64,000 bases of DNA from Bacteroidia bacterium (GTDB lineage Bacteria; Bacteroidota; Bacteroidia; Cytophagales; Flammeovirgaceae). The translations under genes were made by a program, and so were the position numbers. Numbering within the stretch: position 1 is the stretch's first letter; the number at the start of each line of letters is the position of its first letter. Below the pieces are notes generated by a model that saw only the letters and a program-made list of their open reading frames with translations, was not told the origin of the DNA and made no database searches. The stretch is from the NCBI GenBank assembly GCA_030425505.1, contig JAUIAB010000010.1:1-64000 (forward strand). Direction: 5' to 3'. This document shows, one piece after another, positions 1 through 64,000 of the stretch.

Positions 1-221
1 AAGCCTCTACCAGATCTTTTTGCTAAAGATCAGATAATCAAATATTTACAATAATATTGTATATCGAAAGCCGTTTTTTAAATGACTCAATACCAGTATC
101 TTATCCCAAAATCGTGTCAAACTCAGGCGAATAATTCGGGACTTATTCAATGAGAACGGGTAACTCGCTAATTATTTGATCCAAAGTGATAGCGCCCTCA
201 TGAGTAATACAAGTTAAGTAG

Positions 222-968
222 CTAACTATTTCTTTGCTTACTCACTTCATATAAAATCATAGCTGTTGCAGTAGCGACATTCAACGATTCCATTTTGCCT
301 GCTAAAGGTATTTTAGTACACTCGTCTGCATCATCTATGATCTCTTGGGCTATACCCTTGAACTCAGAACCAAAAATTAAAGCTGTAGGAGTTTTTAAAT
401 CTATATCCCACACTGCTTTTGAAGCTTTTTCTGTACACGCTAAGGTTTGTAAACCACATTCTTTAATTTTTTTCAAAGCTTCCCGCAAGCTTTTTTCTCT
501 ACAAACCGGGATATGAAGCAATGCTCCAGCAGAAATTCGGATAGCATCTTCTGTAACCTGAGCAGATTTTTTTGATGGGATTATTATTCCATCCACCCCA
601 GTACATTCTGCTGTTCTAGCTATGGATCCCAAGTTACCAACATCTGTTACTTTGTCTAAAACTAATAAAAGAGGTTCTTTTCCTCTTTCAAAAGCAGAGC
701 TTATTACATTTTCTATAGTGGCAAAATGTATTAATGAGGTAATAGCATAAACTCCCTGGTGGTTCTTTTTAACTTCTCTGTCAAATTGTTTTTTAGGAAG
801 GTAGGTAAAGGGAATATTTAGCTCCTGGCATTTAGCCATAATTTCTTTTATTCCAGGGTTTTTTATGCCCTGTAAAAAGTTGATTTTTTCAACGGGCTGT
901 CTTGACTCTAAAAGTTCAAGCACAGGCCTAATCCCATAAATTTTTTGAGGTTTGTTTTCTGTGTTCAA
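222..968 (-). CDS. rlmB: RNA 2'-O-ribose methyltransferase, TrmH/RlmB (SpoU) family
   Basis: This enzyme methylates a ribose 2'-OH in RNA, most likely a guanosine of 23S rRNA, using S-adenosylmethionine. The 248-residue protein has the RlmB layout: a short N-terminal RNA-binding domain (about 1-85) followed by a SPOUT trefoil-knot domain. All three SpoU motifs are visible: LDKVTDVGNLGSIARTAE near 104-121 with the catalytic Asn/Arg region, LIFGSEFKGI near 197-206, and PLAGKMESLNVATATAMILYE near 221-241. It lies 3 bases downstream of the GWxTD gene on the same strand, so the two are probably co-transcribed. The family call is firm. The exact RNA target (23S G2251 or a tRNA site) cannot be read from sequence. 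Confidence 0.9.
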   Translation of the reverse strand: MNTENKPQKIYGIRPVLELLESRQPVEKINFLQGIKNPGIKEIMAKCQELNIPFTYLPKKQFDREVKKNHQGVYAITSLIHFATIENVISSAFERGKEPLLLVLDKVTDVGNLGSIARTAECTGVDGIIIPSKKSAQVTEDAIRISAGALLHIPVCREKSLREALKKIKECGLQTLACTEKASKAVWDIDLKTPTALIFGSEFKGIAQEIIDDADECTKIPLAGKMESLNVATATAMILYEVSKQRNS

Positions 969-971
969 TTT

Positions 972-2153
972 CTATCTATTAAGAATTTCTAATTTACCTA
1001 GTCTCCAGGATCTGACTGCTTCATACCACGGTTTTTTATAGTTAGGAAGTCTCATCAGCTCATAATGATCTTTGCTAAAGATATTTCCCTTTTTTCTAAA
1101 CTGAAACTTAACTGTCTTACTATTTAGTGTATTATATACCCAAGTTTCTGTTTCTCCTTCTGCAAATATCTGGTAAGGGTTTCCAAAAACGATGTGTATC
1201 ATGCCCTTATCTGTTTTCCACCCTGGTTTATATGTAGTATAAAACTGGTTTGCAAAAGTGACTCTTTGAAAGTATAACCGAATAAGACTTCTAGCTCTTT
1301 TCATCGTTCCTCCTGCGTTCAACCAAAAATTTTCAAAAGCTTTTTTTTCTATTGTTGTATTAAGGTATGTTTCTATTTCTGTAGGAGTAAAAATGTAAAC
1401 CATAGTTTCTAACAATCGATCTACATTTTGAATCTTAGGGAAGTCGTAATCGCTGATAAATAAACCTAAGCCTTTTCTGGTGGTAGTATCCGTTTGAATA
1501 AAAACTAAGGCTTCTTTTTCTAAAGTTATGGTGTCTTTTTCACTAAAGCGTATCAAGGTGTCAGGTATCATTGCTTTTGTAGAAACTATTGGGTATGGAA
1601 TCATCGGAGGAGCAGCTGGGTCAAACAGTTCTGGAAATTGATACATATAAAAAGAGTTGTTTCCTTCCAGGGAAACGCTTGATCCTCTTTTTATATAAGA
1701 GGCTCTATTTTTGTCCTTATCAATGATATTTATACTAAAATCTAACTTCGTTGTTGGGGTATAACTAAACTGAAAAGAATACGAAGAAAAAGCTTCTATA
1801 AGGATCTTAGCACTGAGGTTGTACGAGATTCTAAATTGGTTTTTGAAATTTGTTGTTGTAGTGTAATAGTTGCTGAATTGTTCAAAGTTGTTTTTATTTA
1901 GCTGTAAAGTATCTCTAAAGAGAGTTTCTCCTATTCTTTCAAATCCTTTTATTTCTACAGGAATAGCATTTCCTTCAATGCTTTCAAAAACACTCTTATC
2001 GATAAAAAAATTAATTTTTTCTTCATTGGCAAAGTTTCTAATATCAAAATAAAAAAAACTCCTGGTTTCTTGAGCTTGGATATAGTTTTGTGATAGCAAA
2101 AAAGCTATAAAGAGTAAAATTGTACGTTTACCTAAAGTGCACCTCATTTTCAT
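972..2153 (-). CDS. Exported GWxTD domain-containing protein
   Basis: The 393-residue protein starts with a signal peptide (hydrophobic stretch about 10-22, then QNYIQAQ). It carries the family-defining GWKTD motif near 311-315, followed by KGMIHIVFGNP and an ETWVY strand. GWxTD proteins are widespread in Bacteroidota; the domain has no assigned biochemical function. The middle of the protein is predicted beta-rich, consistent with a periplasmic or surface protein. It sits directly upstream of the rRNA methyltransferase gene on the same strand. Met3 (2147) is an alternative start that still leaves the signal peptide. The family assignment is sure; the function is unknown. Confidence 0.85.
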   Translation of the reverse strand: MKMRCTLGKRTILLFIAFLLSQNYIQAQETRSFFYFDIRNFANEEKINFFIDKSVFESIEGNAIPVEIKGFERIGETLFRDTLQLNKNNFEQFSNYYTTTTNFKNQFRISYNLSAKILIEAFSSYSFQFSYTPTTKLDFSINIIDKDKNRASYIKRGSSVSLEGNNSFYMYQFPELFDPAAPPMIPYPIVSTKAMIPDTLIRFSEKDTITLEKEALVFIQTDTTTRKGLGLFISDYDFPKIQNVDRLLETMVYIFTPTEIETYLNTTIEKKAFENFWLNAGGTMKRARSLIRLYFQRVTFANQFYTTYKPGWKTDKGMIHIVFGNPYQIFAEGETETWVYNTLNSKTVKFQFRKKGNIFSKDHYELMRLPNYKKPWYEAVRSWRLGKLEILNR

Positions 2154-2244
2154 GGCAAATTTAGCTCTTATTTTTCAAGACCTTTCTTTTATGACAATTA
2201 CTTCTGTGATTAAAGCATAACTTTACACTGAGGTAATTAGAAAA

Positions 2245-2341
2245 ATGAAACAGACCATGTCTGATTTAAAATTGAGGCACACAGGAAGTAATGATTAAGA
2301 TGTGTGCCAAACAAATTGGGCAGAGCACAAATTTTAAACTA
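2245..2341 (+). repeat. Leader element copy A, upstream of the DUF423 gene
   Basis: This is one of three near-identical elements of about 95 bases in the window (others at 21231-21327 and 27484-27576, minus strand). It ends at the base before the DUF423 start codon at 2342 and has the same orientation as that gene. Visible structure: a hairpin CAGAC/GTCTG (2251-2263), then an AT-rich pair TTTAAAATT (2265-2273) with AATTTTAAA (2330-2338) that encloses an 8-bp stem GGCACACA (2276-2283) with TGTGTGCC (2301-2308). An ORF of 17 codons, MKQTMSDLKLRHTGSND, starts at its first base. The repeat is seen directly; a role as a 5' leader RNA is inference. Confidence 0.75.
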
Positions 2342-2725
2342 ATGAAAGCGTATAAAGTATTAATTATTCTTGGAGTATTATGTTCTCTTTTTGGAGTGGT
2401 TATAGGAGCTTTTGGTGCACATGGACTAGAGAATATATTAGCTAAAAATGGATATACAAGTACTTTTGAGACAGGAGTGAAGTATCAGTTTTATCACTCT
2501 TTTGGTTTAATACTTATCGGTTTTTTATTGCAAAAAAACGAAAATAAGCTTCTTTTAACTTCCGGGATGCTTATGTTTTTAGGCATTCTATTATTCTCTT
2601 TTAGTTTGTATGTATTAGCAATAACAGGTATTAAATATCTGGGCATAATAACCCCTTTTGGAGGAGTGCTATTTGTTGTCAGTTGGATATTATTACTAAT
2701 TTACCTGGTTAAATATTTGAAATAA
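2342..2725 (+). CDS. DUF423 family small membrane protein
   Basis: The 127-residue protein is almost entirely four hydrophobic helices and carries the family signature GAFGAHGLE near residues 22-30, followed by a second conserved stretch TGVKYQFYHSFGL. This matches DUF423 (YgdD-like) inner-membrane proteins, which have no established function. I chose ATG 2342. An upstream in-frame ATG at 2291 would add 17 residues, but those codons lie wholly inside leader element A, which also occurs before two unrelated genes, so the longer start is not credible. The gene converges on the GyrI-like gene with a 26-base gap. The leader element directly upstream suggests control at the RNA or promoter level. 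Confidence 0.85.
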   Translation: MKAYKVLIILGVLCSLFGVVIGAFGAHGLENILAKNGYTSTFETGVKYQFYHSFGLILIGFLLQKNENKLLLTSGMLMFLGILLFSFSLYVLAITGIKYLGIITPFGGVLFVVSWILLLIYLVKYLK

Positions 2726-2751
2726 CCTTTAAGCTGCTTAATACCCAAAAG

Positions 2752-3351
2752 CTACTTTACAGGGTATCGCAAAATAGTTTTCAACTTTTCAGGATCTATT
2801 TTTCTAGGATCAGACAAATAGATTTCATGGTGTAAGCCATTCTTAGTTAAATTATTGTCGCTAATAAACTTTTCTAGAATGCTTATTGTAATATGCTCTT
2901 TGGAGTAGGGACCAACATGCATTATTTGCACACATTTATTCTCTGTTAAAGTTTCAAACTTAATATTGTTAATTCTTTGATTCTGTTTCTTTTCAAACAC
3001 TTGTTTTTTTGCTTTTTCAAATTCTCCGGAAGAAACAAACTCTGGCATCCTTATCAAAAGTTTCCAGTTCCACTCATCATCTTTAGCATTACCTGGGTTT
3101 TTGTTATTACTAAACCACCACAAACCTTCGAGCTTAGGAACAGCAAAATCTAACTCTATAGCTTTATAGTTTTTCTTAATTCCATATGCTAATGGATAAA
3201 TAGCTTCAACTGCATCATTGAAATTAGAGCCAGCAGGTTTACCTGTACCATTTAGCGTTAAGAAATTTAATGAGGGAAAATTTCTTATCTCTGGAGTTTT
3301 TTTAGCACTGTAATATTCTTTATCCGTTTTTACTAGGTCTAGCTTTTCCAT
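2752..3351 (-). CDS. GyrI-like small-molecule-binding domain protein
   Basis: The 199-residue cytoplasmic protein belongs to the stand-alone GyrI-like group, related to the ligand-binding domain of AraC- and MerR-type regulators but without any DNA-binding helix. Supporting stretches are FLTLNGTG near the N terminus, the WWFSN region, and the C-terminal HHEIYLSDPRKIDPEKLKTI with ILRYPVK, typical of this subfamily. The name derives from the E. coli gyrase inhibitor, but members of this long form have not generally been shown to inhibit gyrase; some are thought to bind or hydrolyse small molecules. There is no operon partner: the next gene upstream is a tRNA on the other strand. Confidence 0.8.
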   Translation of the reverse strand: MEKLDLVKTDKEYYSAKKTPEIRNFPSLNFLTLNGTGKPAGSNFNDAVEAIYPLAYGIKKNYKAIELDFAVPKLEGLWWFSNNKNPGNAKDDEWNWKLLIRMPEFVSSGEFEKAKKQVFEKKQNQRINNIKFETLTENKCVQIMHVGPYSKEHITISILEKFISDNNLTKNGLHHEIYLSDPRKIDPEKLKTILRYPVK

Positions 3352-3469
3352 TTAGAGGTAAATTTTATACGAGTATAAATGGTTAATTATAATATTCACA
3401 GGTATATTTAAGTAAATCCTGCTGTACGTTTAATAGAAGACTCTAATCTAAAAAACTATTTAAAAGTCC

Positions 3470-3500
3470 TTGGTATATTTCTATAGTATTTCTAGCTTTG
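3470..3500 (+). promoter_or_regulatory. Bacteroidota-type promoter of the tRNA-CAT gene
   Basis: A -33 TTG at 3470-3472 is followed after 20 bases by TAGCTTTG at 3493-3500, a full match to the Bacteroidota -7 consensus TAnnTTTG. Transcription would begin about 7 bases further on, roughly 18 bases before the tRNA 5' end at 3525. The match to both boxes and the position make this one of the two best promoter calls in the window. Confidence 0.7.
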
Positions 3501-3524
3501 CATTCTTTCTCATAGTATGAGATA

Positions 3525-3598
3525 GGGCCCATAGCTCAGCTGGTTAGAGCACCTGACTCATAATCAGGGGGTTCCAGGTTCGAGCCCTGGTGGGCCCA
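3525..3598 (+). tRNA. tRNA with anticodon CAT (Met elongator or Ile2)
   Basis: This is a complete 74-base cloverleaf. The acceptor stem GGGCCCA pairs with TGGGCCC (3591-3597), with discriminator A at 3598. The D arm reads AGCTCAGCTGGTTAGAGC. The anticodon stem CCTGA/TCAGG holds loop CTCATAA with CAT at 3559-3561, and the T arm contains GGTTCGAGCC. The CCA end is not fully encoded. The acceptor has a paired first base, so it is not initiator tRNA. Elongator Met and Ile2 (CAT modified to lysidine) cannot be separated with certainty by eye; automatic annotation would probably say Met. Confidence 0.95.
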
Positions 3599-3630
3599 CA
3601 AAACGCTACTTTCGGTAGCAAACACTTTAG

Positions 3631-3663
3631 AACCTTGTCCATATCGGGCAAGGTTTTTCTTTT
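3631..3663 (+). terminator. Intrinsic terminator after the tRNA
   Basis: A 10-bp stem AACCTTGTCC (3631-3640) with GGGCAAGGTT (3646-3655), containing one G-T pair, closes a 5-base loop and runs into TTTCTTTT. It lies 33 bases after the tRNA. A smaller hairpin GCTAC/GTAGC at about 3605-3620 lies between tRNA and terminator. Confidence 0.75.
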
Positions 3664-3884
3664 ATTCATATAAAACCCAACTTGTTTTCAGACAGTATTA
3701 CCTTCACTACTAAAGCGATATCTCATAAAATAAGTTAAACCAAGCCACTAAAAACTTTTGGGTTATCACAAATCAAATAATACTGCAACTTCGTTCCACA
3801 AAACTTGCCTTACTACTTTTACCGTTAGTAATTGTAACAAACTCCTAAATCAAGCATCTAACTTAAAAAAAAAAAGCATAAACA
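3664..3884. other. Intergenic spacer before the ABC transporter operon
   Basis: These 221 bases lie between the tRNA terminator and the ABC transporter genes. I see no ORF with coding character, no tRNA-like fold and no clear TAnnTTTG promoter; the closest string is TACTTTTA near 3814. The promoter of the ABC operon must lie here but cannot be pinpointed. Confidence 0.4.
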
Positions 3885-4769
3885 ATGTATAAATTATCAA
3901 TCAAGAACTTATCGAAATCATACTCAAACGGTGTAAAAGCATTAGATAATATATCCATTGAAATCAGTAATGGAATGTTTGGTTTGCTCGGACCAAACGG
4001 AGCGGGTAAGTCTTCTTTGATGCGTACATTAGCTACTTTACAAGAAGCGGATACTGGCTCTGCCTTCCTAAATGATATTGATATTTTTAATGAACCTAAT
4101 GAGTTGAGAAAAGTTCTCGGTTATCTCCCCCAAGAGTTTGGGGTATACCCAAGAATCACAGCAGAACAATTACTAAATCATTTGGCTATTTTAAAAGGTA
4201 TATCTAATTCCAGAGAGAGAAAAGAGCTGGTCAAATACCTTTTAGATAAAGTGAATCTTTATGAAAAGCGTAATAAAAGTGTTAAAGGGTTTTCAGGTGG
4301 TATGAAGCAACGCGTGGGAATTGCACAAGCATTGATTGGTAATCCTAAACTCATTATCGTAGATGAGCCAACTGCTGGACTAGATCCAGGGGAAAGAAAT
4401 CGCTTTTACAATTTATTAGCAGAAGTTGGTAAAGAAGTGATAGTCATTCTATCTACACATATTGTGGATGATGTCCGTGAGCTTTGTACAAATATGGCCA
4501 TAATGAATTTAGGTCAAATTGTTTATCATGGAACTCCTCAAAATGCTATTGATGAGTTAGATGGAAGAGTTTACCAAAAAATGGTGCCACGAGAAGAACT
4601 AGAAGTATATGCTCAGAATTACTCTATCATTTCTAACAAAATGGTAGGTGGGCAACCTCTTATTCATATTTCCAGCGAAACAAACCCTGGTGAAGGGTTT
4701 GAACTTATAAAGCCAAACCTGGAAGATGTTTTCTTCTCTAAAATAAATACATCTAATACTCTTGTCTAA
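3885..4769 (+). CDS. ABC transporter ATP-binding protein
   Basis: The 294-residue cytoplasmic ATPase powers an export-type (ABC-2) transporter. Walker A GPNGAGKSS is near residues 37-45, the signature is FSGGMKQR, Walker B is LIIVDEPTAGLDP, and the switch His is in LSTHIVDD. The last 80 or so residues form a C-terminal extension ending PNLEDVFF, usual in ABC-2 ATPases. The next gene, 15 bases on, encodes the matching permease fused to a peptidase, so the two form one transporter. The substrate is unknown; related pairs in Bacteroidota are found widely but are not characterised. Confidence 0.9.
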   Translation: MYKLSIKNLSKSYSNGVKALDNISIEISNGMFGLLGPNGAGKSSLMRTLATLQEADTGSAFLNDIDIFNEPNELRKVLGYLPQEFGVYPRITAEQLLNHLAILKGISNSRERKELVKYLLDKVNLYEKRNKSVKGFSGGMKQRVGIAQALIGNPKLIIVDEPTAGLDPGERNRFYNLLAEVGKEVIVILSTHIVDDVRELCTNMAIMNLGQIVYHGTPQNAIDELDGRVYQKMVPREELEVYAQNYSIISNKMVGGQPLIHISSETNPGEGFELIKPNLEDVFFSKINTSNTLV

Positions 4770-4784
4770 TCTCAATTGAAGACC

Positions 4785-7700
4785 ATGTTTAAGATTTTCT
4801 TTCTTTCGGAGTTAAAATATTCATTAAAACAGCCCATGGTATATATTTTCTTTGGGCTGATGGCTTTATTTACATTTGGAGCCACTGCTAGCGACAACAT
4901 CGTAATTGGAGGTGCTGTAGGAAATATATATAAAAATGCTCCACACATCATCACCTTCTACACAATTATAATGAGCCTTTTTGGTCTTTTGATAGCCACT
5001 GCATTTTACAACAACGCAGCTCTAAGAGATTACAATAATCAGTTTAATGAAATTTTATTTAGCACACCATTAAGTAAATTTGGGTATTTTTTTGGAAGGT
5101 TTTTTGGGGCGTTGATCTTAGCTACTATTCCAATGTTAGGGGTTTTTTTTGGAGTTTGGTTGGGTACAGTTATCGCTCCTGCATTTAATTGGGTAGGCGC
5201 TGATCGATTTGGGGAATTTTATCTGGAGACGTTTATAAATAACTATTTCTTATTCATACTTCCCAATATGTTTTTTGCTGGAACTCTCATTTTTGCTCTG
5301 GCAAATAAATTTAGGAGTACCATGATATCTTTTGTTGGGTCTTTAGTGATCATCATTGGGTACATCATAGCAGGATCTTTAATTTCAGATATTGAAAATG
5401 AAACCATTGCTGCTATTACTGATTCCTTTGGTATCAGGGCATATTCTGTACATTCCAAGTACTTTACTCCTATCGAGAAAAATACTGTAAGTCCTGGGTT
5501 CACTGGTCTATTACTTTTAAATAGATTAATGTGGGTTACAATAGGAGTAATCATTTTAATTATATCCTATTTTGGTTTCTCAATTAAGGAAAAGAGTAAG
5601 AAAACTAAAGCCAATAAGAAAGTTGTTTCTAATGAAAGCAAAGAGTCTTTTCGTCTTCCTTCGCTTACAATTAATTTTGATAGAAAGACCGAATGGTTAC
5701 AATTTAAAAGTTTCTTTTATACCAACTTTTTGAGTATTACAAAAAGTATCACCTTTAGAATTCTCTTTTTGTTTAGTGCCATTATTTTGATTTCCAACTT
5801 AGTTGGAGGGTTTGAATATTATGGTTTACAGGCATATCCTCTAACCTATAAAATCATAAATACAATCAATAGTGCTACTGGCATTTTTGTTATTATCATT
5901 TTAGTATTCTTTAGTGGAGAGTTAGTATGGAGAGATCGAGATAGTAAAATAAACGAAGTCATTGATGCCTCACCCCACACTTCGTTTGTTTCTCTGGCTT
6001 CTAAAAGTTTATCATTAGTAGCTATAACAACAATTTTACATGTGTTTTTTATTCTTTTTGGGGTTTTTTACCAGTTTCTCAATGGATACACACACATTGA
6101 ACTGGATATTTACTTTTTAGATTTCTTCTATAAAAGCTTCTTCACTTACTTCATATGGAGTGGAGTGATGATTTTGATACAGGTATTACTGAACAATAAA
6201 TACATAGGCTATTTTGTATCTATCGTCGTCATTTTTGTATGGAAGTTCATTCTAAGGATATTAGATATTCAAAGCAATATGTTAGATATTGGAGGTCGAC
6301 CTTCCCTGATGTACTCTGATATGAACAGCTTTGGCCCAGGTCTAGAAGGAGCCTTATGGTTCAACCTATATTGGGTTCTATTTTCTATTATTTGCCTGCT
6401 AATTGCTGGAGCTCTTTGGAATAGAGGAGTGTTAAGCTCATTGAAAGATCGTATTAAGTATACAAAAAAGTCAATTCCTAAATCGTATAGATTGTCTATT
6501 ACCTCAATCGTTGGACTATGGATACTGGTAGCAGGGTTTGTGTTTTACAATACACAAATCCTTAACTCGTATAAAACTTCTGATGAACGAGAAGAACTAG
6601 CTGTAAAATATGAAACGAAATATAAAAAGTACCAAGATATAAACCAGCCCAAAATAACAGATGCTAAGTATTACATTGATATTTATCCTTACAAAAGAGA
6701 TGCACATGTTAAAGCAATTTTGGAACTAACTAATGAATCAAACAAAACAATAGATTCTATTCACTTTACAATTGACTCTAGATGGAATCCAGAAATTGAC
6801 ATTCCTAATACCGAACTCGTTTTTGAGGATAAAGAGTTAGATTATTTGATCTATAAATTCATAAAGCCTTTAAGACCAGAAGAAAGTATAAAAGCAACTA
6901 TTCATACGAAGTATATTACTAAAGGGTTTAAAAACTCTAGGGGTAGCACTGGAGTTGTCAATAATGGTACATTCCTAAATAACCTCCAAATTCTTCCTTT
7001 TATTGGATATAGTGAATCTAGTGAGTTGAGTGATAATAATACACGTAAGAAATATGGTCTAAAGCCTAAAGACAGAATGCCTGAACTGGAAGAAAACTGT
7101 TCTGTTAACTGCATGAAAAACTACCTTTCTGATGGCAAAGCAGACTACATTAATGTAGAAACTGTCATATCTACTTCTTCTGACCAAATAGCTATCGCAC
7201 CGGGTTCTTTGCTGAAAAAATGGGAAGAAGACGGAAGAAGCTACTACCATTACAAAGTAGATAACCCTTCTCAAAACTTCTACTCTTTCATGTCAGCAAA
7301 GTATCAAAAAGCTACTCGCAAGTGGAATGGGGTTGATATAGAAGTATACTATGATCCAAAACATCCATGGAATGTCAAAATGATGATAGATGCAGTAGAA
7401 AGATCACTAAAGTATTACACAAAAAACTTTGGGCCTTACTACCACAAACAATGTAGGATCATTGAGTTTCCACGTTATGCAAGCTTTGCTCAGGCATTCC
7501 CTGGAACTATGCCATACTCCGAGGCTATAGGTTTTGTGATTAATTTGGAAGATGAAAATGAAAATAATATTGTAGATGCAGTAATTGCTCATGAAATGGC
7601 ACATCAGTGGTGGGCACACCAGGTGATAGGAGCTACAATGCAGGGAGCCACAATGTTCAGTGAAAGTTTTTCAGAATACTCATCTTTAATGACGATGAAG

Positions 7701-8381
7701 AGCATTGCAAAAACTCCTATGAAAATGAGAGAGTTTTTAAAGTATAACCACAATAGATACCTCCGAGGGAGAGGTGGTGAGGTGGATAAAGAGCTTCCAT
7801 TATACAAAGTAGAAAATCAAACATATATTCATTATGGAAAGGGGAGTATAATTTTATATGCATTACAAGACTATATAGGTGAAGATAAAGTCAATACAGC
7901 CATGAAAAACTTCCTAGATGAATTCAAGTATAGAAAGCCGCCTTATCCTACATCTTTGGACTTCATTAAGCACTTAGAACTACAAGTTCCAGACTCACTG
8001 AAGTACTTAATAAAAGACTGGATAAAAGAAATAACTTTATATGATAATAGAATGAAAGAAGCTACTTATGAAAAGTTAGACAACGGTAAGTATTTAGCAA
8101 CGGTAAATATTGAGTCTCACAAGATAAAAGCAGATACAATTGGTAATGAAACAAAAGTTCCTATTAATGACTGGGTAGATATCGGTTTTTTCAGCGATGA
8201 CGATGAAAAAAATCTTTTGTTTGAGAAGCGTATAAAGATTGATAAAAACGAAATGATATTTACATTTGAATTGGATTTACCTCCTATAAAAGCGGCTATT
8301 GACCCCAGAAGGCTACTTATTGATAGAGTATATGATGACAATATTAAACAAATAAAAGAAACTACTCTTAACAATATGTAA
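4785..8381 (+). CDS. ABC-2 permease fused to an M1-family metallopeptidase
   Basis: This protein of about 1198 residues has two halves. Residues 1 to about 600 contain two blocks of ABC-2 type membrane helices separated by a basic loop. The C-terminal half, about 620-1198, is an M1 (gluzincin) aminopeptidase-like domain with zinc motif HEMAH at 936-940 followed by WW and a downstream Glu in SES. The peptidase should face the periplasm and could process what the transporter exports or remodel peptides; this is inference. The GAMEN-type substrate motif of classical M1 enzymes is not obvious. I chose ATG 4785; TTG 4776 would add three residues. It pairs with the ATPase gene just upstream. The same fusion is known in other Bacteroidota. 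Confidence 0.88.
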   Translation: MFKIFFLSELKYSLKQPMVYIFFGLMALFTFGATASDNIVIGGAVGNIYKNAPHIITFYTIIMSLFGLLIATAFYNNAALRDYNNQFNEILFSTPLSKFGYFFGRFFGALILATIPMLGVFFGVWLGTVIAPAFNWVGADRFGEFYLETFINNYFLFILPNMFFAGTLIFALANKFRSTMISFVGSLVIIIGYIIAGSLISDIENETIAAITDSFGIRAYSVHSKYFTPIEKNTVSPGFTGLLLLNRLMWVTIGVIILIISYFGFSIKEKSKKTKANKKVVSNESKESFRLPSLTINFDRKTEWLQFKSFFYTNFLSITKSITFRILFLFSAIILISNLVGGFEYYGLQAYPLTYKIINTINSATGIFVIIILVFFSGELVWRDRDSKINEVIDASPHTSFVSLASKSLSLVAITTILHVFFILFGVFYQFLNGYTHIELDIYFLDFFYKSFFTYFIWSGVMILIQVLLNNKYIGYFVSIVVIFVWKFILRILDIQSNMLDIGGRPSLMYSDMNSFGPGLEGALWFNLYWVLFSIICLLIAGALWNRGVLSSLKDRIKYTKKSIPKSYRLSITSIVGLWILVAGFVFYNTQILNSYKTSDEREELAVKYETKYKKYQDINQPKITDAKYYIDIYPYKRDAHVKAILELTNESNKTIDSIHFTIDSRWNPEIDIPNTELVFEDKELDYLIYKFIKPLRPEESIKATIHTKYITKGFKNSRGSTGVVNNGTFLNNLQILPFIGYSESSELSDNNTRKKYGLKPKDRMPELEENCSVNCMKNYLSDGKADYINVETVISTSSDQIAIAPGSLLKKWEEDGRSYYHYKVDNPSQNFYSFMSAKYQKATRKWNGVDIEVYYDPKHPWNVKMMIDAVERSLKYYTKNFGPYYHKQCRIIEFPRYASFAQAFPGTMPYSEAIGFVINLEDENENNIVDAVIAHEMAHQWWAHQVIGATMQGATMFSESFSEYSSLMTMKSIAKTPMKMREFLKYNHNRYLRGRGGEVDKELPLYKVENQTYIHYGKGSIILYALQDYIGEDKVNTAMKNFLDEFKYRKPPYPTSLDFIKHLELQVPDSLKYLIKDWIKEITLYDNRMKEATYEKLDNGKYLATVNIESHKIKADTIGNETKVPINDWVDIGFFSDDDEKNLLFEKRIKIDKNEMIFTFELDLPPIKAAIDPRRLLIDRVYDDNIKQIKETTLNNM

Positions 8382-8437
8382 AAAACACCTTTGGCTTATA
8401 CCAAAATGTGTTTTACATTGATTGTTGGAAACTCAAA

Positions 8438-8935
8438 ATGAAAATGGAAGAATACATTAAAGACCTTGAAAAAAACACAAATAAAGTGCTGGAGACAGTC
8501 AAAGATTATCCACTTGAAAAGTTGACTCAAAAAATAGATTTGGAGTGGAGTGTGCTAGAGGTCTTGGAGCATATCTATATGTCTGATAAACTTATTTACA
8601 GAATTATATCTAAATCTTCGGAAAATGAATCCGAGAGCAAAGAAATTATTGGAAGAAATAAATTAAAAACTATCCTAATTGAACAACGGAAAAATAAAGT
8701 GCAATCACCTGAAGTGCTAAAACCGAAAGGGTATTTCAAGAATCTAGCTGAATTTAATTTAGCTTTCTCTACATTGCGGAAAGCTATTCAAAATGATTTG
8801 ATATCTAAAAAGTTAGTAGTTGACAATAGAACATATAACCACCCTATACTTGGTGAGATGACTGTAAAAGACTGGCTCTACTTCAGCTTATTCCATGCTG
8901 AACGACACTTAAAGCAAATTCAAGAAAAAGGATAA
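8438..8935 (+). CDS. DinB-like domain protein
   Basis: The 165-residue protein has the four-helix-bundle DinB/YfiT-like pattern: LEWSVLEVLEHIYMSDK early on and GEMTVKDWLYFSLFHAERHLKQI at the end. The three His residues in these motifs (EHIY, FHAERH) match the family metal site. Members act as metal-dependent thiol transferases or have no known role; no DNA-damage function should be assumed from the name. I prefer ATG 8438 (or 8444) over 8408, because the preceding ten residues do not fit the family N terminus. It converges on the cytochrome P460 gene. Confidence 0.8.
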   Translation: MKMEEYIKDLEKNTNKVLETVKDYPLEKLTQKIDLEWSVLEVLEHIYMSDKLIYRIISKSSENESESKEIIGRNKLKTILIEQRKNKVQSPEVLKPKGYFKNLAEFNLAFSTLRKAIQNDLISKKLVVDNRTYNHPILGEMTVKDWLYFSLFHAERHLKQIQEKG

Positions 8936-8975
8936 AAATACTATTTCCAATACTTTAGTAACCCTTTCTAGAAGG

Positions 8976-9530
8976 TCAATAAGTAAAAACAAAATCACTA
9001 CCAGCTAGAGGGTGCTGGTGGCAAGATGCACATGCTACGATTTTTCCTCTATTGATATTGTCTTCTGTTGTTGGTAGTTTACCATTGGGGTTTTGAAGGT
9101 AATTATTAGTACCATCATTAGGCATTTTCACATACTCCCAATCTCCTCCATCAGGGTAGTATCCTGCCTCTCTTTTGATCATCGCAAAAGTGACTACTAA
9201 ATCACTCTTACGACCTTGCTCACCTTTTAAGAAAGTATGTTTGGTAAAAATAGTACCAACTCGTATGGATTCTCCTTCTGATAGGTTAGTGTATACATCT
9301 CTAATTGTTTCATCTGTAGTTAAAGGCGCGCCATTATGAGCGATGGTTGCATCTGTACCAAAAGAGTCTCCTGTTAGCCCTATTGCTACAGGGTTAAGAC
9401 TTTCATTAAGTTTGGCCTGTTCTTCACTAACAGGGTCGTTTGAAGAATCGTTACTTTTATTAGAAGAATCATCACAGCTAAGCAAAAAAGCTATGATACC
9501 AACAAAAGTTATTAGGATAATTTTTTTCAT
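8976..9530 (-). CDS. Cytochrome P460-like haem lipoprotein
   Basis: The 184-residue protein has a lipoprotein signal peptide (LLSC, Cys19), a Ser/Asn/Asp-rich linker, and a C-terminal P460-type domain. Haem would attach at CASCH (167-171) near the C terminus. Before it lie TFAMIKREAGYYPDGGDWEYVKM and a GK-I-ACASCHQ block typical of the family. Classical cytochrome P460 oxidises hydroxylamine in ammonia oxidisers; in Bacteroidota the relatives have no established substrate, so a nitrogen-oxidation role should not be assumed. Expected location is the periplasmic face of a membrane. It is a single-gene unit; no cytochrome maturation genes are nearby. Confidence 0.8.
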   Translation of the reverse strand: MKKIILITFVGIIAFLLSCDDSSNKSNDSSNDPVSEEQAKLNESLNPVAIGLTGDSFGTDATIAHNGAPLTTDETIRDVYTNLSEGESIRVGTIFTKHTFLKGEQGRKSDLVVTFAMIKREAGYYPDGGDWEYVKMPNDGTNNYLQNPNGKLPTTEDNINRGKIVACASCHQHPLAGSDFVFTY

Positions 9531-9655
9531 TTTAAAAAATAACTTTATGAGTATGAATACATTAAAAATTGAATATAAAAAAAAATAACTCTGAATTACA
9601 TTTTCTTCTATTTTATTAATAATAAATTATTGTATTGAGAATTTTTAGAAAACTT

Positions 9656-11560
9656 TCAATTACTTATCCTACCTTCTTTAATGCTTTCTACAATAGAAGG
9701 ATCTAATAGGGTGGAAATATCCCCCAAGTTAGTTGTATCTCCCTCAGCTATTTTTCTCAAAATTCTTCTCATTATTTTTCCTGATCTAGTTTTTGGAAGG
9801 CCTTTTACTATTTGAATTTTATCCGGTTTTGCGATAGCTCCTATTACTTCAGAAACTTTGTCTCGTATTTCTTTTTTGACCTCCTCAAAAGAGGTGTTTT
9901 CTAGTTTATGCAGATCGCAAATTACAAATGCATAAATTCCCTGCCCTTTTATTTCATGAGGATATCCAACTACGGCGGATTCTATAACGGAGCTATGTAG
10001 GTTTATTGCATTTTCTACTTCTGCTGTTCCAAGGCGGTGACCAGATACATTAATTACATCATCCACTCTTCCTAAGATTCTATAATACCCTTCCTCATCT
10101 CTTTTACACCCATCTCCAGTGAAGTAATATCCTTTGAAGGTAGAGAAGTAGGTGTTTTTACACCGTTCGTGATCACCATACGTAGTTCGTATCATAGAGG
10201 GCCAAGGAAATTTGATACTGAGGTTCCCTTCTACACTATTGCCCTGTATTTCATTTCCTTTATTATCTACTAATGCTGGCTGGATGCCTGGTAGAGGCAG
10301 TGTAGCGTAGGTTGGCTTTGTTGGCGTAATTCCTGCTAAAGGAGATATCATAATTCCCCCTGTTTCGGTTTGCCACCAGGTGTCTACTATAGGGCACCGA
10401 TCTTTTCCAATATGGGTATGGTACCAATGCCAGGCTTCAGAGTTAATCGGTTCTCCAACAGTACCCAAGACTTTCAAAGAATCTAGTTGGTATAGGTTGA
10501 CATACTCTAAGCCTTTTGCCATCAAAGCTCTGATGGCAGTTGGCGCAGTATAAAAAATATTGACACCCAAGCGGTCTACTATTTTCCAAAACCTTCCTGC
10601 ATCTGGGTAGGTTGGAACTCCTTCAAACATTACGGATGTTGCCCCAGCCAGCAATGGACCATATACTATGTAGGAGTGCCCTGTAATCCACCCTATATCC
10701 GCAGTACACCAGTAAATATCTTTTTCCTGATATTGGAATACGTTTAGAAAAGAATACCAAGTGTATACCATATAGCCACCACAGGAATGCAAAACTCCTT
10801 TTGGTTTGCCTGTAGAGCCAGAGGTGTATAGGATAAAAAGAGGGTCTTCCGAATCCATTACTTCAGCATCGAAGAGTGGCTTTGCATTTTTGATCTCATC
10901 CTCCCACCAGTAGTCTCTGCCTTCTTTCATTTCTGCCTCTTCTTGGGTTCTTTTGAGAACAATACAGCTTTCAACACCAGGGCAAGAATCTAAAGCATCA
11001 TTAACCCAGGCTTTTAAAGGTATTATTTTGTTTCCTCTAAATGCTCCGTCAGCAGTGATGATGACTTTAGCGTTGGCATCTTGTATTCTGCTGGCTAAAG
11101 CGTTAGAAGAAAAACCTGCAAAAACGACCGAATGTATTGCTCCTATTCTTGCACATGCTAATACAGCGATAACAAGCTCTGGAACCATTGGCATGTATAG
11201 ACATATTCTATCACCTTTTTCTACGTTATGGTTTTTTAATACACCTGCAAATTCACATACCTTTTGATGCAGCTCTCCATAGGTAATTCTTCTATCTTCT
11301 TCGTTTGGGTCATTAGCAACCCAGATAATTGCTTCTTTATCTTTTTTGGTCTCTAGGTGTCTGTCTAAGCAGTTTTCTGTAATGTTTAATTTACCATTGA
11401 TAAACCACTTAGAATAATAGTCACTAAAATTATAGTCTAAAACCTTTTCCCACTTTTCTCTCCATGTAAACTGGCTGGCTACTTTAGCCCAAAACTCTTC
11501 TGGGTTTTCAACACTTTCTCTGTAGGTTTTGGCATATTCTTCCAGGTTAGTTATCTGCAT
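9656..11560 (-). CDS. acs: Acetyl-CoA synthetase (acetate-CoA ligase, AMP-forming)
   Basis: This enzyme makes acetyl-CoA from acetate, CoA and ATP through acetyl-AMP. At 634 residues it has the usual length. The P-loop YTSGSTGKPKG is at 245-255, the WWQTETGG motif marks the acetyl pocket with its conserved Trp, and the C-terminal TRSGK motif has the acetylatable Lys at about 595. The start MQITNLEEY fits the family. A 13-base palindrome CATAGA-A-TCTATG sits about 40 bases upstream of the start. There is no acetate permease or phosphotransacetylase in the neighbourhood; a sodium/solute symporter at 55.4 kb is unlinked. Confidence 0.95.
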   Translation of the reverse strand: MQITNLEEYAKTYRESVENPEEFWAKVASQFTWREKWEKVLDYNFSDYYSKWFINGKLNITENCLDRHLETKKDKEAIIWVANDPNEEDRRITYGELHQKVCEFAGVLKNHNVEKGDRICLYMPMVPELVIAVLACARIGAIHSVVFAGFSSNALASRIQDANAKVIITADGAFRGNKIIPLKAWVNDALDSCPGVESCIVLKRTQEEAEMKEGRDYWWEDEIKNAKPLFDAEVMDSEDPLFILYTSGSTGKPKGVLHSCGGYMVYTWYSFLNVFQYQEKDIYWCTADIGWITGHSYIVYGPLLAGATSVMFEGVPTYPDAGRFWKIVDRLGVNIFYTAPTAIRALMAKGLEYVNLYQLDSLKVLGTVGEPINSEAWHWYHTHIGKDRCPIVDTWWQTETGGIMISPLAGITPTKPTYATLPLPGIQPALVDNKGNEIQGNSVEGNLSIKFPWPSMIRTTYGDHERCKNTYFSTFKGYYFTGDGCKRDEEGYYRILGRVDDVINVSGHRLGTAEVENAINLHSSVIESAVVGYPHEIKGQGIYAFVICDLHKLENTSFEEVKKEIRDKVSEVIGAIAKPDKIQIVKGLPKTRSGKIMRRILRKIAEGDTTNLGDISTLLDPSIVESIKEGRISN

Positions 11561-11600
11561 AGTAGTTCTAATAATTATGTTTTAGTAAGCACACAATTTA

Positions 11601-11613
11601 CATAGAATCTATG
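11601..11613. promoter_or_regulatory. Palindrome upstream of acs
   Basis: CATAGA-A-TCTATG is a perfect 6-bp inverted repeat with a one-base centre, 41-53 bases upstream of the acs start codon. The position suits an operator. A palindrome this short and AT-rich can occur by chance, and I recognise no binding-site consensus. Confidence 0.3.
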
Positions 11614-11657
11614 AGATGCTTTGTGAAGAGCACTAGTTTATGAAACTTTATGTAAAA

Positions 11658-12398
11658 CTACTCTTTCAACGAAGGGTATTTTTTAAAAAAGCTAGAAAAC
11701 TTCATCTGTATCACACCAAAAAAAGCTTCTTTGAAGATTCTTTTTGACATTTTAGAGACTCCTTTAGTACGATCCGTAAATATGATAGGTACTTCTTTAA
11801 TCTTGAACCCATGCTTCCAGGCTAAAAACTTCATTTCTATCTGAAAAGCATATCCTACAAACCTCACTTTACTTAGGTTAATTGTTTCCAAAACCTTACG
11901 GCGATAGCAAATAAACCCTGCAGTTGCATCTTGCACTTTCATACGAGTAACAAGCCTGACATAAAAGCTTGCAAAATAGGACATTAGAACTCGGCTCATT
12001 GGCCAGTTTACAACATTAACTCCTTTTATATACCTTGACCCTATGGCTACATCGTACCCTTCTTTAGAGCAAGCATCATACAGTTTGACTAAATCTTTTG
12101 GGTCATGTGAAAAGTCAGCATCCATTTCGAAGATGTATGCATAGCTTTTTGAAAGTGCTTTTTGAAAGCCAAACAAATAGGCAGTGCCCAAACCTGATTT
12201 TTTAGCTCTTTGCTCCAGTAAAATCCTATTTGGAAATTGAGTTTGTAGTTTTTCTACAACTTTACCTGTACCATCTGGTGAACTGTCATCTACTATAAGT
12301 ACATCAAACTCCTTAGGAAGTTGCAATACCGACAAAATAATGTTTTCGATATTTTCAATTTCATTGTAGGTAGGAATTATTACTAAAGAGTCTGACAT
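11658..12398 (-). CDS. Polyprenol-phosphate mannosyltransferase-like glycosyltransferase (GT2)
   Basis: The 246-residue GT-A enzyme resembles dolichol-phosphate mannose synthase: it would transfer a sugar from a nucleotide donor to polyprenyl phosphate at the inner membrane. Visible motifs are IIPTYNE at 7-13, VDDSSPDGTG at 36-45, the DAD metal motif in EMDADFSHDP, and GSRYIKG. It has no C-terminal membrane helices, so it is the soluble DPM1-like form. It is 14 bases from the MazG-like gene on the same strand, and transcription runs MazG-like gene first, then this. The sugar specificity (mannose or other) is not determined. Confidence 0.85.
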   Translation of the reverse strand: MSDSLVIIPTYNEIENIENIILSVLQLPKEFDVLIVDDSSPDGTGKVVEKLQTQFPNRILLEQRAKKSGLGTAYLFGFQKALSKSYAYIFEMDADFSHDPKDLVKLYDACSKEGYDVAIGSRYIKGVNVVNWPMSRVLMSYFASFYVRLVTRMKVQDATAGFICYRRKVLETINLSKVRFVGYAFQIEMKFLAWKHGFKIKEVPIIFTDRTKGVSKMSKRIFKEAFFGVIQMKFSSFFKKYPSLKE

Positions 12399-12412
12399 TG
12401 AGTTTATTATTC

Positions 12413-12904
12413 TTAATCTTTATATAAAATCTTTTTTAAATCTGCCGGAGAGTAATTGATTGATTTTAGTGTTTTTTTATCATCTGTTCTATATACCAAA
12501 AACTCATCTCCTACCTCCTCGAAGTAGCAGTCCATTTTTCGCTCAACTTTGTAATAGTTTACAGTTGCTTCGGCTTCTTCTTTTGTTTTGCATGCTTTGC
12601 TCATGTTAGATCTTTGAACTTCTTCAAAAAGGGCTCTAAAATTTTCAGCTAGCCCAAACTCTAATATAGCTCCAGATAATACGTATTGAAGGTCACAAAA
12701 AGCATCTGCTATTTCTACTATATCTTTTTGTGCAATAGCCTCTGATAGCTCTTTTAGCTCCTCTTCTAATAGGCTTACTCTAAGGCTGCATCTTTTTTCA
12801 TCAGGTATTGTCGGGTTTTTTTCGATGGGATGCTTAAAGAGTTCATGAAACTTTGCCACTTGTTCCAGTTCGTAGGTAGAATAATGTGTTTTTAGATCTT
12901 CCAT
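12413..12904 (-). CDS. MazG-like nucleotide pyrophosphohydrolase
   Basis: The 163-residue protein belongs to the all-alpha NTP pyrophosphohydrolase superfamily. Its metal site is visible as two acidic helices: VSLLEEELKEL with the ExxE pair, and EIADAFCDLQYVL with the ExxD pair. It resembles the phosphoribosyl-ATP-pyrophosphatase-like group in Bacteroidota rather than full-length MazG. The probable role is cleavage of a non-canonical or surplus nucleotide to NMP and pyrophosphate; the substrate is unknown. It probably shares a transcript with the glycosyltransferase gene 14 bases downstream. No toxin or antitoxin gene is adjacent. Confidence 0.75.
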   Translation of the reverse strand: MEDLKTHYSTYELEQVAKFHELFKHPIEKNPTIPDEKRCSLRVSLLEEELKELSEAIAQKDIVEIADAFCDLQYVLSGAILEFGLAENFRALFEEVQRSNMSKACKTKEEAEATVNYYKVERKMDCYFEEVGDEFLVYRTDDKKTLKSINYSPADLKKILYKD

Positions 12905-13002
12905 AATACAAAAATAGCGGAGAGACTCTGTTTTTTACTAATTACAAAAATGCAGAAAATCAATAAATTGCAAATCTATTTTACCAGGAATTAATTGATT
13001 TA

Positions 13003-14148
13003 ATGCTATTGTTTATGGAAGAGGTCTTTTTAGGTATAGATGTTGGCGGTACTAATCTGAAATTTGGTGTAGTATCTTCTGAAGGAGAGCTATTGTATAA
13101 AAAGAAGTACAAAACAACAGACCTTAGAAATTCATCAGATTTTGTGCAAAGCTTTATTGAGATAGTTCGAAAAGAGCTCTCAGAAAAGGGTAATATACAA
13201 AAAGTGGGTATAGGATTGCCAGGTATGATTTCTAAAGACCGTAGAATAGCTCTTGAGATGGCAAATATTCCTGAACTTAATGGGTGTAATCTGGTAGAAA
13301 GGTTAGAAGATACTTTCCCTGGAAAAAACTTCTTTTTAGAAAATGATGCGAATGCTGCAGCATTGGGGGAACTTCATTTTGGAGAAAAAAGTTTACCCAG
13401 CTCTTTTATATTTATAACTATGGGAACTGGCATTGGGGGAGCTGCAATTATTGATGGAGAGGTTTTCACAGGAGCAAATGGCAATGGAATGGAGATTGGT
13501 CATATTATAGCTGGGAATGGAAAAACAGTAGAAAAAAATATTGGAAAGAAAGGGATTGTAGCTATTGCGGAGAAACTGCTGGAGAAAAAGGATAAGCAAA
13601 GCTTATTGAGAGTAGATAGAAAACTAGACCCAAAAGAAATAGTTCAGGCAGCTAAGAGCGATGATAAAATTGCATTAGAAGTTTTTAAAAAAGTAGGTGA
13701 ATTTTTAGGAGAATGCATTATTTCTTCTGTAAGAGCACTTGACATTTCAACGGTTATTATTGGTGGAGGTATTTCAAAAACATTTGACTATGTCAATAGA
13801 TCTATGATGAAGAAAATAGAGCAGTTTCTACCAGATTATTATACTAAAAACCTGCAAATTAGATTAGCTTCTCTGGCTAATAATGCTGGAATAATAGGAG
13901 CAGCTTCTTTGTGTTTTGCGAATAAAAGTAAAGTGCCATTACTTAAAGAAGAGTTTTCAGATCAAAGACAAAAAGACTATTACAAAAGCTTGCCTCTCAC
14001 CTTTTCAACCAAAGAAGCTAAATTACAAGCTTCTAAATTAGAAGTACCCGTTAGAACAGCAATGTACTGGCTCAAAAAATGGAATGAAGACCCTAAATTA
14101 TTAAGCAAGACCCAAAGAGGAGCATATAAAAAAACTCTCACTCCTTAG
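13003..14148 (+). CDS. ROK-family sugar kinase-like protein with a C-terminal helix-turn-helix tail
   Basis: Residues 1-305 form a ROK domain: phosphate-1 motif DVGGTNLK (13-20), catalytic ENDANAAALGE (113-123), GTGIGGA (141-147) and EIGH (164-167). The cysteine zinc motif that normally follows EIGH in ROK enzymes is absent: the stretch GNGKTVEKNIGKKG has no Cys. After the ROK domain comes an extra segment of about 75 residues (306-381) containing FSTKEAKLQASKLEV with AMYWLKKW, which reads as a helix-turn-helix or winged helix. ROK repressors carry that domain at the N terminus, so the order is odd. Glucokinase activity is possible because the catalytic Asp remains. ATG 13015 is an equally good start. 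Confidence 0.75.
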   Translation: MLLFMEEVFLGIDVGGTNLKFGVVSSEGELLYKKKYKTTDLRNSSDFVQSFIEIVRKELSEKGNIQKVGIGLPGMISKDRRIALEMANIPELNGCNLVERLEDTFPGKNFFLENDANAAALGELHFGEKSLPSSFIFITMGTGIGGAAIIDGEVFTGANGNGMEIGHIIAGNGKTVEKNIGKKGIVAIAEKLLEKKDKQSLLRVDRKLDPKEIVQAAKSDDKIALEVFKKVGEFLGECIISSVRALDISTVIIGGGISKTFDYVNRSMMKKIEQFLPDYYTKNLQIRLASLANNAGIIGAASLCFANKSKVPLLKEEFSDQRQKDYYKSLPLTFSTKEAKLQASKLEVPVRTAMYWLKKWNEDPKLLSKTQRGAYKKTLTP

Positions 14149-14157
14149 TGAGTTTTA
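14128..14157 (+). terminator. Hairpin at the end of the ROK gene
   Basis: AAAACTC and ACT pair with AGT and GAGTTTT around loop CCTT, with a two-base bulge, overlapping the ROK stop codon and ending in a short T run. The form suits an intrinsic terminator. The T tract is broken by ACTT, so efficiency is uncertain. Confidence 0.45.
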
Positions 14158-14256
14158 CTTAAATTTTCTGTAATAAGAAAATTTGGTACAATATTTTTGA
14201 TATAATATAACCAGATCTCTAAATTTACTTAGGTCTGGAAAAAACACCTTTCTCTA

Positions 14257-16953
14257 ATGGTAAAAAAAGTAACCCCAAATAATATGAGTGCTGTTATTAT
14301 AGCTTCAGAAAAATACTCCAAAGACAAAAAACTTTCAGATATTAAAGATGCTTCTGCAGGCAATGCAGAAAGGTTTGCTTCTTTTCTGGATTCTAAGAAA
14401 GGGTTTAATATCAACAAAGCGTCTTATGCAACTTTGATTAATGAAGAAGATCAGCTAAAGATAAAAGAGGGTTTTCTTAATGCAATAAGCAAAAACTCTG
14501 ACGAAATTATAGTCTACTATTCTGGGGTACTTATTTTTAGAAAAGAACAAATTTATCTTTCAACTCCAAATTCTACTTTAAAAGAAATATTTGCCAATGG
14601 TATTCCTCTTTTGGATATCATTAATATTTTGAAAGAAAATAAAGATAGTTTTAAGATTTTTATGGTCGATGGACCTTTATTAAATGAAAATGGAACGGAG
14701 ATTAAAGACCGTAAAGATTTCGATACTACTCTAAAGAGCTATACTAAGGGTGATTCTTTTGCATTTTTAATGCCTTCTGCTTCTAAGCATAAATCTTATA
14801 ATGAAGAAGTAATTCAACTTTTTGAAGAAGGAGTTGAAGTTAAGACAGAGAATTTAACAGTTGGGGATCTAACAAAGGTTGCTGAAGATAAAAACACATT
14901 AAACTTTATTTATTCTGACTCTGTGAAGAAAGATACTTCCGTTTGTTCTAACGAAAAGTATAAGTCTTTTCAGAAATTATTAGCGGAAGGAGATAAGCTT
15001 TTTTCTTCAGAGGCCTACTCTAAAGCATTGCCAAAGTACGAAAAAGCTATAGAGCTGTTTGAAGATAAAAAGGCTACAGAAAAAACTCGGTTTATTAAAG
15101 AGTTGAATAAAGGGGAAGATTTATTTTCAAAAAATAAATTTAATGAGGCCTATGATTCTTTTTTAAGAGCGGATGATATCATTTCATCAAAAGTTGTCCA
15201 TAAAGGAATTATAAAATCACTAGAAAAAGTAGGAGAAAGTCTTTTAGAAAAACGAGATTATGCTCAAGCAAGGGAAGTGTTTTTAAAGTTACAAAAGGAA
15301 AACCCTAAGTTGAAAAAATATCAAACCCAGGTAGAACTTTGTGATAATGAGTTGAATTTCCAAGATTTTCTTGAAAAAGCCGATAGTTATTATTTCCAAA
15401 ATAATTTTGAAGAAGCTCTTCCTAATTATACGGAAGCACTTAAGATAAAAGATGATTTTACTGCCAAAAGAAGAAAAGGAGAGTCGGAGTGGCTGGTAAA
15501 AAAACTTAAAGAAATAGGATCTACTTCTGGATACAAAGTTGTAGAAGAAACCAAAAGTAAGCCTAGCACAAATACAGACTCGGCAATAGAAGAAAAAGCA
15601 TGGGAAAAAGCAGAAGATCTAAATACTAAATCAGCGTATGAGTTTTATGTAAGCATTTTCCCAGAAGGAAAATATGCATCTCAAGCAGCCGAGAAGATTG
15701 CAAACTATGATGATATTCAGGCTACAGATTTAGAAGAAACTACTGATGAAAGAAGTACTTATTCTGAAGAACCGAAGGTGATTAAGAAAATAAATCCAGA
15801 AAGTGGAAGAATAAGCTTAAGTAGAGTATTAAAAGAAGGCCCAGAAGAAGAGGAGGGGTATGAGGATTTTAATATTACTCATACGACTGCGGATGAAGAG
15901 TCACAAGTGTTTGAAACTATAGATGAAAAAAGTGATGATGGTGAGACTGTTGAAGAAATCACTCCGGTAGAAGAAAATACATTTAAAGAAGACCTAAGCA
16001 ATATAAAAGATGGGTCTCAAGTTGGATCTGTAGCTGTTGATTTTGAGTCTTATTCTGAAGAAGAGTTATGGGACTATGCAGAAAGTGGTGGAACAATAGA
16101 AAGCTATATGGACTATATAAACAACACGAAAGAAGCAATCCATGTAGCTGATGCTTATTATATGATAAACAAGATGACTAAAGAAAACGAAGAGAAGGAG
16201 AAGAAAGAGTCATTTGAACAAGAGATAAAGATTGATGATGTATCTGAGAACGGAGAAGTACCTGAAGAAAAGGAGGACGAGCAAGAAGATGATATACTAA
16301 CTGAAAGTATTTCTCAGGGAGAAGATCAAAAAGAAGATCTAAGCTTTATTGCTGATTTATCAGAAGATGGGCTTTGGAATTATGCTCAAAAGGTAAATAC
16401 GGTGGAAAGCTATATGCTTTATGTAGAAAATACTAGTGAGTCTACGCATATTGCAGATGCTTATTCTAAGATAAATGAGCTGAACCATCAAAACGATACA
16501 GAAGAAAGTGAATCTGTAAGTGATCAGGTAGTTGCTCAAATTAAACAAGAAGAAAGGTTTACTGATGAAGAATCTCAAAAAGAAGAAGCTGAGGAAAAAG
16601 AAATAGTAAAAGAGCCAGAAAACGATGAGATAAAAATTAATTTGGATATTTTCAATAGTGATGAGGAAGAAGAAAAGTTATGGGAAGATGCAAAAAACGA
16701 AAATACCATATCTTCTTACTCTAATTATTTAGATGGTACTAAGTCAGGTAAATACTCTTCTGAAGCTGAGTCTAAAATTGAAGAGTTAAAAAATGATACA
16801 CAAACCTTAGAGCAACAAGACTGGATTGATGCTCAGGTGGAAGATACTTCTGAAGCATACAAAAACTATATGGATAAATATCCTACTGGTAAGTACTATG
16901 CTAAAGCGACATTCCGACTTGAAAAACTAGAGGAAGAGCAAAATAAGGTGTAG
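14257..16953 (+). CDS. Degenerate caspase-like domain protein with TPR and WxxA-SY repeats
   Basis: The 898-residue protein has no signal peptide. Residues 10-215 follow the pattern of a bacterial caspase-like (C14) domain: SAVIIASEKY, then IIVYYSG at 84-90 where active enzymes have YYSGHG, and FMVDGP at 135-140 where they have the DAC cysteine. Both catalytic residues are missing, so it should be an inactive pseudo-protease. Residues about 230-410 contain TPR-like helices. Five degenerate 40-residue repeats follow (446-484, 601-641, 703-742, 806-845, 853-892), with W, A, NT, SY and KY positions conserved and very acidic linkers between. A DUF547 gene lies 25 bases downstream. It is probably a scaffold; this is inference. 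Confidence 0.65.
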   Translation: MVKKVTPNNMSAVIIASEKYSKDKKLSDIKDASAGNAERFASFLDSKKGFNINKASYATLINEEDQLKIKEGFLNAISKNSDEIIVYYSGVLIFRKEQIYLSTPNSTLKEIFANGIPLLDIINILKENKDSFKIFMVDGPLLNENGTEIKDRKDFDTTLKSYTKGDSFAFLMPSASKHKSYNEEVIQLFEEGVEVKTENLTVGDLTKVAEDKNTLNFIYSDSVKKDTSVCSNEKYKSFQKLLAEGDKLFSSEAYSKALPKYEKAIELFEDKKATEKTRFIKELNKGEDLFSKNKFNEAYDSFLRADDIISSKVVHKGIIKSLEKVGESLLEKRDYAQAREVFLKLQKENPKLKKYQTQVELCDNELNFQDFLEKADSYYFQNNFEEALPNYTEALKIKDDFTAKRRKGESEWLVKKLKEIGSTSGYKVVEETKSKPSTNTDSAIEEKAWEKAEDLNTKSAYEFYVSIFPEGKYASQAAEKIANYDDIQATDLEETTDERSTYSEEPKVIKKINPESGRISLSRVLKEGPEEEEGYEDFNITHTTADEESQVFETIDEKSDDGETVEEITPVEENTFKEDLSNIKDGSQVGSVAVDFESYSEEELWDYAESGGTIESYMDYINNTKEAIHVADAYYMINKMTKENEEKEKKESFEQEIKIDDVSENGEVPEEKEDEQEDDILTESISQGEDQKEDLSFIADLSEDGLWNYAQKVNTVESYMLYVENTSESTHIADAYSKINELNHQNDTEESESVSDQVVAQIKQEERFTDEESQKEEAEEKEIVKEPENDEIKINLDIFNSDEEEEKLWEDAKNENTISSYSNYLDGTKSGKYSSEAESKIEELKNDTQTLEQQDWIDAQVEDTSEAYKNYMDKYPTGKYYAKATFRLEKLEEEQNKV

Positions 16954-16978
16954 AAATTTTTTAATCTCTATTCTTGGG

Positions 16979-17773
16979 ATGAATAGTGTAAAACATATCT
17001 TTTTTTCTTTTTTTCTTCTCGCATCATTTGTTGAGTGTAGTGGTGCTAGTACAAAAAATAAAAGCTTATCACTACAGACAAAACCCATTTCTCATGACAC
17101 ATGGGATAACCTTTTAAAAAAACATGTAAAAAAACATGGTCTGGTTGATTACAAAGGTTTTGTGAAAGATAGTGTTGAGTTAAATAGCTATTTAAAATTA
17201 CTGAAAGAAAATCCGCCAAGTGAAAATAGCTGGTCTAAAAATGAAAGATTAGCCTATTGGATAAATGCATACAATGCTTTTACAATATCTTTAATCGTAG
17301 AAGCCTATCCTGTAAAAAGCATAAAAGATGTAGGTCCTGCTCTTTCAATTCCTTTTATAAATTCTGTATGGAGTCAAAGATTTATTCTAATTGGAGGAAA
17401 AGAATATAGCTTAGATGATATTGAGCATAGTATTTTGCGTAAAGAATTTGATGAACCAAGGATTCACTTTGCAGTCAATTGTGCTTCTATTTCGTGTCCT
17501 CCTTTGAGAAGTGAAGCATTTTTAGCTGAACAAATAGATCAACAGCTAAAAGAACAAACTGCTTCTTTTATTAATGACCAAGAAAAAAATAACATTACGG
17601 AAAAGAAGGCTACTATTTCTAAAATTTTTGATTGGTTTAAAGGGGATTTTACTAAAGATCAAAAACTATTTGAGTTTATCAATCAGTACTCTGAAACTAA
17701 AATTGACGCAAAAACCAAAATACGGTTTATGGACTACAATTGGGGTTTAAACGAATCTCAAAATGACCATTAA
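16979..17773 (+). CDS. DUF547 domain lipoprotein
   Basis: The 264-residue protein begins with a lipoprotein-type signal (hydrophobic core, then FVEC, Cys20). The DUF547 core is clear: LAYWINAYNAFTISLIVEAYP, DDIEHSILR, and HFAVNCASISCPPLR with the paired Cys residues, then FDWFKGDF. DUF547 proteins are common in Bacteroidota and in proteobacterial surface-polysaccharide settings, with a suspected thiol-protease-like fold (NC, H) but no confirmed activity. It likely sits in the periplasm, anchored to a membrane. The 25-base gap from the caspase-like gene suggests co-transcription. Confidence 0.85.
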   Translation: MNSVKHIFFSFFLLASFVECSGASTKNKSLSLQTKPISHDTWDNLLKKHVKKHGLVDYKGFVKDSVELNSYLKLLKENPPSENSWSKNERLAYWINAYNAFTISLIVEAYPVKSIKDVGPALSIPFINSVWSQRFILIGGKEYSLDDIEHSILRKEFDEPRIHFAVNCASISCPPLRSEAFLAEQIDQQLKEQTASFINDQEKNNITEKKATISKIFDWFKGDFTKDQKLFEFINQYSETKIDAKTKIRFMDYNWGLNESQNDH

Positions 17774-17867
17774 AATTTTGTAACTTTATAATAGGATTAT
17801 TTCATCTATTATTTGGAATAATTTATCGAGAGTATGTTTAGAAAATAGAAAAAATACATTCTATAAG

Positions 17868-17900
17868 AGGTTAAGTATTTAAATATCAAACACTTAACCT
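17868..17900. promoter_or_regulatory. Inverted repeat upstream of rocD
   Basis: AGGTTAAGT (17868-17876) and ACTTAACCT (17892-17900) form a perfect 9-bp inverted repeat with a 15-base spacer, ending 36 bases before the rocD start codon. It could be an operator or a hairpin in the leader. No T tract follows, so it is not a terminator. The assignment to a regulator is unknown. Confidence 0.4.
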
Positions 17901-17936
17901 GCTGACGGATTTTTAGGAATTATAAACTTTATCAGA

Positions 17937-19184
17937 ATGACAGAATTACTAGAAAAAATAGGGTCTTCAAAAGAAGCAATTGAGTTAGAAGAAAGATATG
18001 GAGCGCATAATTATCATCCGTTACCAGTGGTACTTTCCAGAGGGGAAGGGATAAAAGTATGGGATGTAGAAGGAAATGAGTATTTTGATTTTCTTTCTGC
18101 CTATTCTGCTGTAAATCAAGGACACTGTCACCCTAGAATTATTGAAGCTCTTAATGAGCAGGCAAGTAAACTTACACTCACTTCCCGAGCATTTTATAAT
18201 GACGTTCTAGGACAATACGAAGCCTTTATAACAGAGCTTTTTGGCTATGATAGAGTCTTACCCATGAATACTGGAGTAGAAGGAGGTGAAACAGCTATCA
18301 AACTATGTAGAAAGTGGGCTTATGAAGTAAAAGGGGTAGAAAAAAATAAGGCGAAAATCATCTTTGCTAATGGAAACTTTTGGGGAAGAACCCTAGCTGC
18401 TATCTCTTCCTCTACTGATCCTGAAAGCTATGATAACTATGGGCCCTATATGCCTGGTTTTGAGCTTATTCCTTATAACGACTTGAAAGCTTTGGAAAAA
18501 GCTTTGGAAGATGAGAATGTCGCTGGTTTTATGGTGGAGCCCATTCAGGGAGAAGCTGGTGTTGTGGTTCCAGAGGATGGTTATCTTAAAAAAGCCTTTG
18601 ATTTGTGCCAAAGTAAAAATGTACTTTTTATTGCAGATGAGGTACAAACAGGCATTGGTAGAACAGGAAAGCTATTAGCTTGTGATTATGAAGATGTAAA
18701 GCCAGATATACTTATTTTAGGAAAAGCACTTTCTGGTGGAGTCCTTCCAGTATCTGCTATTTTGGCTAGAGATGAGATCATGCTTACTATAAAGCCTGGT
18801 CAGCATGGATCTACCTATGGAGGAAACCCTTTGGGTTGTAAAGTAGCTATGAAAGCACTTCAGGTATTGAAAGAAGAAAAGATGACTGAAAATGCTTATA
18901 AGCTTGGAGGTATTTTTAGAGAAAGAATGCAACAGCTAGTCAAAAAATCAGACTTAGCTGCAAAAGTTAGAGGAAAAGGATTGCTTAATGCACTTGTAAT
19001 TAATGATACACCAGAAAGCAGTACTGCCTGGAATATATGCCTTGCATTGAAAGAAAATGGTCTCATAGCGAAGCCTACACATGGCAATATAATCCGTTTT
19101 GCTCCACCTTTAGTTATAACAGAAGAAGAGTTGCATACTTGCTGCGATATTATTGAAAGAACAGTATTGGAGTTTAATAAATAA
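17937..19184 (+). CDS. rocD: Ornithine aminotransferase
   Basis: This PLP enzyme converts ornithine and 2-oxoglutarate to glutamate semialdehyde and glutamate, linking arginine and proline metabolism. The 415-residue length and the class-III features fit: [19 protein letters not shown] near the start, [20 protein letters not shown], the PLP Asp in [14 protein letters not shown], and the Schiff-base Lys in [25 protein letters not shown] is typical of ornithine rather than other class-III transaminases. The small gene 13 bases downstream probably shares its transcript. No other arginine catabolism gene is present here. Confidence 0.93.
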
Positions 19185-19197
19185 TTGAGTAACTACT

Positions 19198-19404
19198 TTG
19201 TATATCATTAAAGTAAAGGGGAGAGCTAAAATACCAGATTATATACAACTAAGAGATGATGACTATGTGTTAATAGAATATTTTAGAGCAGATAGACCTC
19301 ATCTACATAAGCTTGAAAAATATGGTTTTGAGAATAAAGAAGAAGCGTTTGTTAAGATTATTGAAGAGCTTCCTTTTGGAGAGATAAGAAGGTTAGAGCT
19401 GTAA
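19198..19404 (+). CDS. Small uncharacterised protein downstream of rocD
   Basis: This 68-residue ORF begins with TTG; no ATG is available between an in-frame stop at 19186 and the body of the ORF. The sequence is amphipathic and charged (RDDDYVLIEYFRADRP, then EEAFVKIIEELPFGEIRRLEL) with a predicted beta-beta-alpha-like content, and has no signal peptide or Cys. It lies 13 bases after rocD on the same strand, and its composition looks like real protein. I do not recognise a family. The TTG start lowers confidence a little. Confidence 0.6.
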   Translation: MYIIKVKGRAKIPDYIQLRDDDYVLIEYFRADRPHLHKLEKYGFENKEEAFVKIIEELPFGEIRRLEL

Positions 19405-19413
19405 CAATAAAGT

Positions 19414-20148
19414 TTAGCGATACTCGGGGTTTTGGAACTCCCAACGGGTTCCATCATCCCATTCTTTTCTGGAGTTACCATAACCTGAATAACCATTGTT
19501 TTCTTTAAGCATAGAAGCTAGATGGAGTAGATTATATGTCATAAAAGTGGTATTTCTATTGGTAAAGTTAGAATCATATCCAATTGGTGACTTCATCTTT
19601 TTTCCATCCCAGGTTGTATCTCCATAGCTGGGTCCAGGTCCTACTTCACCTATCCAACCACAATCTGCTTGTGGTGGTATGGAGTAGCCGATATGTTGAA
19701 GCGAATACAAAATACCCATAGCACAATGCTTTACCCCATCTTCATTTCCAGTAATTATACAACCGCCCACTTTACCGTAGTATATATATTGGTCTTTATC
19801 ATTTGTCATCCCACTCATAGCATACAACCTTTCAATAAGCTTTTGAGCTACAGAAGATTTTTCTCCTAACCATATAGGTGTTCCTACAATAAGTATGTCT
19901 GCTGCTATTATTTTTTTGAATAGATGTGGCCACTCATCTTTCTCCCATCCATGTTCCGTCATATCAGGGTAAACACCACTTGCTAATTCAAAATCTACCA
20001 ATCGTAGTTCGTCAACATCCACTTTCTCTTTCTCCATAATCTTTTTTGATACATCTATTAATTTAGAGGTATGACTTACTTCAGGAGACTTTTTTAAAGT
20101 ACAGTTTACGTAGATAGCTTTTAGGGCACTAAAGTTTTTTTCAGGCAT
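19414..20148 (-). CDS. Flavodoxin-like NAD(P)H-dependent oxidoreductase
   Basis: The 244-residue protein has the flavodoxin-like fold of the NADPH-dependent FMN reductase group: LKAIYVNCTLKKSPEVSHTS at the start for FMN phosphate, DILIVGTPIWLGEKSSVAQKLIERL in the middle, and GKVGGCIITGNEDGVKH. The likely activity is reduction of quinones, azo compounds or flavin with NAD(P)H in the cytoplasm. It converges on the rocD/small-protein unit and lies 34 bases after the dehydrogenase gene, so the two may be co-transcribed. The physiological substrate cannot be inferred. Confidence 0.8.
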   Translation of the reverse strand: MPEKNFSALKAIYVNCTLKKSPEVSHTSKLIDVSKKIMEKEKVDVDELRLVDFELASGVYPDMTEHGWEKDEWPHLFKKIIAADILIVGTPIWLGEKSSVAQKLIERLYAMSGMTNDKDQYIYYGKVGGCIITGNEDGVKHCAMGILYSLQHIGYSIPPQADCGWIGEVGPGPSYGDTTWDGKKMKSPIGYDSNFTNRNTTFMTYNLLHLASMLKENNGYSGYGNSRKEWDDGTRWEFQNPEYR

Positions 20149-20182
20149 ACTATTTAATTAATCAGCAGAAATTATAAAAAAG

Positions 20183-21169
20183 TTATGAATTTATTTTAAT
20201 CACTACCTTGCCAGTAAACTCATTTCGATCCATTTTTTGATGTGCGATTACCATATCTTCAAAATCAAAAACAGCATCTATGTATGGTTTATAAAAACCT
20301 TTTTCAACTCTATCAATAATTGTCTGAAGGTTCTGGGTATCCTTAGAAGAATGTAAACCTTCACTTGAAAAAAAAGAGGTATTAGGTAAAGACAACACAT
20401 CTTTAAAATCAGCTGATTTGCTTGTCCCATAGCTGTCTGCAAGAGAACCCGCCAGACAGATTCTACCACCCTTTGCTAGCATACTTAGGTCATCTTTCAC
20501 AGATTCTTCACTAACAATAGTATCTACAACACCCGTAGCTCCATTTGACCATGTTTCTAAAACTTCATCACCAACCTTACTGGAAGAAGTTATCACCTTA
20601 TACATCCCTGTTTTCATCATTTTTTCTACTTTATGTGAGCTCCTAGTAACTCCAATTACTTGACCTCCCAGATGATTAACTATCTGTGTAATTGCTATTC
20701 CTAAAGCAGATGCTCCTGGTCGTATAACTATTTTTGGATGTTTTTCTAAGCATAAAGACTCAAAACAACAACCCCAGGCAGTAAAATAAGTTTCTGGTAT
20801 AGATGCAAGTGTAATCCAGTCTAAGTCAGTTTCTATAGGAAAAACATTTGCCAAAGGAACAACAATCATTTCAGCATAAGATCCATTATACTTTCTTCCC
20901 ATTCCTCCCATAGCTGCTGCTACTTTTTGTCCTGGATTTAGCTCACCTCCAGGGCATTCCATAACTTCCCCAACACATTCAATACCAATTACTTTTGGGA
21001 ATTTCACTGCGTCGAAAGAACCTCCCATTCGCGTCACAGCCTCTGCTCTATTTAACCCAAAGGCTTTAATCTTAATTAAGGCTTTTCCTTTTTCAGGGAT
21101 AGGGTCTGGAAGGTTTTGTGGTTCTAGTACATTGGGGCTTCCAGGTTGGGATACTAGATATGCTTTCAT
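20183..21169 (-). CDS. Zinc-type medium-chain dehydrogenase/quinone oxidoreductase-like protein
   Basis: The 328-residue protein is an MDR-superfamily NADPH oxidoreductase. Supporting features are the N-terminal GroES-like domain (LIKIKAFGLNRAEAVTRMG and GIECVGEV), a Rossmann region IRPGASALGIAITQIVNHLGG with QVIGVTRSSHK, and a C-terminal HQKMDRNEFTGKVVIKI. NRAE at the catalytic position is typical of the quinone-oxidoreductase type without the catalytic zinc Cys. The substrate is unknown. Leader element copy B lies about 60 bases upstream of its ATG in the sense orientation. The flavodoxin-like gene follows at 34 bases. Confidence 0.85.
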   Translation of the reverse strand: MKAYLVSQPGSPNVLEPQNLPDPIPEKGKALIKIKAFGLNRAEAVTRMGGSFDAVKFPKVIGIECVGEVMECPGGELNPGQKVAAAMGGMGRKYNGSYAEMIVVPLANVFPIETDLDWITLASIPETYFTAWGCCFESLCLEKHPKIVIRPGASALGIAITQIVNHLGGQVIGVTRSSHKVEKMMKTGMYKVITSSSKVGDEVLETWSNGATGVVDTIVSEESVKDDLSMLAKGGRICLAGSLADSYGTSKSADFKDVLSLPNTSFFSSEGLHSSKDTQNLQTIIDRVEKGFYKPYIDAVFDFEDMVIAHQKMDRNEFTGKVVIKINS

Positions 21170-21230
21170 GTTTACTTACCAGTTAGGTTTCAATGCCTCG
21201 AAGCTTGCTTCAATTATAAAAAGTTTTTCA

Positions 21231-21327
21231 TCTGTTTAAAATTTATGACCTGCCTTTTTGTTTGGCACACATCTTAATCATTGCTTCATGTGTGCTTCAA
21301 TTTTAAATCAGACATGGTCTGTTTCAT
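21231..21327 (-). repeat. Leader element copy B, upstream of the medium-chain dehydrogenase gene
   Basis: This copy differs from copy A at only a few positions in its first 70 bases. It is oriented with the dehydrogenase gene and ends about 60 bases before its ATG at 21169. It keeps the CAGAC/GTCTG hairpin, an 8-bp stem GCACACAT/ATGTGTGC and the enclosing TTTAAAATT/AATTTTAAA pair. Its ORF reads MKQTMSDLKLKHT and stops with TGA at 21286-21288. The extra 60 bases before the start codon are unique to this copy. Confidence 0.75.
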
Positions 21328-21386
21328 TATTATACCTTGTGGGCTTACCTCGAGGTTAGTTGACTGAAAGGCTTTATATCCTAGCT

Positions 21387-21773
21387 TTAACCAAAATACT
21401 TTTTCATAGGCTCAAAATAATGATCTACCCACCCTTGTTTGTATTGAGTTTGCCCTTCTGGAATATTAGTATGAATTAATGTCACCTCAGTACCGTTCTC
21501 TATTTCCACTAGCCTAACCTTTAATTTTGAGTCTTCATCTGATTCATCAAACTCACTTGTTCTCCATGCCTGTACAATTTCCTTATTAGGAGTTAACTCT
21601 AAGTTTTTGCCTGTAATGTATCCGTCCCAGGCAGTGAAGGTATCTCCAATCTGATTTCCACAGTGAGCTTCTCCACCTGTCATATTTGTATGTGTATCAC
21701 TATCTAACCATGCTTTGTAAATGATAGATGGTTTAACGGAAAACGATTCTTTTAATTCTAAAGTCTCTTTCAT
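21387..21773 (-). CDS. SRPBCC (AHSA1-like) domain protein
   Basis: The 128-residue protein is a single START/Bet v 1-like domain of the AHSA1 type. Typical stretches are VKPSIIYKAWLDSDTHTNMTGG, FTAWDGYITGKNLELTPNKEIVQAWR, and VTLIHTNIPEGQTQYKQGW with YFEPMKKYF at the C terminus. It should have a helix-grip fold with a hydrophobic cavity. Bacterial members rarely have known ligands; an Hsp90-activator role should not be assumed. It lies 35 bases after the VOC protein gene on the same strand, so they are probably co-transcribed. Confidence 0.85.
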   Translation of the reverse strand: MKETLELKESFSVKPSIIYKAWLDSDTHTNMTGGEAHCGNQIGDTFTAWDGYITGKNLELTPNKEIVQAWRTSEFDESDEDSKLKVRLVEIENGTEVTLIHTNIPEGQTQYKQGWVDHYFEPMKKYFG

Positions 21774-21808
21774 TAGTAATGTTTATTAACCATTTAAAAA
21801 AACACAAT

Positions 21809-22189
21809 TTAATCACTTGGCTTAGAATAGGTTACTAAATCAATCCCAATACCATTAGGGTCTACTATAGCGAAGTGCCTATCTCCCCAAGGTTCATCTC
21901 TAAGGTCTATCTCTATTTCAACACCTTTCTCTTTTATGGTTTTGTATACTTCATCTACATTTTCTACTTCTATAGTCAAATACACACCTTTTCCCTGAAA
22001 AGGAGGCTGGAAAATTGGTTGTTGGCTAGAGTGGTTTGGCTTCAAAAAACTTATTTCTGCCTGGTGATTAGGAGTATGCAAAAGAAGATAAAACTCATTT
22101 TCAAATGTAATTCCAAAACTTAAGGTTTTTGTATAAAACTCTTTGGTTTCCAATAATTTATCAGTAATAACACCTGCGTTTAACTTCAT
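21809..22189 (-). CDS. VOC family (glyoxalase-like) protein
   Basis: The 126-residue protein has the paired beta-alpha-beta-beta-beta modules of the vicinal oxygen chelate fold: MKLNAGVITDKLLETKEFYTKTLSFGITF, then YLTIEVENVDEVYKTIKEKGVEIEIDLRDEPWGDRHFAIVDPNGIGIDLV. The family includes glyoxalase I, ring-cleaving dioxygenases and antibiotic-binding proteins; nothing here decides the reaction. The GDRHFAIVDPNG signature is shared by the resistance-type and uncharacterised subgroups. It is the first gene of a two-gene unit with the SRPBCC gene. Confidence 0.85.
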   Translation of the reverse strand: MKLNAGVITDKLLETKEFYTKTLSFGITFENEFYLLLHTPNHQAEISFLKPNHSSQQPIFQPPFQGKGVYLTIEVENVDEVYKTIKEKGVEIEIDLRDEPWGDRHFAIVDPNGIGIDLVTYSKPSD

Positions 22190-22210
22190 TTTTGTAGTGT
22201 GTTTTTATTT

Positions 22211-22250
22211 AGAAATAAAAAAGGCTACACTAAATTAAATGCAGCCCTTT
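22211..22250 (-). terminator. Intrinsic terminator of the M3 peptidase gene
   Basis: Reading the minus strand just after the peptidase stop codon, AAAG plus GCTGCA pairs with TGTAGC plus CTTT (one bulged G, one G-T pair), followed at once by TTTTTTATTT. The hairpin, tract and position agree well with an intrinsic terminator. Confidence 0.75.
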
Positions 22251-22257
22251 GTAATAA

Positions 22258-24378
22258 TTATAAAAGCCCTCTTTTTGCTAAAAGGGCATTAATATCAGGG
22301 TCTTTCCCTCTGAATTTTCTATATAAGTCCATTGGGTTTTCTTTGTTTCCTGAAGAGAATATGTACTTTTTCAGAGCCTCCGATTTTTCAGGGTCAAAAA
22401 TGCTGGTTTCTTTGAAGTAAGCATAGGTATCTGCGTCTAGTACTTCTGACCAAATATAGCCATAGTATCCAGCAGAATAACCACTAGCAAAAATGTGTCT
22501 AAAATATGGGGTTCGGTATCTAACAATAATTTCTGGAATTAAACCTATATCACTCAAAGCTTTTTCTTCAAATGCCATCACATCTCCTTCAAATGGTTCT
22601 TTAAGTGTGTGCCAGGTCATATCTAGATATGCAGCAGACATGTACTCTACTGTGGTGAAACCCTGATTGAATAAGCTTGCTTTTTTAATTTTTTGGATCA
22701 ATTCATCTGGGATCAACTCACCTGTTTCGTAGTGTTTTGCAAAAGACTTTAATACTTCTGGTTCTGTGCACCAGTTTTCCATTACCTGAGACGGGTACTC
22801 TACATAATCTCTAGGCACAGAGGTTCCTGAAAGAGAAGGATATGTACAGTCTGAAACCAAGCCGTGGATTGCGTGACCAAACTCATGGAATAGAGTACTT
22901 ACCTCTTCGAGGCTAAGTAGAGATGGTGCATTTGCGGTAGGTTTAGTGAAGTTACATACATTAACGATTATTGGTATCACTTCTTTACCACCTACTCTAC
23001 TTTGCTTTCTAAAAGAATTCATCCATGCACCACTTCTTTTGCTTGATCTTGGAAAGTAGTCTACATAGTAGATTCCTATTACTTTTCTATCGGAATCTAA
23101 AACGCTATATGCTTTAACCTCCGGGTGATATAATGGAACATCATACTTTCTTTCAAATTTGATGTTAAACAGCTTTTCTGCTGTAAAAAAGACTCCTTCA
23201 ATAACGTTTTCTAACTTAAAGTAAGGTCTAAGTTCATTTTCATCTAGGTTATATTCTTTTTGCTTTACTTTCTCTGCATAGTACCACCAATCCCATGGTT
23301 CTAGTTGGAAGTTTTTGCCTTCCGCATCGATCATCTTTTGTAGTTGCTGGGCTTCTTTTTTGGCTACTTCCAATGCTGGTTTCCACACTTTATCCATCAT
23401 GGCGATTACATTTTCTGGTGTCTTTGCCATGTTTTTATCTAGTACATATTCCGCATGGGATTCAAAGCCTAAAAGCTTAGCTCTTTCAAGCCTAAGGTTT
23501 AGTGTTTTTTTAAGGGTTTCTTTATTATCATGCTCTGGGCTATTACCCAAATTGGCATATGCCATTAATACTTTTTTTCTAAGGTCTCTCTTTTCAGAAT
23601 ACTGTAGAAATGGTATAAAGCTTGGTTTGTGTAATGTAATCAACCACTTATCTGCTTTTCCTGCTTCTTTAGCTGCTCCTGCAGCTGCATCGATTACTCC
23701 CTGTGGTAAGCCTTTTAAATCTTCTTTCTCTAACCAAAGTTGAAATGCATTTGTTTGGTTTAGTATGTTTTCTTCAAATTTTACAGAAAGAGAGGCTAGC
23801 TCTTTATTTATTTCTTTTAGCCTTTCTTTATCTATATCATTTAAGTTGGCTCCTTTTCTGATAAAGTCTTTGTAATATTTATCTAAAAGACGAAGTTGTT
23901 CAGGTGTTAAATGTTCTTTTTTTCTTACAACAACGTTAATTCTTTGAAAGAGATCTGCATTTAGATACATATTGTCATTATGAGCAGTGAGTAGAGGTGA
24001 TATTTCCTTTTCTATAGCTCTTAAAGAATCATTAGTATGTGCCCCAGTGAGGTTGAAAAACACATTAGATACTTTGGTAAGTAATTCCCCAGAGGTTTCT
24101 AAGGCTTCTATCGTATTTTCAAATGTTGGTGACGCTGAATTTTGAGCAATTTTCTTTATTTCTTCCTCATGTCTTTTCATCCCTTCTTCAAAAGCTTCTC
24201 TATAGTGACTCTCTTTGATTATGTCTAATGGAGGAACTTGATAAGAAGTATTGTACTCTGAGAAAAAAGGATTTAAGTTCATACTATCATCTTTCTGTTT
24301 TTGCTCTTTTTGGCAAGAAGTTAGGCATGCAGCAGCTAAAACGGCTATTGTACTAACAAGTAGTTTTATCACATTCAT
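22258..24378 (-). CDS. dcp: M3-family peptidyl-dipeptidase lipoprotein
   Basis: This 706-residue zinc metallopeptidase of the thimet oligopeptidase (M3) family is probably a peptidyl-dipeptidase. A lipoprotein signal peptide (LTSC, Cys22) places it in the cell envelope rather than the cytoplasm. The zinc motif HEFGHAIHGL is at 498-507. The C-terminal family signatures SGYSAGYYGYIWSEVLDADTY and FRGKDPDINALLAKRGLL fit Dcp-like members in Bacteroidota. It would trim short peptides for nutrition or turnover. It is followed by a strong terminator, and is 32 bases after the epimerase gene, so the two may be transcribed together. Confidence 0.9.
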   Translation of the reverse strand: MNVIKLLVSTIAVLAAACLTSCQKEQKQKDDSMNLNPFFSEYNTSYQVPPLDIIKESHYREAFEEGMKRHEEEIKKIAQNSASPTFENTIEALETSGELLTKVSNVFFNLTGAHTNDSLRAIEKEISPLLTAHNDNMYLNADLFQRINVVVRKKEHLTPEQLRLLDKYYKDFIRKGANLNDIDKERLKEINKELASLSVKFEENILNQTNAFQLWLEKEDLKGLPQGVIDAAAGAAKEAGKADKWLITLHKPSFIPFLQYSEKRDLRKKVLMAYANLGNSPEHDNKETLKKTLNLRLERAKLLGFESHAEYVLDKNMAKTPENVIAMMDKVWKPALEVAKKEAQQLQKMIDAEGKNFQLEPWDWWYYAEKVKQKEYNLDENELRPYFKLENVIEGVFFTAEKLFNIKFERKYDVPLYHPEVKAYSVLDSDRKVIGIYYVDYFPRSSKRSGAWMNSFRKQSRVGGKEVIPIIVNVCNFTKPTANAPSLLSLEEVSTLFHEFGHAIHGLVSDCTYPSLSGTSVPRDYVEYPSQVMENWCTEPEVLKSFAKHYETGELIPDELIQKIKKASLFNQGFTTVEYMSAAYLDMTWHTLKEPFEGDVMAFEEKALSDIGLIPEIIVRYRTPYFRHIFASGYSAGYYGYIWSEVLDADTYAYFKETSIFDPEKSEALKKYIFSSGNKENPMDLYRKFRGKDPDINALLAKRGLL

Positions 24379-24410
24379 ATTTATTTTAATTGTTTATCTA
24401 ATAATAAAAT

Positions 24411-25382
24411 CTAAATATAGTTTTCTTTCAGCAAATAATTTTGAACATAATCTTTTGCTCCTTTTTCCAGACTAGTAAATGGCTTTTCATACCCTATTTT
24501 TTTGAGCTTCGACATATTTGCTTCTGTGAAATATTGGTATTTATCCCTAATATCTTCAGGGGTGTCTATGAACTCTATATTCGGTTTTTTGTCTAATGCA
24601 GAAAATACAGATAGTACCAGATCTTTAAAGGTGCGAGCCTCACCTGTTCCCAAATTATAAATACCAGAATACTTTCTCTGGTGCATTAAAAAAGTAATAA
24701 CTTCTACCACGTCTTTTACATAGATAAAATCTCTGGACTGCTCTCCATCTTTTACTTCTGGTTTGTGTGAGCGAAAGAGTTTCATTTTATCTGTTTTTTG
24801 TATCTGATGAAAGGCATGGAATATAACGGATGCCATCCTTCCTTTGTGGTACTCATTAGGTCCGTAAACATTGAAGAATTTTAGCCCTGCCCAGAAGAAA
24901 GGTTTTTGTTCCTGCGCTAAAGCCCATTTGTCAAACTCATTTTTCGACTCTCCATAAGGGTTGAGCGGTTTTAGTTGATCAATAGTTGACTCGTCGTCGT
25001 TGTATCCATGCTCTCCCAAACCGTAGGTGGCTGCTGAAGAAGCATAGATTAAAGGTATTTGATGATCGCAACACAGCTTCCAGATCTTTTTGGTGTATTC
25101 GAGGTTTAGTTTGTTTAATAGCTCTCTATCAAACTCTGCCGTATCTGTTCTTGCTCCAATATGAAATATGAACTCTATATCCTCCCACCGGTTATCAACT
25201 TGAACCCAGGAAAAAAAGTCATCTCTATCTACTTTTTCGAGTATTTTTTTCCCCTCCAGGTTTTTGTTTTTTTCTGCATCATCAAATTTGTCGACTGCTA
25301 TTATATGGTTAAAGTTTGCCTGATTTAATTTTTCGACCAGACAGCTGCCGATAAAACCAGCCGCCCCAGTTACTATCATCAT
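24411..25382 (-). CDS. hldD: ADP-L-glycero-D-manno-heptose 6-epimerase
   Basis: This 323-residue extended SDR enzyme would interconvert the heptose epimers needed for lipopolysaccharide core. It has the NAD(P) motif TGAAGFIGS at 5-13, catalytic Ser in YASSAATYG, the YGESK Tyr-Lys pair, and FFNVYGPNEYHKGRMASVIFHAFHQI, a stretch specific to the HldD/RfaD group. Some Bacteroidota with this gene do not make heptose-rich core, so a related sugar is possible. It lies upstream of the M3 peptidase on the same strand, with the Ppx/GppA gene 58 bases before it. Confidence 0.9.
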   Translation of the reverse strand: MMIVTGAAGFIGSCLVEKLNQANFNHIIAVDKFDDAEKNKNLEGKKILEKVDRDDFFSWVQVDNRWEDIEFIFHIGARTDTAEFDRELLNKLNLEYTKKIWKLCCDHQIPLIYASSAATYGLGEHGYNDDESTIDQLKPLNPYGESKNEFDKWALAQEQKPFFWAGLKFFNVYGPNEYHKGRMASVIFHAFHQIQKTDKMKLFRSHKPEVKDGEQSRDFIYVKDVVEVITFLMHQRKYSGIYNLGTGEARTFKDLVLSVFSALDKKPNIEFIDTPEDIRDKYQYFTEANMSKLKKIGYEKPFTSLEKGAKDYVQNYLLKENYI

Positions 25383-25440
25383 ATTTTTTCGAATTTATGT
25401 TTCAAATTTAGTGATTATGAAGGAGAGAAAGTACGTGTTT

Positions 25441-26361
25441 TTAGCTACTCTTTTCCACTAACTCCTCATATACTATTCCCTCTTTCATAGCAGCAGGTGA
25501 AACAGTGATGTGATCCACTACGATCATTTCCAATACTACCGCCAATAAGTGAGATGCCACTACGATCATTTCTACTCTTTTAGGATGCATTCCTGGAATG
25601 GTTAGTCGAGTTGTTTTATCTTTTTCGGTAATTGTTTGAAGGATATCTAAAAAGCTGGAATAGGGAAATGAGTTAGCATTAACACTATTATTTGCACTAT
25701 TTTCTTTGTGTATATCTAATAAGGTATTGAAAGTTCCTGAAGCTCCTATAAAATATTTTGGAGCAAACTCTACGATTGCACTTTTTAATTCCTGAAGTTG
25801 GTTTAAAAGTGATTCTCTTAGATTTTGTATTGAAGCTATACTAATAGGATCTTCAATGTGAAAAAGGTCATGCAATCGCTGGGCTCCTATTTCAAAGCTC
25901 TTTTTCCATTTTATTTCTTTAGTGCTCCCAATAATAAATTCTACGCTTCCTCCTCCAATATCCATTATTAGGCCATCCCTTTCTCTTATTAACCCAATAG
26001 ATAAAACTCCCTTGTAAATTAGTTCCGCTTCTCTGTTACCTTCTATTATTTGAGGTAAAATCCCTGTTGTTTCGTTAATAGACTTTATTAAAATATCTCC
26101 ATTTTTTGCAGATCTAGTAGCACTAGTTGCATAAGCAACTGTTTTATTAGGCTGGTATTTATTTATTATTTCTTTGAATAACTGAAGTGCTTCTGTAGCT
26201 CTATTTATTGCCTCTTGTGTTATATAGCCCTCACTGATTCCACCTTTTCCTATTTGTACAAACTGACTCTTTTTTTCTAACAGATTTATTTTTTTACCAT
26301 TTTTTTCAAGAATGAGTAAGTGGAAAGTGTTTGTTCCTAAGTCAATTACTGCTAATCTCAT
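25441..26361 (-). CDS. Ppx/GppA-family phosphatase
   Basis: The 306-residue protein has the actin-like ATPase fold of exopolyphosphatase and pppGpp phosphatase. Motifs are IDLGTNTFHLLI at the N terminus, YATSATRSAKN, and DIGGGSVEFI for phosphate binding, with the catalytic Glu expected in RDGLIMDI and nearby. The length equals the short Ppx/GppA form, without the C-terminal HD-like domain of E. coli Ppx. It may degrade polyphosphate or pppGpp. The start MRLAVIDLGT is well defined. Neighbours are pfkA upstream and hldD downstream on the same strand. Confidence 0.88.
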   Translation of the reverse strand: MRLAVIDLGTNTFHLLILEKNGKKINLLEKKSQFVQIGKGGISEGYITQEAINRATEALQLFKEIINKYQPNKTVAYATSATRSAKNGDILIKSINETTGILPQIIEGNREAELIYKGVLSIGLIRERDGLIMDIGGGSVEFIIGSTKEIKWKKSFEIGAQRLHDLFHIEDPISIASIQNLRESLLNQLQELKSAIVEFAPKYFIGASGTFNTLLDIHKENSANNSVNANSFPYSSFLDILQTITEKDKTTRLTIPGMHPKRVEMIVVASHLLAVVLEMIVVDHITVSPAAMKEGIVYEELVEKSS

Positions 26362-26511
26362 TAAGCAAATTACTGAAAAGAATATTACAATTTGTGATTT
26401 TGATTAGTCTATATATATAGAACTACTTATAACTCCGAAAGACTCCAATGTGGGTTTGCTATCTACTCAGAAAATTATATTAGGCTTCTATGTTCACATA
26501 ATTAATTTTCT

Positions 26512-27483
26512 CTAGATACTTAGAATGTTTACCATTTTTATTAGGTCTGTGTTTAATGGTTTTTTGTTGTTTATTGCTTCTTTGAAGGAAGTATGAATTA
26601 TTTTATCGTTTACGACTCCCACCATTTCGTTTTTTCTACCATTGATTAGTGCTTCAACTGCTGCCAAGCCTAACCTGCTTGATAGTATTCGATCAATAGC
26701 TGTAGGAGCTCCTCCTCTCTGTATGTGACCCAGTGTTGTAACTCTTATGTCAAATTGCGGAAGCTTTTCTTTTGCTTTTACAGATACGTAGTGAGCATCT
26801 CCTACTTCTTCTCCTTCTGCTACTATTACTATTGAAGACGATTTTGATTTTTTTTTATTTTTTTGAAGGATATCTATTACTCCTTCTATGCTATCTGGGT
26901 TTTCCGGAATCATTACCAGTTCTGCTCCACAACCTATTCCTGTTTGGATTGCTATATAACCAGAGTCTCTTCCCATTACTTCTATAAAAAATACCCGGTC
27001 GTGTGAATCTGCCGTATCTCTGATTTTGTCTGCTGCGTCTAATGCAGTATTCACCGCTGTATCAAACCCTATGGTGTAGTCTGTTCCGTATAGGTCGTTG
27101 TCTATGGTTCCTGGCGCTCCTATGGTAGGAATTCCATATTCCTGATAAAAGATTTCTGCACCAGTGAATGTCCCATTTCCTCCTATTGCTACTATTCCTT
27201 CTATTCCATGCTTTTGGAGGTTTTCAAATGCTTTTTTTCTGCCTGTTCTGGTTCTAAATTCATCTGATCTTGCAGATTTTAAGATGGTACCACCTCTTTG
27301 AATGATGTTACTTACCGACTGTGAGTTTAACTCTACAAAGTCACCATTTATCATTCCTTTGTACCCTCTTTTTATCCCCATTATTTCCAAGCCATTGTAT
27401 ATGGCTCCTCTTACCACAGAACGGATACATGCGTTCATGCCAGGTGCATCTCCTCCGGATGTGAATACTGCTATTTTTTTCAT
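26512..27483 (-). CDS. pfkA: 6-phosphofructokinase
   Basis: This enzyme phosphorylates fructose 6-phosphate in glycolysis. The 323-residue protein has GGDAPGMNACIRSVV, the Arg72 region ILKSARSDEF, the catalytic PGTIDND and MGRDSGYIA, so group A bacterial PFK is certain. The nucleotide motif that normally reads GGDGS or GGDGT is GGNGT here (AAT codon), replacing the Asp near position 103 that helps bind magnesium. Activity may be altered, or this may be usual in its lineage. Leader element C lies directly before the ATG, so expression is a candidate for the same control as the DUF423 and dehydrogenase genes. Confidence 0.93.
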   Translation of the reverse strand: MKKIAVFTSGGDAPGMNACIRSVVRGAIYNGLEIMGIKRGYKGMINGDFVELNSQSVSNIIQRGGTILKSARSDEFRTRTGRKKAFENLQKHGIEGIVAIGGNGTFTGAEIFYQEYGIPTIGAPGTIDNDLYGTDYTIGFDTAVNTALDAADKIRDTADSHDRVFFIEVMGRDSGYIAIQTGIGCGAELVMIPENPDSIEGVIDILQKNKKKSKSSSIVIVAEGEEVGDAHYVSVKAKEKLPQFDIRVTTLGHIQRGGAPTAIDRILSSRLGLAAVEALINGRKNEMVGVVNDKIIHTSFKEAINNKKPLNTDLIKMVNILSI

Positions 27484-27576
27484 CTTAAAATTTGTGACCA
27501 GCCTAGTTTATTTGACACACATCTTAAGTATTGCTTATGTGTACCTCCATTTTAAATCAGACAAGGTCTGTTTCAT
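27484..27576 (-). repeat. Leader element copy C, upstream of pfkA
   Basis: This is the most diverged of the three copies. It abuts the pfkA ATG (27481-27483) in the sense orientation. The CAGAC/GTCTG stem is intact, with the only change in the loop (CAT to CTT). The second stem reads GGTACACAT/ATGTGTGTC: the two changes relative to copy A give G-U and U-G pairs in the sense RNA. The ORF is MKQTLSDLKWRYT with stop TAA at 27535-27537. The enclosing pair is TTTAAAAT/ATTTTAA. Confidence 0.75.
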
Positions 27577-27680
27577 TTAAAAACCTTTGTATGCAAAGAT
27601 GAAAAAAGTATTCTATAAAGAGAAAAGTGTATTTGCTAGAAGTTTCGTGTTAGGGTAAGATTTATTATACAATAGTGAAT

Positions 27681-27695
27681 CATGCCGAAGGCATG
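27681..27695. repeat. Small GC-rich hairpin CATGCC-GAA-GGCATG
   Basis: A perfect 6-bp hairpin with a 3-base loop lies 3 bases before the GC-rich element at 27699-27790. Hairpins of this form are common in repetitive extragenic elements. There is no T tract, so it does not look like a terminator. Confidence 0.4.
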
Positions 27696-27698
27696 ACA

Positions 27699-27790
27699 GC
27701 ACCCTGGGGAAAGAGGCGAAGCAAAAGATCGATATGGGTTTTAGTGGGTAGGCAAGCTTTTGCCGCCGGGGCGAGCTTTGTGGAGGGTGC
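27699..27790 (+). repeat. GC-rich structured intergenic element, copy 1
   Basis: The 92-base element is strongly GC-rich against AT-rich flanks. Its ends GCACCC and GGGTGC are complementary. An inner stem pairs GGCGAAGC (27715-27722) with GCTTTTGCC (27756-27764) with one bulge. The 3' block CGCCGGGGCGAGCTTTG with GGAGGGTGCC matches copy 2 at 50661-50750 at most positions. It has no ORF of note. It lies between pfkA and lpxD, which are divergent. Confidence 0.65.
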
Positions 27791-27902
27791 CTAATTATCT
27801 TATCACTTTTTTAGAAGTTTTTGTTACTGTTTATTTCCTATCTCAATTCATTTTTACATTACAAGTTCGTAATATTGAAGATTAATTTATGAAAGTTAGC
27901 GG
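27791..27902. other. Spacer and probable lpxD promoter region
   Basis: The remaining 112 bases before lpxD are AT-rich. I see the palindromic stretch TTACAAGTTCGTAA near 27858-27871 but no clear TAnnTTTG element. The lipid A operon promoter is presumably here. Confidence 0.35.
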
Positions 27903-28949
27903 ATGAGATTAAGCTTAATTGATATTGCTAAGCTTCTGGGAGGTGAAATAAAGGGGAAAAAGGATGTTGTGATTGAAAAGGTGGCAACACTACAAAAAGG
28001 GGAAAAAGGTTCTATTTCTTTTCTTTCAAACCCAAAATATGAAAGCTTTATTTATTCAACTAATGCCAGTGCCGTAATTGTAGATAAGGGTTTTGTTCCT
28101 AAAGAAACTGTTCAATCTTCGATGGTTTTGGTTGATGATGCTTATACTTCTATGAGTGTTTTTCTAGAGGAGTATGAAAGGATAAGATCTTTGGAGAAAA
28201 AAGGGAAAGAGTCACCATCTTTTGTGTCAGAGTCTGCATCTATAGGAGATAATGCATATATTGGTGCATTTAGTTATATAGGAGATAATGTTACAATTGG
28301 CAATAATGTAAAAATTTTCCCTCATTGCTATATTGGAGATAATTGTGCAGTAGGAGATAACACTATTCTTTATTCTGGGGTTAAACTATATAAAGATACT
28401 GAGGTTGGAAGCTTTTGTACTCTCCACAGTGGGGCAGTAGTTGGAAGCGATGGTTTTGGTTTTGCTCCTCAAGAGTCTGGTGCATTTAAAAAAGTGCCTC
28501 AGGTGGGTCAGGTAATCATAAAAGATTATGTAGAAATAGGTGCTAATACTTGTATCGATAGAGGAGCTATTGATGCTACTGTTATTGAAAAAGGTGTTAA
28601 GGTTGATAATCTCGTACAAATAGCCCACAATGTTACGGTTGGGGAAAATACGGCTATCGCATCGCAAACAGGAATTGCTGGTTCTACTGTTATTGGTAGA
28701 AATTGCATTTTTGCAGGACAGGTAGGAGTTGTTGGTCATGTTTCTATTGCTGATAACACTATAGTTGCCTCAAAATCAGGGGTTAGTAACTCTATTACAA
28801 AATCTGGAAAGACTCTTTTCGGTTATCCTGCTATGGATATTATGGATAATAAAAAGTCATTTATTATCTATAAAAAACTACCTCAGCTGATGAAGCAAAT
28901 TAAACTGATTGAAGATAAGGTTACATCGTTAGAAGGTAAAAGCGTTTAG
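27903..28949 (+). CDS. lpxD: UDP-3-O-acylglucosamine N-acyltransferase
   Basis: LpxD adds the N-linked hydroxyacyl chain to UDP-3-O-acyl-glucosamine in lipid A synthesis, using acyl-ACP. The 348-residue protein has the N-terminal uridine-binding domain (about 1-105: IEKVATLQKGEKGSISFLSN), a left-handed beta-helix of hexapeptide repeats (about 106-320) with VGSDGFGFAP and catalytic His in VQIAHNVTVGENTAIA, and a C-terminal helix ending KLIEDKVTSLEGK. It heads the lipid A operon; lpxC/fabZ follows after 4 bases. Confidence 0.95.
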   Translation: MRLSLIDIAKLLGGEIKGKKDVVIEKVATLQKGEKGSISFLSNPKYESFIYSTNASAVIVDKGFVPKETVQSSMVLVDDAYTSMSVFLEEYERIRSLEKKGKESPSFVSESASIGDNAYIGAFSYIGDNVTIGNNVKIFPHCYIGDNCAVGDNTILYSGVKLYKDTEVGSFCTLHSGAVVGSDGFGFAPQESGAFKKVPQVGQVIIKDYVEIGANTCIDRGAIDATVIEKGVKVDNLVQIAHNVTVGENTAIASQTGIAGSTVIGRNCIFAGQVGVVGHVSIADNTIVASKSGVSNSITKSGKTLFGYPAMDIMDNKKSFIIYKKLPQLMKQIKLIEDKVTSLEGKSV

Positions 28950-28953
28950 TGTA

Positions 28954-30348
28954 ATGCATCAAAAACAACATACGATTAAAGGTAAGGTTTCTCTATCTGG
29001 AGTGGGTCTCCATACTGGAGTAGAAGCCACTATGACTTTTATTCCGGCAGAAGTAAATCATGGAATAAAGTTTCAGAGGGTTGATTTGGAAGGTATGCCA
29101 ATTGTAGATGCGGATGTGGATAATGTGGTGGATCTGTCTAGAGGAACTACGATCGAACAAAACGGGGCTAGGATAAATACGGTTGAGCATACTTTAGCTG
29201 CTCTGGTAGGCTTAGAAATTGACAATATTCTGATTCAGCTGGATGGTCCTGAGCCACCAATCATGGATGGTAGCTCTTTGGAGTTTGTAAAGATTCTTCA
29301 AAAGGCTGGACTGAAGGAGCAGTCTGCATTTAGGAATGTTTTTGAAGTTACGGAAAGCATTTTTTACAGAGATAAGGATATTGAAATTGCGGCTCTCCCT
29401 CTTAATGACTATAGGGTAACGGTAATGGTGGATTATAATTCACCTGTTTTAGGTAGTCAGCATGCTTCTTTGAATGAAATTGGTCAGTTTCCTAAGGAGA
29501 TTGCTTCTTCCAGAACTTTTTGTTTTTTGAGGGAGGTAGAAGAGCTTAGAAAAAGGAATTTAATTAAAGGAGGGAATTTCAATAACGCCATTGTTGTAGT
29601 AGATGAGTTTCTGAGTGAGTCTAAACTGGAAGAACTTGCTGAGCTTTTTGAGTTGCCCAAGGTGGAGGTTAAAAAGGAGGGTATTTTAAATAATGTTGAG
29701 CTTAGGTATGCCAATGAGCCTGCAAGGCATAAGCTCTTAGATTTGGTTGGAGATTTGGCTTTGGTTGGAAGACCTATCAAGGGACAAATTCTTGCAGCAA
29801 GACCTGGTCATGCTGCGAATGTTGCTTTTGCCAAGAGAATAAAAAAAGCCATTGCCAAGCAGGAAAAGAAGGTGCATGATTATCCTATTTATGACCCTGG
29901 TAGTACTCCTGTTTTGGATTTTAATCAGATTGCAAAAATTTTACCACATGATTATCCGTTTAATCTGGTAGACAAGGTGGTTCACCTTGATGAAAACTCT
30001 ATAATTGGGGTAAAGAATGTAACTATTAATGAACCTTTTTTTCCGGGTCACTTTCCAGGAAACCCTGTAATGCCAGGGGTTTTGCAAATTGAAGCTATGG
30101 CTCAGACAGGAGCTATTTTGCTGCTTAACTCTGTGGAGAATCCAGAAAACTACTGGACTTATTTTATGGGTATTGAGGAGTGCCGTTTTAGGAAAATGGT
30201 GGTACCAGGTGATACACTAGTTATTCGGTGCGAGTTTTTGATGCCAGTGAGGAGGGGTATTGCAAAAATGAAAGGTCAGGCTTTTGTTGGTGATAAAATT
30301 GCTTGCGAAGCTCATGTTACTGCTAGTATTGTGAAAAAAGATTCGTAA
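28954..30348 (+). CDS. lpxC/fabZ: Bifunctional LpxC deacetylase / FabZ dehydratase
   Basis: This fused protein of 464 residues carries out the first committed lipid A step (zinc deacetylation of UDP-3-O-acyl-GlcNAc) and the dehydration of beta-hydroxyacyl-ACP in fatty acid elongation. The LpxC half, about 1-310, shows GVGLHTGVEATMTFIPA, the zinc His in EHTLAAL, and HKLLDLVGDLALVG with GHAANVAFAK. The FabZ half, about 320-464, has ILPHDYPFNLVDKV with catalytic His in GHFPGNPVMPGVLQIEAMAQ. The fusion is characteristic of Bacteroidota and ties lipid A flux to fatty acid synthesis. It is the second gene of the operon. Confidence 0.96.
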   Translation: MHQKQHTIKGKVSLSGVGLHTGVEATMTFIPAEVNHGIKFQRVDLEGMPIVDADVDNVVDLSRGTTIEQNGARINTVEHTLAALVGLEIDNILIQLDGPEPPIMDGSSLEFVKILQKAGLKEQSAFRNVFEVTESIFYRDKDIEIAALPLNDYRVTVMVDYNSPVLGSQHASLNEIGQFPKEIASSRTFCFLREVEELRKRNLIKGGNFNNAIVVVDEFLSESKLEELAELFELPKVEVKKEGILNNVELRYANEPARHKLLDLVGDLALVGRPIKGQILAARPGHAANVAFAKRIKKAIAKQEKKVHDYPIYDPGSTPVLDFNQIAKILPHDYPFNLVDKVVHLDENSIIGVKNVTINEPFFPGHFPGNPVMPGVLQIEAMAQTGAILLLNSVENPENYWTYFMGIEECRFRKMVVPGDTLVIRCEFLMPVRRGIAKMKGQAFVGDKIACEAHVTASIVKKDS

Positions 30349-30382
30349 CTTTTTGGCATTCTTTTTTAGAAAACAAATTAAC

Positions 30383-31159
30383 GTGTCGTATCCTTCGTGT
30401 ACTAATATCAGCCCCAACGCTAAAATTGATGAGAGTGTCAAAATTTCACCTTTCGTTACTATTGAAGAAGATGTAGAAATAGGAAGCGGTACTTGGATTG
30501 GTCCTAATGCCTGTATTATGAATGGTGCTAGGATTGGGAGGGGTTGTCAAATTCACCCTGGTGCAGTAGTTTCAGGTATTCCTCAAGACCTCAAGTTTGA
30601 AGGGGAGGATACTAAAACGATTATTGGTGATAATACTATTATTAGGGAATATGTGACGATTAGTAGGGGAACGAAGGATAAATGGGAAACTGTTATTGGA
30701 AATAATTGCCTTTTGATGGCTTATGTGCATGTAGCTCATGATTGTAAGATTGGTAATAATTGCATTTTTTCTAATACTGTTCAAATAGCTGGTCATGTAA
30801 CTATTGATGATTATGTTATTATCTCTGGGGCTTCAGCAGTTCATCAGTTTGTGAAGATTGGAGCTCATGCATTTTTAGGTGGAGGTTCTATGGCAAGAAA
30901 GGATGTTCCTCCATTTATTACTGCAGCCAGAGAGCCATTGAGCTATTGCGGGGTTAATACTACTGGTCTTAAAAGAAGAGGCTTCTCTCAAGCATCTATT
31001 ACGGAAATCCACGAGATCTATCGGATATTATTTTCTAATGGTTTGAATACAGCTAAAGCAATTGAGCAGATTCAACAAGAAGTACCTAACTCTAATGAGA
31101 AGGATCTGGTTCTTGATTTTTTGACAAATTCAGACCGAGGAATTATTAAGGGCTATTAA
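30383..31159 (+). CDS. lpxA: UDP-N-acetylglucosamine O-acyltransferase
   Basis: LpxA transfers a hydroxyacyl chain from ACP to the 3-OH of UDP-GlcNAc, the first step of lipid A synthesis. I chose the GTG at 30383, giving 258 residues, close to the family length; the longer ORF begins at TTG 30353 with a phenylalanine-rich segment atypical of LpxA. The hexapeptide beta-helix runs about 8-190 (ISPNAKIDESVKISPFVTIEEDVEIG). The catalytic His is in AYVHVAHDCKIGNNC, and HQFVKIGAHAFLGGGSMA follows. The C-terminal helical domain, about 190-258, includes GLKRRGFS. It follows lpxC/fabZ by 34 bases. Confidence 0.95.
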   Translation: MSYPSCTNISPNAKIDESVKISPFVTIEEDVEIGSGTWIGPNACIMNGARIGRGCQIHPGAVVSGIPQDLKFEGEDTKTIIGDNTIIREYVTISRGTKDKWETVIGNNCLLMAYVHVAHDCKIGNNCIFSNTVQIAGHVTIDDYVIISGASAVHQFVKIGAHAFLGGGSMARKDVPPFITAAREPLSYCGVNTTGLKRRGFSQASITEIHEIYRILFSNGLNTAKAIEQIQQEVPNSNEKDLVLDFLTNSDRGIIKGY

Positions 31160-31205
31160 TCGTGTTATTACTCTAGGTTTTCTATTGTTTCTTATCAGGT
31201 GAGCT

Positions 31206-31832
31206 ATGCAAATTAAGCTTGATGGTGTCGGCAAAAAGTTTAATAGAAAATGGATTTTCAAAGAGCTTTCGTATGATTTTTCATTGGGAAAATCTTATGC
31301 TATTCTTGGTAATAATGGGAGTGGCAAAACTACTCTTATTAAATGTATTGCAGGAGCAGCTCCTGTAACTAAAGGTAATGTAGTATATCGAGGTGCTAAT
31401 CATAATGTTCTTTCAGTAGATACTATTTATAAAGAAATAAGTTGGGTAGGGCCTTATGTGGATTTTCCTGAGGAACTATACATTGAAGAGTTGTTTAGTC
31501 TTTATGATAAGTTCAAATGCTTAGAAGTTAGCTATGGGCAGTTTTTAGAGGAGCTTTCATTTAGTAGTTATAACTCGAAGATTAAGTTTTTGTCTTCTGG
31601 TATGAAGCAGAAACTAAAGCTAGCTTTAGCTTTTTTTTCTAAACCAAGCATTATTTTTCTTGATGAGCCAACTTCTAACCTAGACAAAAAGAATATTCTT
31701 TGGTATGAGAATTTGTTTAAAAGTAGACTAAGTAATAAGCTGGTGATTTTAGGATCTAATACCCCTTCAGAATATGAGTTATGTAGTGGTTTTATTAATA
31801 TTGATTCGTTCAAAAAACCTAAAGCTCTATAA
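31206..31832 (+). CDS. Stand-alone ABC transporter ATP-binding protein
   Basis: The 208-residue ATPase has Walker A GNNGSGKTT, the signature FLSSGMKQKLKLALAF and Walker B IIFLDEPTSNLDKK, so it should be functional. It lies 46 bases after lpxA in the lipid A operon but has no permease gene next to it, so the partner must be encoded elsewhere or is absent. It resembles short CcmA/ABC-2-type ATPases. Its position is suggestive of a role in the cell envelope, which is inference only. Its 3' end overlaps the convergent START-like gene by 6 bases. Confidence 0.85.
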   Translation: MQIKLDGVGKKFNRKWIFKELSYDFSLGKSYAILGNNGSGKTTLIKCIAGAAPVTKGNVVYRGANHNVLSVDTIYKEISWVGPYVDFPEELYIEELFSLYDKFKCLEVSYGQFLEELSFSSYNSKIKFLSSGMKQKLKLALAFFSKPSIIFLDEPTSNLDKKNILWYENLFKSRLSNKLVILGSNTPSEYELCSGFINIDSFKKPKAL

Positions 31833-32201
31833 AATTTCTTTAAGGTTTTCTATTAGTTGATCCCACAACTCATTAAGCTCATCATCATCATCCATTATAG
31901 AAAAATCTGTAATACTTAAAAAAGTTGTATTTGTCATTTCATTGTAGTCCAATTTGAAATCAATATAGGGAGATAATCCTTTTTCTAAAGCTCGAAATTT
32001 GATTTTAACCTGTGTATTATTTCTTACTACTTCAATTTTTCCAAAATGATCTTCTCCATCCCAAATTAGATTAATTTCTCCTTCATTATTGCTTATTGCT
32101 TTCTCAGCAAACCACTTTTCCAACCCTTTAGCAGTTGATAAAAAAGATAATATTACCTGTGGTGTTGCTTTGATTTCGTATTCTTTGTTAAACTTATGCA
32201 T
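31827..32201 (-). CDS. START-like (SRPBCC) domain protein
   Basis: The 124-residue protein is a single helix-grip domain of the Bacteroidota START-like type: KFNKEYEIKATPQVILSFLSTAKGLEKWFAEKA, DGEDHFGKIEV, and TFLSITDFSIMDDDDELNELWDQLIENLKEIL at the acidic C terminus. It has no signal peptide, and the ligand is unknown. The family is conserved near genes for peptidylprolyl isomerases in this phylum, as here: it lies 28 bases after the SurA-like gene on the same strand. Confidence 0.8.
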   Translation of the reverse strand: MHKFNKEYEIKATPQVILSFLSTAKGLEKWFAEKAISNNEGEINLIWDGEDHFGKIEVVRNNTQVKIKFRALEKGLSPYIDFKLDYNEMTNTTFLSITDFSIMDDDDELNELWDQLIENLKEIL

Positions 32202-32229
32202 TGGATGAATTTTTTATACCAAGGTTATT

Positions 32230-33594
32230 TTAATTAATCTTTCCCTCAAGGATATTACAGTCTTTGTAGTCATCATCAATATCTATAAATATATCGGATA
32301 TTGCATTGGATAACCACTCTTCTAGTATCTCTGCTTTTTTTCTATTCAGTGTTGCCATGTAGAATTTTTGGTAGTCTACTTCTATGTTAGCATAATGGGC
32401 TGGTATTTGACCTGCCAAATAGATTATTCTCGCACCATCATTTCCTTCTTCGTCTCTATATTTCATAGGTTTAGAAAAGGTATTTACGCTCATGGTATCT
32501 ACCTGAAGGTATAGTATGGGATCTAATTGCTTGGAAGAAACATAATTGGTATTAGTAAATTGATTTTTAAAAAATCCGGCATTTTGTCTTGTTATCCTAT
32601 CATCTGAGTGTTCCTTTACTACCTGATTGAACTTTAAGTTACCTTTTACTAATTCGTTTCTAATGCTATCTAAAAACTCAATGGTTCTATTAATATCTTG
32701 CTCTGTAGGTTGAGGTCTCATCAATATATGGCGAGCTCTGTATCTATTTCCTCTTCTTTCTAATAGCTGTATAAGGTGAAACCCAAAATCTGACTCAATA
32801 GGATCTGCTATTTCTCCTTCGCTAATTTGTAGTGCTACTGATTCAAACTCTGGAACCAGATCCCCTCTACCATTCCATCCTAAATCTCCCCCCTTACTCG
32901 CTGATGCATAATCTTGAGAGTGGTTTCTAGCCAGTTTATCAAAGTCAGCACCTTCTTTTATTTGTCTTTTAAGGTCTAAAAGTTTTGCTTTGATTTTATC
33001 TTTCTCTTTTTCACTTATTATTGCCTTTTTTACTATTTGACCAACTTTTAACTCTCTAGAAATAAAGGGAACACTGTCTTTAGGAATGCTTGAGAAATAT
33101 TTTTTTACTTCTTTAGGGGTTACGGTCACAGATTGCAATATCTCTGATTGCATTTTTTGAGCTAGCATTTGTTCTCGCACTTGATCTCTTACTTCTTCTT
33201 GGAATTCTTCTACTGAGGTTTCAATATTTTTTTCTAGCTTTTCTCTAGATCCAGCTAGTCTTATGTAATGCTGCATCCTCCTTTCTAGCTCTCCTTTTAC
33301 AGCACTATCATCTACCAAAATGGAATCTAACTCTGCTTTTGCTACTAAGACTTTATTCACAATAAGTTGTTCAAGTATGGAACACTTTGCTTCTTCTCCT
33401 GCATATCCATTAGAAGTGATATAGTCTATGTATCCATTTTCTACTTCTGACTTGAGGATAATATAATTATCAACTTTTGCAATAATTTTATCAATATCTT
33501 GTCCATAAGCAGGTACTGTAAGACCGATAATAGTTATGACTATGACTACAGACAACCTTAAGGTCAAATCAGTTAAATATTTCATAATCTGCAT
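32230..33594 (-). CDS. surA: SurA-like periplasmic peptidylprolyl isomerase
   Basis: The 454-residue periplasmic chaperone carries a signal peptide (hydrophobic about 12-28, then PAYGQ). A SurA N-terminal chaperone region follows, then two parvulin domains: the first at about 180-280 (KLARNHSQDYASASKGGDLGWNGRG, FHLIQLLERRG), the second at about 285-390, more divergent (KEHSDDRITRQNAGFF). It would assist outer-membrane protein folding. Met4 (33585) is an alternative start. The gene overlaps the preceding lipoprotein gene by 26 bases, so the two are translationally coupled. Confidence 0.88.
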   Translation of the reverse strand: MQIMKYLTDLTLRLSVVIVITIIGLTVPAYGQDIDKIIAKVDNYIILKSEVENGYIDYITSNGYAGEEAKCSILEQLIVNKVLVAKAELDSILVDDSAVKGELERRMQHYIRLAGSREKLEKNIETSVEEFQEEVRDQVREQMLAQKMQSEILQSVTVTPKEVKKYFSSIPKDSVPFISRELKVGQIVKKAIISEKEKDKIKAKLLDLKRQIKEGADFDKLARNHSQDYASASKGGDLGWNGRGDLVPEFESVALQISEGEIADPIESDFGFHLIQLLERRGNRYRARHILMRPQPTEQDINRTIEFLDSIRNELVKGNLKFNQVVKEHSDDRITRQNAGFFKNQFTNTNYVSSKQLDPILYLQVDTMSVNTFSKPMKYRDEEGNDGARIIYLAGQIPAHYANIEVDYQKFYMATLNRKKAEILEEWLSNAISDIFIDIDDDYKDCNILEGKIN

Positions 33595-34459
33595 TAACTT
33601 TAGCTTTATTTAATAATTCATCTTCGAAGTTTTGCTTCAACGTAAACTTCCTCTTATTTATAATTAAGGTTCGTATTTGCTCTTTTACAAAATCGAAGGG
33701 AGCTGTTTCTCCTTTGTCTTTGATATCTAAAACTCTTAAAAGAAATATCTCCTCATCATTTTTTCCTTCTATGAGAGTTTTCCATTTAAGTGCATTTTTT
33801 ATATCCTTTATTTTGGGTTTTTTCTGAAACCCCAGAAAGGTCATATCAGAAAAATCGATCCACTTTTCACTACTCAAATGTACCTCATCTGCATAGTTGT
33901 ATGCATAATCTCTAATAAACTCTATTTTTGAAGAATCGTATCTCAGAAGGTTGCTCTTCAATTTATTTGCGTCAGGAGATTGTTCAGGAATTTTCAAGTA
34001 AATGCATCTTAAAATTGGCACTCTTAAAACAAAACTATCCTTTAGTTTTTCATAATAGTTTTTAATTTCATTAACTGAAACAGCTGTATCAAGTTTTTGT
34101 TTTATGTACTCGCTTTCTAAGCTGTGGTTAATTAACTGGAATCTATATTCTTCTACTTTGTTTTCTATAAACTCTTTGTTTGGTATATCCATTTGATCTA
34201 TATACCCAAGGATTAAATGTTGCTTTAACCAATTATTCACTCGTTTTTTTGCAAACTCCAAGCTGTCTTCTTTTGTAACTCCTTTAGGTATTAATGTACT
34301 TATATCTTTTTCGTAAAGGTAGGTATCAAAAACTCTGGCTTTTTTCTCTCCTTTTTGTTTTTCGTCTAGTTTACCATTGAACAAATTGCTCAGTTTCTCG
34401 CAACCAGATAATAAAAGGCTTAAAAAAATTATTCCTATGCTTAGGAGTCTAATTATCAC
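33569..34459 (-). CDS. SurA-like periplasmic lipoprotein without a clear isomerase domain
   Basis: The 296-residue protein begins with GTG and has a lipoprotein signal (LLLSGC, Cys19). The body has a helical chaperone pattern (VNEIKNYYEKLKDSF, VLRVPILRCIYLKIP, PFDFVKEQIRTLIINKRKF) similar to SurA-type N and C domains. I find no intact parvulin motif. It is probably a periplasmic chaperone working with the isomerase encoded next: transcription runs alaS, the 53-residue protein, this gene, then the isomerase, with overlaps of 11 and 26 bases. The family call is inferential. Confidence 0.65.
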   Translation of the reverse strand: MIIRLLSIGIIFLSLLLSGCEKLSNLFNGKLDEKQKGEKKARVFDTYLYEKDISTLIPKGVTKEDSLEFAKKRVNNWLKQHLILGYIDQMDIPNKEFIENKVEEYRFQLINHSLESEYIKQKLDTAVSVNEIKNYYEKLKDSFVLRVPILRCIYLKIPEQSPDANKLKSNLLRYDSSKIEFIRDYAYNYADEVHLSSEKWIDFSDMTFLGFQKKPKIKDIKNALKWKTLIEGKNDEEIFLLRVLDIKDKGETAPFDFVKEQIRTLIINKRKFTLKQNFEDELLNKAKVNADYEIFN

Positions 34460-34610
34460 TTTTTTTATTCCTTAAGGCCAAAAAGATATTTAATATTGCT
34501 GCTAACAAAAAAACAACCCACCAGTTTTCTGATCTTTGGTACGCGAAAGAATATATGCCAAATCCAGCTAATATTATGCTTGCTATTATTAATAAATGAC
34601 TTCTTTTCAT
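34449..34610 (-). CDS. Small membrane protein of 53 residues between alaS and the chaperone lipoprotein
   Basis: This short ORF encodes MKRSHLLIIASIILAGFG, then IYSFAYQRSENWWVV, then FLLAAILNIFLALRNKKSDN. It has two hydrophobic helices joined by a short loop with WW. The ATG (34608-34610) is 3 bases after the alaS stop codon, and its last 11 bases overlap the GTG start of the lipoprotein gene. This close packing on both sides supports a real gene coupled in the operon. I do not recognise a family. Confidence 0.65.
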   Translation of the reverse strand: MKRSHLLIIASIILAGFGIYSFAYQRSENWWVVFLLAAILNIFLALRNKKSDN

Positions 34611-34613
34611 TTG

Positions 34614-37256
34614 TTAAATATACTTTTCTACTTCTTTTAATGCTTCCTCTACCTTTGAATTATCTTTTCCTCCTGCAGTTGCAAAAAATGGCTGCCCACC
34701 ACCACCTCCTTTAAGGAATTTACCTGCTATTTCTTTTACCATTTTACCTGCATGTAACTCTTTTTCTTCCAAAGTTTTATCGGAAATACTAATTGCTATT
34801 TGAGGTTTATCATTTATAATTGTTGCTAAAGCTACAATTAAATTTTCAGTTTTTTCTCTTAGTTGCAATGCTATACTTTTTAACTGATCAGAGCTTATTA
34901 CGTTGATTTTTTGATTTATGAGTTTTACTCCATTTATTTCTTTTACTTTATTTTCCAATAAATACTTTACAGTTTCTCCTACTTGTCTCTGCTGCACATC
35001 TTCTAAAATTTTTACTGCTTTATTTTTCTCAGCCATTAAACTTTCTACTGCTTTAGCAATTGTTTTAGGTCTTTTTAATAGCTCAGAAACTTCTTCTAAC
35101 TCTTTTAGTTTTGAGTTGACATAATCTAGTGCTTTTCCTCCAGTCAAAGCTTCTATTCTTCTGATACCAGAAGCTATTGAGGACTCTGATATTATCTTAA
35201 ACAAGCCAATTTCGCCTGTTGAGTTAATATGCGTTCCCCCACACAACTCAACAGAGTAATTCTCTCCAAAAGTTATTACTCTTACTTTTTCTGAATATTT
35301 TTCTCCAAATAAAGCCATTGCTCCTTTTTCCAAGGCTTTTTCCATTTCTACCTCTCTTTCTTCTAATTTAGGAATACTTTCTCTTATTTTTGTATTAACA
35401 AGTTCTTCAACTTTATCTACTTCTTCTTCAGTAAGTTTAGCATAGTGAGAAAAATCAAATCTTAGTAAGTTCTCATTGACTAATGATCCCTTCTGAGCAA
35501 CATGTGACCCTAAAACACTTCTTAATGCCGAGTGAAGAAGATGTGTAGCAGAATGATGTCTCATTATTTCTTTTCTTCTTTTTTCGTTTACTACACAATC
35601 AAAACTACCATTAACATTTTCAGGCAAAATTTCCGTAATATGAATAATTAAATCATTTTCTTTCAGGGTATTAACAACTTGAGTTTTTTTGTTGCTACTG
35701 CTATCTACTAGAAATCCAGTATCTCCAACCTGACCGCCTCCCTCAGGATAAAACGGAGTGCTTTCTAAAACAATATGATACTTCTTTTTTGACTTGCTGT
35801 CATGAACGTATCTGTATTTTTCTATTTTTGATTTTAGCGAACAAGTATCGTAGCCTTTAAACTGAGAACTTTTGCTCAAAGAGTTTACTATTACCCAATC
35901 TCCTGTATCTTTTTCTGCATCTTTTTTTGATCTTTTCTTTTGGGTTTGAAGCTCTTTTTCAAAACCTTCCTGATCTATTGCCTTATAGTTTTCTTTAGCA
36001 ATTAATGAAGTTAGGTCTAACGGAAAACCATAGGTGTCATATAGCTCAAAGCATACTTTTCCAGGAATTTTATCCACATTTTTGTTTTTACTTAACCAGC
36101 TATCAAGCAGTGACAACCCTCTTTCCAGAGTTTTTAAAAATGACTTTTCTTCTTCTTTAATAACTTTTTGAATAAAGTCTTGTTGTTGACTGAGTTCTGG
36201 AAAAATATCTTCATACTGATTGGCTAATACAGGTACTAGATCATATAAAAAAGGCTCTTGAAAACTAAGAAAATTGTATCCATACCTAACTGCTCTTCTC
36301 AAAATTCTGCGAATCACATATCCTGCTTTGTTGTTAGAAGGTAGCTCTCCGTCAGATATTGCAAAAGCTATTGCTTTTATGTGATCTGCAATAACTCTAA
36401 ATGCTATATCTACTTCTTTTTTATTGCTGTATTTAAAGCCTGACTTATCTTCCAGGGCATTTATCAACGGCATAAAAAGGTCTGTGTCATAGTTTGATTT
36501 CTTCCCTTGAATAGCTGCTGTCAGTCTCTCCAAACCCATTCCCGTATCTACATGAGCTTCTTTTAGCTTTTGGAGAGAACCGTCTTTTAACCTATTAAAC
36601 TGAATAAATACTAAGTTCCAAATCTCAATTACCTGAGGGTGATCTTTATTTACCAGTTCTTTTCCAGGAGTACGTTTTCTTTCAAGGTCATCTCTAAGGT
36701 CTAAGTGAATTTCTGAGCATGGACCACAGGGGCCCGTTTCTCCCATTTCCCAAAAATTATCTTTTTTAGAAGCTAAGATTATTTTTTCTTCTTCAACATG
36801 TTCTTTCCATAGATCTACACTTTCATTGTCAGGAGCTAATTGATCTTCTGTATCTCCTTCAAAAATAGTTATATATAGCCGATCTTTATCTAGCTTGTAA
36901 ACGTCAGTTAGTAACTCCCAAGCCCACTCAATAGCTTCTTTTTTAAAGTAGTCACCAAAAGACCAGTTGCCTAGCATTTCAAAAAAAGTATGATGGTAGG
37001 TATCTACTCCAACTTCTTCTAAATCATTGTGTTTACCTGAAACTCTCAGACATTTTTGTGTATCGGCAACTCTCCTGTCATTAGGCTTAGTGTTGCCCAA
37101 AAAACAATCTTTAAACTGATTCATTCCAGCATTAATAAACATTAATGTTGGGTCATTTTTTACCACTATTGGTGCTGAGGAAACTATCTTATGCTTTTTT
37201 GATTCAAAAAAATCTAAGAATTTCTTTCTTATTAAAGAAGCTTTCATGTCTTGCAA
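34614..37256 (-). CDS. alaS: Alanyl-tRNA synthetase
   Basis: The 880-residue enzyme charges tRNA-Ala and hydrolyses mischarged Ser and Gly. The class II catalytic domain is at about 1-450 (FINAGMNQFKDCFLG, ADTQKCLRVSGKHNDLEEVG, RRAVRYGY). The editing domain is near 560-710 with zinc His residues in HHSATHLLHSALR and the Cys/His pair in CGGTHINSTG. The C-terminal oligomerisation (DHHA1) domain ends with FLKGGGGGQPFFATAGG. It leads the operon that continues into the small membrane protein and two periplasmic chaperone genes. Intergenic space before it (172 bases) shows no clear promoter motif. Confidence 0.96.
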   Translation of the reverse strand: MQDMKASLIRKKFLDFFESKKHKIVSSAPIVVKNDPTLMFINAGMNQFKDCFLGNTKPNDRRVADTQKCLRVSGKHNDLEEVGVDTYHHTFFEMLGNWSFGDYFKKEAIEWAWELLTDVYKLDKDRLYITIFEGDTEDQLAPDNESVDLWKEHVEEEKIILASKKDNFWEMGETGPCGPCSEIHLDLRDDLERKRTPGKELVNKDHPQVIEIWNLVFIQFNRLKDGSLQKLKEAHVDTGMGLERLTAAIQGKKSNYDTDLFMPLINALEDKSGFKYSNKKEVDIAFRVIADHIKAIAFAISDGELPSNNKAGYVIRRILRRAVRYGYNFLSFQEPFLYDLVPVLANQYEDIFPELSQQQDFIQKVIKEEEKSFLKTLERGLSLLDSWLSKNKNVDKIPGKVCFELYDTYGFPLDLTSLIAKENYKAIDQEGFEKELQTQKKRSKKDAEKDTGDWVIVNSLSKSSQFKGYDTCSLKSKIEKYRYVHDSKSKKKYHIVLESTPFYPEGGGQVGDTGFLVDSSSNKKTQVVNTLKENDLIIHITEILPENVNGSFDCVVNEKRRKEIMRHHSATHLLHSALRSVLGSHVAQKGSLVNENLLRFDFSHYAKLTEEEVDKVEELVNTKIRESIPKLEEREVEMEKALEKGAMALFGEKYSEKVRVITFGENYSVELCGGTHINSTGEIGLFKIISESSIASGIRRIEALTGGKALDYVNSKLKELEEVSELLKRPKTIAKAVESLMAEKNKAVKILEDVQQRQVGETVKYLLENKVKEINGVKLINQKINVISSDQLKSIALQLREKTENLIVALATIINDKPQIAISISDKTLEEKELHAGKMVKEIAGKFLKGGGGGQPFFATAGGKDNSKVEEALKEVEKYI

Positions 37257-37428
37257 TATTGTTAATGCAAAACTGCTTATTTCTTTTCAAGTAAGAAAGC
37301 TTTAGAGAAGAATTACATTGAATCCTTAAAATAATTTCTACGGAAATAGTAGCTAGCAATTGATTGCAAAAGAAAACACTATCCTTTTGTGAAATAAATT
37401 AACAGAGTCTATATAGCCTGTGATCAAC

Positions 37429-38247
37429 CTATTTAAATGAATAACAATAAACAATATTTTCTTTTATTAAGAAGAGTTGGTTTTTAAAAGCAATGTACTT
37501 ATCTGGTATGAAAGGAAGAGAAAAGGCTTTTTTGCTCTTAATCAAAGAAAATTTTATAATTATGAACTCATCATTTATGATAGTATATATGCTTTGCTCG
37601 TCAAGAAAGCTAAACCAAGAAACTTCATTATCAAATAAAATTCTTTTTTTTAGTTTACCTCTATAATCTATTATGCAAATACTATTATTAACTGCAACAA
37701 ATAATAGGTTTTGAAAGTCTCTCAAATGACTAACTTCAAATCTATTTTCCTTAATAATTTGCTTTAAGAATATACTAAAGTTAATTTTTTTATCACTTTC
37801 ACTATAGTTTAATAGTGCTTTGTTATTAAGCTCATATAGCCATAGCCCTTCTAAAGTAGAAGAGGTACACTTCTCAATAAAACCAATATTATTAGGGAAA
37901 GAAAATGTTTGTATATTACTTAATCTCCTATCAACCCAGGAAAACTGCTGATTAACTTTATCAAACACTAAAGTTCTTAATGTTGGAAATGCTTCAACAT
38001 CGCTAAAACTAAGACCGTCAACAAAAGATAGCTTATTCTTTATTTCCCAGTTTTCGTCAAACTTAATGATAGTCTTGTTATCCAAGAGAAGTAGGATAGA
38101 GTTATTTCTATCTACACTCAAGTCTATAATGGGAGAGCTAATATTTAATTTTGTAGTATTTTCTTGAGTAAATTCCTGGCAATTAGCTTTAGTAATTAAA
38201 AGGAAACTAAAAAAAACTATAGTTAAGTAATTGATTACTTGTAACAA
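37429..38247 (-). CDS. Secreted protein of unknown function next to the histidine kinase
   Basis: The 272-residue protein has a cleavable signal peptide (hydrophobic 6-20, then KANCQ). The rest is a series of short beta-like repeats (ILLLLDNKTIIKFDENWEIKNKL, LLFVAVNNSICIIDYRGKLKKRILFD) resembling blades of a propeller, as in WD40- or NHL-like folds, but I cannot assign a family. It starts 10 bases after the histidine kinase stop codon, so the two are probably co-transcribed. A periplasmic partner or sensor accessory is possible and is only inference. Confidence 0.6.
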   Translation of the reverse strand: MLQVINYLTIVFFSFLLITKANCQEFTQENTTKLNISSPIIDLSVDRNNSILLLLDNKTIIKFDENWEIKNKLSFVDGLSFSDVEAFPTLRTLVFDKVNQQFSWVDRRLSNIQTFSFPNNIGFIEKCTSSTLEGLWLYELNNKALLNYSESDKKINFSIFLKQIIKENRFEVSHLRDFQNLLFVAVNNSICIIDYRGKLKKRILFDNEVSWFSFLDEQSIYTIINDEFIIIKFSLIKSKKAFSLPFIPDKYIAFKNQLFLIKENIVYCYSFK

Positions 38248-38257
38248 ATAATTATGA

Positions 38258-40243
38258 TTAGTCAGCGTATTGATAAGACTCTACTTCATCAAAGTACCCT
38301 ATAAATTTAGGAAATACTACGCTAAATTTTGTTCCTTTTCCAGGCTTACTATCCACTAAAATATTACCCTGCATTCTCTCTGTAAGAGTTTTTGCTATTG
38401 CTAAACCTAAACCTGTTGATGTTTCTCCCCCTGTAGGCTGAGGGCTAAGTTTTTTAAACTTCTTGAATAAGTGCTTTTGTTCCTCTTGACTAATGCCTGG
38501 TCCTTCATCAAGCACTGATATTTCAATATTACTTTCCCCTTGTAATTTAATTGCTACGTATACATTCTTATTTGAAAAAGAAAACTTAATTGCATTAGAG
38601 AGAAGATTATCTAAAATTCTGGACAAGAGTCTTTTATCAAGACACACCGCTATATTATTATTTTCTGAACTTAAATGAATTTTTATACCTTTTTTATTTG
38701 CTTGGTCAATGTAAGAGTATATGAGATCTTGTACAAAGTCTCCTAAAAAGAATGTATCATAAGATAAGTTTAGATCATTTTGCTCATAGCTATTTAAATC
38801 CAATAAATCCTGAATTATGTCTCTGCCAGATTCAATCTCCTTCATCATCATTTTAACATATTCTTTCTGCTCATCATTTAATGTACCTGCTAATTCTATT
38901 AACTGCACAAAACCCTTAAGCTTATTCAAAGGAGACTTTAGGTCATGAGCTACTATACCCATTAAGCTATCTTTTTCCTGATTTAGTTCTTCAAGCCTCT
39001 TGTTCTTTTCGGATAGTTCTTTGCTTTTTAAAGCAATTTTTTCTTTTTGTATATTAATTTTTTCGTTTTTACTTCTAAATGCCTCATTGGTTTTTTCAAC
39101 CCTTTTGTTCTTATTATATACAACAAAAGCGAAAATGCTTACAAGTATTATAAAGATTACTGCGGCAATAACCACTTGTTTTTGCCTAGAAATGACCATT
39201 ATCTGTAATTCTTTTTGAGCAGCAAGTGCTTCATTTTCAACTTTTTGCTTTTTTAGCTGATGTTTTAGCTCTAGGGTTGTCATACTACCAGCTTTCGTCT
39301 CATTGAATAACGAGTCTTCAAAAGCTCTATATTTTTCGTAATAAGCTAATGCAGTATTATAGTCATCTTTAACTTTATAGATATTATAGAAGGTTTTGTA
39401 AGCATCCCTCATTCTATTTTTTGACGATAGTTTTTCTGATAAATAAAGGCTTTCCTTCGCAGCTCTAAGAGCTTTTTTAATTTCACCTTTACTAAGGTAT
39501 ACCTCTGCTAAAAGATTCCAACACGAATGCATACCCTCTATATCTCCAATACTTTTAGACACACCAAGTGAAAGCTCAAGATACTCCTTAGCTTTGGGTA
39601 AATTTTGCATTTTGAGATAGGTATCACCTGCATTTTCTAAAGCTATAGCAAGATATAATGAGTCACTATTGACTCTTGCACTCTTAATTGTAAGTTCAAA
39701 GTTTTCTAAAGCTTTAGTATAGTCACTTTTATCATAGTAAAATAACCCTAAGTTGTTTAATACGCTATACTGACCTTTTCTATTTTTTGTTTGTTTGTAT
39801 ATTCTTAGAGCATCTTGAAAGTATTTTGTAATCTCTTTTTCTTCTCTACCAAGCTCATCGTACAAGCCTCCAATCTGGTTTAAACATAATGCAATTTCAT
39901 CCTTACTATCTAATTTTTCAAAACCCTCTTTAGCATCAAAGAAGTACTTCATTGCCTTAGGGTAATTACCTGCTAAAAAGTTACTTCTTCCTAACTGATA
40001 ATACGCTTTGAAAATTCCTAAAGTATAGTTTATCGCTTTCGCTTTTTCAAGGGCTTCAGAAGCTTTCTCAATTGAGAGGTCAAGGTTTTTGATACTTAAT
40101 TCATCAGAAAGCTTTAATAGAGAATCAATTTTAACATTTTGTCTACTAGGATCAATAACATCAATAAATGATTTCTCTCCTGGGTTAGCTAATGATAATA
40201 GACTAACAGAAAGTAGAAATAATATTTGTAATAATCTAAACAA
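38258..40243 (-). CDS. TPR-containing membrane sensor histidine kinase
   Basis: The 661-residue protein has a signal peptide, then TPR helices over about 60-330 in the periplasm, a single membrane helix at about 352-376 (VVIAAVIFIILVSIFAFVVY), a coiled coil (380-425), and a HisKA/HATPase module. The phospho-accepting His is H433 in VAHDLKSPLNKLKG. The N box is DNLLSNAIKFSF, G1 DEGPGIS, and G2 TGLGLAIAKTL, so it should be active. TPR-HK sensors of this layout are common in Bacteroidota. No response regulator gene is adjacent; the nearest is at 43.7 kb. Its signal is unknown. Confidence 0.88.
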   Translation of the reverse strand: MFRLLQILFLLSVSLLSLANPGEKSFIDVIDPSRQNVKIDSLLKLSDELSIKNLDLSIEKASEALEKAKAINYTLGIFKAYYQLGRSNFLAGNYPKAMKYFFDAKEGFEKLDSKDEIALCLNQIGGLYDELGREEKEITKYFQDALRIYKQTKNRKGQYSVLNNLGLFYYDKSDYTKALENFELTIKSARVNSDSLYLAIALENAGDTYLKMQNLPKAKEYLELSLGVSKSIGDIEGMHSCWNLLAEVYLSKGEIKKALRAAKESLYLSEKLSSKNRMRDAYKTFYNIYKVKDDYNTALAYYEKYRAFEDSLFNETKAGSMTTLELKHQLKKQKVENEALAAQKELQIMVISRQKQVVIAAVIFIILVSIFAFVVYNKNKRVEKTNEAFRSKNEKINIQKEKIALKSKELSEKNKRLEELNQEKDSLMGIVAHDLKSPLNKLKGFVQLIELAGTLNDEQKEYVKMMMKEIESGRDIIQDLLDLNSYEQNDLNLSYDTFFLGDFVQDLIYSYIDQANKKGIKIHLSSENNNIAVCLDKRLLSRILDNLLSNAIKFSFSNKNVYVAIKLQGESNIEISVLDEGPGISQEEQKHLFKKFKKLSPQPTGGETSTGLGLAIAKTLTERMQGNILVDSKPGKGTKFSVVFPKFIGYFDEVESYQYAD

Positions 40244-40352
40244 GTTTAAAAATTTTTAGCTGCAATCACCTTTTATTTGTACCCTTAAGAACATTATAAG
40301 TTTTCTTTTTGATAAAACTTTTTCTTAAAAAAACTTAACAAGCGATAAGAAA

Positions 40353-41822
40353 ATGCAATTACCACCTGACTTTATTTCAAGAGCCAAGATCGTGCTAAAT
40401 TTAGAGCTAAAGGACTTTATAAAAGGCTTTTCAGAGCCAAAACCTACATCAGTAAGATTCAATAAAAATAAATCAAGCATATCAACAATACAAAATAGAG
40501 TCCCTTGGTCAAAAAACAGTTATTACTTAAAGTATAGACCGTTTTTTTTCAAAGACCCAAGCATTTATGCTGGAAAGTACTATGTTCAGGAAGCTTCTTC
40601 TATGTTTATTGAACACATAATAAATCAGGTGTTTAATCAAAAAAATGCTGTAAAAATTCTTGACCTGTGTTCTGCCCCAGGAGGTAAATCAACACTTATT
40701 TCTTCACTGTTTTCTAATGATAGCTTGTTGATAGCAAATGAAGTTGAGAAAAAAAGAGTTACAGCCCTAGAGGAAAACCTTACACGCTGGGGCAACATTA
40801 ATTGCCTAATCTCTTCCTCTTCAATATCTAAGTTTAGAGAATTAAATGAGTTTTTTGATTTGATTCTAGTAGATGCTCCTTGCTCTGGTGAAGGAATGTT
40901 TAGAAAAGACTATAAAGCCATTGAACGGTGGTCACCTAAACTAGTTCAAAACTGTGCTAACCTTCAAAAAGAAATAATTGATGCCGTTATTCCTTCCTTA
41001 AAAAAAGAGGGCTTCCTCATTTACAGTACTTGTACGTTTTCTGAAGAAGAGAATGAAAAAAATATAGAATATGCTATAAACAACCACACTGTTAGATCAG
41101 TTCCTGTTGAATACCATAAAGAGTGGGGAATTACTGAAACAAAAAAAGAACTTAATGAAGAAACTCAATATGGATATAGATTCTACCCTCATAAAGTTAA
41201 AGGAGAGGGCTTTTTTTGTTCTCTCCTTCAAAAAGTTAATTCCTCGAAGACTTCTTTAGAAGAGAAAAGGCATCAAAAGGTAAAAAAAGAAAAAGGGGAT
41301 ACTTACAGTTTGATTACAAATAATAAGAGCATCAAAAAAAGTCAAATTGAATCTATTTTAAATCTAATTGAAGAAAGTTTACGCAAGGAGGTAATACTAA
41401 TTGAAAAGAAATATGAAGTTTTTGCTATACCAAGAATATGGCAAGACTATTTAGAAGATGTTTACAAGAAACTAAATGTTTTAAAATTGGGGATAAAGGT
41501 TTGTACTATTAAGATAGATAATATAATTCCATCCCATGAGCTAGCATTAAGCAACATTATTAATCCTGATTTACCTTATTTTGATTTGAACTATAAGGAA
41601 GCAATTCTATTCTTGAAAAAGCATCCATTCGATTTAGATACCAATGGTAAAAAAGGGTGGTTTTTAGTGAAATATAAAAACCTAAATCTCGGTTGGGTAA
41701 AGTGTTTGGGAAATAGGTTTAACAACTACTACCCCAAAAACCTTATTCTTAAAAAAGACTTTGATGTATCAGAATGTGAAGTAGAAAAAAGAGGGATAGA
41801 GTTATTAGTAGAGGGTATATGA
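40353..41822 (+). CDS. rsmF: 16S rRNA m5C methyltransferase, RsmF-like (NOL1/NOP2/sun family)
   Basis: The 489-residue protein methylates cytosine C5 in rRNA with SAM. The catalytic core, about 1-290, has the SAM motif DLCSAPGGKSTLI, the catalytic Cys in VDAPCSGEGMFRK and the second Cys in YSTCTFSEEENE. The C-terminal region has SHELALSNIINPDLPYFDLN and GWFLVKYKNLNLGWVKCLGNRFNNYYPKNL, the RsmF-type RNA-binding tail. The target site is assumed from E. coli. It is transcribed divergently from the histidine kinase gene, and is followed by tRNA-Asn on the other strand. Confidence 0.88.
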   Translation: MQLPPDFISRAKIVLNLELKDFIKGFSEPKPTSVRFNKNKSSISTIQNRVPWSKNSYYLKYRPFFFKDPSIYAGKYYVQEASSMFIEHIINQVFNQKNAVKILDLCSAPGGKSTLISSLFSNDSLLIANEVEKKRVTALEENLTRWGNINCLISSSSISKFRELNEFFDLILVDAPCSGEGMFRKDYKAIERWSPKLVQNCANLQKEIIDAVIPSLKKEGFLIYSTCTFSEEENEKNIEYAINNHTVRSVPVEYHKEWGITETKKELNEETQYGYRFYPHKVKGEGFFCSLLQKVNSSKTSLEEKRHQKVKKEKGDTYSLITNNKSIKKSQIESILNLIEESLRKEVILIEKKYEVFAIPRIWQDYLEDVYKKLNVLKLGIKVCTIKIDNIIPSHELALSNIINPDLPYFDLNYKEAILFLKKHPFDLDTNGKKGWFLVKYKNLNLGWVKCLGNRFNNYYPKNLILKKDFDVSECEVEKRGIELLVEGI

Positions 41823-41832
41823 AAAAATAAAG

Positions 41833-41906
41833 CTCCCCCTCTTGGGCTCGAACCAAGGACCTACTGATTAACAGTCAGCCGCTCTAACCAACTGAGCTAA
41901 GGGGGA
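41833..41906 (-). tRNA. tRNA-Asn (GTT)
   Basis: This is a complete 74-base cloverleaf on the minus strand. The acceptor TCCCCCT (41906-41900) pairs with AGGGGGA (41840-41834), with discriminator G at 41833, as in tRNA-Asn. The anticodon loop CTGTTAA has GTT at 41872-41870. The D arm TTAGCTCAGTTGGTTAGAGC and T loop TTCGAGC are canonical. A promoter lies immediately upstream. Confidence 0.95.
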
Positions 41907-41914
41907 ATGGAGAG

Positions 41915-41944
41915 CAAAAGTATTATTTATTATCACATCTTCAA
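41915..41944 (-). promoter_or_regulatory. Bacteroidota-type promoter of tRNA-Asn
   Basis: On the minus strand a TTG (41944-41942) is followed after 19 bases by TACTTTTG (41922-41915), a full match to TAnnTTTG with the preferred spacing. The start would fall at about the first base of the tRNA, at 41906 or a little before. Confidence 0.7.
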
Positions 41945-41982
41945 AACTGTTCTTTTAAATTTTTTACTTTTTTTTAAAAAAG

Positions 41983-43536
41983 CTATCGATTTCTTCCGTA
42001 CCGCTCGTGACTCTCTACCCATTCTCCTGACGCTACAGAAGCTCCTAAAGAAACTTCGCCTGCCAATACCGTTGCAGCTACAATTTCAGCTAGCTTTTTT
42101 ACTTTTTCTTTTCCATAACAGTTCATTATCTCTAAACATTCTTTTTGGGTAGGAAGACCGGTTCCTCCACCATATGTAGCAACAATCAACGATGGTATGG
42201 TAAATGAGACATAAAGATCTCCATTTTCCTTCATTTCTGTATACAAAATACCAGATGAGCTTTCTGTAATATTTGCTACATCCTGACCTGTAGCAATAAA
42301 CATTGCCGTTATTCCATTTGCAGAGTGCGCGCCATTATTGGTTGAACCTGTTAGAAAAGAGCCTATTCCTCCTACTTTGCTTTGTTTGTACAAGTTTTTT
42401 ATATCTACTCTCAGCAATTCTTTTAAAACATTGGGTTTTAAAACCGCTTCAGCAGTTACCCTCTTCCCTCTGGTTTTTAAGGTGTTAATAGAGGAATTTT
42501 TTTTATCAGTAGATATATTTCCTTCTAAAAAAAAGTTTTCTATCTCATAGTTATAATTATCTAAAATCCATTGACAAGCTTTAAGAGAAGCTTTACCAGC
42601 CATATTTTGACCTGCTGCATCTCCAGTCTTAAAATTGAACCTTAAAAACACAAACTTATTAGTCAAATAGGGATCAATGTAAGCAAGTTTAGCATAGTTA
42701 GAAGTTGAATCAGCTTGTTCTTTTATCTTAGAGAAGTTTTCAGAAACCCACTCTGCGAATAGCTTAGCTGACCTAGCTGTATCAAAAACAAATACTGGAG
42801 ACCTCTGCATAAAATCGGCACTAACCGTGCAGAAAGCCCCACCACATTCATTTAAAACCTTCATCCCCCGGTTATAAGAAGCAACTAGAGTTCCCTCTGT
42901 GGTAGCCAGAGGAATAAAGAATTTTCCTTGTGCGAACTCACCATTCACTTCTATTGGACCTGCTATTCCTACAGGCACTTGAGAAACGCCAATAAAATGT
43001 TCAGTATTTCCCTCACATATATGAGGGTCAAAAGAATATTTGTAAAGGTGTTTTAGCTTATTGTTAACTATGCTATTGACAAAATCCTGTCTTTCAATAA
43101 TGGCTTTTTCCTGATAATCATCTTCACTATTTCTAGGAATTTTAGATTCGTTATTTAAAGGCTCTATCCCACCTAATATATCTTCAAACTCTATTTTAAG
43201 AACTCCCTGAGGGCTTGAGTTTATCTTAAATTTAACTTTAACAATATCTCCTTCTTTTAATGTTGTACTATGCACTTTAATTTTTAATACTTTCTTTAAA
43301 GGAAAGAGGACTGGATGTTCTTCAGAAACTTCATTTCCCTTTATTTCTTTCTCCTCATTTTCAATGATAGAGACTTTACTTTTCTCTATTACCTGATTGT
43401 TTACTTCAAAAGTATCTATCCCGATTAGATTACTATTCTGAAGTCTATTTTTAATTAAAAAAGAAAACCCTTCTTCTGAAAGAGAAAGAGTTTTTTTTGT
43501 GTATAGCTTGTTTAATAAAAAAGATGGTATAAACAT
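41983..43536 (-). CDS. hmgA: Hydroxymethylglutaryl-CoA reductase, with an N-terminal extension
   Basis: This enzyme reduces HMG-CoA to mevalonate with NAD(P)H, so the organism likely uses the mevalonate route to isoprenoids. The catalytic domain (about 150-517) has all four expected residues: Glu in TTEGTLVAS, Lys in GDAAGQNMAGKA, Asp in TGQDVAN and His in ESHERYGR near the C terminus, as in class I enzymes. Residues 1-150 (SFLLNKLYTKKTLSLSEEGF...) are an extra domain of unknown role. The gene is not clustered with other mevalonate genes in this window. The response regulator gene is upstream, with 155 bases between. Confidence 0.9.
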   Translation of the reverse strand: MFIPSFLLNKLYTKKTLSLSEEGFSFLIKNRLQNSNLIGIDTFEVNNQVIEKSKVSIIENEEKEIKGNEVSEEHPVLFPLKKVLKIKVHSTTLKEGDIVKVKFKINSSPQGVLKIEFEDILGGIEPLNNESKIPRNSEDDYQEKAIIERQDFVNSIVNNKLKHLYKYSFDPHICEGNTEHFIGVSQVPVGIAGPIEVNGEFAQGKFFIPLATTEGTLVASYNRGMKVLNECGGAFCTVSADFMQRSPVFVFDTARSAKLFAEWVSENFSKIKEQADSTSNYAKLAYIDPYLTNKFVFLRFNFKTGDAAGQNMAGKASLKACQWILDNYNYEIENFFLEGNISTDKKNSSINTLKTRGKRVTAEAVLKPNVLKELLRVDIKNLYKQSKVGGIGSFLTGSTNNGAHSANGITAMFIATGQDVANITESSSGILYTEMKENGDLYVSFTIPSLIVATYGGGTGLPTQKECLEIMNCYGKEKVKKLAEIVAATVLAGEVSLGASVASGEWVESHERYGRNR

Positions 43537-43643
43537 TTTATATCGTATAACCCCATTTTCAGTTACACAAAAACTGCTACTTTAATACTTATTACTAAAC
43601 ACTAGTGCATAAGATTTTGTGCAACACCTTCATAGGTTTTGAA

Positions 43644-43670
43644 CCTCAAAGTTAATTAAGAACTTAGAGG
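43644..43670. promoter_or_regulatory. Inverted repeat between the response regulator and HMG-CoA reductase genes
   Basis: CCTCAAAGTT (43644-43653) and AACTTAGAGG (43661-43670) pair over 10 positions with one mismatch and a 7-base loop. It could be a weak terminator of the response regulator gene or an operator for the reductase gene. No T run follows on either strand. Confidence 0.3.
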
Positions 43671-43691
43671 CTTTCATCTTTTTCTTGCTTT

Positions 43692-44420
43692 TTACTTTCC
43701 TGCTTCGGAAGGAGTTCCTTGCTCTACAACAAGTTTGAAACCTACTCCATGCACATTTATAATCTTAAGAGAACTGTCTTCATCCAAATATTTTCTTAGT
43801 TTCGAAAGAAATACATCTAAACTTCTTGCTTTAAAGTAATCATCTGACCCCCAAACTTCTTTTAGAATGAGCTCCTTTCTTGTAATTTCATTTTTGTTAA
43901 GGCTGAGATATCTGAGTAAATCAGACTCACGCGTGGTTAATTTTCTTTTATTACCTTTAAGAGAAAGGGTTCTTATATTGTAATTAAATGTATAGTTTCC
44001 TAATCTTATATTAGAATAATCAATATTTAGGTTTTTTTGTGGTTTGTGATTCTGCCTTCTAAGAATAGCTTCAATTCTAAGGACAAGTTCTTCGTGGTTT
44101 ACTGGTTTGTTTATATAATCATCTGCACCAAGTTTAAAAGCGTTGATTTTGTCATGATCCATGTCATTTGAGGTAATGAACAGTATTGGAATAAATGAAT
44201 CAAGAGCCCTTATTTCTTCAGCTAGATCAAAACCATTTTTAAAAGGCATCATAACATCTAGTAAACAAACATCGTATTCGTATTTTTGAAAACTATATAA
44301 CCCAGCATTACCATCACTACAGTGAGTTACCCTAAACCCCTGTGGTTCAAGATGTTTTTTGATAAGTGTTGCTGAAACTCTATCATCTTCTACGAGTAGT
44401 ACCTTGATGTTATTTGCCAT
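43692..44420 (-). CDS. OmpR/PhoB-type response regulator
   Basis: The 242-residue regulator has a receiver domain (about 1-120) with acidic pair EDD, phospho-accepting Asp in DVCLLDVMMPFKNG, Thr/Ser in LFITSND and Lys in INKPVNHEEL. A winged-helix DNA-binding domain follows (about 140-240: RKLTTRESDLLRYL, LKEVWGSDDYF, HGVGFKLVVE). I chose ATG 44420 over TTG 44432. There is no histidine kinase beside it; the TPR kinase at 38.3-40.2 kb is the nearest candidate partner, but no evidence links them. It is transcribed divergently from uvrA. Confidence 0.9.
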   Translation of the reverse strand: MANNIKVLLVEDDRVSATLIKKHLEPQGFRVTHCSDGNAGLYSFQKYEYDVCLLDVMMPFKNGFDLAEEIRALDSFIPILFITSNDMDHDKINAFKLGADDYINKPVNHEELVLRIEAILRRQNHKPQKNLNIDYSNIRLGNYTFNYNIRTLSLKGNKRKLTTRESDLLRYLSLNKNEITRKELILKEVWGSDDYFKARSLDVFLSKLRKYLDEDSSLKIINVHGVGFKLVVEQGTPSEAGK

Positions 44421-44638
44421 ATTTTCTCTCAACTAAAAACCTAACTTCTTCTTTTTACGGCATAACCTCATTTCTCAATGGTTGTTATAGTTCTATTACT
44501 AATGACTAATTACTTATGTAATAAACACACTATTTTTTAACTTTTTAAGTATAACTCTTTTTTTCAAAAACTATTATATGACATTGTTTTTGCTATTTAT
44601 TTAAAATTCACTTAAAACCAATGTAGATTTACTAAAGT

Positions 44639-44646
44639 TATATTTG
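44639..44646 (+). promoter_or_regulatory. Candidate -7 box for uvrA
   Basis: TATATTTG fits the TAnnTTTG consensus and ends 16 bases before the uvrA ATG. No TTG lies at the expected distance upstream, so the call rests on one box only. Confidence 0.35.
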
Positions 44647-44662
44647 AGTTAATATAGCTAAA

Positions 44663-47536
44663 ATGAAGACATTGGAAAAGGAAATAAAAACCTTAAATCA
44701 TAACAAAGAAAAAAACTCTTACATAGAAGTATGGGGAGCAAGGGAGCATAACCTTAAAGATATTAATGTAAAAATTCCGAGGAATCAGCTAGTAATTATC
44801 ACAGGCATTAGTGGTAGTGGAAAATCATCTCTGGCTTTTGATACGATACATGCTGAGGGGCAGAGAAGATATATGGAGAGTTTTTCTGCCTATGCAAGAT
44901 CTTTTATAGGCAATATGGAAAGACCTGATGTAGATAAAATTAGTGGTTTAAGCCCAGTTATTTCTATTGAACAAAAAACTACTTCTAAAAACCCTCGATC
45001 TACCGTTGGTACTGTTACAGAGATCTATGATTTTATGCGTCTTCTTTTTGCAAGAGCTGGCGAGGCATTTTCCTATGTAACTGGAGAAAGGATGGAAAAG
45101 CTAAGCGAAGATCAAATCATTGATCAGATTAAAGAAGCCTACTATGGAGAAAGGATTACTATTCTAGCACCCGTTATCAAAGGGAGGAAAGGTCATTACA
45201 GAGAGCTATTTGTACAAATTAGAAAGCAAGGCTTTTTAAAAGTAAGGGTTGATGGAGAAGTAGTGGAGCTTGCGCCAAAAATGCAGGTTGATCGATACAA
45301 GACACACGATATAGAAATAGTTATAGACAGATTGTCGCTGAATAAAGACAATGAAAGTAGACTAAAAGACTCCATAAAATCTGCTTTAGTAATTGGAAAA
45401 GGCTCTTTATCAATTCTGAAAAATACTACTGATAGTAAAAGTGTAACCAGAAATTTTTCTAAGTCTTTAATGTGTCCAACTTCGGGAATTTCATACGAAG
45501 AACCAGCTCCTAATTCGTTTTCATTCAACTCTCCATACGGTGCTTGCCCTAAATGTAATGGGCTGGGAATAATAGAGGAGATTACAGAAGATTTATTAAT
45601 ACCAGATAGAAACCTTAGCATTAGTAGAGGAGGCTTAGCACCTTTAGGAGAATATCGGGATATATGGATTTTTAAGAAAATAGAAGCTTTTTTAAAAAAG
45701 CGAAAACTAAATATTAGTACTCCTATCAAAAAAATCCCGGAAGATATATTGCAAAAACTTCTGCATGGCTCTGATGAAACAGTTTCAGTAAAGTCCGTAA
45801 AGTATCCTGGCTCTAACTGGGAAGTTCAATTTGAGGGCATCATTCCTTTTATGAAAAAACGACAAGAAGAAGGCTCGGAAAAAATAGGTCAGTGGGTAGA
45901 AGATTTTTTAGAAGTAAAAGTATGCCCTTCGTGTAATGGTGCTCGGTTAAAAAAAGAATCCCTTCATTTTAAGGTTGCTGAAAAAAATATAGCTGAATTA
46001 GCACAGCTGAATATTCAACATCTATTTGGCTGGTTTGAAAACCTTGAGGAAAGACTATCTGAACGTCAGGTTAAAATCGCAACAGGTATATTAAAAGAAA
46101 TTAGAAAGAGAATATTATTTCTTTTGGATGTTGGCTTGTACTATTTAGATCTGAACCGCCCTTTAAAAACTCTCTCTGGAGGAGAGGCTCAACGAATTAG
46201 GTTAGCAACTCAAATTGGTACACAACTCACCAATGTGTTATACATTTTAGATGAACCAAGTATTGGGCTTCATCAAAGAGATAATGTAAAACTTATTGAA
46301 GCATTAAAAAAGCTACGAGACTTAGGAAACTCTGTTATTGTTGTTGAGCATGACAAAGAGATGATGCTAGAAGCGGATTATGTTATCGATATTGGACCTG
46401 GTGCTGGGGTACATGGTGGTAAAGTTGTAGCTGACGGAACTCCAAAAGAGTTTATTCAAAAAAACTCTACTACAGCAAAATATTTGGTAGGGGAGCTTAG
46501 CATCGAAGTACCAAAGAAAAAAAGAAAAGGTTCTGGAAAAAAACTTGAGTTGAAAGGAGCTATAGGCAATAATCTTAAAAACTTGGATGCAGAGTTTCCA
46601 CTTGGTCAAATGATCTGTGTAACTGGAGTTTCTGGAAGTGGTAAATCAACTTTGATTCATGATACTCTATATCCAATCCTGAAAAAAGAGTTTTATAAGT
46701 CTAAGAAAGAGCCTCTGGCTTATAAGCAGGTCAAAGGTTTAGAGCATATTGACAAAGTTATTGAGGTAGATCAGTCACCTATTGGAAGAACTCCTCGATC
46801 TAATCCTGCAACGTATACAGGTATGTTTACAGATATACGAGCTCTTTTTTCTGAACTTCCTGAAGCAAAAATACGGGGTTACAAGCCTGGACGGTTTTCT
46901 TTTAATGTTAAAGGAGGAAGGTGTGAAGACTGCCAGGGAGGTGGTAAAAAACTGATCGAAATGGATTTTTTACCTGATGTATATATTGACTGCGAAAAAT
47001 GTCGAGGAAAAAGGTATAATAGAGAAACTTTGGAAGTACGGTTTAAAGGGAAGTCTATAGCAGATGTATTGGATATGACTGTCGATCAGGCAGTGGACTT
47101 TTTTGCGGCTCAGCCCAAAATTTTGCGACGAGTAAGTGCTTTGCAAAAAGTTGGCTTAGGCTATATTTCTCTCGGTCAGCATGCCACCACTTTATCTGGC
47201 GGAGAAGCCCAAAGAGTAAAGCTTGCTTCTGAACTTTCTAAGAAGGATACTGGAAAAACTTTTTACATATTAGATGAGCCTTCTACAGGTTTACACTTTC
47301 AGGACATACAACACTTGCTCAATGTACTTCATAATTTAGTTGATAAGGGTAATACGGTTTTGATTATTGAGCATAATTTAGATATTATTAAAGTAGCAGA
47401 TTACATTATTGATTTGGGAGTAGAAGGAGGTAATGCTGGTGGGCAGTTAGTAGCTAAAGGTACTCCAAAAGAAATTGCTATGAATAGAGACAGTTATACT
47501 GGCAAGTTTTTAAAATCAGAACTTGGTTTATCCTAA
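44663..47536 (+). CDS. uvrA: Excinuclease ABC subunit UvrA
   Basis: UvrA finds bulky DNA lesions and loads UvrB in nucleotide excision repair. The 957-residue protein has two ABC modules: Walker A GISGSGKSS (near 50) and GVSGSGKST (near 655), and signatures in LSGGEAQRIRLA and LSGGEAQRVKLA. The C-terminal zinc module has CEDCQGGG and CEKCRG. In the first zinc finger, the first Cys pair reads CPTS rather than CxxC while ACPKC is intact; this is probably a lineage trait, not damage. It is monocistronic, with the next gene on the other strand 10 bases away. Confidence 0.96.
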   Translation: MKTLEKEIKTLNHNKEKNSYIEVWGAREHNLKDINVKIPRNQLVIITGISGSGKSSLAFDTIHAEGQRRYMESFSAYARSFIGNMERPDVDKISGLSPVISIEQKTTSKNPRSTVGTVTEIYDFMRLLFARAGEAFSYVTGERMEKLSEDQIIDQIKEAYYGERITILAPVIKGRKGHYRELFVQIRKQGFLKVRVDGEVVELAPKMQVDRYKTHDIEIVIDRLSLNKDNESRLKDSIKSALVIGKGSLSILKNTTDSKSVTRNFSKSLMCPTSGISYEEPAPNSFSFNSPYGACPKCNGLGIIEEITEDLLIPDRNLSISRGGLAPLGEYRDIWIFKKIEAFLKKRKLNISTPIKKIPEDILQKLLHGSDETVSVKSVKYPGSNWEVQFEGIIPFMKKRQEEGSEKIGQWVEDFLEVKVCPSCNGARLKKESLHFKVAEKNIAELAQLNIQHLFGWFENLEERLSERQVKIATGILKEIRKRILFLLDVGLYYLDLNRPLKTLSGGEAQRIRLATQIGTQLTNVLYILDEPSIGLHQRDNVKLIEALKKLRDLGNSVIVVEHDKEMMLEADYVIDIGPGAGVHGGKVVADGTPKEFIQKNSTTAKYLVGELSIEVPKKKRKGSGKKLELKGAIGNNLKNLDAEFPLGQMICVTGVSGSGKSTLIHDTLYPILKKEFYKSKKEPLAYKQVKGLEHIDKVIEVDQSPIGRTPRSNPATYTGMFTDIRALFSELPEAKIRGYKPGRFSFNVKGGRCEDCQGGGKKLIEMDFLPDVYIDCEKCRGKRYNRETLEVRFKGKSIADVLDMTVDQAVDFFAAQPKILRRVSALQKVGLGYISLGQHATTLSGGEAQRVKLASELSKKDTGKTFYILDEPSTGLHFQDIQHLLNVLHNLVDKGNTVLIIEHNLDIIKVADYIIDLGVEGGNAGGQLVAKGTPKEIAMNRDSYTGKFLKSELGLS

Positions 47537-47546
47537 TACTAGTATG

Positions 47547-48041
47547 TCACTGAGGTAAGTTTCCTAAATCGAGTGACTGAACAATGGAAAGCATTAAATC
47601 TTCTGAACACTTTTTACAGCTGGCTGTTACAACAAAACTTTCATGAACTCCCATAAATAACTCTACCCTTTCTTTTTTTTTGTTTATACCTATCCAACAG
47701 GGAAAGGTATCAATAGTAGAGGTATAGGCTTTCTGGTCATCCGTATTAATAGACATTTTAGCTCTCCATACACCAGATATAGACTCATAAATATGTGTTG
47801 TTAAAGAGTAGTCAAACATTGTTATTTCTAACTCTTGATTATTTTTTTTATACTTTTTAGATATCATAGAGTAGGAGTTTTCTTTTACTTCAATCGTAAC
47901 TCCTTCAGCTTTTCCTTCTAATAGAAACCCTTCTACGGATTCTGGTAAATATTGCGATAGTTTAGAATGATGCATTACCTGTTGAGAGTATCCACTTAGA
48001 ATTCCAAGCCAGAAAAATACAGTAAGGACTAACTTATTCAT
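47547..48041 (-). CDS. Exported protein of unknown function
   Basis: The 164-residue protein has a signal peptide (LVLTVFFWLGILSG, then YSQQ). The mature part is beta-rich, with a VTIEVKENSYSMIS stretch, a SGVWRAKMSIN stretch and a CKKCSEDLM region near the C terminus; the Cys pair there may be redox-active or bind metal. I do not recognise a family. It lies 44 bases downstream of the Lys-rich membrane protein gene on the same strand, so the two may share a transcript. Confidence 0.6.
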   Translation of the reverse strand: MNKLVLTVFFWLGILSGYSQQVMHHSKLSQYLPESVEGFLLEGKAEGVTIEVKENSYSMISKKYKKNNQELEITMFDYSLTTHIYESISGVWRAKMSINTDDQKAYTSTIDTFPCWIGINKKKERVELFMGVHESFVVTASCKKCSEDLMLSIVQSLDLGNLPQ

Positions 48042-48085
48042 GTTGTAGTTTCAAAGGAGTGATGTTTATATATTTTCTTTAAAGA

Positions 48086-48568
48086 TTAAAACTTTTTCTC
48101 AAAAACCTCTTTGGCAGCAAAAGCACCTGCATAATCTTTGGTGTGCAAAAAGGATAAAACTGAACTCTTTTTCTTTTTTCTAGTTTTACTTTTTACCTTT
48201 TTCACAGGTTTCTTAACTTCTTTTTCTAGAACAATAGCGTTCTTAACAGGTTTTATTTTTTCATTCTTGCTGAAAACCTCTTTCTTTTTCTCAAATACTT
48301 GTTTTTTGGTTTCAAAACTTTTATTGAAAGTTTTCGTCGATTCTTCAAACTGTTCAAGTATTTCATCTAACGGATTCTTCCAAGGGTCGCTCTTTTGCAA
48401 TGGCTTGGAAGCTTTTTTTTCTTCATTAATAGTTATTTGTTTAGCAGTATGTTGAGGTCGTGACACAACCTTTCTTTTTGACTTCAGTGGTTTTTTCTTC
48501 TTTCCAGAAAAAAGAAAGTACAATATCAAGCCCGCTATTGGGGCAATAAACTCCATTATATCATCCAT
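48086..48568 (-). CDS. Membrane-anchored lysine-rich protein of unknown function
   Basis: The 160-residue protein has one N-terminal membrane helix (EFIAPIAGLILYFLF) followed by a highly basic, low-complexity cytoplasmic tail full of KK and KKK runs. It ends with a short conserved-looking stretch HTKDYAGAFAAKEVFEKKF. No catalytic motif is visible. Similar short Bacteroidota proteins have a membrane anchor and this C-terminal block. Function unknown; binding of nucleic acid or an acidic partner is conceivable from the charge. Confidence 0.6.
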   Translation of the reverse strand: MDDIMEFIAPIAGLILYFLFSGKKKKPLKSKRKVVSRPQHTAKQITINEEKKASKPLQKSDPWKNPLDEILEQFEESTKTFNKSFETKKQVFEKKKEVFSKNEKIKPVKNAIVLEKEVKKPVKKVKSKTRKKKKSSVLSFLHTKDYAGAFAAKEVFEKKF

Positions 48569-48681
48569 AAAAGCTAACTGCTTTGCTCTTTGTTTTTCTA
48601 ACTAGTGATGAGTGACTACAAAAGAAACATTATTTATTTGAATTATACCAACTTGTTCTTTGATAACTTCTATGTTATAAT

Positions 48682-49095
48682 CTAGCAAAATTCTTCGAAA
48701 ACTCCTATCAGGTGTTCTGCTATTGTTTCTGCAGAGTTTCCTTCAATATGGTGTCTTTCTACAAGATGAACTAATTCACCATCTCTAAATAGCGCTATTG
48801 AAGGTGAAGAAGGAGGATAAGGCAACATGTGTTCTCTTGCTTTTTCTGTAGCTTCCTTGTCAACGCCTGCAAATACTGTCCCGAGTTTAGATGGTCTTTT
48901 CTTAGTTTTAGATAATGCCTGCATAACTCCAGGTCTCGCAGAACCTGCTGCACACCCACACACTGAATTAACTACTACTAATGTTGTTCCTTCACCTTGT
49001 ATAAACTGATCTACTTCTTCACTTGAAGTAAGATCTGAGAAACCATTGGAGGTTAACTCATTTTTCATAGGTGTTATTAATTCGACTGGATACAT
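48682..49095 (-). CDS. Bacilliredoxin (BrxA/BrxB, YphP family)
   Basis: The 137-residue thioredoxin-fold protein has the characteristic CGC active site in VVNSVCGCAAGSARPGV, followed by FAGVDKEATEKAREHMLPYPPSSPSIALF. Bacilliredoxins remove bacillithiol from S-bacillithiolated proteins; Bacteroidota vary in making bacillithiol, so the natural thiol partner is inferred. Its neighbours, an AhpD-like protein and a peroxiredoxin, fit a thiol/peroxide group. It is transcribed separately: the terminator at 49241-49274 lies between. Confidence 0.9.
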   Translation of the reverse strand: MYPVELITPMKNELTSNGFSDLTSSEEVDQFIQGEGTTLVVVNSVCGCAAGSARPGVMQALSKTKKRPSKLGTVFAGVDKEATEKAREHMLPYPPSSPSIALFRDGELVHLVERHHIEGNSAETIAEHLIGVFEEFC

Positions 49096-49240
49096 ATTTT
49101 ATTATTGTTTAAATACTTAACTAATAAATAATTTCTAAAGTTTTAACACAAAGTATTAAAATACCTAAATCAGAACTCAATATTTTGTTTAATCAAAGAT
49201 ACTATAACTCCTATGATTCTTTCTCATTTGAGAGTTTGAA

Positions 49241-49274
49241 TAAAAACTTGCCCCACCTCTTCTTGGCTGGGGCA
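49241..49274 (-). terminator. Intrinsic terminator of the peroxiredoxin/AhpD operon
   Basis: On the minus strand TGCCCCA (49274-49268) pairs with TGGGGCA (49255-49249) and is followed by AGTTTTTATTC. The GC-rich 7-bp stem and T tract, 35 bases after the AhpD-like stop codon, make this a strong call. Confidence 0.8.
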
Positions 49275-49309
49275 TTGGTATTTTAAGGGTTTTATGTGGC
49301 TTACAGTAA

Positions 49310-49900
49310 CTACCTTACTATTTTAGTAAAACCAACAACAACAGTAGCTAGTTTAATTGCATCAAAAATTCTTTCCTCACTAGTTCCTATTTTGATGAGT
49401 GAGTTTTCGTGTGACCTAACGCATGCCTCACAACCATTAATAGCACTTACTGCCAGGCTCATTAGCTCAAAAAACTCTTTTCCTGTTACAGGTTTCATCA
49501 TGATATTCATGCGCATTCTCGCAGGGAGTTGATGGTATTTTTCTTTATCTGCAAAATGGCGAAATCGATACAATACATTATTGCTGCTGAGTAATGACGC
49601 ACAAGCTACAGCTTCTCCTATTTCCTCGTTAGATGCTTCTGAATTCTTACTTCGATTGGTAAAATATTCCATCAGTTTGTCATTATTTTCATTAGCAGCT
49701 GCTGACAACCCCAAAAGTGCTATTTCCTTATCTGTAAGGTAATCGCTTTTTAAGATGCTCTTGAAGTTCATTTTTAAATCTTTCAAGTAGCCAGATTCAG
49801 ACTCTGAAAGTAATGACATTGATAAGCTTTGTTCATTTACTGATACTCCTACCACCTCCAGTATTTCTTGCGTTTTTTCGTTTATTGCGATTGTTTCCAT
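49310..49900 (-). CDS. AhpD-like carboxymuconolactone decarboxylase family protein
   Basis: The 196-residue protein has the AhpD fold signature INGCEACVRSHENSLIKIG, with the CxxC pair (C-E-A-C) and the following His. AhpD-type proteins act as thiol-dependent peroxidases or as adaptors that reduce AhpC; CMD relatives have other functions. It is 28 bases downstream of the peroxiredoxin gene on the same strand and ends at a strong terminator, so it is most likely the reducing partner of that peroxiredoxin. Confidence 0.85.
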   Translation of the reverse strand: METIAINEKTQEILEVVGVSVNEQSLSMSLLSESESGYLKDLKMNFKSILKSDYLTDKEIALLGLSAAANENNDKLMEYFTNRSKNSEASNEEIGEAVACASLLSSNNVLYRFRHFADKEKYHQLPARMRMNIMMKPVTGKEFFELMSLAVSAINGCEACVRSHENSLIKIGTSEERIFDAIKLATVVVGFTKIVR

Positions 49901-49928
49901 GTTTTTACTGTTTTAAAATGTGGATTAT

Positions 49929-50483
49929 TTAAGCCTGCAATGTTTCCTGACCTTTTTCCCAATTGCAAGGGCAAAGCTCATCTGTTTGCAAACCATCTAG
50001 CACTCTTAGCACTTCATTGACATTTCTTCCTACATTGAGGTCATTGACACTTACCCAACGAACAATACCTTGTGGGTCTACAATAAATGTAGCCCGGTAA
50101 GCTACTTTTTCTTTCGATTCTAGTATTCCTAATTCTGCTGCTAAAGATTTAGAGGTATCTGCAATCATTGGGAATCTTAAATTTTTCAAATCTTCATGAT
50201 CTTTTCTCCAGGCTAAGTGTACAAACTCTGAGTCTGTAGATGCCCCTAAGAGTTCCGCATCTCTATCTTTAAATTCTTCATACTGATTGTTAAACTCAGC
50301 TATTTCTGTTGGGCATACAAAGGTGAAGTCTTTAGGCCACCAAAACATAACCATCCACTTTCCTTCTTTTATAAAATCTTGATGCGTGACTTGTTGAAAC
50401 TCTTTGCCTTTTTCAGTAGAGATGACAGCTGTTTTGTTAAATTCCGGGAATGAACTTCCAATATTTAATACTCTATTTTCCAT
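49929..50483 (-). CDS. AhpC-type two-cysteine peroxiredoxin
   Basis: The 184-residue peroxidase reduces hydroperoxides. The peroxidatic Cys is in WPKDFTFVCPTEIAEF, with Arg in AYRATFIVDPQG. The resolving Cys residues are in DELCPCNWEKGQ near the C terminus, and the length fits the AhpC/Prx class. It heads a two-gene operon with the AhpD-like gene. An inverted repeat ATTGATA-N7-TATCAAT lies 46-66 bases upstream of its start and may be an operator. No AhpF gene is present nearby, so AhpD-like protein is the likely reductant. Confidence 0.9.
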   Translation of the reverse strand: MENRVLNIGSSFPEFNKTAVISTEKGKEFQQVTHQDFIKEGKWMVMFWWPKDFTFVCPTEIAEFNNQYEEFKDRDAELLGASTDSEFVHLAWRKDHEDLKNLRFPMIADTSKSLAAELGILESKEKVAYRATFIVDPQGIVRWVSVNDLNVGRNVNEVLRVLDGLQTDELCPCNWEKGQETLQA

Positions 50484-50528
50484 TTGTTATAGTTTTAAAA
50501 GTTTATTTTTTATTACTCTTACAAAGGA

Positions 50529-50549
50529 ATTGATAATAGAAATATCAAT
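50529..50549 (-). promoter_or_regulatory. Inverted repeat upstream of the peroxiredoxin gene
   Basis: ATTGATA (50529-50535) and TATCAAT (50543-50549) form a perfect 7-bp inverted repeat with a 7-base spacer. It sits in the upstream region of the peroxiredoxin operon. A redox-responsive regulator site is plausible; the sequence does not clearly match OxyR or PerR consensus. Confidence 0.35.
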
Positions 50550-50660
50550 CAAATCAATATTTTTTATGTAGTATAGTTTGTTTCTATAATAAAGTCATTA
50601 AACGCTGGTTTTCAAATAGTTTAATTCGTAATGGGAAGGTTTTTAAAGTTTAAGGTTTTT

Positions 50661-50750
50661 GCACCCTGGGCTTGGAGGTGCATGGCGAGACCGAAATGGA
50701 TCTGTGGGTTAGCAGGCTCGCCACGCCGGACGAGCTTTGCGGAAGGATGC
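50661..50750 (+). repeat. GC-rich structured intergenic element, copy 2
   Basis: This 90-base element matches copy 1 (27699-27790) in its 5' end GCACCCTGGG, the middle (GATC then TGGGTT and AG then GGC), and the 3' block (CGCCGG, CGAGCTTTG, GGA, TGCC). A central stem GGCGAG (50684-50689) pairs with CTCGCC (50717-50722). A local stem GCACC/GGTGC covers 50661-50681. It is far more GC-rich than its surroundings and lies between the peroxiredoxin operon and a large secreted-protein gene. Confidence 0.65.
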
Positions 50751-50779
50751 CCTATTTTATTTTAAAGAGAAACAGGAGT

Positions 50780-53700
50780 CTATTTTTTATAAACCCTTGA
50801 TGTGAAGCTCGAATTCTTCGTTTTTATTTTGAGTATGTAGTTTCCCTTTTTAATCTGAGAGGCCTCTATTTTCAGAACACCTGATTTTGTTGTATTTATA
50901 CCCTTTGCAACAGTTTTTCCATAAAGATCTATCATTAACCACTCAATATTTTCATTATCCTTTATGTTTGGCAAATCAACAGAAAAACTGTTTTCTATCG
51001 GATTAGGATATACTATGATTTCTTGTTTATTGCCCAATCTCTTGTTTGAGCTTTTTTCATTTATTTCTACTTCTATGATCTCACTATGTGACGTGGCTTC
51101 TTCCATGTCATTGAACACTTCAACTAAGTAGAAGTATTTATTCACTTTATCAAAACCTTCAGTTGTTGTGTCTACAAAGCTTTGAGTGTTTTTGTCTACT
51201 GCTGCTATTAGGTCTTCTTTATTTTTCCTCTCTATATTTTCTTTCGACGGAGACCTATATATTCTAAAACCTTTCTCATTAGTGGCATTATCATTCCACT
51301 GTATTTGAATACTTTTTTTGTTGTATTTCGGTAGTGCAAGAAGTTCTGATGGGAAGTTTAGTTGTGTTGTTCCAAATATTGTTTCGCTTTCTGTTTCTCC
51401 AAATTCATTTATTGCAATTAGCTTGTAGTAGTATCGTGTACCATCGTTAAGCCCACTGTCTACATAGCCTCTATGAGCTCCAAATCCTACAGGATCTTCT
51501 ATTCGCTCGAAACCTATATCTGAACTTAAAGATCTGTGTATTTGGTAAGAGTTAGGCTCTTCTACCTCGGTAAAATCATGATCCCATAGTAAAAGTACAT
51601 GCTGATTAGTGGTTGTAAGTACTCTAAAGTTTTGTGGCTTACCTGGAAACCCAAAATTATTGATAGAGGCTACTTCTGAGTATGGTGATGACTGCCTTAC
51701 CCCTACTACTCTAATTCTATATTGATAGGTACCTCCTATGGTAAAGCTGTTATAATCATTATATTCTATTTCACCGTACGGTAGGCAGTCTATGGTATTA
51801 AAAAAACCAAGTTCTGTATTCGCTCTCTGGATTTCTATTCGCGGTTCTGATAAATCGTTTTCTAGTAATTGGTTCGGTAACTCCCATGTCAGTATCGTTT
51901 GTTGCATTTCGCTAATATTAGCTTGCAGGTTGTATGGGGACTCATATCTTTTATTAGATTTTTTACCATTGATTTTTAGCCATGCTTTTTGAGTAGTAGG
52001 GTTGACTTCTCCTCTTGCATTGATTTCTCTTGCATTCCCCCCTAAGGTTTTTGTAGACCACTTCCACTGTGTATTATCATTGTAGCTAGCTCTGACACTT
52101 ACCCAGTATTTTCCTTTGGCTAACCTCATTTCTTTTTTAAAGAGAAAGTTTTGTGTGTATTTTTTTGTTTCTACAGTTAGTTCACCAGTATTGGGCTGAT
52201 ATTGTTTGTTCAGTATTATTCTTTGTTCGTTGTTTTTTTCACTGGTTATGGTTAGCCAAACTTTTGTAGGTAGTATATTCAGGTTATTATTTTTCTTCCC
52301 ATTTACTTTTAGCGTGTTTATAGTCCACTCTTCTCCATTTGGTATATTAAAGTCATCTAGTAAAATAAACTCATTATTTATTACTGGAAATAGGCTGTTA
52401 TCAGTAAGTGTTTGATCAAATAAGAGATCGTTTTCTACTACGTTTACTGTAAGTGATCTTAGAATATATTTTTCTCTATTAGCCAACCTGATTATTACCC
52501 TTGAAGTTCCTACTTTATCTAATAGTGGCGTTATGGAAAGCAAGTTGTTTTCTAGTGTTACGCTTACAACAGAAGGGTTTTGGTTTTCTACAATACTGTA
52601 GTTTACTTCTCCCTCATCATTACTTATAGCTACATGTGAAATATCTTTAAGTAAGCTATGGCTATTTTTCGTTATTGTAATATCTTCTAATGGGTTTACT
52701 ATGGTGGGTGCTTGTTCTACTGACCCTTGAAAACCAGAAATAATTCCTGCTCCATGTGTAGCAACTGCAAAGAACCCATCTGATGATCTGCCATCCATCA
52801 TGGTTATGATGTTATCTCCTATTACTTCTACGCCTTCTCTTGCCCAAAATGTATTGTTTCCATTAATGCTGTGCGTAGAAAAAAGCCCTGAAGAAGTTCC
52901 TGCAAAGTATTTTGTGCCAAGATCTGTAGTGTGAATTGTAAACCAGTTAACAGCTGGTCCTACCCCAGATCCGTCAGGGTTTTCTTCTAAGTTTCCACTG
53001 ATATTTGTCCAGTCTTCACCTCCATTAGTAGTAGAGTATAAGCTTATCGTATTGTACCCTTTTACAACTACAAATATTTTATTAGCATTTGTCTTATCTA
53101 CAGCAATACATCCTATAGTTTTATTATTTGGAAAGGTTACACCTGTTATTTCTTCTATATTAACTCGTTCCTGGTATATGTTCGTTACTTTAAAAACTCT
53201 TCCTTTAGTTGTTCCAAAAAATAGTATGTTTATTGGAACTTTAGATATTGCTATGCTTTCTATACTTTCCCCATTTTGAAGAACTTCTTCTACTCCATTA
53301 AGCAACTCTTCTTCCGCTACTCGGTTTCCACCTATCATTATGTGATCCAACCTAAAATCATTATTGTTAGTTAGATTAAATCTGATAATCCCTCTTTCTA
53401 AAGCAGCATATATTTCATGAGATCGCTGGTTGGGGTTAAAAACAATATGAGGCACAAAAGGTGCTTTTGATCCATCTCCTCTATAATACTCTTCTGATGG
53501 CATTCTAATCCACCTTGATCTATCTATCATGACCCCTCCTTTAGAAATATGATACAGAGATTGATTTGTTGAAAACACTGAATTACCGTCATTGCTAAAT
53601 GTGCAATGACCCCCATCTCCTCCAAGAAGTTCTGTCCATGTTGTTTCTGGCGAATTAGTATTTGAAAGCCAAGTACCATTATCTTGAAACCCTGCAACAA

Positions 53701-55072
53701 CTACCTGCTCTGTTCCAGTTTTAGGAACTGCCACGGAATATGCTTGGGTAGTTACATATCCGTTGTTTATTGGAAAAGTTGATACCAAAATTCTATCAGG
53801 GTTATTGTTTAAGCATTTGTATACTCCCCCATCTGTAGCAATAAGCATTTTACCTGGATCAGAAGGAAAAAAGGCAATATCATGAATGTCTACATGAAGT
53901 ACTGGAGGTGAAACTATTGTAGTTTGACCTCTAAATTCATTACTAAAGTGAACTAGTTGTTTATTCCCTAGAAATATTTCATCTTGAACTCCTAAAGGGC
54001 TTCCTGGTTTTACCTTAGCAACCATACTGTAAGATTTTACCCCTAAGAATCTATCTCTATCATTTTCTCCTGGAGGATCAACTCTTCTCCACTGACCATT
54101 CAGGTCATTATCCCAAAAGAAGGTGTGGTATCTATAATCGCTTCCTGAAATATGAGAAAAAAAGTGTACTCGCATTTTCCCAGTTTCTGGCGCGCATATA
54201 ACGGTTCTATCAAATTCACTAGGAAAGTCTAGAGCATATTGTTCTCTGGTAGGCGTTATGTTTTGCCATGTGTTTCCTCCATCTTGTGACCAAAAGAAAC
54301 CTGTTTCTTCAGCTAAATCATTTCTTTTTTTAGATATGGTTGCAAAAATGAAGTTATTCATACAAACCACATCTGTATAGTGGTCATTAGTTGAAGGTTC
54401 GATAATACGCTCCCATGTTTGACCCTGATCTGTAGATCTGGCAATTCCTTTGTCTGTAGCCACCCAAACATGACCCGTTGAAGGGTTTACGGTTACCTTC
54501 CAGCAAATATCAAAAAAACCATCATTATACGAGTTAGGCGTATTGAGTCTGGTCGCCATGAGTGGTTGCCAGGTTTCTCCATTATCTACTGATTTATAAA
54601 CTCCATTACCATAAATGTAGTGCTTTGCAGAACCATATCCTTCACCCGTACAATAATACCAAATGTGTTGAAAGTTTCTTCTTGGGTCTTGAACTATTCC
54701 TGAAATACTTCGCTCATCTCCAAACTCTGTTTGCTTTGACCAGTTTTCTCCTCCATCTTCACTTTTCCAAATTCCTCCTGAGGCTGAGCCTGCAAAAAAC
54801 CTATTTTCATTGTTTTTGTCTATTGCTATTGCTCTCGTCCTACCACCAATGTGCCCAGGGCCTCTTTTGCTCCATAAAGAAACTTCCAGGTCTAATGCCT
54901 GAAAGTTTCTGTTTCTTGCTTCAGGTATTTTTGATATAAATTTCTTTTCAAGAAGTTTTTGATTTTGGAAGCTTTCGGTGCTGATACTATCACTTTGGTT
55001 GAAAGAAATAGCTGGTTGAAAGCTAAGTAGAATGATAAAGTTTACTATTATATGCTGGAAGAAGTTTCTCAT
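50780..55072 (-). CDS. Large T9SS-secreted protein with Asp-box (BNR) propeller and fibronectin-like domains
   Basis: The 1430-residue protein has an N-terminal signal peptide (about 1-23). From about 60 to 780 it shows repeated Asp-box motifs S-x-D-G-G-x-T-W: SEDGGENW, SVDNGETW, STDQGQTW, SQDGGNTW, TNGGEDW. These mark a VPS10/sialidase-like beta-propeller. A cadherin-like segment and fibronectin type III-like domains follow (RIRVVGV, YYYKLIAINEFGE). The last 90 or so residues are a T9SS sorting domain (VYPNPIENSFSVD, SQIKKGNYILKIKT). It is expected on the surface or outside the cell. A glycosidase role is not shown: no sialidase catalytic set is evident. Confidence 0.85.
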   Translation of the reverse strand: MRNFFQHIIVNFIILLSFQPAISFNQSDSISTESFQNQKLLEKKFISKIPEARNRNFQALDLEVSLWSKRGPGHIGGRTRAIAIDKNNENRFFAGSASGGIWKSEDGGENWSKQTEFGDERSISGIVQDPRRNFQHIWYYCTGEGYGSAKHYIYGNGVYKSVDNGETWQPLMATRLNTPNSYNDGFFDICWKVTVNPSTGHVWVATDKGIARSTDQGQTWERIIEPSTNDHYTDVVCMNNFIFATISKKRNDLAEETGFFWSQDGGNTWQNITPTREQYALDFPSEFDRTVICAPETGKMRVHFFSHISGSDYRYHTFFWDNDLNGQWRRVDPPGENDRDRFLGVKSYSMVAKVKPGSPLGVQDEIFLGNKQLVHFSNEFRGQTTIVSPPVLHVDIHDIAFFPSDPGKMLIATDGGVYKCLNNNPDRILVSTFPINNGYVTTQAYSVAVPKTGTEQVVVAGFQDNGTWLSNTNSPETTWTELLGGDGGHCTFSNDGNSVFSTNQSLYHISKGGVMIDRSRWIRMPSEEYYRGDGSKAPFVPHIVFNPNQRSHEIYAALERGIIRFNLTNNNDFRLDHIMIGGNRVAEEELLNGVEEVLQNGESIESIAISKVPINILFFGTTKGRVFKVTNIYQERVNIEEITGVTFPNNKTIGCIAVDKTNANKIFVVVKGYNTISLYSTTNGGEDWTNISGNLEENPDGSGVGPAVNWFTIHTTDLGTKYFAGTSSGLFSTHSINGNNTFWAREGVEVIGDNIITMMDGRSSDGFFAVATHGAGIISGFQGSVEQAPTIVNPLEDITITKNSHSLLKDISHVAISNDEGEVNYSIVENQNPSVVSVTLENNLLSITPLLDKVGTSRVIIRLANREKYILRSLTVNVVENDLLFDQTLTDNSLFPVINNEFILLDDFNIPNGEEWTINTLKVNGKKNNNLNILPTKVWLTITSEKNNEQRIILNKQYQPNTGELTVETKKYTQNFLFKKEMRLAKGKYWVSVRASYNDNTQWKWSTKTLGGNAREINARGEVNPTTQKAWLKINGKKSNKRYESPYNLQANISEMQQTILTWELPNQLLENDLSEPRIEIQRANTELGFFNTIDCLPYGEIEYNDYNSFTIGGTYQYRIRVVGVRQSSPYSEVASINNFGFPGKPQNFRVLTTTNQHVLLLWDHDFTEVEEPNSYQIHRSLSSDIGFERIEDPVGFGAHRGYVDSGLNDGTRYYYKLIAINEFGETESETIFGTTQLNFPSELLALPKYNKKSIQIQWNDNATNEKGFRIYRSPSKENIERKNKEDLIAAVDKNTQSFVDTTTEGFDKVNKYFYLVEVFNDMEEATSHSEIIEVEINEKSSNKRLGNKQEIIVYPNPIENSFSVDLPNIKDNENIEWLMIDLYGKTVAKGINTTKSGVLKIEASQIKKGNYILKIKTKNSSFTSRVYKK

Positions 55073-55105
55073 GGCTGGTTGGTTTAGTCAATTAGTTTAA
55101 CGAGT

Positions 55106-55122
55106 AACTTTCAATGAAAGTT
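55106..55122. promoter_or_regulatory. Palindrome upstream of the large secreted-protein gene
   Basis: AACTTTCA-A-TGAAAGTT is a perfect 8-bp inverted repeat with a one-base centre, starting 34 bases upstream of the gene's ATG. The length and position suit an operator bound by a dimer. No family is recognised. Confidence 0.4.
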
Positions 55123-55327
55123 TTACTTTATATAGACAAAAAAGTTAAACTTTGTTAATATTTTGCTTAAGCCTATTTTTTATTTGAGCTATGTTTTTTA
55201 GCATTTCTAAATGCAGGAGTGGTTTTTTTCTTTAATTTATACAGATGTAACTAATTAATTAATAGTTATATTTTTTTGAAAACGTCTTGAAGTGGCAAAA
55301 ATCACTTAACAAGAAGCCTAATATTTT

Positions 55328-55335
55328 TATTTTTG
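55328..55335 (+). promoter_or_regulatory. Candidate -7 box for the sodium symporter gene
   Basis: TATTTTTG fits TAnnTTTG and lies 22 bases before the ATG at 55358. The triplet at the -33 distance is TTA instead of TTG, so support is partial. Confidence 0.3.
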
Positions 55336-55357
55336 ACTCTGTTTCAGTTTTTAGTAT

Positions 55358-56815
55358 ATGATAGATGGTAATGTTGTTTTTTGGGTTTTAATAGGCTATT
55401 GCAGTTTTATCTTCTTTATTTCATACTTTACTTCTCGAGGTGCTACTCTTAGTACTTTTTTTAGTGCAAACAAAAAGTCTCCCTGGTTTTTGGTTGCCTT
55501 TGGAATGATTGGGGCAACTTTGTCAGGTATCACTTTTATATCAGTCCCAGGCAGTGTTAAGGTTCAGTATTTTAGTTACCTTCCAATGGTTTTTGGTTAT
55601 GTGTTGGGCTATGCTCTAATTTCTAGTTTTTTACTTCCCCTTTATTATAAATTGAATGTAACTTCTATTTATACCTACTTAGAAGAAAGGTTAGGCTTTT
55701 GGGGGCAAAAAACAGGTGCATTTTTCTTTTTGATTTCCAGGGCAATAACAGCATCTCTTCAAATTTATATCGCCGTTACTGTTTTGCACTTTTTTGTACT
55801 GAAAGACCTAGGCATATCTTTTATTCCATCCTTGCTTATCATTCTTATTATTGTCTGGCTTTATACTTTTAGAGGAGGCATCAATACGGTTGTCTGGACA
55901 GATGTGTTACAAACTGTTTTTATGATTTCTACAGCTATTGCTGTTGCTTATTTTATTATACAGCAGTCCTCTTTATCTTTTAGTGAGGCTCTCGTAAAGA
56001 TTCAGAACAGTGGCTATTCAAAAGCTTTTTTTTGGGAGATCGGCGACAAACACAATTTTTTTAAGCAGTTTTTTGGAGGTGTATTTATTACGGTTGTAAT
56101 GACTGGTTTAGATCAAAGTATGATGCAAAAAAACCTCACTTGCAAAAATCTGAGTGCTGCCCAAAAAAACATGTCTTGGTTTAGCATTTTGCTAGTGTTT
56201 GTAAATGTGCTTTTTCTTTTTCTAGGAGCTTTATTACTGCTTTACTCCAATCAAATTGGTGTTATTCTTCCTGAGAAATCAGATCTAATTTTTCCAATGT
56301 TGGTAAAAAACCATATGACTGGGTTTTTAGGTATTCTATTCTTGCTTGGAATCTTAGCAGCAACTTTTTCGAGTGCTGACTCAGCGTTTGTTTCATTAAC
56401 CACCTCTTTTTGTATTGACTTTTTGGATTTTGATAAGACCAAAACAGGAGAAGCTTTGAAGAGAAAAAAGCGAATACAAGTTCAGCTTTTAATCACTGGT
56501 TTTGTATTTATAGTTATTCTCATTTTTAAGTTTCTGAATCAACCCAGTATTTTAAATGCACTATTTACAGCTGTAGGTTATACCTATGGACCTATACTCG
56601 GAATGTTTTTGTTTTGCTTTATTTTTAAGAGAAAGGTAAGAGATGGTTTTATCCCTATTATTTGTATTTTATCCCCAGTTATAACTTTTATTTTGGATTT
56701 TTATTCTAAAAGTCTTTTTGGTGGGTATGTCTTTGGTTATGAGCTAATATTAGTGAACGGCTTGATTACTTTTTTAGGACTACTTTCTTTAATTATTTCT
56801 AAACCAAAGTCATAA
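55358..56815 (+). CDS. Sodium/solute symporter (SSS family)
   Basis: The 485-residue membrane protein has about 13 helices and family features: a short N-terminal helix, then SANKKSPWFLVAFGMIGATLSGITFIS, FTVW-like YTFRGGINTVVWTDVLQT, DQSMMQKNLTCKN and ATFSSADSAFVSLTTSFCIDFL with the Na-binding Ser/Thr pair. It imports a solute driven by sodium; the substrate (sugar, amino acid, sialic acid or other) cannot be decided. It lies 66 bases before pth, with no enzyme gene that would point to a substrate. Confidence 0.88.
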   Translation: MIDGNVVFWVLIGYCSFIFFISYFTSRGATLSTFFSANKKSPWFLVAFGMIGATLSGITFISVPGSVKVQYFSYLPMVFGYVLGYALISSFLLPLYYKLNVTSIYTYLEERLGFWGQKTGAFFFLISRAITASLQIYIAVTVLHFFVLKDLGISFIPSLLIILIIVWLYTFRGGINTVVWTDVLQTVFMISTAIAVAYFIIQQSSLSFSEALVKIQNSGYSKAFFWEIGDKHNFFKQFFGGVFITVVMTGLDQSMMQKNLTCKNLSAAQKNMSWFSILLVFVNVLFLFLGALLLLYSNQIGVILPEKSDLIFPMLVKNHMTGFLGILFLLGILAATFSSADSAFVSLTTSFCIDFLDFDKTKTGEALKRKKRIQVQLLITGFVFIVILIFKFLNQPSILNALFTAVGYTYGPILGMFLFCFIFKRKVRDGFIPIICILSPVITFILDFYSKSLFGGYVFGYELILVNGLITFLGLLSLIISKPKS

Positions 56816-56881
56816 ATATTAAATACTTGCTTGACACTCTTATTTACAAACTTTCTACAAAAGAGTCTTCATATTTGCAGT

Positions 56882-57442
56882 ATGAATTATCTTATCGTTG
56901 GCTTGGGTAATATTGGTGAGAAGTATGTTCTAACAAGACATAATATTGGGTTTATCGTAGTAGAATCCATTGCACTAGAAAAGAAAATAGACTTTATACA
57001 AGATAGACATGCTTACGTATCAATGGTAAAAAACAAAGGCAAAAAAATATATATGATTAAGCCTACAACATACATGAACCTTAGTGGAAAAGCAGTAAGG
57101 TACTGGATGCAAAACTTAAAAATACCAATAGAAAACACCCTTACTATCGTTGATGATATAGCGCTTCCTTTTGGTAGTCTTAGATTAAGAAAAAAAGGAT
57201 CTAGCGCTGGACATAATGGATTGAAAGACATAGAAGACAAACTTGGGCATAACCAATACCCCAGGTTAAAATTTGGCGTAGGTAATGATTTTCCAAAGGG
57301 AATGCAAGCAGAGTATGTACTATCTAACTTTTACAAAGAAGAGCAAAAAGAACTGCCTCAATACATCAAAAAAGCAATAAGCATGATTTACTCCTTTGCA
57401 TCAGTAGGAGTTGACAAAACCATGAGCTTATACAATGATTAG
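56882..57442 (+). CDS. pth: Peptidyl-tRNA hydrolase
   Basis: This essential enzyme releases stalled peptides from peptidyl-tRNA. With the ATG at 56882 the protein has 186 residues, the usual size; the upstream ATG at 56831 would add 17 atypical residues. Catalytic His is in TRHNIGF, with the substrate Asn in LVGLGNIGEKY, MKPTTYMNLSG-type KPTTYMNLSGKAV, and DDIALPFGSLRLRKKGSSAGHNGLKDIE. The 3' end overlaps the convergent uncharacterised gene by 4 bases. Confidence 0.93.
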   Translation: MNYLIVGLGNIGEKYVLTRHNIGFIVVESIALEKKIDFIQDRHAYVSMVKNKGKKIYMIKPTTYMNLSGKAVRYWMQNLKIPIENTLTIVDDIALPFGSLRLRKKGSSAGHNGLKDIEDKLGHNQYPRLKFGVGNDFPKGMQAEYVLSNFYKEEQKELPQYIKKAISMIYSFASVGVDKTMSLYND

Positions 57443-58320
57443 TCACTAAGTTGCAATAATTCTTTACTAAGATCCAAGGAGTTAATAACAGATAATAACT
57501 CTTGATAAAACAACTTATACTCTGAAAAAGAAGGTAACGTATTTTGTAGTGATAGTACCTGTTCTTTAGTTATACTACCAAGATGGATTAAACACTCTAG
57601 CAAATCCAAAGGAATATTTACAGGAAAGTCTGTCTTTAAAGTAGTATTAGCATATTCAATATCTGAGTGATGGTTTTGCGGTTTAAAACCAATAACAAAA
57701 ACGCATATTAGCTTTTCTATCCCATCAACAAATGTTTTTTTAAACTGGAGTTGTATAATGGATTTAGAAAAAACTGTTTCATAAAAAAGCAAAGGGGTAT
57801 GGTTGTTTTTTGCTGGAATTAAATTTAAAGCCTGTACTAATGATAACATATTTAGCTTTTCTACAACCATTTCAGTATCTGTGATAGCGTAAGGCAAAAC
57901 AGATCTAAAAACTTCAAAATCAGAAGTAAATGATGATGCCTGATATTTACTTTTTACCTCTTTCAAAGCATAAAGAGTAGGGTACGTTGTAATCCAACTA
58001 AAAGGAGAAGTGTTCCCAAGGGCAATTTGAATAACATTTGGCCTTCTCTGATCATACCAAAGCGAAGTACTTTTTCTATGGCTATCAAAATACCGAATAG
58101 AAAAACCTGTACCTATTCTTGTTTTATACTCAAACTCTTCTCTAGAAAGTTTTTCGCAGTGCTTTGGTAAGGAGAGTAACTTATTTTCACTAAAAGAAAA
58201 AGTATCACTTAAAGAACTAGCCTCTACAATTTCATTTTCATTATAGAAATAGTAGCCTAGTTCTTCCAGATCACTTTTAGACTTTAGTAGCCCGCCTAAC
58301 CATTTGGGAGTGTTATTCAT
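57439..58320 (-). CDS. Conserved-looking protein of unknown function
   Basis: The 293-residue protein has no signal peptide or membrane helix. I see no known motif: it begins with NNTPKWLGGLLKSKSDLEELGYYFYN and has a central RRPNVIQIALGNTSPFSWITTYPTLYALKEVK and a predicted helical end (LGSITKEQVLSLQNTLPSFSEYKLFYQELL). Codon use and composition match the neighbours, so I believe it is a real cytoplasmic protein. It overlaps the pth stop by 4 bases and lies 50 bases after the YigZ gene, so they may be co-transcribed. Confidence 0.65.
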   Translation of the reverse strand: MNNTPKWLGGLLKSKSDLEELGYYFYNENEIVEASSLSDTFSFSENKLLSLPKHCEKLSREEFEYKTRIGTGFSIRYFDSHRKSTSLWYDQRRPNVIQIALGNTSPFSWITTYPTLYALKEVKSKYQASSFTSDFEVFRSVLPYAITDTEMVVEKLNMLSLVQALNLIPAKNNHTPLLFYETVFSKSIIQLQFKKTFVDGIEKLICVFVIGFKPQNHHSDIEYANTTLKTDFPVNIPLDLLECLIHLGSITKEQVLSLQNTLPSFSEYKLFYQELLSVINSLDLSKELLQLSD

Positions 58321-58370
58321 AATACATTAAACCCTAAGCATTACTTAAAGTTAATAAAAGAGGTTAATAC

Positions 58371-58982
58371 TCATTCATTTTCCCATGAAAGATTTACCTG
58401 ATGGAATGCTTTTATTTCCGTTTTAAACCGTTCTATTAGAGATAACCTCACATCAATTTTAATTTCACAAGAATCACTAAAGTTTTGTTTAGCAATAGTA
58501 AGGTCAAGCGTATTAATCAGATACATGATTTTATCCAAGAAAGTGTAGTCGAAAGTAAGGAGACACCGCTGGCTGATAAACTGTTTTTTAGCTTCTTGTT
58601 TTTCTAAAGCATCTTTTGCAGCCTCTCTGTATGCATGTATAAGGCCACTAACACCTAGTTTTGTTCCACCAAAATATCGCACTACAACAACTAAGGTATT
58701 CGTTAAGCTTTTAGATCGAATTTGATTAAGAATAGGAGCGCCAGCAGAATTACTTGGCTCACCATCATCAGAGGCTCTAAAAACCTCACTCTTTTCACCT
58801 AGTATAAATGCGTAGCAGTAGTGTCTAGCATCAAAAAACTTTTTTTTTAAAGAGGTTAAAGTATCTTTTATGTCCTCTTCATTGGCAATGGGATATGCAA
58901 AAGCAAAAAACTTGCTTCCTTTATCTTTATAAAACCCTTCTGTATTGTTTTCTATTATATAATATACATCCTCTTCTTGCAT
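58371..58982 (-). CDS. YigZ/IMPACT family protein
   Basis: The 203-residue protein has the IMPACT N-terminal domain signature FFAFAYPIANEEDIKDTLTSLKKKFFDARHYCYAFILG, ASDDGEPSNSAGAPILNQI and VVVVRYFGGTKLGVSGLIHAYREAAKDAL, and a short C-terminal ferredoxin-like domain. Family members bind ribosomes or nucleic acid; a role in translation control is likely but not proven in this phylum. It is divergent from the lhgO gene, with 76 bases between starts. Confidence 0.88.
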   Translation of the reverse strand: MQEEDVYYIIENNTEGFYKDKGSKFFAFAYPIANEEDIKDTLTSLKKKFFDARHYCYAFILGEKSEVFRASDDGEPSNSAGAPILNQIRSKSLTNTLVVVVRYFGGTKLGVSGLIHAYREAAKDALEKQEAKKQFISQRCLLTFDYTFLDKIMYLINTLDLTIAKQNFSDSCEIKIDVRLSLIERFKTEIKAFHQVNLSWENE

Positions 58983-59058
58983 AAGAAAACTCTTAAGTTA
59001 CTCAAAGGTATCTCTAGCAAAATACTATATAAATTTGCAGATAAAATAAAGTCACTAA

Positions 59059-60258
59059 ATGTTAGATATAACAATAGTTGGAGGTGGAATAGTAGGCATA
59101 GCAACTGCTTTACGATTGAAAGAAGTAAGCCCTAATCTTAAAGTAGCTGTACTTGAAAAAGAAAAAGGCATAGGACAGCATCAGACAGGGCATAATAGTG
59201 GTGTGATACACTCAGGACTATATTACAAACCAGGAAGCCTAAAAGCAAAAAACTGTATTGAAGGATATAACCAACTAATTGATTTTTGTGAGAAAGAAGA
59301 TATTCCTTTTGAGCTATGTGGAAAACTAGTAGTGGCAACTAATGACCAGGAAAAAAAACAGCTTAATATACTTTACGAAAGAGGAATACAAAATGGGCTG
59401 GAAAAAATAAAAAAAATATCTGGGGAAGAAATTAAAAACTATGAGCCTCACTGCTTTGGGGTAGAAGCAATACACGTTCCATATACAGGGATAATTGACT
59501 ATAAAGAAGTAATAAAAGGCTATGCTAAGGTTTTTCAGGAAAGTTACCAAGGGGAAATACATCTAGGTAATTATGTTGAAAAAACAGTTAATAGAAGTAG
59601 TTACTTAGAAATAGTAACTAATAAAAAAACTTTTAAAACAAAGCTTTTAGTTAACTGTGCAGGGTTATACTCAGATAGAGTAGCTCGCGTTTCTGGTAAT
59701 AAGATAGACATTAGAATCATCCCTTTTAGAGGAGAATACTATAAATTAAAAGAAGATAGAAAAGGTCTGGTTAAAAATCTGATTTACCCAGTACCTGATC
59801 CCAATTTCCCTTTTTTAGGAGTTCACTTCACCAGAATGATTAATGGTGAGGTTGAAGCTGGGCCGAATGCTGTATTTGCTTTCAAGAAAGAAGGGTATCG
59901 TAAAACAGATTTTTCTTTCAATGAGTTTTTCAATTCTATCACTTGGCCAGGTTTTCAAAAAGTTATTTTCAAATATTGGCAAACAGGAATGGGAGAACTT
60001 TACCGCTCCATTTCAAAATCAGCCTTTACAAAAGCTTTACAAAAGCTGATTCCAGAAATAACCTCTAGTGACTTAGAGTCAGCAGAAGCTGGCGTAAGAG
60101 CACAAGCTTGTGATAAAAGGGGAGGCCTACTTGACGATTTTAAAATAGTAGAAGATAAATTCGGAATACACGTTTGCAATGCACCCTCACCTGCTGCTAC
60201 CTCCTCTCTTTCTATCGGAAAAACAGTGGCAGACATGGCTTTGAAAAGAATTCTTTAA
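59059..60258 (+). CDS. lhgO: L-2-hydroxyglutarate oxidase
   Basis: The 399-residue FAD enzyme oxidises L-2-hydroxyglutarate to 2-oxoglutarate, usually passing electrons to the quinone pool. The FAD motif GGGIVGIATALRL is at 8-20, followed by GIGQHQTGHNSGVIHSGLYY, CAGLYSDRVAR, and C-terminal AQACDKRGGLLDDFKI and CNAPSPAATSSLSIG. It is a single gene; a small hairpin AAGGC/GCCTT near 60313-60334 lies between it and the next gene. Confidence 0.92.
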   Translation: MLDITIVGGGIVGIATALRLKEVSPNLKVAVLEKEKGIGQHQTGHNSGVIHSGLYYKPGSLKAKNCIEGYNQLIDFCEKEDIPFELCGKLVVATNDQEKKQLNILYERGIQNGLEKIKKISGEEIKNYEPHCFGVEAIHVPYTGIIDYKEVIKGYAKVFQESYQGEIHLGNYVEKTVNRSSYLEIVTNKKTFKTKLLVNCAGLYSDRVARVSGNKIDIRIIPFRGEYYKLKEDRKGLVKNLIYPVPDPNFPFLGVHFTRMINGEVEAGPNAVFAFKKEGYRKTDFSFNEFFNSITWPGFQKVIFKYWQTGMGELYRSISKSAFTKALQKLIPEITSSDLESAEAGVRAQACDKRGGLLDDFKIVEDKFGIHVCNAPSPAATSSLSIGKTVADMALKRIL

Positions 60259-60368
60259 ATTAGGTAAATATTTATTTCAACTAACAAAAACTCCTTTCAG
60301 GTATTAACTAAAAAGGCGAAAACCGAAAAGCCTTAATAGAGTAGGTGTTCAATAAAATTTTTTTGAAA

Positions 60369-63300
60369 ATGAAGTTTTTATACTTTCTATTATTCACGTT
60401 CTTTTTTCTATTTATAATTAAAAACTCTAATGCACAAAATATAGGCTTTGGACATAATGGAGATGACTATAGAAACCGGGGAACTAATGGAGCTTATTTG
60501 GGCTATGATGCAGCAAGGTCGGTAGAATGGGGTGAATCATCTGATCAAAATAGCTATTTTGGGTATAAGTCAGGGGGAAGAAATGGGGGGAATAATAGAG
60601 ATGAAAGTTACAATACCTTTGTAGGAGCTTATTCAGGGTATAACATCAATGGAGGGGACTACAATGTAATCATAGGAAAAGATGCAGGTAGAAATATTGC
60701 AACAGGAAACAATAATCTATACCTAGGATCCTATGCAGGTTTAAACAATGCAGATGGTAGTGAAAATATTTTTATTGGTTTTCATGCAGGAGAAAATGCC
60801 AATGGCTCTAATCAACTTTACATAGCTAATTCTAGTCAAAATAACCTTATCTATGGAAGGTTTGATCAGGGAAGATTAGGTGTTTCAACTCAAAGTCTGT
60901 TAGAAACACTCAATATCGGAGGAGCTTTAAAATTAGGAAATACAGGAAGTAATAACTCTGGTACTATTCGTTGGACAGGGCAAGACTTTGAAGGTTATAA
61001 TGGAAATGCATGGCTTTCTTTAACAGCATTCAACCCAACAAATCAAGGCGAAGGAAACTTATTTCTTGGACAAGGTACTGGTAGTACTAATGATGGTCAG
61101 TTTAACACCTTTATTGGTGCAAATGCCGGTTTAAGTAATACTGAGGGTGCCAATAATACTTTTATAGGATATGATGCAGGAAAATTAAACAGTACAGGAA
61201 GGAATAATTTTTTTGCAGGCGTTAATTCAGGAGAAAATAATACTGAAGGAAGCGATAATACTTTTATTGGTCTAGCAGCAGGGCTTTTGAATGGAACAGG
61301 TTCTAATAATACTTTTTTAGGAAGATCAGCAGGAGGTAATCATAGAGATGGAAATGGTAATGTTTTTATTGGTTATGAAGCAGGCTATAATGAGCAAGGT
61401 TCTAATCGGCTTCATATTACTAATAATCAGAATAACACCCTCATTTATGGTCAATTTGATCAAAATAGGGTAGGTATAGCTACTACCAGCCCTGGTAACA
61501 CGCTTGATGTAGCTGGGGGCATAGACATTAATGATTACATACGCCATAATGGCGATGAAAATACATATATAGGTTTTAGAGCAAATAATGAGATTATACT
61601 AACAACAGCAGGTAGAGATGCAATTACTGTGAAAAACGATCAAAAGGTTGGTATTGGAAAGTTGGCTCCCGTTTATAAATTAGATGTAGCTGGCGCTATT
61701 AGCACCAATGATTATATATATCACAATGGTGATGGAAACACATACATAGGCTTTCCTGAAAGTGACGAAATTAACATGGTAACATCAGGAGGAAGTCGCT
61801 TGAGAATTAAAGCAAATGGTTATGTGGGAATTGGCGATTCTTCTCCATTGGAAAATTTAGAAGTAGCAGGAGCAATAAAATTAGGCAATACAGGAAACAA
61901 TAACTCTGGCACTATCCGCTGGACTGGACAGGACTTTCAAGGAAGACTTAACGGATCTTGGGTATCTCTTACCAATGATAGTGATGAGCAAAACCTTAGC
62001 ATTGATGGCTCTTCTCTTAGTATTAGCAATGGCAATACTGTTGATTTGGCTGGGTTAAGAGATGGAGATCAACAAACTTTAGAGTTTAACGATAATAATG
62101 AGCTTAGCATCAGCAATGGTAACATAGTTGATTTAAGTTCTCTTCTCGATGGCGTAGAAGATGCAGATTCTGATCCAAACAATGAGCTTATTTCACAAAT
62201 AGAACTTAATGAAGAGCTACAGTTATCTATAACTGAAGGAGAAAATACGAGCAACGTAGACCTTAGCCCTATAAGAGATAGCTTTCAAACTGGCTGGGAA
62301 ATAAGTGAAAATAATGTTCTTTTTACAGAAGAAGGTAACATAGGAATAGGCACAAACGATCCTACTTCTAAACTAGATATTAATGGTGGTGATGTATTCT
62401 TCAATGGACAAGTCATTAGAGATGAAAATGAAATTACTGGCGTTTATGCCAAATGGTTTTACTCTAAAGGAGCTTTTAGAGCAGGTGGTAGTAATGGCAG
62501 CCCCTGGAGAGATGAAAATGTAGGTCTTTTCTCTTTTGCTGTCGGGAGAGGCACTAAAGCAAAAGGAGAATATTCCTCCGCTTTTGGGGCTCTAAATAAT
62601 GCTTTAGGAGATTACTCTAGCTCATTTGGAAGAGAAAATACAATTACCAGAAGTGGTACTTACAGTGTCGCTTTTGGGTTCGACAATACAATTAGTAATA
62701 CCTATGCCACCGTTTTTGGTAGACGCAATATTGTAGCTGGTAGAAATGCCGTGGCTTTTGGAGATAATACAGTTGCTGAAACCTATGCTTCTATAACTAT
62801 CGGAAGATTCAACCAAATACAAGCCAATGATCTAGATGAAAACAGACCCTATTCCCCTAACTCTTGGGAAGAAGAAGACTATTTATTGGTAGCAGGAAAT
62901 GGAACAGACGAAAACAATAGAAACAATGCTTTAACCCTATACAAAAATGGTAATTTAGAAATGAATGGAGCATATCCTTTTGATAATCCTAATGGAGAAA
63001 TAGAATTGCTACCAAACCAATTTTCTTGGAACTCTTCTAGAGGCTATGTACGCCTTAACGCTCTTGCCTCTTCAGAAGAAGAGCAGCCTGGGTTTGGCTC
63101 AATTGCAGCAGGAAGACAAACAACAAGTGAAGGATGGTTTTCTGCCGCTTTTGGCGACAATGTATCTTCTGAAAATAGGGCTTCTTTTGTTATCGGTGCA
63201 TATAATGAATTAGATGAGGAGGGCAATCCTGGAAATGATCAGCTTGATGATTATATTTTTGCAATTGGAAATGGTTCTGAAGGAAGAAGGGCTAATGCTA

Positions 63301-63965
63301 TGACTGTTTTGAGAAACGGTAATACAGATATCAATGGAAATGTCACGGTTGAAAACCTTATCAATAATTCTGATAGGAGATATAAAAAGAATATCAACAA
63401 GCTAAAATCAATATCTAAGTTAGGTAAGCTGAACGGGGTACAGTATAATTTAAAGAAAAGTAAAGATGATAGGCTTGAGTTTGGTTTTATTGCACAAGAG
63501 ATACAAAAGGTTTATCCTAACCTAGTATACGAAGACAAAAAAGGCTATTTGGGTGTAAATTATATCGGTTTAATACCTCTACTTACTGAAGCTTATAAAG
63601 AGTTGAAAAAAGAGCTAAAAGATAAAGATGATAAAATTACCCTCCTAGAGAAAAAAGTGGAGGATTTGAATAGTAGAAGAGACCAAAACCTAATATCTCA
63701 AAAAGCACAATTATTCCAAAATAAGCCTAATCCATTTACAGAAAATACAATTATTGAGTTTGAGTTGCTTCAAAATACCCAAAAAGCCGAATTGTATATT
63801 TATGACATGAGCGGTAAACAGCTAAAAACATTTGTTATTGACCAAAGAGGAAAAGGAAGTGTTGAAATCAATGGAAGAGAACTGAAAGCAGGTATGTATC
63901 TGTATAGTCTTATTGCAGATGGAGAAGAGATTGGAACAGAAAGGATGATTCTAACAAGACAGTAA
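60369..63965 (+). CDS. Secreted repeat protein with S74 chaperone domain and T9SS sorting domain
   Basis: The 1198-residue protein has a signal peptide (MKFLYFLLFTFFFLFII, cut near NSNAQ). Long repeats of Asn/Gly-rich beta-helix type follow, with NTFIG and AG repeats (about 60-330 and 340-470) and YadA/Hia-head-like SVAFG and AVAFG units (about 720-850). An S74 intramolecular-chaperone domain begins near 1000 with the Ser1001-Lys1006 dyad in SDRRYKKNI, then FGFIAQEIQKVYP. A coiled coil follows (about 1070-1105), and a T9SS domain ends the protein (NKPNPFTENT, IYDMSGKQLKTFV, AGMYLYSLIADGEE). I chose ATG 60369 over GTG 60345. It is likely a trimeric surface fibre. Confidence 0.85.
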   Translation: MKFLYFLLFTFFFLFIIKNSNAQNIGFGHNGDDYRNRGTNGAYLGYDAARSVEWGESSDQNSYFGYKSGGRNGGNNRDESYNTFVGAYSGYNINGGDYNVIIGKDAGRNIATGNNNLYLGSYAGLNNADGSENIFIGFHAGENANGSNQLYIANSSQNNLIYGRFDQGRLGVSTQSLLETLNIGGALKLGNTGSNNSGTIRWTGQDFEGYNGNAWLSLTAFNPTNQGEGNLFLGQGTGSTNDGQFNTFIGANAGLSNTEGANNTFIGYDAGKLNSTGRNNFFAGVNSGENNTEGSDNTFIGLAAGLLNGTGSNNTFLGRSAGGNHRDGNGNVFIGYEAGYNEQGSNRLHITNNQNNTLIYGQFDQNRVGIATTSPGNTLDVAGGIDINDYIRHNGDENTYIGFRANNEIILTTAGRDAITVKNDQKVGIGKLAPVYKLDVAGAISTNDYIYHNGDGNTYIGFPESDEINMVTSGGSRLRIKANGYVGIGDSSPLENLEVAGAIKLGNTGNNNSGTIRWTGQDFQGRLNGSWVSLTNDSDEQNLSIDGSSLSISNGNTVDLAGLRDGDQQTLEFNDNNELSISNGNIVDLSSLLDGVEDADSDPNNELISQIELNEELQLSITEGENTSNVDLSPIRDSFQTGWEISENNVLFTEEGNIGIGTNDPTSKLDINGGDVFFNGQVIRDENEITGVYAKWFYSKGAFRAGGSNGSPWRDENVGLFSFAVGRGTKAKGEYSSAFGALNNALGDYSSSFGRENTITRSGTYSVAFGFDNTISNTYATVFGRRNIVAGRNAVAFGDNTVAETYASITIGRFNQIQANDLDENRPYSPNSWEEEDYLLVAGNGTDENNRNNALTLYKNGNLEMNGAYPFDNPNGEIELLPNQFSWNSSRGYVRLNALASSEEEQPGFGSIAAGRQTTSEGWFSAAFGDNVSSENRASFVIGAYNELDEEGNPGNDQLDDYIFAIGNGSEGRRANAMTVLRNGNTDINGNVTVENLINNSDRRYKKNINKLKSISKLGKLNGVQYNLKKSKDDRLEFGFIAQEIQKVYPNLVYEDKKGYLGVNYIGLIPLLTEAYKELKKELKDKDDKITLLEKKVEDLNSRRDQNLISQKAQLFQNKPNPFTENTIIEFELLQNTQKAELYIYDMSGKQLKTFVIDQRGKGSVEINGRELKAGMYLYSLIADGEEIGTERMILTRQ

Positions 63966-63977
63966 ATAAACTATAGA

Positions 63978-64000
63978 AGGATTCATTTTTTATAAATCCT
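63978..64000 (+). terminator. Possible terminator hairpin at the window end
   Basis: AGGATT (63978-63983) pairs with AATCCT (63995-64000) just after the last gene. Any T tract would lie beyond the window, so this is only suggestive. Confidence 0.3.

Follow-up and report, generated by a model that had tools for sequence, protein, structure and literature searches.

A short and evidently mobile repeat family at start codons in Bacteroidota

The element in the window and in its genome

The window (the whole 64-kb stretch of DNA that was analysed) contains three near-identical elements, all of which lie on the strands given by a sequence-only reading. Copy 1 (2245..2341, +) extends from its left ATGA right up to the start codon of a DUF423-type gene (MKAYKV...), and the ATG of its right-hand ATGA (2342..2345, +) is this start codon. 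The longest open reading frame of the DUF423 gene (2291-2725, +) starts at an ATG inside copy 1 (MIKMCAKQ...), and automatic annotation of this gene may gain a false N-terminal stretch; more generally, gene finders can place the starts of host genes inside the element. Copy 2 (21232..21327, -) is 91% identical to copy 1 and lies 62 bases before the start of a medium-chain dehydrogenase gene (ATG at 21169, -), while its own right-hand ATGA (21228..21231, -) opens merely a short frame. It is nested in a second dispersed repeat (CTCGAGG ... GCAAGCTTCGAGG; window 21187-21211, -, and locus L076), which accounts for its distance from the dehydrogenase start; this outer repeat also surrounds an element copy at C19:104029. 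Copy 3 (27484..27576, -) abuts the start codon of pfkA (26512-27483, -) with a shortened right end (TTTTAAG-ATG), and the ATG of its right-hand ATGA (27480..27483, -) is the pfkA start codon, at 27483.

Analysis of the window's own genome (G000, 2.95 Mb in 41 contigs, 95.7% complete) revealed that the element is widely dispersed. A DNA search matched at least 43 places (40 of the 118 candidates were scored, copy 3 not being among them), and a 21-base left-end pattern, allowing up to three mismatches, was found at 95 places against none for the reversed control, so the repeat is beyond chance. A profile search of the stretches fetched around the left-end matches obtained 99 element copies, the weakest being a 24-base piece (E 0.022); copy 3 has one mismatch to the left-end pattern and scores 82 bits by profile. 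The expectation of the sequence-only reading that three copies in 64 kb imply many is thus borne out. As the copies were gathered by the left-end pattern, positions 7-27 seem more conserved than they really are, and copies without the left end escape the collection.

A typical copy of about 95 bp reads ATGAAACAG...TTTTAAACAG and is followed by ATGA. Divergence from the consensus ranges from 4 to 22%, mostly by G>A and C>T (93 copies alignable over most of their length), which indicates copies of many ages. As C, G and T also occur directly behind the right ATGA, it is ATGA, not ATGAAA, that the sites share. The most variable base of the element is the one before the right ATG (G 37, C 19, A 13 and T 4 in 73 copies), for which no partner was found in the same 73 copies. 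Elements also occur as tandem arrays joined via ATGA. Altogether, about 100 genes of one bacterium, pfkA among them, bear the same foreign leader at the start codon.

No Rfam 15 family was found on the elements, in the window at the gathering score and in nine element loci up to E 5, in agreement with the earlier statement that no riboswitch or known family is recognisable. The matches of the Rfam scan were tRNA, a DUF805b RNA elsewhere and sub-threshold matches off the elements. The DUF805b RNA (49 bits, 60313-60347, +) lies before a gene of 1206 residues, away from all three copies.

Distribution, position and occupied sites

Among 58 genomes searched as relatives, two of the same family (G004 and G009) carry diverged versions of the element, one of which precedes a TrkA-like gene in both. 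A right-end pattern matched 16 of 291 genomes of the order, G000 included. When named genomes were scanned with it, at least 116 stretches were obtained, and 80 of these loci were read; many contain the element and some are probably chance matches. Among the matches listed, the element is present in Algoriphagus, Lunatimonas, Cyclobacterium, Labilibacter, Natronoflexus, Flavobacterium and others, and versions were also found in Labilibaculum. Several Bacteroidota families share one layout despite differing sequence: a left ATGAAA, a stem and hairpin, CACACA-GGG-ATGATTAT, TTCCATCTGACC and a right ACAAATTATAAACAG-ATGA, the remainder being variable. One stretch in viral contigs matches the right-end pattern, and no match to one Algoriphagus-type query was found in plasmids and phages. 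An upstream reading frame encoding a leader peptide was considered and rejected: MKQTMSDLKLRHTRSND has look-alikes in G004 and G009, but other lineages have unrelated frames or frames of four residues.

The sequence-only reading had proposed a search of relatives with a covariance model of the element. Our model (R2) was built from 29 of the named loci; it matched 104 places in the 80 named loci (E <=0.1, among the matches listed) and 13 of 247 genomes of the phylum (E 0.001, strict filters), but at this threshold and under these filters it gave no match in G000. R2 has little power for the G000, G004 and G009 versions. Its two best matches in the window are copy 2 (E 0.09) and copy 1 (E 0.25), and it misses copy 3. 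It is likely, though not proven, that the G000 version and the R2 version descend from one ancestor.

The position of the copies relative to genes is strongly biased. In G000, the right-hand ATG opens an open reading frame in 77 of the 99 copies (frames of >=60 codons, ATG at -8 to +12 bases of the element end). Fifteen of the other 22 are in sense: they lie shortly before a gene, stand at a start that is GTG or TTG, are truncated or fused at a start, or precede a tandem copy. On reading of the ORF maps, 92 of 99 copies therefore stand in sense before a gene or a tandem copy, as the sequence-only reading had described for the three in the window. The remaining copies are four antisense to both neighbours (C19:104029, C23:65871, C27:41999 and C33:119774), one at the 3' end of a gene, one lying 231 bases upstream of a gene and one unplaced. 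Thus, the tabulated positions follow the proposed pattern of sense orientation at starts for most copies but depart from it in the four antisense copies and the 3' copy. In the window, 22 gene starts carry ATGA, compared with 41 further intergenic occurrences (both strands, frames of >=80 codons), so starts are used beyond their supply and a bare ATGA target does not account for the excess. The excess could stem from the elimination of insertions that do harm, from DNA being open near promoters or from some benefit to the gene. A left TGA is present in 73 copies and closes a frame of >=60 codons in 5 of them (control 3 of 89), and in three of the five the next gene begins at the right ATG; in these the element splits a stop-start junction and leaves both genes intact.

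A similar position was observed in the relatives. Among 77 R2 matches in the named loci (27 of the 104, all shorter than 80 bases, were left out of the count), 53 stand exactly at the start of a frame and 3 at a short one; 7 precede a tandem copy by rule, and of the 14 found elsewhere some are tandem by reading. Counts at a start, before a tandem copy and elsewhere are 22, 1 and 2 in G440, 13, 2 and 0 in G529, and 13, 0 and 12 in G476 (65 of 66 matches, one partner of a tandem pair being left out). With 12 of 25 copies away from starts in G476, the start preference is not absolute.

One explanation of this bias is that the element is a regulatory leader RNA, which spreads by unrelated means and is kept for translation control. 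The sense position at start codons is what such a leader would show, whereas the antisense and 3' copies, the 12 displaced copies of G476, the 67-base forms of the same genome, in which a hairpin takes the place of the conserved core, and host genes with no evident common theme all argue against it.

Direct evidence for movement came from the comparison of filled and empty sites. The pfkA gene was compared across 30 loci of the genus Algoriphagus, including those of two close relatives with 96% identical pfkA: locus L264 is empty (...cctagagat-ATGAAAAAAATT), whereas in L263 two tandem elements, beginning ATGAAATCG, lie between ...cctatagat and ATGAAAAAAATT. By R2, the element stands at the pfkA start in 5 of the 30 loci (L263, L279, L282, L290 and L292), and L278 and L287 carry older-looking elements by eye. 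Similarly, L345 (G288) carries an element at the start of an M24 peptidase gene, where L346 (G317) has none, and at E <=1 R2 detected an element there in L345 alone of 30 loci. In both Algoriphagus genes, ATGA stands at both ends after insertion and the site is exactly the start codon. Since close species have filled and empty versions of the same site, the element moves and lands exactly on the start codon, and we regard mobility with insertion at start codons as almost certain for the family. The pfkA sequences of L263 and L264 also contradict the idea that the variable base before the right ATG is taken from the target.

The ATGA at both ends may be either a target duplication or the element's own right end. 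The sequence-only reading had taken target-site duplications as the mark of a plain transposable repeat, and this mark is seen in part. These flanks, and the many short copies without genes, would also fit a conventional miniature element that a DDE-type transposase moves, ATGA being its 4-base target duplication. The likeness to MITEs lies in a short, gene-free, repeated sequence with what may be a short target duplication; however, terminal inverted repeats are absent on inspection of the ends by eye, the element has a single fixed orientation to its site, and the guide described below is complementary to one end only, which makes a DDE-type element quite improbable.

Stem and guide

In the relatives, the left end contains a stem in which ATGAAATC-GA-GC pairs with GC-GA-GATTCCAT, tandem G.A included. 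It changes on both sides between types (TGCCCA/TGGGCA and CGAGCCA/TGGCGAG). In alignment A3, 86.5% of stem cells are paired, compared with 14-41% when the partner is slid. Covariation scores 0.163, and 0.064 after shuffling; stem pairs with a change on both sides number 5, no more than column shuffles give. The pairing of the left ATG with CAT is nearly invariant in A3.

The stem is followed by a guide, CATNTG, whose N matches the base before ATG in the right end CANATG. The two bases are complementary in 69 of 82 relatives' copies (C-G 53, G-C 15 and T-A 1), a count in which the CAG type is favoured because the named loci were gathered via a right end with CAG. The other combinations are A-G 6, G-G 3, T-G 2, C-C 1 and T-C 1. 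The association is significant on the C and G part (Fisher 1e-11, related copies not being independent). In three genomes of other families, guide and right end are complementary in 49 of 60 copies (5 of 65 were left out), with C-G, G-C and A-T pairs, while the largest value of 20,000 shuffles was 35; shuffles within each genome gave P-values of 0.010, 0.010 and 0.0004. The guide can pair with the left ATG or with the right end, and a single molecule can accommodate both. For locus L142, the DNA fold of minimum energy holds both helices, and 17 of the 200 shuffles reach an equal or better fold.

The window version presents a different picture. By inspection, copy 1 has a possible guide region (2256..2273, +; CAT-gt-CTG-a-TTTAAAATT) that mostly complements the right end of the consensus, AATTTTAAA-CAG-ATG, although copy 1 itself has CTA instead of CAG before its right ATG. 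The stem TTTAAAAT/ATTTTAAA of copy 1 is present in the predicted DNA fold, which is better than all 200 shuffles. No guide covariation was found in G000 (73 of the 99 copies used), and this counts against carrying the guide over to the window. Likewise, five candidate stems showed no covariation in 93 of the 99 copies: paired counts and those expected from independent columns are 603/598.7, 442/441.2, 756/755.2, 324/325.9 and 436/434.1. The first of these belongs to a strong hairpin in the window version, GGCACACA/TGTGTGCC, which was rejected as unsupported. An RNA consensus fold of 35 G000 copies was also discarded, having 6 pairs and none with changes on both sides.

These observations bear on the leader RNA, which can also be formulated as a switch: the guide CATCTG would pair either with the host's CAG-AUG, shutting the start, or with the left AUG, freeing it. 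The complementarity of the relatives' guide to the start codon region and the two pairings open to one molecule are in line with a switch. On the other hand, the resident copies of G000 lack covariation in both stem (93 copies) and guide (73 copies), so a maintained leader RNA is disfavoured. Structure maintained as RNA is expected to favour G.U, and the covarying stem of the relatives has no excess of G.T (10, against 19 A.C mismatches). We therefore consider the leader RNA, in either form, unlikely. The sequence-only reading had left a choice between a leader RNA and a mobile leader that reprogrammes expression; the filled and empty sites uphold the mobility, whereas the leader RNA receives no backing from stems that pair just as independent columns predict, from the mismatch counts or from the four antisense copies and the one at a 3' end. 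A regulatory effect of the element on host genes is possible. The structure changes in step between mobile lineages and is not seen to be kept in residents, as expected if it serves movement, which is an argument and not a proof.

A route through RNA was also considered, in which the element would insert like an intron into mRNA at AUGA by means of an internal guide and be copied back into DNA. Group I introns have an internal guide, and one guide facing both flanks recalls it; such a route would also explain the in-sense excess at start codons. The antisense copies and the lack of a G.T excess speak against it, and RVT_1 had no match in G000 (95.7% complete; a source outside the genome is possible). 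We judge it highly improbable.

Mechanism, enzyme and known systems

On balance, we lean towards the reading that the element belongs to a non-autonomous family of mobile DNA in Bacteroidota, moved in trans as a single strand and directed by its guide; for the single-strand, guide-directed mechanism in trans taken by itself, we put the chances as even. In the relatives, the element inserts at ATGA, the site setting its orientation, and at a start codon the right-hand ATGA becomes the gene's start while the left-hand ATGA remains with the old 5' flank. Their left end can fold into the covarying stem, which takes in the left ATG. The top strand may then be handled as single-stranded DNA. As in IS200/IS605, an HUH (Y1-type) enzyme acting in trans may cleave it behind the ATGA at each end, at sites picked by the guide, and join it behind a new ATGA. 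Insertion or excision would keep ATGA intact. For the window copies we infer the same process, as their ends and layout match. Their place as leaders would then follow from the target and from tolerance, an intact start codon meaning little harm, and not from a regulatory role. Such an element would be one whose insertions are nearly harmless, as a start codon is left behind, and whose guide is readable from sequence. A more specific version, that the element is guide-programmed for start codons, with CATNTG reading CAN-ATG and rebuilding starts and the resident guide able to repress host translation, is put forward tentatively and is more doubtful than the general reading; if it is true, one change of a guide base would alter the accepted right end.

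No enzyme was found for the element: none of 32 Y1 genes (2 in G000 and 30 loci of 12 relatives) has an adjoining element by R2, which is weak on the G000 version. End look-alikes beside the Y1 genes of L299, L303, L306 and L310 were rejected as elements by R2. Y1 genes are also present in G162, G064 and G246, where the right-end pattern found no copy, so the presence of a Y1 gene is uninformative. In L262, a Y1-like gene lies directly before a gene that we take for a CRISPR cas1. No autonomous copy with an internal transposase appeared in the end maps of the 80 named loci (two left-end types, among the matches listed). The RRXRR domain of IscB was not found above the cut-off in any of 13 genomes; G000 had no match and G004 one weak match below the cut-off.

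Among known systems, HEARO elements are described as integrating at ATGA or GTGA; no HEARO match was obtained in the window (gathering score) or in nine element loci (E up to 5). IS608 of the IS200/IS605 family goes in on the 3' side of TTAC, with guides that base-pair to its cleavage sites (PMC5934647). The present element resembles it in inserting directly 3' of a fixed short sequence that remains in the left flank (ATGA in the relatives), in a hairpin near an end, and in guide bases that pair with cleavage sites, here the right end and the left ATG in the relatives, a pairing not seen in G000 (PMC5934647). In contrast to the present element, which has ATGA at the right end too, IS608 does not repeat its target there. 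Furthermore, the present guide lies behind the stem and not 5' of it, no Y1 gene stands alongside in the 32 cases examined, and start codons are preferred, so membership in IS200/IS605 is not established. The family was not recognised in the open-access literature within the terms searched.

REP sequences with TnpAREP (PMC8266576) are similar in being short, chromosomal and present in many copies, in having hairpins and in possibly being moved in trans by a Y1 enzyme. REPs are palindromes of 20-50 bases with a GTAG-type tetranucleotide, whereas the consensus of the present element is about 95 bases long, starts with ATGA and stands at start codons. Hairpins resembling REPs (CCCGAT..ATCGGG and CCTGCCTG..CAGACAGG) are themselves nested at a few fixed places in many Algoriphagus-type copies (L120, L136, L141, L173, L178 and others). 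In addition, a short form of 66-67 bases occurs in G476 (L402, L406, L413, L419, L423, L424, L428 and L432); a hairpin of the CCCGAT..ATCGGG type takes the place of its hairpin and conserved core, and the left end, guide and right end are retained.
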